Below, one piece after another: positions 1-35,554 of a DNA stretch of 35,554 nucleotides (position 1 is the first letter of the stretch; each line of letters begins with the position of its first letter). Made by a program: the position numbers and the translations under genes. The notes below the pieces were generated by a model. It saw nothing but the letters and a program-made list of their open reading frames with translations. It was not told where the DNA came from and searched no databases. The stretch is taken from assembly GCA_001775555.1 (NCBI GenBank), contig MEXE01000017.1, positions 5,699 through 41,252 on the forward strand, read 5' to 3'. The DNA is from Candidatus Amesbacteria bacterium RBG_19FT_COMBO_48_16 (GTDB taxonomy: Bacteria; Patescibacteriota; Microgenomatia; CAZETR01; Amesbacteraceae).

Positions 1-39
1 GATGCTATAGGTCTTTTATACAAACCTATAGATATTTAA
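1..39 (+). CDS. 3' end of an upstream gene (partial)
   Basis: Frame 1 from the window edge is open for twelve codons (DAIGLLYKPIDI) and ends at a TAA at 37-39, two bases before the next ATG. This spacing matches the tight packing of the following genes, so it is probably the C-terminus of an upstream operon member. Too short to identify. An inverted repeat (CTATAGGT at 5-12, ACCTATAG at 24-31) lies inside it and could be fortuitous. Confidence 0.4.
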   Translation, partial: DAIGLLYKPIDI

Positions 40-41
40 GT

Positions 42-1124
42 ATGTCTAGTTACAAGTTGGAAACATTTAAAGTTGGCACTGTTCATAATCCAATTGGAAA
101 AAGCTTGGGATTAATCCAAAAACAATATGAATTAGTAACCATTCAATTTCCTTTCAGGCTAGGTGCAATGACCTTGGATGCTTCAAGAATTGCTCCCAAC
201 AATAGTTTAGTTTTTGAAGCTGGTCAAATAAGTTTTTCGGTAGACATATGCAAAGTAATTGTGGTTAAGGTTAGGGATGATGAGAAAATAGTAATTTCGA
301 AAAGGACATCAAGACCAAGCTTGGTTACACACACTGTCAAGATTATGCAAGCAGCCTTAAATGTAAAAAATGGTTTTGATGTTGATATTGATGATAAATT
401 GGATCTTCGTCACACTGGTTTGGGATCAAGTGGGTCAATTATTGCCGGAACAGCAGCAGCTATAAATGAAATATACGGAAAACCGATAAACAACTTAGAT
501 CTCGCGCAATATTGTATTCACAATTACGGTGAAGAAATAGAAGGAGAATCAGAAACACTTGCGGTTGTGCAAAGTGTTGGAGGTTCATCGATATGTGGAT
601 TTATAGATGGAGGACTGGTTATTGTAACTGGTAAGGCAACCCCAATTTTTTCATGTAATTTAGATCAGAAATTAGTGGTTTCTATTGGTATACCAAAAGA
701 TTATGTTCCAAGAGATGCTAAGGCAATGATGCAAGCGGAATTGGAAAACATGGAAGGATTTGAGAATACTGGTAAAAACCATGCACCTGAAATTGCATAT
801 AGGCTTGTGCATGAAGTATTACCAGGATTAGTTAACGGTGACCTAAAACCTTGTAAGAAGCTCATTTTTGATTATAGATGGGATATGGGTAGCATTAAGA
901 GTTGCTCGTTTGTTTATCCGAGAATGATCGAGATAGCTGAAAATTTACGAGATTTTAAGGATGACGAAAGAATACAGATTATTGCACCATCATCGGTTGG
1001 TCCTGCATTTTTTGCTTTGAGTTATTGTTCGGATTACGTTAAAGATCGGTTTAACAAGCTAGGATTAAAAACAATTGAAGCCAAAATTCACAATTCAAGT
1101 TATACCCGAGTTAATTATTTATAA
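42..1124 (+). CDS. GHMP-superfamily kinase
   Basis: Seen: a glycine/serine-rich loop HTGLGSSGSIIAGTAAAIN around residues 124-142, which corresponds to GHMP motif 2 (the ATP phosphate-binding loop), and a late SSVGPAFFAL segment near residue 317-326 resembling motif 3. Length of 360 aa fits the superfamily. Family knowledge: GHMP kinases phosphorylate small alcohols, sugars or isoprenoid intermediates; beta-RFAP synthases and archaeal pantoate kinases share this fold. The exact substrate cannot be read from sequence. It starts a run of same-strand genes (kinase, glycosyltransferase, kinase, CYTH), which suggests a sugar or cofactor decoration pathway. No clear Shine-Dalgarno is seen before the ATG. 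The gene is AT-rich compared with genes after 8.6 kb. Confidence 0.75.
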   Translation: MSSYKLETFKVGTVHNPIGKSLGLIQKQYELVTIQFPFRLGAMTLDASRIAPNNSLVFEAGQISFSVDICKVIVVKVRDDEKIVISKRTSRPSLVTHTVKIMQAALNVKNGFDVDIDDKLDLRHTGLGSSGSIIAGTAAAINEIYGKPINNLDLAQYCIHNYGEEIEGESETLAVVQSVGGSSICGFIDGGLVIVTGKATPIFSCNLDQKLVVSIGIPKDYVPRDAKAMMQAELENMEGFENTGKNHAPEIAYRLVHEVLPGLVNGDLKPCKKLIFDYRWDMGSIKSCSFVYPRMIEIAENLRDFKDDERIQIIAPSSVGPAFFALSYCSDYVKDRFNKLGLKTIEAKIHNSSYTRVNYL

Positions 1125-1139
1125 AGTTTTATTATTGCA

Positions 1140-1784
1140 ATGATATTTTTTGTTGGTCAGCATGGCTCTGGTAAAAATACTGTCGCGGAGATTCTTCAAA
1201 AGGATTTTAGAATTCTTCATGTAGATATAAGCTTGGCATTAAATGAAGATAAGGCTATTAAAGCTCCAGCAATGAATACTTCAGAATGGGTTAACCATGT
1301 TGTAACTACACACGGTCTGGGGTATTTTGCGGAAGTAGCAAAAGACGCCACCTTAGTGATTACAGAAAAATCGATTAGGCAAGAACAGCGGAATGAAGAA
1401 ATTATTTTTACCGGATGCAGAAGTCCAGATATCATGTATCCGATTAGAGACATGGTGGTTTCAAGACCAGATATATTTTCTGAACACCTTAACTCTCTCA
1501 GGGTAGTAAGAATTTTTGCTCCAAGGGAAATACTAGTCAAAAGAATACTTCAACGAGATTTTGGCGTGTCTATGCAGACAATTGATAATATGCTGGCTGG
1601 GGATATGAAACACGGACTCGATAAATTATTTGATATAGCAGACACTACAATTATAAACACGGGGAGTCTTGCAGATCTAAGAAATTCAGTTCATATAATG
1701 GCTGAAAATAACTTTGGACTAAAACTAAAACCAATAATTGATTACGAAAATAGAGAAGGCCACCGCGTTTTAAAAGAAAGATAA
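1140..1784 (+). CDS. P-loop NMP-kinase-like / dephospho-CoA-kinase-like protein
   Basis: Seen: the protein opens with a Walker A loop, FFVGQHGSGKNT at residues 3-14, in the position typical of adenylate-kinase and dephospho-CoA-kinase-like enzymes; the usual GKS/T-T is GKNT here. A FTGCRSPDIMY segment near residue 97 resembles the strand carrying the DG-x-R motif of such kinases, and an arginine-rich lid (RIFAPREILVKRILQRD) follows. Family inference: phosphoryl transfer to a nucleotide or small cofactor. Starts 15 nt after the GHMP kinase and ends one nt before the glycosyltransferase ATG, so the three are almost certainly cotranscribed. Substrate unknown. Confidence 0.65.
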   Translation: MIFFVGQHGSGKNTVAEILQKDFRILHVDISLALNEDKAIKAPAMNTSEWVNHVVTTHGLGYFAEVAKDATLVITEKSIRQEQRNEEIIFTGCRSPDIMYPIRDMVVSRPDIFSEHLNSLRVVRIFAPREILVKRILQRDFGVSMQTIDNMLAGDMKHGLDKLFDIADTTIINTGSLADLRNSVHIMAENNFGLKLKPIIDYENREGHRVLKER

Positions 1785-1785
1785 T

Positions 1786-3072
1786 ATGAAAAAATTATCA
1801 GTATTTATTGCTTCATTCGATGGAATTTTAACTAGACATTCTGGCGTGGGTAGTGCAACCATAGCTTATATCAGAACTATACCTGAAATAAGAAAGGCGC
1901 TTTTGTTAAACAGAAGTATAGATTTAACCTTCTATGCGCTTACAAATAAATATGATGCTAGCGCCTGGAGTCGAAACTTAGAAATTGAAAAGGAAGTGAG
2001 AGACATTTGTCATTCAACGGGAGGCAAATTATTAACTTGTCTAAATAACAGTTCAGGAGATACACATTTTGGAAATATCCAAAACTGGACTTGTGTATCT
2101 GCATCTGCGGCCACCCAAGCTGTGCAAGTGCTGGAAAATAACGAATTTGATTATTGTATTTTTATGGCTCACGATACTCCATATGCGATGGCACCAATAT
2201 ATTTAGTAAAACAGAATTTTACAAAAACAAAAATAATAGGTACCTTTACCCCACACGGAACATCTTTAATTCACGAAAAAGGAGAATACAATCTTGACCG
2301 AATTAAATGGGAAAGTGAAGCTTTTCAAGAATTTAATAAAAATTCGAACCTTTTTGTATGTCACATAAGCAATTTCATGAAAAATCATTTACATATCGAC
2401 TATGGTGTTAATCAAGAATCACTACTCCCAATGCTCAATGGTATAGATTTTAAAGAACTAATTAAATATAAAAAACAAAATATAGTTAAAATTTTTAATA
2501 AATATAATATCCCAACGAATAAACCTTTAATTGTGACTTATGGAAGAGGAGCTTCATATAAAGGTTATGATATTTTTATAGAGGCTGTAAAAAAGTTAAA
2601 GTTACCGTTCCACTATGTTTTACAAGCTGTTCCGTATAACCCAATCGACGACATTGAATTGAAATTAAAAGATGCAACCAATGGAATGAATAATATAACC
2701 ACGATATTTGAATGGTCGTTCGATTTACCCAGAATGTTACTTCAATGGGACAAAACATTTTTAACTTGCCTTCTATCAAGACGTGAACCGGGAGCATTAA
2801 TACCGGCGGAAATTAGATATAACGCAAAATCGCTTTGTCTGGTATCTGACCAAGATGGATTACCTTGCCAAGTAACAGATGGGGTTGATGGATTTATTAC
2901 AGAAATTGACTCATATGAAAAGGTCGCTGACAAAATTAAGCATATTTATCAATTACCCAAGGATAAACAGGAGTTAATAAAAAGAACAGGTCTAAATCTA
3001 ATTAAAGAAAATTACAATATGCGTAATAATTTTTCTGCTTCATTTAACAACTTAGTGAATAATCTTATATAG
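1786..3072 (+). CDS. Glycosyltransferase, GT4-like (GT-B fold)
   Basis: Seen: an N-terminal half with a GVGSATIAYIR segment (glycine-rich donor/acceptor loop seen in GT4 enzymes), a middle strand PLIVTYGRGASYKGYDIFIEAVK (near residues 245-267, the start of the second Rossmann domain, with the typical K-G-Y-D pattern), and a late SRREPGALIPAEIRYNA segment corresponding to the E-x7-E region that binds the nucleotide sugar. Length 428 aa is normal. Family role: transfer of a sugar from a nucleotide-sugar donor to an acceptor, in the cytoplasm or at the inner membrane face. Sits between two P-loop kinases with 1-nt spacings. Acceptor unknown. Confidence 0.75.
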   Translation: MKKLSVFIASFDGILTRHSGVGSATIAYIRTIPEIRKALLLNRSIDLTFYALTNKYDASAWSRNLEIEKEVRDICHSTGGKLLTCLNNSSGDTHFGNIQNWTCVSASAATQAVQVLENNEFDYCIFMAHDTPYAMAPIYLVKQNFTKTKIIGTFTPHGTSLIHEKGEYNLDRIKWESEAFQEFNKNSNLFVCHISNFMKNHLHIDYGVNQESLLPMLNGIDFKELIKYKKQNIVKIFNKYNIPTNKPLIVTYGRGASYKGYDIFIEAVKKLKLPFHYVLQAVPYNPIDDIELKLKDATNGMNNITTIFEWSFDLPRMLLQWDKTFLTCLLSRREPGALIPAEIRYNAKSLCLVSDQDGLPCQVTDGVDGFITEIDSYEKVADKIKHIYQLPKDKQELIKRTGLNLIKENYNMRNNFSASFNNLVNNLI

Positions 3073-3073
3073 C

Positions 3074-3679
3074 ATGAACACTAGTTTTAATAAAATATTA
3101 GTTGTTTTTGATGGATTACCTGGATCTGGAAAAACAACCACGGTGGATTGGCTAAGTAGTGAATACCACGGATTGGCAATACCAGAAGTTCCTGAACACA
3201 ACCTATCAAAACCATTTACCGAAGAGTATTTTATCAATTGTGAAGAAATAAAGATAGGCAGATTTATTAATTCAAAACATGAGTTTAACTTTATGGATAG
3301 AAGTCCCATTTCAATTGTGGCTCATGACTATGGTTGCTTTAAACTTGGATATGAAAATGATAATTATCAACTAAATAAATGGTTTCAAACCCAAATTACC
3401 AAAATCAATTTAAAGAACACACTCTTTGTTTATCCTAGAATTTCAAATGTAAAATTATGCAACCTAAGAAAGTGGGGAGAAAATCTTGAAAAGCTACCCA
3501 AGGAATTTAAAACTATTCAAGGAGCAAGATTGTGGACTGAGGATAAATTTTTGGAGATAGTGAAAGTCTTCTATGACGACTTTTATGGTAATATTAGAAA
3601 TAAATTAGTTATTGACTGTGATATGATTTCACTAGAAAAGATGTTTAGTTTAATAAAGCACAAAATCGATTCAACATGA
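3074..3679 (+). CDS. P-loop deoxynucleoside/thymidylate kinase-like protein
   Basis: Seen: Walker A motif in VVFDGLPGSGKTTT (residues 9-22) and an FMDRSPISIVAHDYG segment (near 74-88) that matches the DR(S/Y) catalytic and substrate-binding motif of deoxynucleoside kinase and thymidylate-kinase families. Length 201 aa is family-like. The lid arginines are not obvious. Probable role: phosphorylation of a nucleoside or nucleotide. Starts 1 nt after the glycosyltransferase stop and overlaps the next gene by 4 nt, so translation is probably coupled. Substrate specificity cannot be assigned. Confidence 0.65.
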   Translation: MNTSFNKILVVFDGLPGSGKTTTVDWLSSEYHGLAIPEVPEHNLSKPFTEEYFINCEEIKIGRFINSKHEFNFMDRSPISIVAHDYGCFKLGYENDNYQLNKWFQTQITKINLKNTLFVYPRISNVKLCNLRKWGENLEKLPKEFKTIQGARLWTEDKFLEIVKVFYDDFYGNIRNKLVIDCDMISLEKMFSLIKHKIDST

Positions 3680-4158
3680 CTGAAAAAGAAGTAAGCTACA
3701 AAATATTAAGGTTTAATAAATTACTCTCGTTTCTCAAGGATATTTCCGGAAATGTTTACAAGACAAACAATATTACATTCCAATATTTTGAAAGTGATTT
3801 GGTGCCTCATTTTTACGCCAGATTGGAAAATATAGTTGATTTAGACACCAAGTCAGAGAAAAAGCTTTTAACTTTCAAGTATGGTTTTAAGACCGTTGGG
3901 GGTGTAAATATCAGGAAGGAGAAGACCACACCCATCAGTGACCCAAAATTCTATATAGAATTGTTCAAGTTCTTAGGATTAAAAAGAAAGGGTTCAAAAC
4001 ACAAGCTCCAGTATAGATTTAATATTGCTAAGGTAGATATTACGGTAAATAAGTGGAAAGAAATGTCACCAAGGATAGAAGTAGAGGCTAATTCAGTAAA
4101 AAATATAAAATCCTTTGTAAACCAGATAAAAGACTTTGTAGAATTGGAAAATAAATAA
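3676..4158 (+). CDS. CYTH-domain-like protein (class IV adenylyl cyclase / thiamine triphosphatase fold)
   Basis: Seen: alternating charged strands typical of the CYTH tunnel: FYARLE (near 46-51), LLTFKYGFK (64-72), VNIRKEKTTPISDPKFYIELFKFLGLK, then a Y-R-F strand, VDITVNKW and PRIEVEA near the C-terminus. The order E/K-rich strand, helix with F-x-x-LG, R-F strand, P-R-x-E-x-E matches CYTH proteins such as CyaB. Family role: hydrolysis or cyclization of triphosphate-bearing substrates using Mg/Mn bound by the acidic residues. The classical N-terminal ExExK is degenerate (EKEVSYK). ATG overlaps the previous stop (ATGA). Convergent with the HD gene only 5 nt away; no terminator is visible between them. 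Confidence 0.55.
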   Translation: MTEKEVSYKILRFNKLLSFLKDISGNVYKTNNITFQYFESDLVPHFYARLENIVDLDTKSEKKLLTFKYGFKTVGGVNIRKEKTTPISDPKFYIELFKFLGLKRKGSKHKLQYRFNIAKVDITVNKWKEMSPRIEVEANSVKNIKSFVNQIKDFVELENK

Positions 4159-4163
4159 AATAA

Positions 4164-4733
4164 TTAGTCCTTTTTAGAAGTCCTTAATAATAAATCACCT
4201 AAAACTGGACTAATCTGAGATATTGTCTTCTCCTGTAAGTTTTTCTTATCAATATCAATTGGTAATTTATCAGCTTCATCTTTACCGGTTAATGACAATT
4301 GAAACCTAGGTGCAATTTTATCTAAAGCCCAAACAAACCGAGATTCTTCAGAAACTCTTTCTTCATACTCCTCCCACAGTGTGATCAATTCTTCAGAAAT
4401 TGAAGTTGGCAGTAAAGAAAACAACTTGTTTGCAGATTTTCTTTCACGATTTTCCTTTTGATTTTTATCCACCGCACCAACTCCATATACATCTCCGGAA
4501 TAAATTTCTACCAGGTCGTGAACCAAAGCAATTTTTATGGATTTAAGAAGATCAAATTTTTTCTCGTATAAATAACTATACATCCAAACAAACATGACAA
4601 GATGCCAAGTATGTTCGGCATCACTCTCTCTTCTGCCGCCGCTTTTTATAACAGACAATCTTTTTATTGATTTAAAGTCATTAATTACTTTTAAAAACTC
4701 GTAAATCTGATCCGAAGTATGTAATTTATTCAT
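4164..4733 (-). CDS. HD-domain phosphohydrolase (YfbR-like 5'-nucleotidase family)
   Basis: Seen: RRESDAEHTWHL (residues 34-45) followed by ALVHDLVEIYSGD (69-81), i.e. the H41...H72-D73...E76 constellation of YfbR/YGK1-type HD hydrolases, and a distal ALDKIAP segment supplying the last Asp. Length 189 aa matches. Family role: metal-dependent dephosphorylation of deoxynucleoside 5'-monophosphates. Its ATG lies 3 nt after the sulfotransferase stop, so it is the second gene of that minus-strand pair. Together with the kinases at 1140 and 3074 it suggests nucleotide handling in this island, but a non-nucleotide substrate is possible. Confidence 0.75.
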   Translation of the reverse strand: MNKLHTSDQIYEFLKVINDFKSIKRLSVIKSGGRRESDAEHTWHLVMFVWMYSYLYEKKFDLLKSIKIALVHDLVEIYSGDVYGVGAVDKNQKENRERKSANKLFSLLPTSISEELITLWEEYEERVSEESRFVWALDKIAPRFQLSLTGKDEADKLPIDIDKKNLQEKTISQISPVLGDLLLRTSKKD

Positions 4734-4736
4734 TAT

Positions 4737-6089
4737 TCAATCTAGATCAACTTTTGTTTCAGAATCAATAAGATGGAGCACTTCAATAAGTTCATCTTTA
4801 TAATAACTCATTTTATTAACATAATTAATATCGCTAAGCAAGCCCATCTTGATAATAGATGAAAAGATTGGATCTATGTCTTGAATTCTAACAGAGAACT
4901 CTTTTGAATCCATTAACGTGTTTTTTGGTAAAATTCCCGCTGATATGTATTTTGAACCCAACTTTGGCGAGACACTCAGAGAAAAGCGCGTACTAAAGAT
5001 ATCTTTATCTCCTCTGATTCTATTAGGATTACCAGAAAGTGAAAAATATACAGGAAGGTCCGTCTCTTTTAGACATTCTTTAGCTAATGGGGGAAAATCA
5101 TTAAGCCTAGGGCAAATTTCAACGGGAGGCTGGATCCCTCTACTATTTGCTAGATTTTTATGCCAAATTATGTTTTGTGGTTTCATTTGATCTTCATCAA
5201 GTTGTATTTTCCCTTCTTTCCAATGAATCATACTCGTTGCGAACTTTATTCCCAATCTGTCGCAAATGCGATGAATAATTGTTTCAGGACAAAGTCTCAA
5301 TTCAGTGCTGTCAACAATTAAATATGGCAATCGTTGAGTATCGAGGTATTCAACCTCTGTATGGAGAGATTTCCAATCAGACGCTTCAGATGTAAAGTTT
5401 TGTCGGCTAAAGCTCAATATTTCTCCAAGAGTGGAATATTCTTGCACCCAAGCTGTTTCCTTTATAAAGATATCCCAATCGGTATATCCTTTACGTCTTG
5501 CATAATAATTTAGCAATTGATGTTGCAGATCAAGATTTGGTTGATCCAACGGAATAGAACTTACATTTTTAATTCCCTCACCTTCCAATAGTTGAATAAC
5601 CTTTTGATCACTTGAAACCTTAGAAAGGTTCCATTGTTCGACTTTTGTATCCCTTGCTATCATGTCTAGGATATATTTTTGGGTTGACACCTTGGCCTTA
5701 ATTGGAATTGACTGAATAATTTTATTGATTCTTGATTCCATGGAAAGCAAAGGATTACGGATTAGGAATAATATCGGTTCTGTCACAAGTGAGAACAGTC
5801 TTTTGTATTCTTCATTTGTGTTAAGCCAATATGACATTTCTTTGACAACAACCTTGTTTTTATTGTTACTATCACTTTCCAAACTATCTAAAATACCTTT
5901 GTAACCCAAATCAGACTCAAATCCGTCTTGGACTGGACGCATAAATGGTTCATTAACTTTAAAGTTCACGGAAGGACTCATTGCCAGTGAGGATTCTAAT
6001 AGTGTGGAACCAGTTCTAGGAGGAGCTATTATCATTAACAATTCAAGGTTTCCAGAATCAACCAACTGTTTAACTTTTTCGAAATACAT
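4737..6089 (-). CDS. Sulfotransferase-family protein (PAPS-dependent type)
   Basis: Seen: the 5'-phosphosulfate loop analogue IIAPPRTGSTLLESSLAMSP at residues 20-39, in which PRTGSTLL is diagnostic for sulfotransferases, and a later LIVDSTELRLCPETIIHRICDRLGI segment that resembles the conserved region preceding the 3'-phosphate site. At 450 aa it is longer than single-domain members (about 250-320 aa); the C-terminal 100 residues look unassigned. Family role: transfer of a sulfuryl group from PAPS to a hydroxyl or amine of a glycan or small molecule. PAPS synthesis genes are not in the window. It is divergent from the carbamoyltransferase, with a 124-bp shared upstream region. Confidence 0.75.
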   Translation of the reverse strand: MYFEKVKQLVDSGNLELLMIIAPPRTGSTLLESSLAMSPSVNFKVNEPFMRPVQDGFESDLGYKGILDSLESDSNNKNKVVVKEMSYWLNTNEEYKRLFSLVTEPILFLIRNPLLSMESRINKIIQSIPIKAKVSTQKYILDMIARDTKVEQWNLSKVSSDQKVIQLLEGEGIKNVSSIPLDQPNLDLQHQLLNYYARRKGYTDWDIFIKETAWVQEYSTLGEILSFSRQNFTSEASDWKSLHTEVEYLDTQRLPYLIVDSTELRLCPETIIHRICDRLGIKFATSMIHWKEGKIQLDEDQMKPQNIIWHKNLANSRGIQPPVEICPRLNDFPPLAKECLKETDLPVYFSLSGNPNRIRGDKDIFSTRFSLSVSPKLGSKYISAGILPKNTLMDSKEFSVRIQDIDPIFSSIIKMGLLSDINYVNKMSYYKDELIEVLHLIDSETKVDLD

Positions 6090-6213
6090 AAATCCTTTAC
6101 ATTATTATCTTAGACTTATAGTATATCACATTTTGGTATAAAGACATCGTGGCTCAAGTATAAAAAACGAAAAAATGTAGACTAAGATGGTAAAATAGCC
6201 ATATTCTCTGAGC
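6090..6213. promoter_or_regulatory. Divergent upstream region between sulfotransferase and carbamoyltransferase
   Basis: AT-rich 124-bp gap between divergent genes. On the minus strand a TATACT hexamer (plus-strand 6119-6124) lies upstream of the sulfotransferase. On the plus strand TAAAAT at 6190-6195 precedes the carbamoyltransferase by 18 nt. No good -35 partners are evident, so these are candidates only. Confidence 0.35.
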
Positions 6214-7881
6214 ATGACCGAAAAATTGTTGTCTGGTAAGCAAATCGCTTTAGAAACCCATAATTCTTCAAGACATGATGGAGGGGTTGCTCTCTATTTA
6301 CCAGATCAAGACAAAGTGGTGGCTATTCAAGCCGAACGCATAGATAGAAAAAAACATAGCGGAGATTCAAACGCTGCTTATCAATATGCAAAATCGCTTT
6401 ATGAATCTCAGGGTTACATATTTGGTACTGAGACAGATAAATTCGACCCCAACCTTCAAAAGGAACAACCTATCCATCATCATTTAGCTCATGCAGCCAG
6501 TGCTTTTTACCCATCTGGATTTGAATCGGCAGCCGTATTGGTGGTTGACGGTCAGGGAGCATATAAAGACGGAGCTTATAACTCCACTACCATATGGAAA
6601 GGCAGTGATCGACAGTTAGAACTGGTTGAAATGAATCCTGAACCAGATTTTTCTACACAATCAATTGGTCAATTTTATTCGGCTATAACTTACTTTTTAG
6701 GTTTAGGATATCTTGAAGAGGGTAAAACCATGGGTTTGGCTCCATATGGTAAAAGTTCTGACACGTATCGTTGGTTAAAACAATATGTAAAAACCTCATC
6801 TGATGGAAGTTATGAAATAGTTCCTGGTTTTACAAAAGCTTTATTTTGGGCTTCAAGTATGAACCGTACCGCTTGGGGTGAAAAAACACTACTAGAAAGC
6901 CGAATGTTAGATGAAGTTAATGGTTATTTGGGGGAATCGAGAAAAAAGGAAGAGCCTTTGACTCAGAAATTTATTGATTTGGCATGGGCAAGTCAGGCCG
7001 TGTTTGAAGATGTCATTGTAGGGCTTGTAGGAAGAGCTAAGGCATTAACTGGAGAAGATCATCTTTGTATGAGTGGCGGAGTCGCTTTAAACAGCGTAGC
7101 TAATATGAAAGTTGTGGAAGCCGGAGTATTCAGCAAAATTTTCTTTCAGGCTGCTGCTGGAGATGAAGGTCAGGCCTTGGGAAAGCTTATGTATAGATTA
7201 CATTCTGAGTATCAATTGCCCAGAACATTTACAATGAAAAATGCATATTTAGGTCCTGAATATGAGAATCAAATGACGGTGGATGCACTCAATAGACATA
7301 AGGATAGCTTACAGTGGACAAAATTAGAGAGAGAAGACTTGTATGAAAAAACTGCAACATCAATTTCTGAAGGTAAAATTATTGGATGGTTCCAAGGCAG
7401 ATCCGAAATTGGACCGAGAGCACTTGGTAACAGAAGTATTCTTGCCGATCCTAGGCGTCCTGACATGCGAGATCATATAAACTTCAAGGTAAAACATCGT
7501 GAATGGTTTAGACCACTTGCTCCTAGTGCAATCCTAGATCGAGCAGATGAATTTTTCGATTTAAGAGCGGAAAGTCCGTTTATGATAGTTGTATGTAACG
7601 TCAAACCAGACAAGAGAGCTTTAATACCCGCAGTGACACACATTGACGGGACAGCCAGAATACAAACAGTAACCCGAGAGGAAAATGAAAAATATTATGA
7701 TGTGATAAAGAAATTTGGCGAACTTACTGGAGTTCCTTTGCTTCTCAATACCTCCTTTAATGATGCGGGAAAACCTATTGTGGAAACTCCCGAAGATGCG
7801 ATTGCTGCCTTTTTAGGCATGAATTTAGATTATCTGGTTATTGGAGATTATTTCATAAATAAAAAATCTGCTTTAATATAA
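6214..7881 (+). CDS. Carbamoyltransferase, NodU/CmcH/TobZ family
   Basis: Seen: IHHHLAHAASAFY (87-99) and VVDGQGAY (110-117), the Kae1/YrdC-like metal and ATP-binding core; GKTMGLAPYG (about 171-180); MSGGVALNSVANMK; AAAGDEGQALGKLMY; and a C-terminal domain with WFQGRSEIGPRALGNRSIL and HREWFRPLAPS, the signature of CmcH/NodU enzymes. Length 555 aa is normal and all landmark motifs are intact. Family reaction: carbamoyl phosphate plus ATP gives carbamoyl-AMP, then O-carbamoylation of a sugar or antibiotic hydroxyl. Followed 14 nt later by the racemase. Being next to a sulfotransferase it suggests a doubly decorated glycan or metabolite; the acceptor is unknown. Confidence 0.9.
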   Translation: MTEKLLSGKQIALETHNSSRHDGGVALYLPDQDKVVAIQAERIDRKKHSGDSNAAYQYAKSLYESQGYIFGTETDKFDPNLQKEQPIHHHLAHAASAFYPSGFESAAVLVVDGQGAYKDGAYNSTTIWKGSDRQLELVEMNPEPDFSTQSIGQFYSAITYFLGLGYLEEGKTMGLAPYGKSSDTYRWLKQYVKTSSDGSYEIVPGFTKALFWASSMNRTAWGEKTLLESRMLDEVNGYLGESRKKEEPLTQKFIDLAWASQAVFEDVIVGLVGRAKALTGEDHLCMSGGVALNSVANMKVVEAGVFSKIFFQAAAGDEGQALGKLMYRLHSEYQLPRTFTMKNAYLGPEYENQMTVDALNRHKDSLQWTKLEREDLYEKTATSISEGKIIGWFQGRSEIGPRALGNRSILADPRRPDMRDHINFKVKHREWFRPLAPSAILDRADEFFDLRAESPFMIVVCNVKPDKRALIPAVTHIDGTARIQTVTREENEKYYDVIKKFGELTGVPLLLNTSFNDAGKPIVETPEDAIAAFLGMNLDYLVIGDYFINKKSALI

Positions 7882-7895
7882 AATTAAAATCTGAC

Positions 7896-8588
7896 ATGAA
7901 AACATTGGGAGTTATCGGCGGACTAGGACCACAAACTACAGCGGATTTATATAGAAGAATTGGTGAGCTTGTTGATGTAAGTAAAACTGGTCAAAGACCA
8001 CATATCATCATTGATAGCATACCCATTACTACATATCTGGAAAATGAAAACATCATTCATGAAAGAGAGTTCGAGCCTGTTTTACCGTATTTAATAAATG
8101 CAGCAATAAACTTAGAAAAATCTGGCGCAGATTTTATTGTGCTTGCTTGCAATTCTTTACATATATTTACTAAAGAAATTACTGAGGCTATTAATGTGCC
8201 TTTTGTAAGTATTACTGATACTGTAGTACAAACCGTGCTTGAAAAGGGCTATAAAAAAGTAGGGCTTTTGGGAACAATAAGAACGAACTCGTCAAAAATG
8301 TATGATATACCACTCAAAAAGCAAGGTGTCGATCTTTATAAACTTGATGTCGAAAGACAGAAGGAATTAAACAAAACAATTATTAGGTTAATTAATAATA
8401 CCTATGATCAAAGTGATAGCATAATATTTCACGACGCTGTCTCTAAATTGTTTGATAATGGAGTGGAGGGTGTAATATTAGCCTGTACAGATCTTCACTT
8501 GCTAATGAATGTGACAGATAATTTTGAAATTATTGATGCGATGGAAGTACTGGCTCAACGTTCGGCGAAAATAATACAGAATGGATAG
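7896..8588 (+). CDS. Aspartate/glutamate racemase family protein
   Basis: Seen: N-terminal LGVIGGLGPQTTADLYRRI (4-22), a hallmark of the AspR/YgeA family, and the two catalytic cysteines in VLACNSLH (C85) and ILACTDLH (C197). Length 230 aa is typical. Family reaction: PLP-independent racemization by a two-base cysteine mechanism, usually of aspartate, glutamate or a related amino acid. D-amino acids feed peptidoglycan or specialized metabolites. It lies 14 nt after the carbamoyltransferase in the same direction and is the last gene of the AT-rich block. The substrate is not determined by sequence. Confidence 0.85.
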   Translation: MKTLGVIGGLGPQTTADLYRRIGELVDVSKTGQRPHIIIDSIPITTYLENENIIHEREFEPVLPYLINAAINLEKSGADFIVLACNSLHIFTKEITEAINVPFVSITDTVVQTVLEKGYKKVGLLGTIRTNSSKMYDIPLKKQGVDLYKLDVERQKELNKTIIRLINNTYDQSDSIIFHDAVSKLFDNGVEGVILACTDLHLLMNVTDNFEIIDAMEVLAQRSAKIIQNG

Positions 8589-8645
8589 ACATATGTGTGA
8601 TAGTAACAATTGTGATTAGGGAAAGATTATTAGAGATTTAGTTGA

Positions 8646-8651
8646 TAAAAT
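8646..8651 (+). promoter_or_regulatory. Candidate -10 for ychF
   Basis: TAAAAT with 8 nt to the ychF ATG at 8660. Transcription would begin at or within a nucleotide or two of the start codon. The intervening AGGAATTT could alternatively act as a weak Shine-Dalgarno on a longer transcript. Confidence 0.4.
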
Positions 8652-8659
8652 AGGAATTT

Positions 8660-9706
8660 ATGGAGATTGGAATTGTGGGGTTGCCGAATGTGGGTAAAAG
8701 TACCCTTTTTAATGCTTTGCTGAAGCGGCAGGTGGCATTAGTGGCCAACTATCCTTTTGCGACGATCGAGCCGAATACGGGGGTAGTACCGGTGCCGGAT
8801 GGGAGACTGGATAAACTGGCAGAAGTAGTTAAAGAATCGGAGAAAATGAATGAATTACCGCCGAAAGTCTATGCGACGGTAAAGTTTGTGGATATTGCCG
8901 GGCTGGTAAAGGGTGCGTCCCAGGGAGAGGGACTGGGAAATAAATTTTTGGCACACATCAGGGAAGTGGATGCAATAGCCCATGTGCTTAGGGACTTTAC
9001 GGATGAAAATGTGATCCGGGCGGGAGCTGCTGATCCGCAATCGGATTTTGAAGTAGTGGAAGCGGAATTACTTTTAGCTGATTTGCAGACGGCAGAAAGA
9101 GTGCAGGACACAAAAGATAATATTATTAAAAACCTGGCTGTAAAAATTGCCCTGGACCTGCAAAAAGGAATACCGGTGAGAGATCAGAGTTTTACTGATG
9201 AGGAACTAAAATTAGTTAAACAAATGGCCTTTATGACTGCAAAACCGGTGATAATTGTCCTTAACGTTGATGAGAAATTTATAAATAACGCCTCCGCGGG
9301 GGAGTTACCAATAGTGAGAATTTCTGCCAAGATGGAAATCGAACTGGCTGAGTTGGTCGAGGAAGAACAAAAAGCATACTTGCAGGATTTAGGCGTGACG
9401 GAGAGCGGGCTTCAGAGGTTAATAAGAAAGGCATTCGATATTTTAGGTTTACAAACATTTTTGACTGCCGGTGTGAAGGAAGTACGGGCGTGGACGATAA
9501 AGAAAGGAACAAAGGCTCCTCACGCCGCAGGGGTGATCCATACCGACTTTGAAAAGCACTTTATAAAGGCGGATGTAGTTGAATATGAGCAATTTGTGTC
9601 TGCGGGGGGATGGAATAATGCCAGGCAGGCGGGTAAGGTCCGGACTGAGGGAAGGGAGTATGTGATGAGGGAAAACGACGTAGTGGAGTTTAAGGTAGGG
9701 GTATAA
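8660..9706 (+). CDS. ychF: Ribosome-binding ATPase YchF (OLA1/Obg-like)
   Basis: Seen: the G1 motif GIVGLPNVGKSTLFNAL (residues 4-20), KFVDIAGLVKGASQGEGLGNKFL (G3 region), and a C-terminal TGS domain (LGLQTFLTAGVKEVRAW onward, ending DVVEFKVGV). The G4 position reads VLNVDEK (NxxE-like), consistent with ATP rather than GTP preference in this family. Length 348 aa is slightly shorter than E. coli (363 aa) but both domains are complete. Role: universally conserved ATPase that binds the ribosome and affects stress responses. It marks the abrupt change from AT-rich island to GC-richer housekeeping DNA. Confidence 0.95.
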   Translation: MEIGIVGLPNVGKSTLFNALLKRQVALVANYPFATIEPNTGVVPVPDGRLDKLAEVVKESEKMNELPPKVYATVKFVDIAGLVKGASQGEGLGNKFLAHIREVDAIAHVLRDFTDENVIRAGAADPQSDFEVVEAELLLADLQTAERVQDTKDNIIKNLAVKIALDLQKGIPVRDQSFTDEELKLVKQMAFMTAKPVIIVLNVDEKFINNASAGELPIVRISAKMEIELAELVEEEQKAYLQDLGVTESGLQRLIRKAFDILGLQTFLTAGVKEVRAWTIKKGTKAPHAAGVIHTDFEKHFIKADVVEYEQFVSAGGWNNARQAGKVRTEGREYVMRENDVVEFKVGV

Positions 9707-9839
9707 TCGGGGCGTGGCGGAACATGAAGTAGCGGTGGGCGAGGATGCCACAGGTGGAAAGTTATGAATGCTGAGCTGAAGCGCCAAAACAGTGTCGGGA
9801 GTTTAAATGATGGGGGTGGTTAGGAGGCGAAATATTTGG

Positions 9840-9845
9840 TATACT
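9840..9845 (+). promoter_or_regulatory. Candidate -10 for rpsF-ssb-rpsR
   Basis: TATACT ending 7 nt before the rpsF ATG at 9853, so the +1 would coincide with the start codon. Upstream TGGTTA sits 17 nt away as a poor -35. No Shine-Dalgarno lies between. The rest of the 146-bp gap between ychF and rpsF shows no gene. Confidence 0.5.
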
Positions 9846-9852
9846 GGCGGAC

Positions 9853-10140
9853 ATGAATAAATATGACCTGACTGTGGCCTTTCGTCCGGCGGCGGACGGT
9901 GAAGCAAATACGGAAAAGCTGGAGGAAAAACTGGAAAAGACAGTGGCAGTACTGGGAGGGAAAACGGGGAAGATGACCGAGATGGGCAGAAAACAACTGG
10001 CATATAAGATAGACAATCTGGCGGAAGCAACTTTTTTAAATTGGACGCTTGAACTGCCGGGAGAAGCCGTGGTACAATTGGAAAAGAAGTTAACAATAGA
10101 CCGAGATATAATACGGCATTTATTAGTAAAAGGGACCTGA
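9853..10140 (+). CDS. rpsF: 30S ribosomal protein bS6
   Basis: Seen: YDLTVAFRP start, a charged helix (LEEKLEKTVAVLGGK), the MGRKQLAYKIDNLAEATFLNW strand pair and the DRDIIRHLLVK C-terminus, all typical of bS6. Length 95 aa is close to the bacterial core without the acidic tail. Role: binds 16S rRNA with bS18 in the central domain of the 30S subunit. It heads the classical rpsF-ssb-rpsR cluster, 4 nt before ssb. The -10 hexamer at 9840 predicts a leaderless mRNA. It ends in TGA, showing that UGA is a stop in this organism. Confidence 0.93.
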   Translation: MNKYDLTVAFRPAADGEANTEKLEEKLEKTVAVLGGKTGKMTEMGRKQLAYKIDNLAEATFLNWTLELPGEAVVQLEKKLTIDRDIIRHLLVKGT

Positions 10141-10144
10141 AGGA

Positions 10145-10717
10145 ATGGCAACGAGATCACTGAACAAAGTAATGCTCATCGGGAACCTGACCCGGGATCC
10201 GGAATTGCGGTATACACCCCAGGGGACTGCTGTATGCACTATCGGGATGGCGACGAACAGGACCTGGGTGACGGAGAGCGGGGAGAAAAGAGAGGAAACC
10301 GAGTTTCACAGAATTGTAGCCTGGAATAAACTGGCAGAGTTGTGCTCGCAACTGCTGTTTAAAGGCCGGAGAGTATATGTGGAAGGAAGACTGAAAACCC
10401 GCCAATGGACGGCTCCGGACGGCACTCAAAGACAGGCGACCGAAATTGTGATAGAGGACATGCTGGTATTGGATTCACGCAGGCAGGGTGAGGATGTGGT
10501 GTTTGATGATCAGGCGGGACAGGCAGTGGGAGCGGTACCGGCAGCCCAGCCTGTACAGGCGGCCCCGGCGGACGAAGTTGCCCCGGAAGTAATGGCGGAA
10601 GAACCACAGGCAGCGACAACTAAACCTATAAAGTCCAGACCTAAGTCTAAGTCCAAAAAAGAAGAGGAAAAGGTTGAGGAAACGGCTGAAGAAGTGGCTG
10701 AGGACATTCCTTTTTAA
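10145..10717 (+). CDS. ssb: Single-stranded DNA-binding protein
   Basis: Seen: the OB fold from SLNKVMLIGNLTRDPELRYTP (about residues 5-25) through FHRIVAWNKLAELCSQLLFKGRRVYVEGRLKTR to TEIVIEDMLVL (about 97-108), then a low-complexity Ala/Pro/Lys/Glu linker and the terminal EDIPF that matches the conserved acidic tip used to recruit partner proteins. Length 190 aa is normal. Role: protects single-stranded DNA in replication and repair. Lies between rpsF and rpsR as in most bacteria; AAGGA directly abuts the ATG. Confidence 0.96.
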   Translation: MATRSLNKVMLIGNLTRDPELRYTPQGTAVCTIGMATNRTWVTESGEKREETEFHRIVAWNKLAELCSQLLFKGRRVYVEGRLKTRQWTAPDGTQRQATEIVIEDMLVLDSRRQGEDVVFDDQAGQAVGAVPAAQPVQAAPADEVAPEVMAEEPQAATTKPIKSRPKSKSKKEEEKVEETAEEVAEDIPF

Positions 10718-10749
10718 TTAACGGTTTATAGTGTGGAGTTTTTGTAAAG

Positions 10750-10980
10750 ATGCTGCCGGTTAAGAGAAAGATCAGAGTACCGAAGAATTGCCAATTTTGT
10801 AAAGAGAGGGTAAGGCTGCATTTTACAGAAGTAGCTACCCTGTCCCGATATATTTCGGACAGAGGCAGAATTATCGGCCGGGACAGAAGCGGGGTGTGTG
10901 CGAAGCACCAGCGGGGATTGTCAATTGCAGTGAAACGAGCCAGGCATTTGGCACTGCTGCCTTTTGTATCCGGATTGTAA
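10750..10980 (+). CDS. rpsR: 30S ribosomal protein bS18, zinc-binding type
   Basis: Seen: NCQFCKE (C14, C17) and GVCAKHQR (C50, H53), giving a plausible four-ligand zinc site that most bS18 proteins lack, followed by the conserved basic helix [18 protein letters not shown]. Length 76 aa is family-typical. Role: pairs with bS6 on 16S rRNA. A GGAG lies about 10 nt upstream of the ATG, so this internal operon gene appears to use Shine-Dalgarno initiation, unlike rpsF. Confidence 0.93.
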
Positions 10981-11000
10981 GGCTTGCGGCCAGTAAAATT

Positions 11001-12230
11001 ATGAATCCAAGAAAACTGTTGGTTGTCGGGACGCTAGTAATAGCAGCTGGTTACGTGGGTTTTTTGCTAGGCAAACAACAACTGGCGTTTGAGTACAAGA
11101 ATTGGAAACCGGCGTTAATTGTAAACCGGTCACCCAGGTTGGATCAGGCGGCGGCGGAAGTTGATTTTTCCCTGTTTTGGACGGTTTGGGACAAGGTGTC
11201 TGGAGTTTATGTGGACAAAAGGGACCTGGATGCAAAAAAGATGGTGGATGGAGCGATATCCGGAATGGTGGCGGCCATCGGAGATCCGTATACGGCGTAT
11301 TTGCCCATGCAGAAGAATAAAGAATCCAAAGAGGATCTGGGCGGAGAGTTTGAGGGAGTGGGAATACAACTGGGATTTAAAGCCCAGAATCTGGCGGTGG
11401 TGGCACCCTTGGACGGCACGCCGGCACAGAGAGCGGGTATCAGGGCGGGAGACCTGATTGTGTTGATAAAGGATGATAAAAGGGGAGTAAATAGGAGTAC
11501 GGAAGGGATGGCGTTGGCTGAAGCGGTACAGTTGATCCGGGGACCGGGGCAATCAAAAGTGAAATTGACGATCGTCAGGGAGGGAGTGGACGAACCGTTT
11601 GAGGTAGAGCTGGTCCGGGAGACAATTTTGGTCAAAAGCGTCCTGGTCGAGTACAAAGAAAAAGCGGCCTGGGTCAAGCTGAGCAGATTTGGAGATAAAA
11701 CCCGGGAGGAGTGGGGAGAAGCGGTTAACCAACTTGCGAGCTTGCCTGAAAGTGAGTTGAAGGGAGTGATATTGGATTTGAGGAATAACCCGGGAGGGTA
11801 TTTGGAAATGGCGACTTATATTGCCGGTGAGTTTTTGCCGGCGGGGAAAAATGTGGTCACGCAGCAGTATGGTGACGGCTCAAAATTGGAAAGTGCGGTG
11901 GACAGAAACGGCCGGTTACTGAAAGTGAAACTGGTGGTTCTGGTCAATCAGGGAAGCGCTTCGGCTGCGGAGATTTTGGCCGGGGCGTTGCAGGATTATA
12001 AGCGGGCAAAGGTGGTAGGGGAAACGTCATTTGGAAAAGGAAGCGTGCAACAACCGGAAGACTTTCCGGACGGGTCGGGAGTGCATATCACGGTAGCCAA
12101 GTGGCTGCGCCCATCGGGCGAGTGGATAGACAAAGTCGGGGTTACCCCCGATGTGGTAGTGGAGATGCCGGAGGGGAAAGACGACACGTCTGATCCGCAG
12201 CTGGAGAAGGCGATGGAAATGTTGAGATGA
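11001..12230 (+). CDS. C-terminal processing protease, peptidase S41 (CtpA/Prc type)
   Basis: The open frame begins at 10896 inside rpsR, but the ATG at 11001 gives a clean N-terminal membrane anchor (LLVVGTLVIAAGYVGFLLG), so a 409-aa protein is preferred. Domains: anchor 5-24, helical region, PDZ at about 110-200 (FEGVGIQLGF...RAGIRAGDLIVLI), S41 core after 215. Catalytic pair: Ser321 in NQGSASAAE and Lys346 in TSFGKGSVQ, both intact, with LDLRNNPGG in between as in CtpA. Role: extracytoplasmic processing of protein C-termini. It lies 20 nt after rpsR and 47 nt before the HtrA gene, forming an envelope protein-quality pair. Confidence 0.93.
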   Translation: MNPRKLLVVGTLVIAAGYVGFLLGKQQLAFEYKNWKPALIVNRSPRLDQAAAEVDFSLFWTVWDKVSGVYVDKRDLDAKKMVDGAISGMVAAIGDPYTAYLPMQKNKESKEDLGGEFEGVGIQLGFKAQNLAVVAPLDGTPAQRAGIRAGDLIVLIKDDKRGVNRSTEGMALAEAVQLIRGPGQSKVKLTIVREGVDEPFEVELVRETILVKSVLVEYKEKAAWVKLSRFGDKTREEWGEAVNQLASLPESELKGVILDLRNNPGGYLEMATYIAGEFLPAGKNVVTQQYGDGSKLESAVDRNGRLLKVKLVVLVNQGSASAAEILAGALQDYKRAKVVGETSFGKGSVQQPEDFPDGSGVHITVAKWLRPSGEWIDKVGVTPDVVVEMPEGKDDTSDPQLEKAMEMLR

Positions 12231-12264
12231 GATACTAATTGATCTTATTGGACTAAACTACTAA

Positions 12265-12270
12265 TATATT
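12265..12270 (+). promoter_or_regulatory. Candidate -10 for htrA-like gene
   Basis: TATATT with 7 nt (CACTGAC) to the ATG at 12278; no Shine-Dalgarno in between. Predicts a leaderless transcript. No convincing -35 at 17 nt. Confidence 0.45.
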
Positions 12271-12277
12271 CACTGAC

Positions 12278-13453
12278 ATGATCAAAATGAGGAAATATTT
12301 GCTGTGGGGGGCCGGGGTGCTTTTGGTTTTGGGAGCGATGACCGGAGGTGCGGTTTCAGACCGGTTGTTCGGGTACCGGATTTTGGATAAGTGGCTGCCC
12401 AGGGAGAGTGCTCAGAGCGCCGTACTTAATAATCAAAAGGTGCTCTATGAAGAAAATGTGGTGATTGAGGTGGCCGAGAAAGTAAGTCCGTCGGTGGTGA
12501 CTGTCGGGATCAAGAAAACCCAGATTTTACGCCAGCCGCAGTTTAATGACTTTTTTTCGGATCCGTTCGGGTGGTTCCGGTCGCCTTCAGACGGACAAAC
12601 TCAGGAAAGAAATATCGAACAGGATATTGGGTCGGGATTTGTAATCAGCCGGGACGGTTTGATAGTGACCAACAAACATGTAGTGGGAGACAGTGAGGCC
12701 GGATACAGGGTGATTACCAAGGACGATAAGACGTACGAGGTGGAGAAAATATACCGGGATCCGGCTAATGATTTGGCTATTTTGAAAATAAATGCGGACG
12801 AGTTGCAGCCAGTGGAGATGGGGGATTCAAGCAAACTGAAAGTAGGCCAGTTCGTAATTGCCATCGGGACAGCGCTGGGCGAGTTTCGGCATACCGTGAC
12901 TACGGGTGTGGTATCAGGACTGGGGAGAGGAATAACTGCGGGAAGTCCGTTTGAAGCGGTGGCGGAGAGGCTGGATAACGTAATTCAGACGGATGCGGCG
13001 ATTAACCCCGGTAATTCGGGGGGACCGCTACTTAACTCCGCCGGTCAGGTAATCGGTGTGAACACGGCGATTTCGCAAGAGGGGCAGAATATCGGTTTTG
13101 CCCTGCCCATAAATATTGTCATGGAAGCAATCGATAACTTTAATCAAACAGGGCAATTTAACCGTCCTTATCTGGGGGTAAGGTACCGGATGATAGACCA
13201 GAAAACGGCGATAATGAATGAGGTACCCCAGGGAGCTTTTGTTCAGGAAGTGATTACCGAAACACCTGCCGGCAAGGGAGGGGTGGAGGAGGGCGATATT
13301 ATTATCCGGCTGGGAGGGGAAAAAGTGACAGGAGACGATACCGGGCTGGCCAAGCTGATTTCAAAGCATAAAGTCGGGGATAAGATTGAAGTGGTGGTAT
13401 GGCGGGAGGGGGAGGAGAAGACATTGACTGTGACATTGGAAGAGGCGAAATAA
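12278..13453 (+). CDS. HtrA/DegP-type serine protease with one PDZ domain
   Basis: Seen: N-terminal hydrophobic anchor (LLWGAGVLLVLGAMTGGAV), then a trypsin-like domain with His134 (VTNKHVVG), Asp165 (ANDLAIL) and Ser247 (NPGNSGGPLL), and one C-terminal PDZ (about 300-385, TPAGKGGVEEGDIIIRLGG). All catalytic residues are intact and the 391-aa length matches DegS/HtrA-type enzymes with a single PDZ. Role: membrane-anchored protease for misfolded extracytoplasmic proteins. An ATG three codons in (12287) is an alternative start. The -10 at 12265 suggests its own promoter. Confidence 0.95.
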   Translation: MIKMRKYLLWGAGVLLVLGAMTGGAVSDRLFGYRILDKWLPRESAQSAVLNNQKVLYEENVVIEVAEKVSPSVVTVGIKKTQILRQPQFNDFFSDPFGWFRSPSDGQTQERNIEQDIGSGFVISRDGLIVTNKHVVGDSEAGYRVITKDDKTYEVEKIYRDPANDLAILKINADELQPVEMGDSSKLKVGQFVIAIGTALGEFRHTVTTGVVSGLGRGITAGSPFEAVAERLDNVIQTDAAINPGNSGGPLLNSAGQVIGVNTAISQEGQNIGFALPINIVMEAIDNFNQTGQFNRPYLGVRYRMIDQKTAIMNEVPQGAFVQEVITETPAGKGGVEEGDIIIRLGGEKVTGDDTGLAKLISKHKVGDKIEVVVWREGEEKTLTVTLEEAK

Positions 13454-13669
13454 TCAGTTGTTATCTCTGAGTTTGAGGATAGGATTTTGGCCGGAGCTGT
13501 GTAGCATTCTACAAATATGGGCGTTAGCTACGGCGTCGTAGCAAAATGATGAAACCTTTCCGCATGAGGGGCAGCTAATCGTATATATACCAAGTGCTTT
13601 AATAGTTTCGGGATGGTCTAAATTTACTTCAGGGAGGCGTAAGAGAGTGAATAGAATTATTTTTTCCAT
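13454..13669 (-). CDS. Small Cys-containing hypothetical protein
   Basis: An open frame on the minus strand fills the gap between htrA and rpmE, abutting the htrA stop exactly. The ATG at 13669 gives 71 aa; an upstream ATG at 13729 would overlap the rpmE start and is less likely. Features: hydrophobic beginning, then SCPSCGKVSSFCYDAVANAHIC, with four cysteines that could bind zinc. Reads like a coding sequence but has no recognised family, so it may be a genuine small protein or a chance frame. Confidence 0.4.
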   Translation of the reverse strand: MEKIILFTLLRLPEVNLDHPETIKALGIYTISCPSCGKVSSFCYDAVANAHICRMLHSSGQNPILKLRDNN

Positions 13670-13699
13670 CGGTGGCTGGATTTTAGGACAGATTTTGGG

Positions 13700-13705
13700 T
13701 AAAAT
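13700..13705 (+). promoter_or_regulatory. Candidate -10 for rpmE-prfA-cvpA/CAP
   Basis: TAAAAT with 6 nt (CAAGGC) to the rpmE ATG at 13712, predicting a leaderless mRNA. No good -35. Confidence 0.45.
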
Positions 13706-13711
13706 CAAGGC

Positions 13712-14035
13712 ATGAAGGCGGATATACATCCTCAGTACTACCAGGCGAAAGTGACGTGTGTCTGCGGGAATACGTTTACCATAGGTTCTACTAAGCCGGA
13801 AATTAAGGTGGAAATTTGCTCAGCCTGCCATCCGTTTTTCACTGGGGAAATGAAGTTTGTGGATGCTTTGGGGAGAGTCGAGAGATTTACCCAAAAGATG
13901 GGAGCTACCGCCGGAAAAGCGGTAATATCCAAAAAGGCCAGGAAGCAATTAAAGAAGAAACAGGAGGAAGAGGAAGAAGCGGCCAGGCCGAAGAGCCTGA
14001 AAGAGATGTTTGATAGGGTAAGAGCGAAGGATTAA
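13712..14035 (+). CDS. rpmE: 50S ribosomal protein bL31 with C-terminal extension
   Basis: Seen: start [16 protein letters not shown], zinc ligands C16 and C18 (CVCG) and C36 and C39 (CSACHP), then [11 protein letters not shown], all canonical for the zinc-containing bL31. The core ends near residue 70; about 35 further residues are strongly charged ([18 protein letters not shown], then [15 protein letters not shown]), making 107 aa compared with about 70 in E. coli. Role: bridges 50S and 30S at the central protuberance. One nt separates its stop from the prfA TTG. Confidence 0.92.
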
Positions 14036-14036
14036 T

Positions 14037-14972
14037 TTGAGTAACAGCATGGATCATTCAAGACGATACCTGGAGGAGGAGAGAAAAAAGCTGGAGGCGG
14101 AGATGGAGAAAGTGCAGAAATTACTGGGGACGGATCTGGATTCGGAGGCGAAAAGCGAGCTGGCAAAATTAGAAAGCCAAAAACAACAACTGATGCAGGT
14201 AATGCAGACAGACGATTCCGGCCTGACTACTTCCTCGGCTGCGAATGGAACAGGGCAGGATTTTGATAATATCATTTTGGAGGTAAGGCCCGGAGTGGGA
14301 GGTGATGAGGCCAAGATTTGGGCGGAGGATTTGGTGAGGATGTACATCCGCTTCGCGGAAGTTAGAAACCAAAAGTTTAAAGTCAAAATTAAGGTAGAGT
14401 TTTTAGATGATGGGGTTTTAAAAATAACGGGACCTGGTATTTATGACCTGTTAAAAAATGAGACGGGGGTACACCGGGTGCAGAGAGTGCCGGAGACGGA
14501 GGCGGCTGGAAGAATTCATACATCGACAGCTTCGGTGGTAGTTTTGCCGGAGGTGTCGGAAAAAGTTGTGGTAGTCAGAGAGGACGATTTGCTATGGGAA
14601 TTTTCCCGAAGCGGGGGCCACGGAGGACAGAATGTAAATAAAGTGGCAACGGCGGTCAGGCTGACTCATAAACCAACGGGGATTATGGTGGGTTGCCGGC
14701 AGGAGCGATCTCAGGAGCAAAATCGAAAAATAGCCTTGGAGTTGTTGCGGGCTCAGTTGTGGGAAGTTGAGGAGGAACGGAAGGCATCGGTTTTTAGCGC
14801 CGCGCGGTCGAAAATCGGAAGAAGCATGCGGGCAGAAAAGATCAGAACTTACAATTTTCCCCAGAATAGGGTGACGGATCACAGGTTGGGTAAGAGCTGG
14901 TATAAACTGGACAGGATAGTACAGGGAGAACTAGACGATATAATTGAGACTTTGAAAAATGAATTGGATTGA
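14037..14972 (+). CDS. prfA: Peptide chain release factor 1, N-terminally short
   Basis: Seen: VRPGVGGDEAKIWAEDL, the codon-reading tripeptide PET in HRVQRVPETEAAGRIHTS (RF1 carries PxT, RF2 carries SPF), and the catalytic GGQ in SGGHGGQNVNKVATAVR. At 311 aa it is about 50 aa shorter than typical RF1 (about 360); the missing part is domain 1 at the N-terminus, here reduced to one coiled-coil-like segment. The TTG at 14037 is preferred because AAGGA lies 5 nt upstream; the ATG at 14049 is the alternative. Role: terminates at UAA and UAG. Its end overlaps the next gene by 14 nt. Confidence 0.93.
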   Translation: MSNSMDHSRRYLEEERKKLEAEMEKVQKLLGTDLDSEAKSELAKLESQKQQLMQVMQTDDSGLTTSSAANGTGQDFDNIILEVRPGVGGDEAKIWAEDLVRMYIRFAEVRNQKFKVKIKVEFLDDGVLKITGPGIYDLLKNETGVHRVQRVPETEAAGRIHTSTASVVVLPEVSEKVVVVREDDLLWEFSRSGGHGGQNVNKVATAVRLTHKPTGIMVGCRQERSQEQNRKIALELLRAQLWEVEEERKASVFSAARSKIGRSMRAEKIRTYNFPQNRVTDHRLGKSWYKLDRIVQGELDDIIETLKNELD

Positions 14973-15921
14973 CTGGGTGATATTGGCTATAACCGGGTAT
15001 TACATTGTGGAGGGGTGGGAAGACGGAGCGGTGAAACTGGTTGCGGACGTAGTGACTTTTTTGGGGGCATTGTGGCTGGCTATTCGTTACCATAGTTTGG
15101 CGGGAAGATTTTTGGGGGAGAAGTTCGGTATCAGTAGGACTTGGACGGAGGTACTGGGGTATGTAGTGGTGGGTTTTGGAGCTGAGCTGGTGATAAGCGG
15201 AATACTGGCTGCAGCGGCAGGAAAATTGCCTGAAAAATTCTGGAAGTCAAAGTTAAACCAGGTGTTGGGATCTGCGGTGTCGATAGCTAAGGGTCTGGTT
15301 TTGGTAGCCTTCGGGTTGCTGGTTATCCTGACCTTGCCGCTGAGAGGGACCGTAAGAAAAGATATAAAATCTTCCCTTTTGGGCAGCAGGCTGGTGGTGG
15401 CGGCGGAAAAATACGGGGGGGAAGTGAAGTCTTCTTTGGATGAAGCGGCGGCTGCGGCAGTACGTTTCCTGACGGTAAAACCGCAGTCCACGGAGAGAGT
15501 GTCGCTCCAGGCACTGCCTGAAACATGTGCAGTGGCGGTAGATGAGGCGGCGGAGAGGCAGGTGTTGGAATTGGTCAATAACGAACGGGCAGCAGCAGGG
15601 GGAGTGCAGTTGAGAGTGGACAACCGGATGACTGCGGTCGCCAGAGCCCACAGCCGGGATATGTTTGAAAGAAAGTATTTTTCCCACTACTCACCGGAAG
15701 GGTTGAATGCGGCGCAGAGGCTGGAGAAAAGCGGGGTGAGATACAGCCTGATGGGGGAAAACCTGGCGTATGCACCGGATGTCCAGACAGCCCACCAGGG
15801 TTTGATGGATAGCGAAGGCCACAGGAGGAATATATTGGATAAAAGATTTACTCGGGTAGGAGTAGGGGCAGTAAACGGGGAAGAATGCGGGCTGATGATT
15901 ACCCAGGTGTTTGCGGACTGA
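14959..15921 (+). CDS. CvpA-like membrane domain fused to a CAP (SCP/PR-1) domain
   Basis: Seen: residues 1-130 carry four hydrophobic segments starting WIDWVILAITGYYIVEGWEDG, the layout of CvpA-family membrane proteins. After a linker, residues 195-320 form a CAP domain with LVNNERAAAG, ARAHSRDM (H231), FSHYSPEG, GENLAY (E267), SEGHRRNIL (H288) and a final VGVG/ITQVFAD strand, matching YkwD-type bacterial CAP proteins. Probable placement: membrane anchored with the CAP domain outside. Function of bacterial CAP domains is poorly known (envelope or surface roles). Overlaps prfA by 14 nt and the convergent eamA by 23 nt. Confidence 0.85.
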   Translation: MNWIDWVILAITGYYIVEGWEDGAVKLVADVVTFLGALWLAIRYHSLAGRFLGEKFGISRTWTEVLGYVVVGFGAELVISGILAAAAGKLPEKFWKSKLNQVLGSAVSIAKGLVLVAFGLLVILTLPLRGTVRKDIKSSLLGSRLVVAAEKYGGEVKSSLDEAAAAAVRFLTVKPQSTERVSLQALPETCAVAVDEAAERQVLELVNNERAAAGGVQLRVDNRMTAVARAHSRDMFERKYFSHYSPEGLNAAQRLEKSGVRYSLMGENLAYAPDVQTAHQGLMDSEGHRRNILDKRFTRVGVGAVNGEECGLMITQVFAD

Positions 15922-16834
15922 TACTTTTCCGAGTCTCTGCGACGTAGACACCGGCGGCGATGATTGCTGAACCAAGGATTGCCGGCCAGGTGATGTGTTC
16001 ACCCAGCCAAAAGTAAGCCAGGGGAGCGGTGAAAACGGGTGGCAGGAAAAGAAAGACGTTGGCTTCGGAAACTTCGACTATCTTTTGAGCTTTCTGATAC
16101 AGCCAGTAAGCCAGGGATCCGGAGAAGACGACCATGTAGAGGACGCCGAGGTGGGCTGCAGGAGGACTAGTTAATAGTGAAAAGTAAATAGTAATAGGAT
16201 TTTTAAATATTAAGGCTATGACAGACATGGAGACAAAACCTAAGAAAAACATATTGGTAGTCAAAAGCAGGGGGGAAAGATGGCCCAGTTGTCTTTTGGT
16301 GAGCAGGACGTATCCTACCCAAGCCAAAGTTCCTGCCAGGACCAGAAAATTACCGATCAGAGTACCAGAAAAAATCCGGCCGGATTCAAAGACGGGTTGG
16401 ATGATGACGAAGATGGTACCTATAAATGCAATCAATTGGCCAAGTTTTTCTCTGGGAGTGATGTGTTCTTTGAGAAAATAATAACCAGCAAGGGAAACAA
16501 GAATCGGTGAGGCAGAATTGATAATTGAACCGTCGAGTGAAGAAGTCAGATCCAGACCCCAAAAAAGCAAGCCTAACTGGAGGGTGGAACCGAGAAGGCC
16601 ACCGATAATAAAGGTCAGCCATTCCCGGCGTGACAGGGAGGCGAGAGCGGACCAGGTCCGGGGCTGGGTGATCGCAAGCAGGGGGATGAGGATAAGGCTG
16701 GTAAGAAAGAAGCGATATGTAAGGAAAGTTATGGTGTCGAAATAATTGAAAGTAAACTTGATCACCGGGACGGCAAAACCCCAAATAACAGCAACAGTCA
16801 GAAGCATTAAATTTGCACGCAGACGAGGAGACAT
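15899..16834 (-). CDS. EamA/DMT-superfamily permease
   Basis: Seen: about ten hydrophobic helices in two homologous halves, starting NLMLLTVAVIWGFAVPVIKF and with a second EamA-like half beginning LVLAGTLAWVGYVLLTKRQLG. Ends in FWLGEHITWPAILGSAIIAAGVY, the typical conserved C-terminal pattern. Length 311 aa is standard. Role: drug/metabolite transporter superfamily; many members export amino acids or nucleotide-sugars. It is the last gene of the tRNA-His-responsive operon, 36 nt after hisS, so an amino-acid-related substrate is an attractive inference. An AT-rich filler at plus-strand 16168-16205 encodes KNPITIYFSLLTSPP in frame. Confidence 0.88.
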   Translation of the reverse strand: MSPRLRANLMLLTVAVIWGFAVPVIKFTFNYFDTITFLTYRFFLTSLILIPLLAITQPRTWSALASLSRREWLTFIIGGLLGSTLQLGLLFWGLDLTSSLDGSIINSASPILVSLAGYYFLKEHITPREKLGQLIAFIGTIFVIIQPVFESGRIFSGTLIGNFLVLAGTLAWVGYVLLTKRQLGHLSPLLLTTNMFFLGFVSMSVIALIFKNPITIYFSLLTSPPAAHLGVLYMVVFSGSLAYWLYQKAQKIVEVSEANVFLFLPPVFTAPLAYFWLGEHITWPAILGSAIIAAGVYVAETRKSISPQTPG

Positions 16835-16843
16835 TGGGTAATG

Positions 16844-16864
16844 ATTAGTGATTAGTGATTAGTG
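16844..16864. repeat. Tandem heptamer (ATTAGTG) x3
   Basis: Three perfect copies of ATTAGTG between hisS and eamA, followed by ACTAGG. Similar heptameric AT-rich strings occur at 22162-22188 and in efp at about 25732-25742. Confidence 0.7.
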
Positions 16865-16870
16865 ACTAGG

Positions 16871-18079
16871 TTATTTTGACAGAAGGGAGGGGATTTCGGA
16901 AGGAGATGTCTGCTGCTGGGTGCCGGTAGAGAGGGTTTTTAGCATAACCTGGTTTTTGGCGATTTCTTCAGGGCCGAGGATCACGACATAGGGGATACCC
17001 TTTTTGGAGGCGTATTTCAGTTGTTTGTCCAGTTTAGCCTCGGGGTCGGGATAAAGCTCGGTGTTAACACCTTGGGAGCGGAGAGACAGAGACAGAGATA
17101 GAGAGTTGGGAAAAAATTCGGGGGAGAAAATAGTGACCAGGATTCGGGTAGGTTGAGGGTATGCGGGAGCTAACCCAAATTGCTGGACAGCTTCCAGGGT
17201 ACGGTCGAATCCAAGAGCGATGCCGGTTCCCGGGAACGATTTTCCGATTAGTTTTTGGAATATTCCGTCGTAACGTTCACCGCCGGCAACCGAGCCTGCA
17301 GTATATCCCGGAATGATGATTTCCCAGATCGGACCCTGGGAGTAAGAAAATGACCTGGCAAGGGTAGGCTGGAAACGATACCAGGAGTCAGGGTATCCTA
17401 AACCTTTGAGATAAGCGTAAATTGTTTTGATTTCTTCATTGGGTTGTAAGTTTTTGACGTAATCTAAATATTTTTGGGCTTGAGCCGTTGAAATGCCTTT
17501 ACTGTTCATATCATCGATAAATCCCGGTTCGCCGATTTTCCCCAATTTATCGATGGCGACGATGGCCGGATAGGGGAGGTCTTTTAATAGTTCACGGCTG
17601 TTGATAAGAGCCGTAACCTCTTTAAATCCCAGTTGTCTGTATACTTCCAAAGTCAGGGCGATTACTTCGGCGTCGGCAATCCTGGATTCAACACCGAAAA
17701 TATCAAAGTCAATCTGGGTGAACTCCCGAAACCTTCCGGCTTGGGGTTTCTCGGCCCGGAAATTGGATTGAATTTGATAGCGGCGCCAGGGAAAAGTGAG
17801 TTGATTAATATTTTGGGCGACTACCCGGCAAGTGGGCAGAGTTTGATCGTAGCGAAGCATAACTTCCCGGCCACCCAGATCGGTAAATTTGTAAAAGAGT
17901 TTTTCGTCTTCACCGATCTCACCAGCGAACAGTTCTGCCGGTTCCAGGGTGGGGGTTTCCAGGGGTTCATAACCCCAGCTTTCCAAAACGGGAATGATTT
18001 TGTTTTTTAGCCACTGCCTGACCCATGCCTGGGGAGGCAAGAAGTCGCGGAAGCCTTTGAGAGGAAGAGTCGTGGACAT
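16871..18079 (-). CDS. hisS: Histidyl-tRNA synthetase
   Basis: Seen: class II landmarks including KGFRDFLPPQ at the N-terminus, LRYDQTLPTCRVVAQ, motif 2 in FRAEKPQAGRFREFTQIDFDIFG, the histidine-specific GERYDGIFQKLIG segment, and motif 3 in GTGIALGFDRTLEAV, followed by an anticodon-binding domain (ILVTIFSPEFF...YVVILGPEEIAKNQVMLKTL). Length 402 aa is normal to slightly short. Role: charges tRNA-His in the cytoplasm. It begins 3 nt after the HigA-like antitoxin stop, in the operon headed by a tRNA-His-specific T-box at 20821-21062 and the tRNA-His gene at 20711, so regulation by uncharged tRNA-His is likely. Confidence 0.95.
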   Translation of the reverse strand: MSTTLPLKGFRDFLPPQAWVRQWLKNKIIPVLESWGYEPLETPTLEPAELFAGEIGEDEKLFYKFTDLGGREVMLRYDQTLPTCRVVAQNINQLTFPWRRYQIQSNFRAEKPQAGRFREFTQIDFDIFGVESRIADAEVIALTLEVYRQLGFKEVTALINSRELLKDLPYPAIVAIDKLGKIGEPGFIDDMNSKGISTAQAQKYLDYVKNLQPNEEIKTIYAYLKGLGYPDSWYRFQPTLARSFSYSQGPIWEIIIPGYTAGSVAGGERYDGIFQKLIGKSFPGTGIALGFDRTLEAVQQFGLAPAYPQPTRILVTIFSPEFFPNSLSLSLSLRSQGVNTELYPDPEAKLDKQLKYASKKGIPYVVILGPEEIAKNQVMLKTLSTGTQQQTSPSEIPSLLSK

Positions 18080-18082
18080 AAG

Positions 18083-18355
18083 TCAGAGATCGAATTTAAT
18101 GAAAAGCTGGGCGTCGAGAGCCGCGGCAATCTTACGCAGCAGGGTGAGAGAGGGCCTGGATGAGCCTGACTCAAGGCGGGAGATGCTGGCTTGGTCAGTA
18201 TTGGCCTTTCTGGCTAGTGCTTGTTGGGTCAAACGTCTTTTGATTCTGGCGGCAATTAAACTCCTGGCCAGTTGGTATTCCGGCTCAAGCTTTTTAATTT
18301 CCTTAGCCACCTCAGGATCCTTGAGGAGCTCTTTTTGAAAAACCTTCCAGTTCAT
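18083..18355 (-). CDS. XRE-family HTH antitoxin (HigA-like)
   Basis: Seen: helix-turn-helix in RIKRRLTQQALARKANTDQASISRLESGSSRPSL split over residues 38-71, followed by LRKIAAALDAQLFIKFDL, a common end of HigA/HipB-type antitoxins. Length 90 aa. Role: neutralises the RelE-like toxin encoded just upstream and probably represses their transcription. Gene order is toxin first then antitoxin, as in HigBA modules. It lies 28 nt after the toxin and 3 nt before hisS, so it is embedded in the hisS operon. Confidence 0.88.
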   Translation of the reverse strand: MNWKVFQKELLKDPEVAKEIKKLEPEYQLARSLIAARIKRRLTQQALARKANTDQASISRLESGSSRPSLTLLRKIAAALDAQLFIKFDL

Positions 18356-18383
18356 ATTATGTTGAATATAACATATTTTACTG

Positions 18384-18722
18384 CTATGTCAATGTTTTTG
18401 ATCTGACGAGGGCGGTTTCTATTTCCTTTTTGGGAGTTTTGTTGGTTTTCTTGAAGAATACATTAAGAATATAAAACTTGTTTTTGACGTTGGTGTAAAT
18501 GAGCCGCAGTGAGATTTTACCTGTGGTTCGAAGTTCGAAAAGTTTCCTATAGCCTGATAGTTTTTTTGAATAAGGAGCTCTTAGTTGGGGACCAAATTTA
18601 GCGAGAAGTTCCAATACAAAGTTGACCCTAGCCTTTTGGGATGGTTGTAACGAGCGTAAAAATTCAGCAATGGGTTCTTTGCCAGATGGGGTTCTAAATA
18701 ATTCTACCTGGTACATGGTCAT
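18384..18722 (-). CDS. RelE/HigB-like toxin (phage-derived Gp49-like family)
   Basis: Seen: YQVELFRTPSGKEPIAEFL start, central KLFELRTTGKISLRLIYT (the basic beta-strand region of RelE-like RNases) and FFKKTNKTPKKEIETA, the characteristic FxKKtxKTPxxEIxxA tail of the Gp49/HigB family. Length 112 aa is typical. Family role: ribosome-dependent or free mRNA interferase. Located 12 nt after orf291 and upstream of its antitoxin within the tRNA-His T-box operon, which would put the toxin under histidine-tRNA control. Confidence 0.88.
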   Translation of the reverse strand: MTMYQVELFRTPSGKEPIAEFLRSLQPSQKARVNFVLELLAKFGPQLRAPYSKKLSGYRKLFELRTTGKISLRLIYTNVKNKFYILNVFFKKTNKTPKKEIETALVRSKTLT

Positions 18723-18734
18723 AGCTTGATTATT

Positions 18735-19610
18735 TCATTGATAACCGGTGTTATCAATTCCAAAAGGGTAAATAACTGGTAATTTGTCATTAAAGATTTG
18801 AGATATTAACGGTTGGTACATTTTTGAACGAAGTAACGATGGTTTTTCATTCTGTAGTAGAATGGCATTTGGAAAAAACAGATAGATAAAAAATCCTTGG
18901 AGCAGATATTCGGTAAATTTGCGTTTGACCCAAATATCTAATGTGGACGGGGGTGGGACTATCAGATTGGGAAAATACTTTCCCGGGCCAAAAGCCAATT
19001 TAAGACGGCGGATTTCCCAACGAAAATCTGTTGATGAAAAATAGGCCTTTATTTGGGGTAAGAGGGTGTTGAATATTGTTTCAAAGCTAATACCGGTTTT
19101 TAGTTGGAGGTCTTTTTCCCATTGTCTCCAATTAACTACTTGGAAATTTCTAACCTCCTGATCTTTGAGCCAAATGTTTAAATTTTTCTTATATTGCTTC
19201 CATCGGGTTTCATATTTAGGCCAGAGTGAATCGGTCGGGGATTTAAGAATTGAGAAGCTTTGGGTAAAGATATAGTAAGGATCGGTGTTACCGATGATGA
19301 TTTTAACCTCTACAGGATATATAGATTGGAGTTGTGAAATGAGCTTTTTTAAAGTAGGGAGATCCGGCTCAAGATTATTACCAATGGGGTTGACGCTGAC
19401 ATATTTCCAGGGTCGTTTTGAGTTAAATAGATAGCTGTCATTAATAGTGGAGCAAGTAAAAATGACCAAATTGAGGGGGAGGTTTTTGATAACCTGATCG
19501 GTAACACGGAAAGCAATTAAACTTTTATCGGGGTTGGGGGGTAATTTGTCTAGGGACGTTAACTTTTGACACAGCTGGCTGATGATCTTAGCTTGAGATG
19601 AATTTACCAC
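18735..19610 (-). CDS. Unknown protein, diverged paralog of the upstream orf367
   Basis: No recognised family. Not membrane-bound; 291 aa. It shares an ordered set of motifs with the upstream gene: a strand FTCSTINDSYLF (51-62; upstream protein FACPEIDSAYLT), VSVN then a strand EVKIIIGN (71-108), a W-containing strand VVNWRQW (158-164), and a C-terminal LQGFFIYLFFPNAILLQNE with LRSKMYQPL and KLPVIYPF. The upstream protein has FQGVTIKTTLPNTVGLQSE, LRTDMLNSAL and KLPFIYPF. The N-terminal 100-residue helical part of the upstream protein is missing here. Starts overlap the upstream stop by 7 nt. A tRNA-linked role is suggested only by operon context. Confidence 0.8.
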   Translation of the reverse strand: MVNSSQAKIISQLCQKLTSLDKLPPNPDKSLIAFRVTDQVIKNLPLNLVIFTCSTINDSYLFNSKRPWKYVSVNPIGNNLEPDLPTLKKLISQLQSIYPVEVKIIIGNTDPYYIFTQSFSILKSPTDSLWPKYETRWKQYKKNLNIWLKDQEVRNFQVVNWRQWEKDLQLKTGISFETIFNTLLPQIKAYFSSTDFRWEIRRLKLAFGPGKYFPNLIVPPPSTLDIWVKRKFTEYLLQGFFIYLFFPNAILLQNEKPSLLRSKMYQPLISQIFNDKLPVIYPFGIDNTGYQ

Positions 19611-20707
19611 GGTTGTTTTTTGGGATTAAACGGGTAAATAAAGGGAAGCTTTTCTTGTTCGGGAAGAGCGGAGTTGAGCATGTCAGTTCTCAAGTCGACT
19701 GGTTGTTCACTTTGGAGACCGACAGTGTTGGGTAAAGTTGTTTTGATAGTGACGCCTTGGAAACCGTAAGTGGCAACTTTCAACTGAGCGATTTGCCGAA
19801 GCTGGGTTTCTGTGGGTTGCGGCAAGCTGCCGTAATAACTTCCAGGTTGGAAAAACTCTGTCATGCGGGAAGCCTCTTGGTTAATAAGCGAAGGATTTAA
19901 CCCGCTTAGTGAGGAAGGAGAGGGAGGTTTAAGTTGAGTCCAGCCTAATATTTTTTGGGGAATTTCTTTTAAAAGTTTACGACATTGTTCTCTAAAACTC
20001 TCTAAATATTCAGACCGCCTTTGTTTGAGAAATTGGGGGTTGGTGCCAAAATTTCCTAAAACGGGGAAAAGATAGTTTTCTTCATCTTCTTCGCCCACTA
20101 TGATTGTTAATTCCCAGGGAATATCAGCTGCACCGAGATTTTGAGCAAGTTTCAGAATGGCCTTGGTATTGACGGAAATATTATTTCTGGAAGCACTGGT
20201 TTGGATAAAATAATCAGGATCTGGTCCGGTGAGATAAGCCGAGTCTATTTCAGGGCACGCAAAGGTAAATAATTCGACTTTTTGGTTTTTTACTAAACCG
20301 GATTGAATTTGGCGAAGTATGGTGGTTCGATCGGGGTTGAGACCGGCGGGGAAAAATCTGTCACATTCGAGAATTGCGCCGACTGCCAAGCGAATATCTT
20401 CCGGTAAATCACGGGAGAATCCGTATTCCTCGCTGATCTGATCAGCCAGTTGTTGACGGGTTTTAGATATCCGTTCGGTTAACGGTTGGACTGAACGCAG
20501 TAGGCGGAATGCTTGGTTTAATGCTAGGGTTTGGTCTGGTTTCGGAAGACCTTTGGCCGAGGCTTGATCCCAGCGGCGTTGATAATCGTCCCGCAGAGAT
20601 TTTGCCTGAGAAAGTTTCTTTTCGATATCGGTTTCTAAACCACGGGATGAGAGACGGTTTTTGTACTCCGTTTTGAGGGTTGAAAGAATATCAAAATCGG
20701 GTGACAT
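19604..20707 (-). CDS. Unknown protein directly behind tRNA-His
   Basis: The frame is open back through the tRNA-His gene to 20782, but the ATG at 20707, just past the tRNA 3' end, is the sensible start (367 aa). Layout: charged helical N-terminal third (1-100; coiled-coil-like TEYKNRL...RQQLADQI), then an alpha/beta-looking domain with VELFTFACPEIDSAYL (144-159), ISVN (177-180), ELTIIVGEEDEENYLFP (199-215), KILGWTQL (252-259) and a conserved tail (317-360). C151 and the YL pair are shared with the following paralog. No signal peptide or TM. Strand order faintly recalls class-I-synthetase-like cyclodipeptide synthases, but this is speculation. Only 3 nt separate the mature tRNA end from the ATG. 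Confidence 0.8.
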   Translation of the reverse strand: MSPDFDILSTLKTEYKNRLSSRGLETDIEKKLSQAKSLRDDYQRRWDQASAKGLPKPDQTLALNQAFRLLRSVQPLTERISKTRQQLADQISEEYGFSRDLPEDIRLAVGAILECDRFFPAGLNPDRTTILRQIQSGLVKNQKVELFTFACPEIDSAYLTGPDPDYFIQTSASRNNISVNTKAILKLAQNLGAADIPWELTIIVGEEDEENYLFPVLGNFGTNPQFLKQRRSEYLESFREQCRKLLKEIPQKILGWTQLKPPSPSSLSGLNPSLINQEASRMTEFFQPGSYYGSLPQPTETQLRQIAQLKVATYGFQGVTIKTTLPNTVGLQSEQPVDLRTDMLNSALPEQEKLPFIYPFNPKKQPW

Positions 20708-20710
20708 AGG

Positions 20711-20783
20711 GGTGGGTGAGGGGAGTCGAACCCCCACTACCGGCTCCACAAACCGGTGTGCTGACCGTTGCACTACACCCACC
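20711..20783 (-). tRNA. tRNA-His (anticodon GTG)
   Basis: Reads as a complete cloverleaf on the minus strand: 8-bp acceptor including the extra G-1:C73 pair (GGTGGGTG / CACCCACC) that identifies tRNA-His, D stem GTGC/GCAC, anticodon stem CCGGT/GCCGG with loop TTGTGGA (anticodon GTG), T stem GGGGG/CCCCT with loop TTCGACT. The next bases are CCT, so CCA is not encoded. It lies 38 nt downstream of the T-box terminator stem and 3 nt before orf367. Confidence 0.95.
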
Positions 20784-20790
20784 TTATTTA

Positions 20791-20817
20791 GCCATTAGCT
20801 TTTGGCCATTAGCTTTT
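20791..20817. repeat. Direct repeat of GCCATTAGCTTTT (2 copies)
   Basis: Two perfect 13-nt copies with a 14-nt period between the T-box terminator and tRNA-His. No promoter is evident in this 37-bp space. Confidence 0.7.
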
Positions 20818-20820
20818 TGA

Positions 20821-20876
20821 AAAGATAAAACCCTCGTTACTTGGCCACGAAAAATCGTGAACAAGGAACGAGGGTC
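20821..20876 (-). terminator. Intrinsic terminator of the T-box leader
   Basis: On the minus strand a long hairpin: ACCCTCGTT pairs with AACGAGGGT, then after a mismatch CTTG with CAAG, then CACG with CGTG around an ATTTTT loop, followed by TTTTATCTTTT. Its 5' arm is the same sequence that forms the 3' arm of the T-box antiterminator. Confidence 0.92.
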
Positions 20877-21062
20877 ACAAAAAAGGACCTCCGCGGTCCC
20901 ATCCTTATTTGTCCCGAGGATTACTCTCGGAACCTCTCTGGCTGGCTCGAACACGCTTGGCGGGTTGATTTCAGCTGGCTGATTTTTACAGTTTGCCTTC
21001 TGTCCGGTATTTGGCCGGCTCCTGGCGGATCGTGACTCCGCTGATAACGGATTTACTAATTA
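20821..21062 (-). promoter_or_regulatory. T-box riboswitch, predicted tRNA-His-responsive
   Basis: Minus-strand leader RNA. Stem III: TTCCGAG/CTCGGGA at 20912-20932. The T-box lies at 20906-20889: AAGGA, bulge UGGGACC, then GCG. The antiterminator forms by AAGGA with UCCUU (arm in 20863-20868) and GCGGAGGUC with GACCCUCGU (8 of 9 pairs), leaving exactly the canonical 7-nt UGGNACC bulge. The same 3' arm is the 5' arm of the terminator, so the two structures exclude each other. UGGN is UGGG, which pairs with C73-C-C-A, the discriminator peculiar to tRNA-His. A short hairpin near the 5' end (GCGGA/TCCGC, plus strand 21025-21041) shows CAC, a His codon, in its 7-nt loop GUCACGA; this is a candidate specifier. 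A canonical long stem I is not obvious. Confidence 0.88.
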
Positions 21063-21068
21063 TCTTAT

Positions 21069-21097
21069 AGTATAGGATGGGAAAGTTTGTTTGTCAA
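21069..21097 (-). promoter_or_regulatory. Sigma-70-type promoter of the hisS operon
   Basis: On the minus strand TTGACA (plus strand 21092-21097), exactly 17 nt, TATACT (21069-21074). This is the best promoter in the window and places +1 near 21062, at the 5' end of the T-box leader. Confidence 0.9.
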
Positions 21098-21418
21098 GAG
21101 GTAGACGAATATTGACTGTGATGGTAGCGACTGGGGTGTTGTTGGGGCTGGCCGGATTTAAAAAATATAGCTTGTTATATGCATCATGCATCGATGCATG
21201 ATACATAATGGGTTTTGGGTGGAAGGGGGTGAAATATTGGGTTGGATGGAGGATGGTCATCGTCCGATAAGTTCTCCGATAGAGAAGGAGAATGAGAAGT
21301 GGAGGAATAGAACGAAGTGGGTATGGGGGCTGTTTCTGGCGGGAGTGGGTTTTTACCGCTCGGCGAAAATTCGGTACCCTGGTTAAAGAAGATTTGACGG
21401 GGAGAGTAAAACGTAGAT
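21098..21418. other. Intergenic stretch without a convincing gene
   Basis: Frames here are short and interrupted. A TM-like string (KWVWGLFLAGVGFYRSAKIRYP at about 21298-21380, split here as KWVWGLFLAGVG and FYRSAKIRYP) stops abruptly, and a charged continuation lies in another frame, so a decayed small membrane protein is possible. It also contains a 20-bp perfect palindrome at 21183-21202. Confidence 0.4.
21183..21202. repeat. 20-bp perfect palindrome
   Basis: ATCATGCATCGATGCATGAT is its own reverse complement and extends to 30 bp (TATG outer arms) with one mismatched pair. It is not followed by a T-run. It might be an operator or protein-binding site. Confidence 0.75.
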
Positions 21419-21613
21419 GTGAAAGAGAGATTGAAAGGAGTGACTAAGACGGCGTTAGTCGCGGAGGCAATCTTCGTTGGATTTACGATTCTGAATATTA
21501 TTTTTTGGCAGAATGAAACTTGGGAGAAGGTTGCACCCGGATTGCTGTTAGGAGCCTTTGCGGTGGGAACCTTGGCTTTGTTAGGATCGTTGGTGAGTAA
21601 GTCTAAGGGATAA
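21419..21613 (+). CDS. Small two-helix membrane protein
   Basis: A 64-aa frame from a GTG start, with two hydrophobic segments (VAEAIFVGFTILNIIFW and GLLLGAFAVGTLALLGSLV) separated by a short charged loop and ending in SKSKG. A purine-rich GGGGAGAG sits about 15 nt upstream. No family recognised. It ends convergently against the secreted OB-like protein gene, overlapping it by 11 nt. Confidence 0.5.
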   Translation: MKERLKGVTKTALVAEAIFVGFTILNIIFWQNETWEKVAPGLLLGAFAVGTLALLGSLVSKSKG

Positions 21614-22220
21614 GGTGGATGAGGAGGGCGGAGGCGGAGTCGGCAACGAAGATGAGTTTGGTGCCGATTTTGATATCCGTGAATTTAGATTTTGCGGAGT
21701 ATTTGGTGATAGAAGATATTTTAAGGGTGATGGTTTTTTTGTCGGGATGTTCCAGAGTGAGGGAACCGGATGCAGTTTTGGTTACAGTACCGAATAGAAC
21801 CTGGCGTTTGTCCTCCGGCGGACGGGGAGTGACGATAAGCCGCTTGGCGGTCATGAGCCCTGAGCCGTCGACGTCTCCCATGGCGATGACAAAGTCGCCG
21901 ACTTTGAGGTCGGCCGGGGTACCATCCTTACCCGTGGCGAGTTTGATAGCGGTGTCGGTAGTTACAGTGGCCTGACGGGATTGGTTTTTCAGATTGGCGA
22001 TTGTGACGGTCGCGTCGAGCTTGGCGGATATGCTGCCTACGTAGGCTTTTTTGGTAACTGCCTTTTTGATTTGCGAAAGCTCTTCCGCGACTTGTTTTTT
22101 GATAGTATCCCGCAGGCCGGAATCAGTGGCAGTAGGGGTTTGAGCATTAGCATGACCAGAAAGTAAATAGTAAATAGTGAATAGTAAGAGTAGGAAAGAA
22201 ATATTTTTGGATTTTTGCAT
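21603..22220 (-). CDS. Secreted protein with repeated OB-like beta domain (DUF5666-like)
   Basis: Seen: an N-terminal signal peptide (SFLLLLFTIYYLLSGHANAQ) ending at an A-x-A-type site, a helical linker (IKKQVAEELSQIKKAV) and then paired beta segments: VGSISAKLDATVTIANL... VGDFVIAMGDVDGSGLMTAKRLIV and FGTVTKTASGSLTLEH... IGTKLIFVADS. This KVGD-x-V-G-DV-x-AKRI pattern resembles DUF5666 domains. 205 aa. Exported or lipid-surface role unknown. It is 11 nt downstream of the Ig-like protein gene, so the two form an envelope operon. Its signal peptide is partly encoded by a tandem heptamer repeat. Confidence 0.65.
   Translation of the reverse strand: MQKSKNISFLLLLFTIYYLLSGHANAQTPTATDSGLRDTIKKQVAEELSQIKKAVTKKAYVGSISAKLDATVTIANLKNQSRQATVTTDTAIKLATGKDGTPADLKVGDFVIAMGDVDGSGLMTAKRLIVTPRPPEDKRQVLFGTVTKTASGSLTLEHPDKKTITLKISSITKYSAKSKFTDIKIGTKLIFVADSASALLIHLIP
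22162..22188. repeat. Tandem AT-rich heptamer inside a signal peptide
   Basis: AGTAAAT, AGTAAAT, AGTGAAT, AGTAAG in tandem on the plus strand. On the minus strand it encodes the hydrophobic LLFTIYYLLS core of the secreted 205-aa protein. Confidence 0.65.
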
Positions 22221-22231
22221 ATTGATTTTGG

Positions 22232-22696
22232 CTATATTTTGGCGGTGGTGTAGGTAACGGTAAGTTCTGTACTGGCCCGGTTGCCGGCGGGGTCAACGGC
22301 GGTGACGGTAATTAAATTGTAGCCGCCTTCAAGTTTGACCGCGGCGGAAAATGAACCGGAGGAATCCGGGGTAACGATTTGCTGGGAATTCTCGGCGGTA
22401 ATGACGATAACGGCAGTAGGCAAAGTCAGTCCGGTGACGGTGACGGTATTGACTGTCACGAGGGCTTCGTCGGTAGGTGAGGTAAGCTTTACAGTCAAGC
22501 CGTCTTCCGGTTTGAGAGCTTCCGGAGTAGGCGTGGCAGGATTGGCGGCGGAGGAGGTGGGAGTAGGAGTGGTAATGGATGAAGGCAGGGATGGGGCGGG
22601 GGGTTTGAGACTTTTGTTGGCTGTCCAAATCCCGAAGGTAATAATCAGACCCAGTATGAAGCCGATGGATATGGCGAAAAATATCTCTTTTTTCAT
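22232..22696 (-). CDS. Membrane-anchored protein with a bacterial Ig-like domain
   Basis: The frame is open to 22786, but the ATG at 22696 gives a clear N-terminus: KK, then the TM helix IFFAISIGFILGLIITFGIW. After a Pro/Thr/Ser-rich linker comes a beta-rich domain (LTVKLTSPTDEALVTVNTVTVTG... SFSAAVKLEGGYNLITVTAVDPAGNRASTELTVTY), which matches the pattern of bacterial Ig-like or glucodextranase-B-type domains. 154 aa. Probable outward-facing surface protein. First gene of the pair with the OB-like protein and divergent from the MBL-fold gene. Confidence 0.7.
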   Translation of the reverse strand: MKKEIFFAISIGFILGLIITFGIWTANKSLKPPAPSLPSSITTPTPTSSAANPATPTPEALKPEDGLTVKLTSPTDEALVTVNTVTVTGLTLPTAVIVITAENSQQIVTPDSSGSFSAAVKLEGGYNLITVTAVDPAGNRASTELTVTYTTAKI

Positions 22697-22734
22697 CTGT
22701 TTGACGCTGACGTGAAGATTAACTGACGAGGTTT

Positions 22735-22747
22735 GTCTTGTCAAGAC
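22735..22747. promoter_or_regulatory. Short palindrome in a divergent promoter region
   Basis: GTCTTG-T-CAAGAC lies between the divergent Ig-like and MBL-fold genes (start codons at 22696 and 22763). It could be an operator; there is no other support. Confidence 0.3.
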
Positions 22748-22762
22748 GAGGGGCGGTGGTGT

Positions 22763-23425
22763 ATGTTTAGTATTGTGGAAATACAATATTTAGGCCATTC
22801 GGCGTTCCGGATTAAGGGGAAAAGCTGCGTGTTGGTGACTGATCCCTATGGAGCCCAAGCGGGTAAATTCCCCGCGGGAGTAACGGCAAATATCGTGACT
22901 GTGTCGCACGACCATTTTGACCATAACGAAGTAAAGTCAGTTGCAGGTTCACCGTTTGTGGTTAATGGTCCAGGTGAGTATGAAGTGGGAGGTGTGTCGA
23001 TCGTGGGAATTCCCACCTGGCATGACGATCAGGAAGGGGCACAGCGGGGGGAAAATACTGCGTATGTGATAGAGATGGACGGATTGAGACTGGTACATTT
23101 GGGAGATTTGGGGCATAAGCTGGCGCAGGATCAACTGGAGCAGATGGGAGCAATTGATGTGGTGATGATACCGGTTGGGGGGGTGTATACGCTTGATGCC
23201 AAGGAAGCGGCCGGAGTGGTCAAGCAGGTGGATCCGTGGGTGGTAATTCCGATGCATTACCAGCAGGCAGGCTTGGATGCGGGAAGTTTCGGACAGCTTT
23301 CGGGGGTGGATGTGTTTTTGAAAGAGATGGGTAAGAGCGAGGTGCAACCGGTGCCGAAGCTGGTAGTTTCGGCCGATCGGCTACCGGGTGAATTGCAGGT
23401 GGTAGTTTTGGAGAGAAAGTCTTAA
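22763..23425 (+). CDS. MBL-fold metallo-hydrolase (UPF0173/YtkL-like)
   Basis: The frame is open from 22733, but the ATG at 22763 (FSIVEIQYLGHSAFRIKG) matches the family start, giving 220 aa, with GAGGGGCGG about 6-12 nt upstream. Seen: VSHDHFDH (H49, H51, D53, H54), NGPGEYEVGGVSIVGIPTWHDD, HLGDLGH and VVIPMHYQ, i.e. the metal-binding residues of beta-lactamase-fold hydrolases. Role: probable metal-dependent hydrolase of unknown substrate in the cytoplasm. It converges with a small membrane protein gene, overlapping by 4 nt. Confidence 0.85.
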   Translation: MFSIVEIQYLGHSAFRIKGKSCVLVTDPYGAQAGKFPAGVTANIVTVSHDHFDHNEVKSVAGSPFVVNGPGEYEVGGVSIVGIPTWHDDQEGAQRGENTAYVIEMDGLRLVHLGDLGHKLAQDQLEQMGAIDVVMIPVGGVYTLDAKEAAGVVKQVDPWVVIPMHYQQAGLDAGSFGQLSGVDVFLKEMGKSEVQPVPKLVVSADRLPGELQVVVLERKS

Positions 23426-23661
23426 GGCCTTTGGAGTTTTGCTGCGGCTGATTCTGAGGAGGCAATTAGATTGCTCTCGATTAACATAAAAAAGGGGAGG
23501 GTGCAAAGAATGAGGCCGGCGGCGTCTAAATAGACTGTACCGGAGACAAATCCTATGTAAGCAATTCCCAAAATGATTGCCAGTCTTTTACTGCTCCGGG
23601 CTTCATTTTCCAATCTGTTTTTTTCTTGCAGTAGGGCTTCGCGATTAATCTCAAGAGGCAT
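23422..23661 (-). CDS. Small membrane protein
   Basis: 79 aa: a charged N-terminal helix (EINREALLQEKNRLENEARSS) then two hydrophobic segments (LAIILGIAYIGFVSGTVYL and AAGLILCTLPFFMLI). No family recognised. On the minus strand TATTAT lies 10 nt upstream of the ATG, consistent with a very short or absent leader. Divergent from dnaB by 68 nt. Confidence 0.6.
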   Translation of the reverse strand: MPLEINREALLQEKNRLENEARSSKRLAIILGIAYIGFVSGTVYLDAAGLILCTLPFFMLIESNLIASSESAAAKLQRP

Positions 23662-23715
23662 GACTGAGGAAATAATACCACAAATGATTAAATGGTTAAA
23701 TTTTAAATGTTAGTG

Positions 23716-23721
23716 TATATT
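23716..23721 (+). promoter_or_regulatory. Candidate -10 for dnaB
   Basis: TATATT with 8 nt (GGGGGCAC) to the dnaB ATG at 23730. A TGGTTA lies 17 nt upstream, as at rpsF. A leaderless or nearly leaderless transcript is predicted. Confidence 0.5.
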
Positions 23722-23729
23722 GGGGGCAC

Positions 23730-25049
23730 ATGGCGGAAGTGAAAGTCCCACCCCATTCTGAAAATGCCGAGCAGTCCATACTGGGAGCGCTGCTTTTGGA
23801 CCGGGATGCGGTGGTAGCGGTGGTGGAGTTTTTGATGCCGGAGCACTTTTATCTGCCGAAGCACCAGAAGATATTTGAGACAATTGTGGATCTATATCAG
23901 GAGCGGGAACCGGTGGATGTAGTGGCAGTAACAGAAAGACTGAAGAAAAAGCGGGTTTTGACGGAAGTCGGGGGAGCGGGTTATCTGGTGGAATTGGTGA
24001 ACCGGGTACCCACCGCGGCTCATGCCGAGCATTATGGGCGGCTGGTGAAGGATTCTTACACCAAGCGGCAATTGATTTCTGCCGCGGCCAAAATCTCGGA
24101 TATGGCTTTTGATGAAGGCGGGGATGTGCGCCAGATTTTGGATACTGCCGAGCAAAGCGTGTTTTCACTGGCCCAACAGCACCTTAAGCAGGTGTTCGTT
24201 CCGGTCAAAAGTATTTTGACGGAGTCGTTTGACCGGCTGGATGAACTGCACAAAGCCCCGGGGAGTCTGCGGGGAGTACCGACCGGTTACCCGGACCTGG
24301 ACGACACTTTAGCGGGGATGCAGGATAGTAACCTGCTGATACTGGCTGCCAGGCCTGGAATCGGCAAAACTGCCTTGGCCTTGAATATTGCCCAGAACAC
24401 ATCGTTTAAGCATCGATTGCCGGTGGGCTTTTTCTCCCTGGAGATGAGCAAGGAGGAGCTAATGGACAGACTGTTGGTATCACAGGCGGAAATAGACGCC
24501 TGGAAAATGAAAACGGGAAGACTGAACGAGGAGGAATTTACCAAACTGTCGGATGCGATGGGAGAATTGTATGAGACGCCTTTGTATATTGATGACACGC
24601 CGGGGATGTCTATACTGGAAATGCGGACCAAAGCGCGGCGGCTGCAGGCGGAACAGGGCCTGCGTTTGATAATAGTAGACTACTTGCAGCTGGCACGGCC
24701 GGTAAGGAATCTGGACAATCGGGTGGCGGAGGTGTCAGAAATTTCCCAAGGGTTGAAAAACCTGGCCCGGGAGTTGAAGATACCGGTTTTAGCGTTGTCG
24801 CAGCTGTCTCGGCAGGTGGAAGCCCGGGGAGTGAAGAAACCGCAGTTAGCAGACTTGAGGGAATCGGGTGCGATCGAACAGGACGCCGACGTGGTGATGT
24901 TTATGTGGCGGGAGAATGAAGAGGATATGGAGAGTTTGAACCTGGATGTGGCCAAGCATCGTAACGGACCGCTGCGTTCCATTAAACTGCGCTTCAGAGG
25001 GGACAGAATTAAGTTTTACTCGGTAGAGGGGAAGAGGAAAGCAAGCTAA
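23730..25049 (+). CDS. dnaB: Replicative DNA helicase DnaB
   Basis: Seen: N-terminal domain starting PPHSENAEQSILGALLLD (7-24), linker, then the RecA-like domain with Walker A ARPGIGKTA (207-215), FFSLEMSKEEL, LIIVDYLQLA (Walker B), LARELKIPVLALSQLSR and the H4-like DLRESGAIEQDADVV, ending with the arginine-finger-bearing region. Length 439 aa is normal and no intein is present. Role: hexameric helicase unwinding DNA at the replication fork. It stands alone, not next to rplI as in many bacteria. Confidence 0.96.
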   Translation: MAEVKVPPHSENAEQSILGALLLDRDAVVAVVEFLMPEHFYLPKHQKIFETIVDLYQEREPVDVVAVTERLKKKRVLTEVGGAGYLVELVNRVPTAAHAEHYGRLVKDSYTKRQLISAAAKISDMAFDEGGDVRQILDTAEQSVFSLAQQHLKQVFVPVKSILTESFDRLDELHKAPGSLRGVPTGYPDLDDTLAGMQDSNLLILAARPGIGKTALALNIAQNTSFKHRLPVGFFSLEMSKEELMDRLLVSQAEIDAWKMKTGRLNEEEFTKLSDAMGELYETPLYIDDTPGMSILEMRTKARRLQAEQGLRLIIVDYLQLARPVRNLDNRVAEVSEISQGLKNLARELKIPVLALSQLSRQVEARGVKKPQLADLRESGAIEQDADVVMFMWRENEEDMESLNLDVAKHRNGPLRSIKLRFRGDRIKFYSVEGKRKAS

Positions 25050-25054
25050 GGGGT

Positions 25055-25297
25055 TTAGGTTATTTTCTGGACTTTGAAGGAACCGTCGCAATCGGGACAA
25101 TGGCCGATAGCAGTATCTAGTTTCACCTTTTTGGCCGCTATTAGAGCCCTTTTGATAGAGCAGCCTCTTGTTTTTTTTGGTTTAGTGTTGTCGGGGGAAG
25201 AGGTGACTTCGTATTTATGATCAACACCACGGCGGGTGACAGTGACAATTTCTCCGGGTTTATAGAGGCAATTATTAAAGAGTAGTTCGGGGGGCAT
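25055..25297 (-). CDS. Small hypothetical protein with a C-terminal CPDC motif
   Basis: 80 aa: FNNCLYKPGEIVTVTRRGVDHKYEVTS reads as a small beta barrel, followed by a basic helix (SIKRALIAAKKVKL) and HCPDCDGSF, a half zinc-ribbon-like CxxC. On the minus strand TATAAT lies 7 nt before the ATG with TTGCCC 16 nt upstream, giving a leaderless promoter that overlaps the 3' end of tRNA-Leu. Nothing more can be assigned. Confidence 0.6.
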   Translation of the reverse strand: MPPELLFNNCLYKPGEIVTVTRRGVDHKYEVTSSPDNTKPKKTRGCSIKRALIAAKKVKLDTAIGHCPDCDGSFKVQKIT

Positions 25298-25304
25298 ATT
25301 TTGG

Positions 25305-25310
25305 ATTATA
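25305..25310 (-). promoter_or_regulatory. Consensus -10 for orf80
   Basis: TATAAT on the minus strand, 7 nt from the start codon at 25297. The candidate -35 TTGCCC lies 16 nt upstream, within the tRNA-Leu acceptor 3' strand. Confidence 0.55.
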
Positions 25311-25325
25311 CGTCAGGATATAGGG

Positions 25326-25410
25326 TGGGCAAGGTGGGAGTCGAACCCACACGAGCGTTTCGGCTCACAGGTTTTTGAGACCTGCGCGTCTGCCATTCCG
25401 CCACTTGCCC
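25326..25410 (-). tRNA. tRNA-Leu (anticodon CAA)
   Basis: Class II tRNA on the minus strand: acceptor GGGCAAG/CTTGCCC with discriminator A, anticodon stem CAGGT/ACCTG with loop CTCAAAA (anticodon CAA, reads UUG), a long variable arm (TGAGC...GCTCG) and T arm TGTGG-GTTCGACT-CCCAC. The following bases are CCC, so CCA is not encoded. Divergent from efp. Confidence 0.95.
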
Positions 25411-25420
25411 CAGGGCTTTG

Positions 25421-25449
25421 GTGACATTTTAAGATGCAGCGGTTAAAAT
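25421..25449 (+). promoter_or_regulatory. Promoter of efp
   Basis: GTGACA (25421-25426), 17 nt, TAAAAT (25444-25449), then 9 nt to the efp ATG. On the opposite strand a TAAAAT at 25426-25431 could serve tRNA-Leu, so the two promoters overlap. Confidence 0.65.
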
Positions 25450-25458
25450 TGCCAGGTT

Positions 25459-26019
25459 ATGATTGCAGTCCAGGAATTGAGATCCGGAATTGCTTTTAAG
25501 GAGGATGGTCAGCTGTGGCAGGTGCTCAAATATGAGCATATCAAGATGGGCCGGGGGTCGGCGACGATAAAAGTGAAAGTGAAGAATTTGCTAACCGGGA
25601 CCACGCTGGATAAAAGTTATGTGAATTCTGCCAGAGTAGAGGAGATAGAGACGGCTAGAAAACCGATGCAGTATCTGTACCAAGACGGAGATAATAGTGT
25701 GTTTATGGACCCCAGGACGTTTGATCAGTTAGTGATTAGTGGTCAGGTCGCAGGTTCTAGTGCCGTTTATTTGCAGGAGGGGGTGATAGTGGATATATTG
25801 TTTTGGGATGAGAAGCCGCTTTTGGTGGAACTGCCGCTGAAAATGACATTTGAAGTGGCGGAGACGGATCCGGGAGTGAAAGGTGACAGCGTATCAAATA
25901 TTTTTAAATCCGCAAAACTGGTTAACGGGATGACCACAAGAGTACCGTTGTTTGTCAATCAGGGAGATAGGGTGGTGGTGGATACCAGGGACGGAAGTTA
26001 CGTAGAGCGGGCGAAATAA
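25459..26019 (+). CDS. efp: Translation elongation factor P, arginine-type loop
   Basis: Seen: KOW-like domain I starting IAVQELRSGIAFKEDGQLWQVLKYEHIK, domain II with YLYQDGDNSVFMDPRTFDQ, domain III with LPLKMTFEVAETDPGVKGD and the C-terminal VNQGDRVVVDTRDGSYVERA. Length 186 aa is standard. The loop that carries the modified Lys34 in E. coli (PGKGQ) reads MGRGS here, so Arg32 sits at the tip and the preceding proline is replaced by Met. Role: relieves ribosome stalling at polyprolines. No modification enzyme (EarP, EpmA or YmfI) is in the window. Confidence 0.96.
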   Translation: MIAVQELRSGIAFKEDGQLWQVLKYEHIKMGRGSATIKVKVKNLLTGTTLDKSYVNSARVEEIETARKPMQYLYQDGDNSVFMDPRTFDQLVISGQVAGSSAVYLQEGVIVDILFWDEKPLLVELPLKMTFEVAETDPGVKGDSVSNIFKSAKLVNGMTTRVPLFVNQGDRVVVDTRDGSYVERAK

Positions 26020-26026
26020 GTAGTGG

Positions 26027-26032
26027 TATGAT
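26027..26032 (+). promoter_or_regulatory. Candidate -10 for orf222
   Basis: TATGAT with 6 nt (TTGGGA) to the ATG at 26039; predicts a leaderless message. Confidence 0.4.
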
Positions 26033-26038
26033 TTGGGA

Positions 26039-26707
26039 ATGGATTGGGGATTACCGGCTGTATTGCGCATAATAGGAGTAAGCGGGGTGGTAGTGTGGTC
26101 CGGATTTTTGATTTGGCGTCAGACGCGGTTTGAGTTTGACCAGGAAAAAGTGCTGAGCCTGATCGTTTCCCTGGGATGGTGGTTTGCCGCAGGATCGATA
26201 GCCGGCCGATACTTAATAAGCCGCGATTTTGGGTGGTGGGTCTGGGGCGGGATAATTTTGAGCGGATGGACATTGAGGCGCTGGTGCAGAATAAACCAGT
26301 GGGATTTTTGGGAGTGGTTTGACCTGGTGGCCGGAGTGTATCTGGGGGCGGGAGTATTAGCGAGTCTGATTCTAGGGTTGGGGAACTGGTATTACGCTTT
26401 GGTGTTTGCTTCGGGATGGGTGATTGCCGGGTGGACAGCCAGAAATTACAGAAAAATCAGGTGGTATAAGAGCGGCAAACCGGGAATGGTAGGTTTGGTG
26501 TCCTTAATGTGGAGCGCCGCCGGGATAATCGTGGTTGCATTACTTAAGCCCGGTAATATATACTGGGTCGGCCTGTCTCCTGAACAATGGATTTCCGCCT
26601 GGATTCTGGTAGCGGCAGGGGTGACAATATACCTGCGTTCGGGGAGGCAAGCAGAAGGAAATATAAATGTATGGCAAAAGCTAAAAAAAGCAAAATGGCG
26701 GGGGTAA
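26039..26707 (+). CDS. Polytopic membrane protein of unknown function (weakly Lgt-like)
   Basis: 222 aa from the ATG at 26039 (TTG at 26033 possible). About six or seven hydrophobic segments, beginning LPAVLRIIGVSGVVVWSGFLIW. The pattern LIVSLGWWFAAGSIAGRYLI, then WFDLVAGVYLGAGVLASLILGLGN faintly resembles prolipoprotein diacylglyceryl transferases (GaR/GN regions), but the catalytic His-Gly and Arg signature is not convincingly present. It overlaps the TraR/DksA-like gene by 37 nt. Confidence 0.6.
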   Translation: MDWGLPAVLRIIGVSGVVVWSGFLIWRQTRFEFDQEKVLSLIVSLGWWFAAGSIAGRYLISRDFGWWVWGGIILSGWTLRRWCRINQWDFWEWFDLVAGVYLGAGVLASLILGLGNWYYALVFASGWVIAGWTARNYRKIRWYKSGKPGMVGLVSLMWSAAGIIVVALLKPGNIYWVGLSPEQWISAWILVAAGVTIYLRSGRQAEGNINVWQKLKKAKWRG

Positions 26708-27066
26708 TCAGGTATCCGGAAGAGGTATTGCGGCCGGTAAGAGATTACCTGGTGTCAAAATTGTCCGGCCTGCAGAAAAGGAAGAAAGAGTTGGTCAAGG
26801 AAGATCCTTTTTCGGATACGAGCCGGCTGAACGATAATGCCGCGATAGATACCGATGCGGCGGAGAGAGTGGGGCACATGCAGGTGTCTGCAATAAAACA
26901 GGTTGCAGATAGAAGTATTATCCAGATCCGAAAGGCTTTGTCGATGATTAAGGTCGGCAAGTATGGAGTGTGTGAGAATTGTGGGAAAATGATTGATACC
27001 GACAGGCTGATGGTGATGCCGGAGACGACCTTGTGTGTGGAATGTGAGAGGAAGAGGGAGAAATAA
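26671..27066 (+). CDS. TraR/DksA-family zinc-finger protein
   Basis: The frame is open upstream, but the ATG at 26671 (AKAKKSKMAGVIRYPEEVL) gives a sensible 131-aa protein; a second ATG at 26695 is possible. Seen: a coiled-coil N-terminal region (VRDYLVSKLSGLQKRKKELVKE) with ALSMIKVGKYGVCENCGKMID near the end and VMPETTLCVECERK, a C4 zinc finger (CENC...CVEC). The coiled-coil tip lacks the DxxDxA acidic motif in its usual place, though DTDAAERV is nearby. Family role: binding RNA polymerase in the secondary channel. Confidence 0.82.
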   Translation: MAKAKKSKMAGVIRYPEEVLRPVRDYLVSKLSGLQKRKKELVKEDPFSDTSRLNDNAAIDTDAAERVGHMQVSAIKQVADRSIIQIRKALSMIKVGKYGVCENCGKMIDTDRLMVMPETTLCVECERKREK

Positions 27067-27093
27067 TTTTTAATTTTTATTTTTTAATTTTTA

Positions 27094-27810
27094 ATGATCT
27101 TGGTCCCCCGGGTAATGTTTGAGGATGAGAGTATTTGTGTGGTCGACAAGCCGGCGGGGATGGTAGTTAATAAGTCGCAAACTACTGCCGAAATTACGGT
27201 CCAGGAGTGGCATGCTCCTAAACTCAAAAATCAAAATTCAAATATCAAAACCGGGGAGTTTTATGAGAAGGGGGGCGTGGTGCACAGATTGGATAAAGAA
27301 ACGAGCGGAGTGATGGTACTGGCTAAGACCCCTGAAATTTATGAGAAATTAAAGAAGCAATTTATGGAGAGAAAGACGGTAAAGAGGTATCGGGCGCTGG
27401 TGAACGGAATTATGGATAAAGAATCGGGAATCATTGCAGTGCCGGTAGAAAGGCATCCGAAAGTGAAGAAAAAATTTGGCGTGAGCGGGAATTTGTCGAG
27501 AATGGCGGTAACGGAGTGGAGGGTATTAGAAAAATATTCAATATCTAATGCTCAATATTCAATGCTGGAATTGACGCCGTTGACGGGTAGGACCCACCAG
27601 ATACGGGTGCATCTGGCGCATATAGGGCATCCGGTAGCCGGGGATACGATTTATGGAGGCAGGAGGAAGGTGGTTGAGGAGAGGAAATGGTGCCCGAGGC
27701 TGTGGCTGCATGCCAAGTATCTGGAGTTTGTCCATCCGGCAACAGGTAACAGAGTAAGTTTTGAAGCCCCGGTACCGGAGGAATTGCAGCGTCTAGTGAC
27801 TAGCGTCTAG
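27094..27810 (+). CDS. RluA/RluD-family pseudouridine synthase without S4 domain
   Basis: Seen: VMFEDESICVVDKPAGMVVN (7-26), GVVHRLDKETSGVMVLAKT with catalytic Asp67, and GRTHQIRVHLAHIGHPVAGDTIYGG. Length 238 aa, starting directly at the catalytic domain. Role: isomerises uridine to pseudouridine in rRNA or tRNA. Two segments look inserted: KLKNQNSNIKT (about 44-53), encoded by an AT-rich string identical over 17 nt to intergenic DNA at 33170, and SISNAQYSM further on, both in frame. The upstream bases 27066-27093 are an AT-only string. Confidence 0.9.
   Translation: MILVPRVMFEDESICVVDKPAGMVVNKSQTTAEITVQEWHAPKLKNQNSNIKTGEFYEKGGVVHRLDKETSGVMVLAKTPEIYEKLKKQFMERKTVKRYRALVNGIMDKESGIIAVPVERHPKVKKKFGVSGNLSRMAVTEWRVLEKYSISNAQYSMLELTPLTGRTHQIRVHLAHIGHPVAGDTIYGGRRKVVEERKWCPRLWLHAKYLEFVHPATGNRVSFEAPVPEELQRLVTSV
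27226..27242 (+). repeat. AT-rich 17-mer, copy 1 (inside rluD-like gene)
   Basis: AAAAATCAAAATTCAAA, identical to 33170-33186. It encodes part of an apparent in-frame insertion between residues 44 and 53. Confidence 0.7.
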
Positions 27811-27824
27811 CGTTTAGTTTTTGT

Positions 27825-27830
27825 TACACT
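27825..27830 (+). promoter_or_regulatory. Candidate -10 for kef-like gene
   Basis: TACACT with 6 nt (GGATAT) to the ATG at 27837. Upstream lies an imperfect repeat (GTCTAGTGAC TAGC GTCTAGCG). Confidence 0.4.
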
Positions 27831-27836
27831 GGATAT

Positions 27837-29498
27837 ATGCCTGAGGTGTTTTTTGGTCTGGCGGTAATTTTGGGACTTGCGGCTTTGGGGGGGGTAGCGG
27901 CCAGGTTGACTAAGCAACCGGTAATGTTGGGGTATGTGCTGGCAGGATTGGTGATTTCGGTGGTTTGGAGGTCGCAGGCGGCACATTCCCAGACTTTGCA
28001 AACCATGATTTCCGTTATGGGACAGTTGGGGGTGACGCTGCTGCTGTTTTTGGTGGGGTTGGAATTGCCGATAGCTGAACTGAAAAAGATGGGCCGGGTA
28101 GCACTCATATCCGGGTTGGGACAGATAATTATTACTTCTGTTTTGGGGTACGGGTTGGCCAGGGTGTTGGGATATGATCCTATTACGGCCATTTATTTGG
28201 GTATAGGGATGACTTTCGCCAGTACGATAGTCGTGGTTAAACTGTTGTCTGAAATAGGTGATCTGCAAAGCCTGTACGGAAAAATTACCATGGGTTATCT
28301 TCTGGTCCAGGATTTTGTAGCGATAGGGCTGATGGTGATAATGAGCGGGATGGCCAAGGGAGGCGGGGTGGTGGACTGGATGGGACTACTAACCGTTGTG
28401 ATTAAAGGGGTGGTGGTGGTGACGGCGATCCTGGTGCTGTCGGAAACCGTGGTTAAACGGGTGGTAGATTTTTTGGCCCAATCCACGGAACTGTTGTTTA
28501 TCGGGTCCGTGGGCTGGTGCCTGGTACTGGCCGCTGTGGTTGCTTCTCCGGGTTTTGGATTTCCGCTGGAAATCGGGGGATTTTTAGCAGGACTGGCGCT
28601 GGCGTCGGCGGTGGAGCAGGCGGAGATAATTTCCAGGGTGCGACCTTTGAGAGATTTTTTTCTGACCTGGTTTTTCGTGGCTTTGGGGGCAAAGATTAAT
28701 TTGGGGGATTTAGCAGGCTTCGGTTGGTCCACAATGGTCATGTCCGTATTTGTGCTGTTGGTCAGCCCGGTAATATTGATGGCGATTTTCGGTTACTTGG
28801 GATTTCGGAAAAGAGTAATTTTTTTGGCCAGCTTGACGGTGGCCCAGGTGTCGGAATTCTCGTTGATTCTGATGGCCGGGGCAGTAAGTTCGGGACTGAC
28901 GGATCCGAAAGCGCTAAGCGTGTTAACAGTGATGGCGGTGGTGACAATGCCGGTATCTTCTTATTTCATCCTGCACGCAAACCGGCTGTACCGGACTTTC
29001 GGGGTGTTAGCTAAGTTATTTGAGCGTAAAAAGGCGGGAGTAATTAGTGAAAGAATAGAGAAATTGGCAGGTCATGTGGTATTGTTCGGTCATAACCGGG
29101 TAGGAAAAGTGGTGCGGCCGGTCTTGGAGAAAATGGGTTTTGAGGTATTGGTGGTGGATTTCAATCCGACCATAATCGAGAGACTGGAAAACGAAGGTAC
29201 GAAGGCAGTTTACGGTGATATGGCGGACTTCGAAATATACGAAAAATTGGGTTTGGAGAAAGCTGCAGCAATCATTTCGACCGTGCCTGATGTGAGGGAC
29301 GAGCTGCTGCTTTTAAGAGGACTAAAAGCGGAGGGTAGGAAAAACCGGCAAGCGCGGATATTAACCGCCCGTGATGACACAGATGCAACTCTGTTGTATG
29401 CGGCGGGAGCGGATTATGTGTTGATTCCACACAGGATCGGAGGGGAATTCTTGGCAGCCTTATTAGAATCGGGGAAACTGGTACCAAGTAAAGCATGA
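27837..29498 (+). CDS. Kef-type cation:proton antiporter (CPA2) with RCK domain
   Basis: Seen: about 12 hydrophobic helices from the start (GLAVILGLAALGGVAARLTKQPVMLGYVLAGL), including GMTFASTIVVVKLL and the EIGGFLAGLALAS region typical of CPA2, then a cytosolic Rossmann TrkA-N domain (GHVVLFGHNRVGKVVRPVLEKMG... AVYGDMADFEIYEKLGL... AAAIISTVPD). 553 aa; the final RCK_C domain is absent. Role: K+ or Na+ efflux in exchange for protons, gated by NAD(H) or other ligand. It overlaps the next gene by 4 nt. Confidence 0.92.
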   Translation: MPEVFFGLAVILGLAALGGVAARLTKQPVMLGYVLAGLVISVVWRSQAAHSQTLQTMISVMGQLGVTLLLFLVGLELPIAELKKMGRVALISGLGQIIITSVLGYGLARVLGYDPITAIYLGIGMTFASTIVVVKLLSEIGDLQSLYGKITMGYLLVQDFVAIGLMVIMSGMAKGGGVVDWMGLLTVVIKGVVVVTAILVLSETVVKRVVDFLAQSTELLFIGSVGWCLVLAAVVASPGFGFPLEIGGFLAGLALASAVEQAEIISRVRPLRDFFLTWFFVALGAKINLGDLAGFGWSTMVMSVFVLLVSPVILMAIFGYLGFRKRVIFLASLTVAQVSEFSLILMAGAVSSGLTDPKALSVLTVMAVVTMPVSSYFILHANRLYRTFGVLAKLFERKKAGVISERIEKLAGHVVLFGHNRVGKVVRPVLEKMGFEVLVVDFNPTIIERLENEGTKAVYGDMADFEIYEKLGLEKAAAIISTVPDVRDELLLLRGLKAEGRKNRQARILTARDDTDATLLYAAGADYVLIPHRIGGEFLAALLESGKLVPSKA

Positions 29499-30349
29499 GA
29501 AAAGCCAAAAACCGGAGGGGAAAGTGGTTGGGTAGGGGAGTGGCAGTGCTGGTGATAGCGGCTTTGGTGAGCTTTTTTTTGAAAACCCGGGCAGAGAGGA
29601 AGTGGCGGGGGGATGAACGATTTACTCTGATTGTCTGGAACGGAATGATGACTGTAGCCAGTTTTGACCCGGTAACGGAGAGGGGATTGAAACTGATTCT
29701 GCCGCCGGAACTGGAAGTAGTGACTGTCGGGGGAAGGGGGAGATGGCAGGTGAAAGTGCTTCCTCAGATAGGTGAGAAATACGGGGGTAAATGGGTCGCG
29801 GATTCGGTGGCGGATTACCTGAGTGTCGGGTACACTGCGTATGCAAAATCGGACAATTTATCAGGAATTAATTTGTGGGACAGATTTAATTGGTGGCAGT
29901 GGAGCAGGAAGGTGCGTTGGGAAGAATTGGAATTAAAAACACTTCCGGGGGTAGTTGAAGCAAAAGCCGCGGACGGCCAGGTGTACCGGGAACTGAGTTC
30001 CGGTTTTAAAGCCGGCATGTCAGGCAGATTGATATCCACCAGCATTAGTTTGGAAGGAGCGGAAGTGACAGTAGTGAATACTACTGAAGTAGACGGGTTG
30101 GGGTCGCACGTAGCGGAAGTTTTAGAAAACACCGGTTTGGCCGTAAAAAGCGTAGTCAGTGAGTCGTCGCAGGCAGAGAAGTGCGAAGTTTTGACCGGAA
30201 GCGAGCCGAGGAAAGTGGCTATTAGCTATAAATGGATGCTGAAATATTTTGGCTGCCGGGAAGGTAAGGATGAGGGGTTAGGGGAGAAGGAAATAAAAAT
30301 AATCTTGGGAAAAAAGTACAGACAATGGTGGCTGGGGGAAGGGAGTTAG
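29495..30349 (+). CDS. Membrane-anchored LCP-like / LytR_C-domain protein
   Basis: Seen: basic N-terminus and a TM helix (WLGRGVAVLVIAALVSFFL, 11-29), a region FTLIVWNGMMTVASFDPVTERGLKLILP (43-70) and GGKWVADSVADYLSVGY recalling a strongly degenerate LytR-CpsA-Psr domain, and a C-terminal GAEVTVVNTTEVDGLGSHVAEVLENTGL (188-215) that matches LytR_C. The conserved arginines and Asp of active LCP phosphotransferases are not seen, so it is probably not a functional LCP enzyme. Extracytoplasmic. Translationally coupled (ATGA) to the antiporter. Confidence 0.65.
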   Translation: MRKAKNRRGKWLGRGVAVLVIAALVSFFLKTRAERKWRGDERFTLIVWNGMMTVASFDPVTERGLKLILPPELEVVTVGGRGRWQVKVLPQIGEKYGGKWVADSVADYLSVGYTAYAKSDNLSGINLWDRFNWWQWSRKVRWEELELKTLPGVVEAKAADGQVYRELSSGFKAGMSGRLISTSISLEGAEVTVVNTTEVDGLGSHVAEVLENTGLAVKSVVSESSQAEKCEVLTGSEPRKVAISYKWMLKYFGCREGKDEGLGEKEIKIILGKKYRQWWLGEGS

Positions 30350-31092
30350 TCGATCTGTTCCGGCGAATCGACTTCCGCGGTGTCTTCACCGGTGGTGGAA
30401 ATGTTGGGTTTTTCCTGATGGACAAGTTCAGGCGGGGTAAATGAGACGTAAGTAAGTTTTTCCGTGGGGGGAAAGGAAGGAGAGTCTTTGTACTTGGCTC
30501 CGCGGCTGACTTCACGGATGAATATTTTTAGCCCGGGCTTGGTTTTGTCCGAGTTTTGCAGTTCAACGGATTTTACCCAGGCTTGGAATACATTGCCCGC
30601 CTTAAGCAGGGTGCGCATACGGGAAGCCAGGTCATCAGGGAGGCGACCCAGATACTGCTTTTGGGGAGTGAGGACGGAAACACAATGCTGTCTGGCGGTG
30701 ACTAAGACGGGATCGGCGGGGCGCAGGGCTGACAAGATTTTCGGGTCTCCCAGGCGGGACAAGCTGACGGTGCGGGTAATCCCCGGCTCTTCCAGGAATT
30801 GAGGTAGTGCGGCAGGTGAAGCAAAGACAGTTGCAAGGGCAGAACCGGCATTTTTTACTTGCTGCAATCCCCTTGTCGCGATTGAGTCGTAACGATCAAT
30901 TTTCAGAACCTGCTTGTAGGCCGTCTGGGCTTTGACTTTGTGTCCTGTTTCCAGATATGCCCGGGCTAATCGGTTGAGAGCCTGGGTATCGTGGGGTTCG
31001 GATTTGAGGATCTGTAAATTGAGTCTGACAGCCAGTTTCCAATTCCGATCCATGGCTGCGGATATGGCTTGATTGGGCAAATTCTGATCCAT
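30346..31092 (-). CDS. TPR-repeat protein
   Basis: Residues 1-75 form about two TPR units (AAMDRNWKLAVRLNLQILKSEPHDTQALNRLARAYLETG and HKVKAQTAYKQVLKIDRYD; here spread over 13-72). The remaining 170 residues are unassigned, with beta-like RTVSLSRLGDPKILSALRPAD and YVSFTPPELVHQ, ending in an acidic tail (EDTAEVDSPEQID). No TM or signal. On the minus strand a TATACT lies about 17 nt before the start, and GGGGTAG near the ATG may serve as a ribosome site. Function unknown; protein-protein contact is likely. Confidence 0.7.
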   Translation of the reverse strand: MDQNLPNQAISAAMDRNWKLAVRLNLQILKSEPHDTQALNRLARAYLETGHKVKAQTAYKQVLKIDRYDSIATRGLQQVKNAGSALATVFASPAALPQFLEEPGITRTVSLSRLGDPKILSALRPADPVLVTARQHCVSVLTPQKQYLGRLPDDLASRMRTLLKAGNVFQAWVKSVELQNSDKTKPGLKIFIREVSRGAKYKDSPSFPPTEKLTYVSFTPPELVHQEKPNISTTGEDTAEVDSPEQID

Positions 31093-31117
31093 ATTTCTAC
31101 CCCGAAAAGTATAAGGG

Positions 31118-31145
31118 GTGACGGGGGGAAGTCAACTGGTATAAT
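31118..31145 (+). promoter_or_regulatory. Promoter of yebC
   Basis: GTGACG (31118-31123), 16 nt, consensus TATAAT (31140-31145), then 9 nt to the yebC ATG at 31155. Predicts a leader of 0-3 nt. Confidence 0.6.
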
Positions 31146-31154
31146 TGGAGCGGT

Positions 31155-31898
31155 ATGTCCGGGCATTCAAAATGGTCGACTATAAAAAGGCAAAAGGAGG
31201 TCAAAGACGCGAAGAAGGGGGCGATTTTTACCAAACTGGCGACGGCAATTACTGTAGCAGTGCGGCAGAGCGGGGGAGTAGCTGATCCTGACCAGAATTT
31301 TCGCCTGAGGCTGGCCGTGGAAAAAGCCAGACAGTTTAACATGCCCAAAGATAATATATCCAGAGCGATAGATAAAGGTACAGGTACTGGGGGAGGAGAA
31401 CGAATGTCAGAAGCGGTGTTTGAAGGTTTTTTACCCGGGGGAGCGGCAGTTATTATCGAGACAGTGACGGATAATAAGCTGAGGACGGCCCAGGAAATAA
31501 AGACCTTATTGGATAAAGGAGGCGGGAGCCTGGGCAGCAGCGGTGCTGTGGGATATCTGTTTAACCAGCTGGGGGAGCTGAAAGTAAAAGTTCGGGATAC
31601 AAGTTTAAAAAGCATGGATGAACAGGAATTGGAGATGATTGATTTGGGAATAGAAGATGTCGAAGTAGTTGAGGACGGATTTTTGATTTACTGCGAGCCG
31701 AAGAAGACATTTGAGATAAAACAAAGGCTGGAGGATTTGGGGTATGAGGTGGAGTCAGCAGATCTGGTAATGAAACCGTTTGTACCTCTGGACTTACCTC
31801 AGGAGGAGAGACAAAAAGCGGATCGGCTGGTGGAGAAACTTTGGGAATTGGGTGATATGACAAACGTGTGGTGTAATTATTTGATAAAAGCTGATTGA
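31155..31898 (+). CDS. YebC/PmpR family protein
   Basis: Seen: SGHSKWSTIKRQKEVKDAKKGAIFTKL at the N-terminus (2-28), RLAVEKARQFNMPKDNISRAIDKGTG, YEGF-like VFEGFLPGGAAVIIETVTDN, GGSLGSSGAVGYLF and the C-terminal VEDGFLIYCEPKKTFEIKQRLEDLGYEV, all diagnostic. Length 247 aa is normal. Members act as transcriptional regulators and, more recently described, in relieving ribosome stalls at polyproline, which would complement efp in this window. Followed 2 nt later by a membrane protein gene. Confidence 0.95.
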   Translation: MSGHSKWSTIKRQKEVKDAKKGAIFTKLATAITVAVRQSGGVADPDQNFRLRLAVEKARQFNMPKDNISRAIDKGTGTGGGERMSEAVFEGFLPGGAAVIIETVTDNKLRTAQEIKTLLDKGGGSLGSSGAVGYLFNQLGELKVKVRDTSLKSMDEQELEMIDLGIEDVEVVEDGFLIYCEPKKTFEIKQRLEDLGYEVESADLVMKPFVPLDLPQEERQKADRLVEKLWELGDMTNVWCNYLIKAD

Positions 31899-31900
31899 AT

Positions 31901-32671
31901 ATGCGTAAAAGGCAAAAAATGGTAGCTACGGCAGGCAGTCTGGGGGTGGGGTTGCTGCTGGCTCAGGCGGCGCCTTTGGAATGGCGGTATCCGCTGGTGG
32001 GTCTGTTTGCGGCCTCGACCTGGGTACTGTCAGCCTGGTCACTGAGAGAAGGTTTGTCCGGGGTGGAATGGCTGACGGTATTGCTGCCCCAGGTATTGTT
32101 TACCGGTTCAGTGGGGATGTTTTATATACTTCTGCCGGGATCGTGGTGGGCCAGGGGGGCAGTGATGCTGTTTTTCGGAGTAGGACAGTATGCATTGCTT
32201 CTGACTGCAAATATTTTTTCGGTGGCGGCCATCAGGACTATTGCACTTTTTAGGGCGGCAAGTGCGGTGGGATTTGTGATGACATTGGTAACAGGCTTTT
32301 TTGTGTATAACACCATCTGGTCATTCCGGTTACCCTTCTGGGAAGTGGGAATATGGGTGTGGCTGACCAGTTGGGCAATGTTACTGCCGGCTTTATGGTC
32401 GGTGAAGTTGGATCGTTTCTTGTCTAAAGAGGTGATAACGTACTCTTTTTGGCAAGCTGTTTTAGTAGGAGTTCTGGCCATGACGATATCTTTCTGGCCG
32501 ATAACGGTGGCAGTACTGTCGGTGTTTTTGTGTACGATATTATATATATTGATGGGAATAACTCAACATTATTTTGCGGACAGACTACTGCCGCGGATGG
32601 TGTGGGAGTACGTGACCATTGGGGGAGTAGTGGCGGCGACGGTGTTACTTACCGCTGGTTGGGGTATATGA
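31901..32671 (+). CDS. Polytopic membrane protein, unknown
   Basis: 256 aa from the ATG at 31901, 2 nt after yebC (TTG at 31895 is possible). About eight hydrophobic helices, e.g. VATAGSLGVGLLLAQAAPL, LLPQVLFTGSVGMFYILLP, VGFVMTLVTGFFVYNTIW, LAMTISFWPITVAVLSVFL and YVTIGGVVAATVLLTAGWG. Charged residues are few and confined to loops. No family recognised. Overlaps the next gene by ATGA. Confidence 0.75.
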   Translation: MRKRQKMVATAGSLGVGLLLAQAAPLEWRYPLVGLFAASTWVLSAWSLREGLSGVEWLTVLLPQVLFTGSVGMFYILLPGSWWARGAVMLFFGVGQYALLLTANIFSVAAIRTIALFRAASAVGFVMTLVTGFFVYNTIWSFRLPFWEVGIWVWLTSWAMLLPALWSVKLDRFLSKEVITYSFWQAVLVGVLAMTISFWPITVAVLSVFLCTILYILMGITQHYFADRLLPRMVWEYVTIGGVVAATVLLTAGWGI

Positions 32672-33111
32672 GTGAAAAGGAAAGAAGAGATATATTAAGC
32701 GGGACTGGTGAGGATCTTAAATACGCAAAATCGTTGGGTTTTGTAGGCGCGCATATTGATCCAAAAACGGGTAGGGTAGTGATACCTAGGATGCAGATGC
32801 TTCAAGTACAGGAAGAAGTAGTCGCAAAGAAGCAGAAAGAGCGGCTAAAGAGAGAACCCGCAAAAAATAGACCGAGATATCCCGGCAAAGGAGCTAGTGA
32901 TGAAGAATGGAGGAGATATGCGGCTGAGACTTATGCACTACCAGGGGCTAAGTTAACACTACCAGTAATCCCGAGAGGAAGAGGACGCGGATGGACAATA
33001 TTAAGGCTGATCAAGGGAGAAGGGATAGAATACGAGTGGACATGTGGTTGCAGACGAGATAAAAGAGGGTCTGAATATCGTTGTGGAAAAAAAGATTGTT
33101 TAAGAGAATAA
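32668..33111 (+). CDS. Small basic protein with C-terminal Cys cluster
   Basis: The frame is open back to 32449 inside the membrane protein gene, but the ATG at 32668 (ATGA overlap) gives a 147-aa protein with better composition. Layout: charged helix (SEKERRDILSGTGEDLKYAKSLG), HIDPKTGRVVIPRMQ, a basic middle (KKQKERLKREPAKNRPRYP), GASDEEWRRYAAETYALPG, and a terminal WTCGCRRDKRG with YRCGKKDCLRE, i.e. four Cys that may bind zinc. Composition is more AT-rich than its neighbours. Possibly nucleic-acid binding; function unknown. Confidence 0.65.
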   Translation: MSEKERRDILSGTGEDLKYAKSLGFVGAHIDPKTGRVVIPRMQMLQVQEEVVAKKQKERLKREPAKNRPRYPGKGASDEEWRRYAAETYALPGAKLTLPVIPRGRGRGWTILRLIKGEGIEYEWTCGCRRDKRGSEYRCGKKDCLRE

Positions 33112-33169
33112 AATATTAGGAGGGTTTTGACTAGGGGAGAGGGGAGAGGGGAGGCGAAATTCAAAGTTT

Positions 33170-33186
33170 AAAAATCAAAATTCAAA
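33170..33186 (+). repeat. AT-rich 17-mer, copy 2 (intergenic)
   Basis: AAAAATCAAAATTCAAA, identical to 27226-27242 inside the rluD-like gene. Confidence 0.7.
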
Positions 33187-33474
33187 ATACTAAAGTTTTC
33201 ACAAATACATATTGTTTTTCACGAGTGATAGTATTACTATAAGTCTTTATATCGGTCTTATTTAGCTTCGGATGATATAGTTTGTACTGGTAAAGATTAC
33301 ACTTTGGTTAACGGTGTTTGTGGATAAGTGCCAGGTTCTCCAGGGGAGGGAGACTAACAAATTTAAAATCAAATTTAATATTAAAAATAGATTACAAAAG
33401 TTGAAAAATATTAGTGATTATTTTGAGAAGAGAGGAGGGTTATTCCCCACCGGGTCTTGACAGGTGTATTTGAA

Positions 33475-33496
33475 GATGATAGAAACGGAGTATAAT
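33475..33496 (+). promoter_or_regulatory. Promoter of the xer-like gene
   Basis: Consensus TATAAT (33491-33496) with a weak TTTGAA about 16 nt upstream; a perfect TTGACA at 33463-33468 is too far (28 nt). Transcription would start near 33503, just before the hairpin. Confidence 0.5.
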
Positions 33497-33505
33497 ATCT
33501 CTTAC

Positions 33506-33537
33506 ACGCAGTTTCCCCACGATGGGGAAGACTGCGT
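33506..33537 (+). promoter_or_regulatory. Stable 14-bp hairpin in the xer-like 5' UTR
   Basis: ACGCAGT plus TTCCCCA pair with TGGGGAA plus ACTGCGT, with a one-base G bulge and loop CGA. No T-run follows, so it is not an intrinsic terminator. It ends 29 nt before the ATG. It may be an RNA regulatory element or a recombinase/protein-binding inverted repeat. Confidence 0.6.
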
Positions 33538-33566
33538 CTAAGAGCAACTAATTTAAAAAGTTTCTT

Positions 33567-34532
33567 ATGGACTCCCCTGTTACAGATTCTAAACCCAAAG
33601 CCTTATTACCCTACTTTGACGATTTCCTGCTTTTTTTGAAGACCCAAAACTATTCCGAAGAAACTTTGTATAACTATGAGCGGGATCTGCGAATGCTGAT
33701 TAATTTTGCGACGGAGGAAAAATTGCGGTTTGAGGACTTGAATAAGCAAATCATAAACAGATTCAAAGCATATCTTATCAGCCGGGATAGAAAACAGCCG
33801 TCTACGGGGCTTACAGCGGTTCGCAAACTCGAACCCCGGAGCGTAAACAGGGTTTTGTCGGCAACCAGGACTTATCTGCGATATTTGATTGACATAGACA
33901 AACCGGTACCGATTCCGCCGGATGCGATAAAAATGGTAAAGACGGACAAGAAGCATCCGCAAGTGGCGGAATTGTCTGAATTGATTAAGTTAATAGAATC
34001 GCCGGTAAGACTCGAGAAAGACGAATTGGTGGGAATAAGAAACCGGGCGATGCTGGAAGTGTTGTTGTCTTCCGGGATGCGGATTTCGGAACTGGTCTCC
34101 CTGAACAAAAACCAGTTGGACGGAAGCGGCCGGCTATTTATCCGGGGTAAAGGCCGGAAAGAACGGTTTGTATATTTAACCGATCGGGCAACTTTTTGGG
34201 TGAACCAATATATAACCCGAAGGAAAGATAACGGACCGGCTATGTTTGTGCCTCTCCGCGGCAGCCGGGCCGGCAAAACCACGAGGCGGATTTCCACCAA
34301 TTATCTGCAGGCCAAAATCAAGGAATACCGGGAGAAATTGCTGATTAATGTACCCACGTCGGCACACAGCCTGCGCCACGGATTTGCTACCTATCTTGCC
34401 GAATCCGGAGCCAATCCGGCGGCAATCCAGGTATTATTGGGTCATGAAAGCCTGGATACAACGACCAGATATGTGCACGCATCGGATAAGTTTGCAGAAG
34501 AGACGCACCGCAAGTATCACCCGGTTAAGTAA
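33567..34532 (+). CDS. Tyrosine recombinase, XerC/XerD-like
   Basis: Seen: N-terminal SAM-like core-binding domain (FDDFLLFLKTQNYSEETLYNYERDL, about 17-41) and catalytic domain with Arg172 (SSGMRISEL), Lys195 (RGKGRKERF), His267-x-x-Arg270 (AHSLRHGFA), His293 (LLGHESLDTT) and nucleophile Tyr302 (RYVHA). All catalytic residues intact; 321 aa is slightly longer than XerC/D (about 298). Role: chromosome dimer resolution or integration. It lacks the signs of a mobile island around it, so a housekeeping Xer role is favoured. Confidence 0.93.
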   Translation: MDSPVTDSKPKALLPYFDDFLLFLKTQNYSEETLYNYERDLRMLINFATEEKLRFEDLNKQIINRFKAYLISRDRKQPSTGLTAVRKLEPRSVNRVLSATRTYLRYLIDIDKPVPIPPDAIKMVKTDKKHPQVAELSELIKLIESPVRLEKDELVGIRNRAMLEVLLSSGMRISELVSLNKNQLDGSGRLFIRGKGRKERFVYLTDRATFWVNQYITRRKDNGPAMFVPLRGSRAGKTTRRISTNYLQAKIKEYREKLLINVPTSAHSLRHGFATYLAESGANPAAIQVLLGHESLDTTTRYVHASDKFAEETHRKYHPVK

Positions 34533-34740
34533 CTGGTCTTTTGGCTTTGAGACCTTTTCCTTGGGACTTTTTAACTGCGATTCGGATTGGTTCTTCGACT
34601 GCTTGAATAATAAGCCTTGTTAACAGTGCTTCTACGGGATTGAGTGGTGTTCTGAATGTATCTGGAAGTTCATCAACTGCGGCTAGATTAATGGGATAGC
34701 CTTCAGGGGAAAAAGTGGTTGATATCTTTTTATCTGACAT
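34525..34740 (-). CDS. Small hypothetical protein
   Basis: 71 aa: SDKKISTTFSPEGYPINLAAVDELPDTF, a helix NPVEALLTRLIIQAVEEPIRIAV and a basic tail KKSQGKGLKAKRPVT. Convergent with the recombinase, overlapping it by 8 nt. On the minus strand TACAAT lies about 14 nt before the ATG. No family recognised; composition is coding-like. Confidence 0.5.
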   Translation of the reverse strand: MSDKKISTTFSPEGYPINLAAVDELPDTFRTPLNPVEALLTRLIIQAVEEPIRIAVKKSQGKGLKAKRPVT

Positions 34741-34827
34741 GTTGATTGGGTTAATTGTAGCATACTCCCCTCCCCTACCCTGTTTGTGAAAAGTTATATA
34801 AGTGAAAAGGGCTGTATGATGGGGTTT

Positions 34828-35481
34828 TTAGAGGGTACCGAGGAAGTTCATGATTTCGTCGGCCACGGAGGTGGTGAAATGTCGGTTGACCTGGGTGGCC
34901 TCCACCCACTTGAGCTGTTTGAAATCCCCACCCGCGACTGTTTTTCCGGAAATTATCCTACAATGGTAGTACAGACCAATGATGCGGATTTTTTTGCCGG
35001 GTGAATCGGGAATTAACCGGGCGTGGACCAGAGAGATGACCCTGGCAGTAAGACCGGTTTCCTGACGGATGGTTTTGATAATTTCCGACTCGAAGTTTAG
35101 GGAGTTGAATTTTCCGGAAGGAAATGTCCAATGCAAATCCCGAATATGCGTGTCGGTACTTTTGCGCAGACCTATTAATACCCTGGATTTTTTGTTGATG
35201 ATAGAGATGCCCACGACCAAGGTGGGTTTGGGACGGGTTTGAGAGAGGAGCTGATAATACAACCTGAGAATTTTATTCACATCCGCATTGTCAAGATAAA
35301 GTTCCTTGGCAGCGGTTTGTCTGGATGCGGCTTTTTCACCTTTGGTAGATATGACGAAGAAATTTATCATTTCCCTGAGGATTTGTGAGCGGGATTTCCC
35401 TGTCTTGGTTTGGAGGTTGTTAAGAACAATATCCATTTCTTTAGGTAAAGAAAAGGCGGTGATAAGCTTTTTTACAGGCAT
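34828..35481 (-). CDS. Ribbon-helix-helix domain fused to a degenerate Nudix domain
   Basis: Seen: residues 5-44 (KLITAFSLPKEMDIVLNNL, then GKSRSQILREMINFF) form an RHH DNA-binding domain; residues 86-215 a Nudix fold (TLVVGISIINKKSRVLIGLRK, HWTFPSGKF, KWVEATQV). The Nudix box at 123-144 is degenerate: the REUxEE core reads KTIRQE, so most metal-binding glutamates are gone and hydrolysis is doubtful. By analogy with NrtR (Nudix plus winged helix) it could be a ligand-sensing repressor. An 8-bp inverted repeat (35482-35523) spans its promoter. 217 aa. Confidence 0.8.
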   Translation of the reverse strand: MPVKKLITAFSLPKEMDIVLNNLQTKTGKSRSQILREMINFFVISTKGEKAASRQTAAKELYLDNADVNKILRLYYQLLSQTRPKPTLVVGISIINKKSRVLIGLRKSTDTHIRDLHWTFPSGKFNSLNFESEIIKTIRQETGLTARVISLVHARLIPDSPGKKIRIIGLYYHCRIISGKTVAGGDFKQLKWVEATQVNRHFTTSVADEIMNFLGTL

Positions 35482-35523
35482 AGTTATTAATATATATAAA
35501 ATATTATAAATATTATAATAACT
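35482..35523. promoter_or_regulatory. Inverted repeat over the RHH-Nudix promoter (candidate operator)
   Basis: AGTTATTA (35482-35489) and TAATAACT (35516-35523) are perfect inverted copies, 26 bp apart, spanning from the base next to the start codon to the -10 box. The interior is almost pure A/T with further TATTATAA-type strings. Confidence 0.5.
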
Positions 35524-35540
35524 AATTTAATTTTCGTCAA
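35512..35540 (-). promoter_or_regulatory. Promoter of the RHH-Nudix gene
   Basis: On the minus strand TTGACG (35535-35540), 17 nt, TATAAT (35512-35517). Near-consensus; a 5' UTR of about 24 nt follows. Confidence 0.8.
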
Positions 35541-35554
35541 TTATGAGCACAAAA

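Follow-up and report, generated by a model that had tools for sequence, protein, structure and literature searches.

The RHH-Nudix Fusion Gene and Its Product

The window, i.e., the whole stretch of 35,554 nucleotides that was analysed, lies at a contig end in the genome of Candidatus Amesbacteria bacterium RBG_19FT_COMBO_48_16, which amounts to 0.91 Mb and is 90% complete. Close to the end of the window, an open reading frame called on the minus strand (34828..35481, with an ATG start at 35481-35479) encodes a protein of 217 aa, where an N-terminal RHH (CopG/MetJ-type) DNA-binding domain is fused to a Nudix domain. The gene is confirmed as real, and its start and full length are kept in four relatives upon alignment. 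The RHH domain (residues 10-42; 35356..35454, minus strand) matches the Pfam model PF01402 (RHH_1) with 22.0 bits for a cut-off of 20.5, and the Nudix domain (residues 87-203; 34873..35223, minus strand), which extends to the C-terminus, matches PF00293 (NUDIX) with 22.6 bits for a cut-off of 21.1, i.e., by a modest margin in both cases; the two models are matched by 5/5 full-length members of the family. As such, the N-terminal RHH domain read by an earlier note on this DNA is borne out, and the misprediction envisaged there as grounds for dismissing it is contradicted by the score of the window protein, which exceeds the curated cut-off, and by the match in all five members.

When compared with the PDB, a profile of the RHH-Nudix family reached EndoAI, ORF56 and CopG-type regulators with weak E-values, and the closest solved structures to the Nudix part were active MutT-type pyrophosphohydrolases. 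The structure model of the window protein, computed as a monomer, is poor (mean pLDDT of 48.5); helices are predicted at residues 14-27 and 31-46, as expected for an RHH domain, with no strand called and a block pLDDT of 31-70 in this region. Of note, a 71-aa ORF without family match (34525-34740, minus strand) lies 3' of the fusion gene and overlaps the end of xerC.

Distribution and Phylogeny

The search for full-length members covered 14 family, 374 class and 380 phylum genomes, together with 8 genomes of the class of G477 and 50 of the family of G253; outside the phylum, coverage consisted of pattern scans, which pick up close relatives. Besides the window protein, four full-length members were found in three genera, one in another class, namely in the genomes G013 (64% identity to the window protein), G009 (63%), G253 (39%; another family of the same class) and G477 (35%; another class), whilst G008 holds a C-terminal stub of 23 aa at a contig end with 74% identity. 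The distribution of the fusion is patchy, as it occurs in one of the 50 genomes of the family of G253 and in one of the 8 genomes of the class of G477, and is missing from the genus-mate G001 in the family genome search. Sequence searches in phages, plasmids and viral contigs returned no match to the fusion, and a mobile or viral origin was rejected on these grounds.

In a tree of Nudix domains, the five fusions form one clade (support 96/88), and four other Nudix proteins come out as its nearest neighbour, with weak support (83/81). The standalone relatives L040-L042 and L045 keep REUxxE, the second-last glutamate being already lost. Judging from this one tree, the box was probably already decaying when the fusion arose, and its decay took two routes. 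Between close members, dN/dS ranges from 0.11 to 0.18, with dS near saturation, which suggests that the fusion protein is kept by purifying selection. Of note, the last box glutamate is replaced by Lys in the neighbour set (L037, L038, L039 and L017), which makes it another line of Patescibacteria Nudix proteins with a degenerate box, where three proteins are complete and devoid of an RHH domain and one is cut by a contig end.

Degeneration of the Nudix Box

The Nudix box of the window protein, delineated from the alignment of the five members, spans residues 128-142 (35056..35100, minus strand), its positions being counted back from G143 on the canonical G-X5-E-X7-REUXEE-X-G. At residues 136-141, REUxEE is replaced by K136 T137 I138 R139 Q140 E141, just as the earlier note had read it, and the preceding box glutamate is also gone (L128). 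Respective to the window protein, G013, G009, G253 and G477, in this order, the R15 position is occupied by K, N, K, K and E, the E16 position by T, T, T, K and K, and the E19 position by Q, N, D, E and N; the first box glutamate is a Leu in 5/5 members and the E20 position, i.e., the metal-ligand glutamate (E141 in the window protein), remains a glutamate in 5/5. The box of active hydrolases (GX5EX7REUXEEXGU) is absent from all five members, the first E and E16 being lost. Intact boxes in close homologs, which the same note had held to be incompatible with its proposal, were thus not encountered, the boxes of the closest homologs being degenerate as well. Since five members of one clade have lost the same two glutamates, the degenerate box is a conserved trait of the fusion and no local accident, and the loss at the E16 position is fixed in the fusion clade. 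This position is that of the general base in MutT, where losing the catalytic-base glutamate lowers activity by orders of magnitude. In the Nudix domain of the fusion, catalysis has presumably been lost.

Outside the box, the residues R106, D110, W118, F120, P121, R155, P158-D159, Y171, C174 and F202-T203 of the Nudix domain do not vary among the members, although these share no more than 35-64% identity with the window protein. This is as expected if a binding pocket were retained, a pocket argued from conservation with positions placed via the general Nudix fold.

The invariance of the last box glutamate would also suit a DNA-tethered enzyme, where the Nudix domain would hydrolyse a nucleotide via this glutamate together with a substitute base, the RHH domain only localising the protein or ensuring autoregulation. 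Along the same line, the nearest solved relatives are the active MutT-type enzymes mentioned above, not NrtR, and the four standalone relatives retain REUxxE despite the loss of the second-last glutamate. As the catalytic base is replaced by Thr or Lys and the first box glutamate by Leu in each of the five members, however, such an enzyme appears unlikely.

Promoter Region and Candidate Operators

Upstream of the fusion gene, a -35 element (TTGACG, 35535..35540, minus strand) and a -10 element (TATAAT, 35512..35517, minus strand) separated by a 17-nt spacer are predicted from reading the sequence, and TTGACA- or TTGATT-like elements are similarly placed in the upstream regions of the relatives. 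Of note, in the fusion-gene promoters on L032 and L033, which belong to G009 and G013, about 10 nt separate the predicted -10 element from the ATG, suggesting leaderless transcripts.

The inverted repeat put forward in the earlier note (35481..35524, with no strand) is indeed present and overlaps the predicted -10 element, with perfect arms of 9 bp, namely TAGTTATTA (35481-35489) and TAATAACTA (35516-35524), which extend to 22-nt arms with 82% complementarity, but it does not stand clearly above chance, as a perfect inverted repeat of at least 9 bp arises in 24% of 1000 dinucleotide shuffles of this stretch with 8% G+C. The 44-nt imperfect palindrome was reached by 3/1000 shuffles, having been chosen post hoc. 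No such palindrome is found in the upstream regions of the relatives, and a site search in the 0.91-Mb genome returned a single occurrence, so that looking for further copies, as the note had advised, disclosed no regulon members. Being compatible with chance, not conserved and single-copy, the palindrome was rejected as evidence for an operator.

Direct repeats with a 10-bp period lie over the -10/start region in three of the five members, namely G009, G253 and G477, with z values for lag-10 autocorrelation of 3.8, 2.6 and 2.9, respectively, against a 99th percentile of 1.9 in 134 controls; in the promoter of G477, for instance, TACTATGTT occurs twice with a 10-bp step. The same value is only 0.4 in the window promoter and 0.3 in G013. 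When lags 4-21 are compared, lag 10 ranks highest (Stouffer 4.55), followed by lag 20 (3.22), lag 10 having been chosen after viewing these 18 lags, i.e., seen before tested. The lag-10 sum over the five members, among which G009 and G013 are close kin, was reached by 0/200,000 resamples from the controls, which are 134 upstream regions from the fetched loci, with starts set at the first ATG of the ORF and perhaps not all promoters; a smaller first control set, including the family's own genes, gave a P of ~0.001. In the window, a perfect 9-bp tandem direct repeat (two copies of TTATAATAT; 35501..35518, minus strand) sits over the -10 element and makes for a weak operator candidate, the lag-9 match of this promoter being reached by 2% of shuffles. 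As operator candidates, the 10-bp direct repeats of the relatives are preferable to the palindrome.

Searches for a regulon with the window palindrome, the G477 repeats and the G009/G013 repeats retrieved only the gene's own promoter at the stringency used, and no regulon is proposed because no operator-like site occurs elsewhere in the genomes at this stringency. Operator-like sites confined to the fusion gene itself would fit autoregulation without ligand sensing, where the RHH domain would hold expression constant and the Nudix domain would act as a dimerisation or protein-partner module, and so would the standalone sister clade with another degenerate box, as if a non-catalytic role had been adopted. 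Going by the general fold, though, the invariant residues fall at ligand-pocket positions of Nudix proteins, beyond the surface alone, and this explanation is considered distinctly unlikely.

Gene Neighbourhood

A gene for a XerC-type recombinase adjoins the fusion gene in convergent orientation in the window, G013 and G009; in G008, three genes (MFS-like, large AAA protein and VWA-type, named by eye) stand between the fusion stub and xerC, and in G253 and G477 the neighbours are others and xerC is not adjacent. No neighbour is conserved across the three families carrying the fusion and, since neighbours differ between families, no conserved target emerges. Among the neighbouring ORFs inspected by eye, the upstream side of the window being beyond the contig end, no NAD or pentose gene was recognised.

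The adjacency of xerC within the Amesbacteria family, together with its adjacent or near location in four genomes, raises the question of a toxin-antitoxin-type or mobile-element accessory, the RHH part being antitoxin-like and the Nudix domain a partner or a toxin remnant. RHH domains are common in antitoxins, the weak reach of the profile to EndoAI is in keeping with this, and so is the patchy distribution. Across members, however, no partner ORF overlaps or adjoins the fusion, the searches in phages, plasmids and viral contigs were empty, and xerC is convergent where adjacent and is not adjacent in two of the genomes, so that this explanation is highly improbable.

In G009 and G013, a divergent ATP-grasp gene lies next to the fusion. 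It was rejected as a target because most genomes of the family carry the ATP-grasp pair while lacking the fusion, so that the two form no conserved pair; ATP-grasp matches occur in 12/14 family genomes, with none found in the incomplete genome of the window. Of note, two tandem D-Ala-D-Ala-ligase-like ATP-grasp genes are followed by a C39-peptidase-like ORF, as named by eye (G009 L033:3832-5872, L032 and others), and in G013 (L002:428-1341) a frameshift or an assembly error has broken the first of them into a pair of overlapping ORFs.

Proposed Function of the Fusion Protein

The best explanation, with a probability estimated at about 0.6, is an autoregulating RHH repressor with a catalytically dead Nudix domain sensing a ligand. 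The RHH domain would dimerise and grip the DNA over the -10/start region of its own gene, neighbouring dimers occupying half-sites about one helical turn apart, a spacing that is plausible in RHH operators, and the fusion protein would thereby repress its own gene and perhaps the divergent neighbour. Having lost its catalytic glutamates and kept its fold and conserved pocket, the Nudix domain would work as a sensor, where a small-molecule ligand, probably a nucleotide, a sugar-nucleotide or a sugar, would alter DNA binding. What the sequences establish is the domain architecture, a degenerate box conserved across one clade, signs of purifying selection and 10-bp repeats in three of the five promoters, whereas the loss of catalysis, DNA binding, autorepression and ligand sensing are inferred. 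Counting against this reading are the empty search for operator-like sites elsewhere in the genomes at the stringency used, the weak 10-bp periodicity of the window and G013 promoters, the differing neighbours across the three families and the poor structure model. The autoregulated ligand-responsive repressor suggested by the earlier note thus remains the best reading, both of the objections it had foreseen having failed, but the palindrome fails as evidence for it.

In NrtR and AraR, impaired and often inactive Nudix domains are sensors of ADP-ribose, NAD or arabinose, an N-terminal Nudix domain being followed by a C-terminal winged helix in NrtR (PMC4666351, PMC6800001). Like these regulators, the window family combines a degenerate Nudix box with a fused DNA-binding domain; autorepression, which is known in NrtR/AraR, is proposed by analogy. 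Unlike NrtR, the window protein has its RHH domain at the N-terminus and its Nudix domain at the C-terminus, with no winged helix, and while the NrtR operator is palindromic, the candidates in the window family are direct repeats, its palindrome being within chance and unconserved. NrtR adjoins NAD or pentose genes; near the fusion, no NAD gene was recognised among the ORFs read by eye, the upstream side of the window lying past the contig end. With the E-value limit raised to 10, the matches in the PDB still include no NrtR or AraR chain. The fusion would then best be explained as working like NrtR without being NrtR.

More broadly, the chances appear even that Patescibacteria harbour a so far undescribed class of one-component regulators where a Nudix domain, dead before or at the fusion, was turned into the sensing part of an RHH repressor, with an origin independent of NrtR. 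If true, transcription control would have drawn on Nudix folds as sensors on two or more occasions, each time with a DNA-binding domain unrelated to the other, and a concrete ligand-responsive regulator would be at hand in tiny-genome bacteria, where regulation is little studied. Nudix is not known as a partner domain of RHH. A literature search found no description of an RHH-Nudix architecture in openly licensed papers, with which the claim of the earlier note that the architecture is new is consistent.

The window protein resembles CopG/MetJ-type RHH repressors with a fused sensor, such as NikR, in having an N-terminal RHH domain followed by a sensor-like domain, which is an ACT-like nickel domain in NikR and a Nudix domain here. 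With MutT-type Nudix hydrolases, it shares the fold and its best sequence matches but differs from them by the loss of box glutamates and the fusion to an RHH domain.
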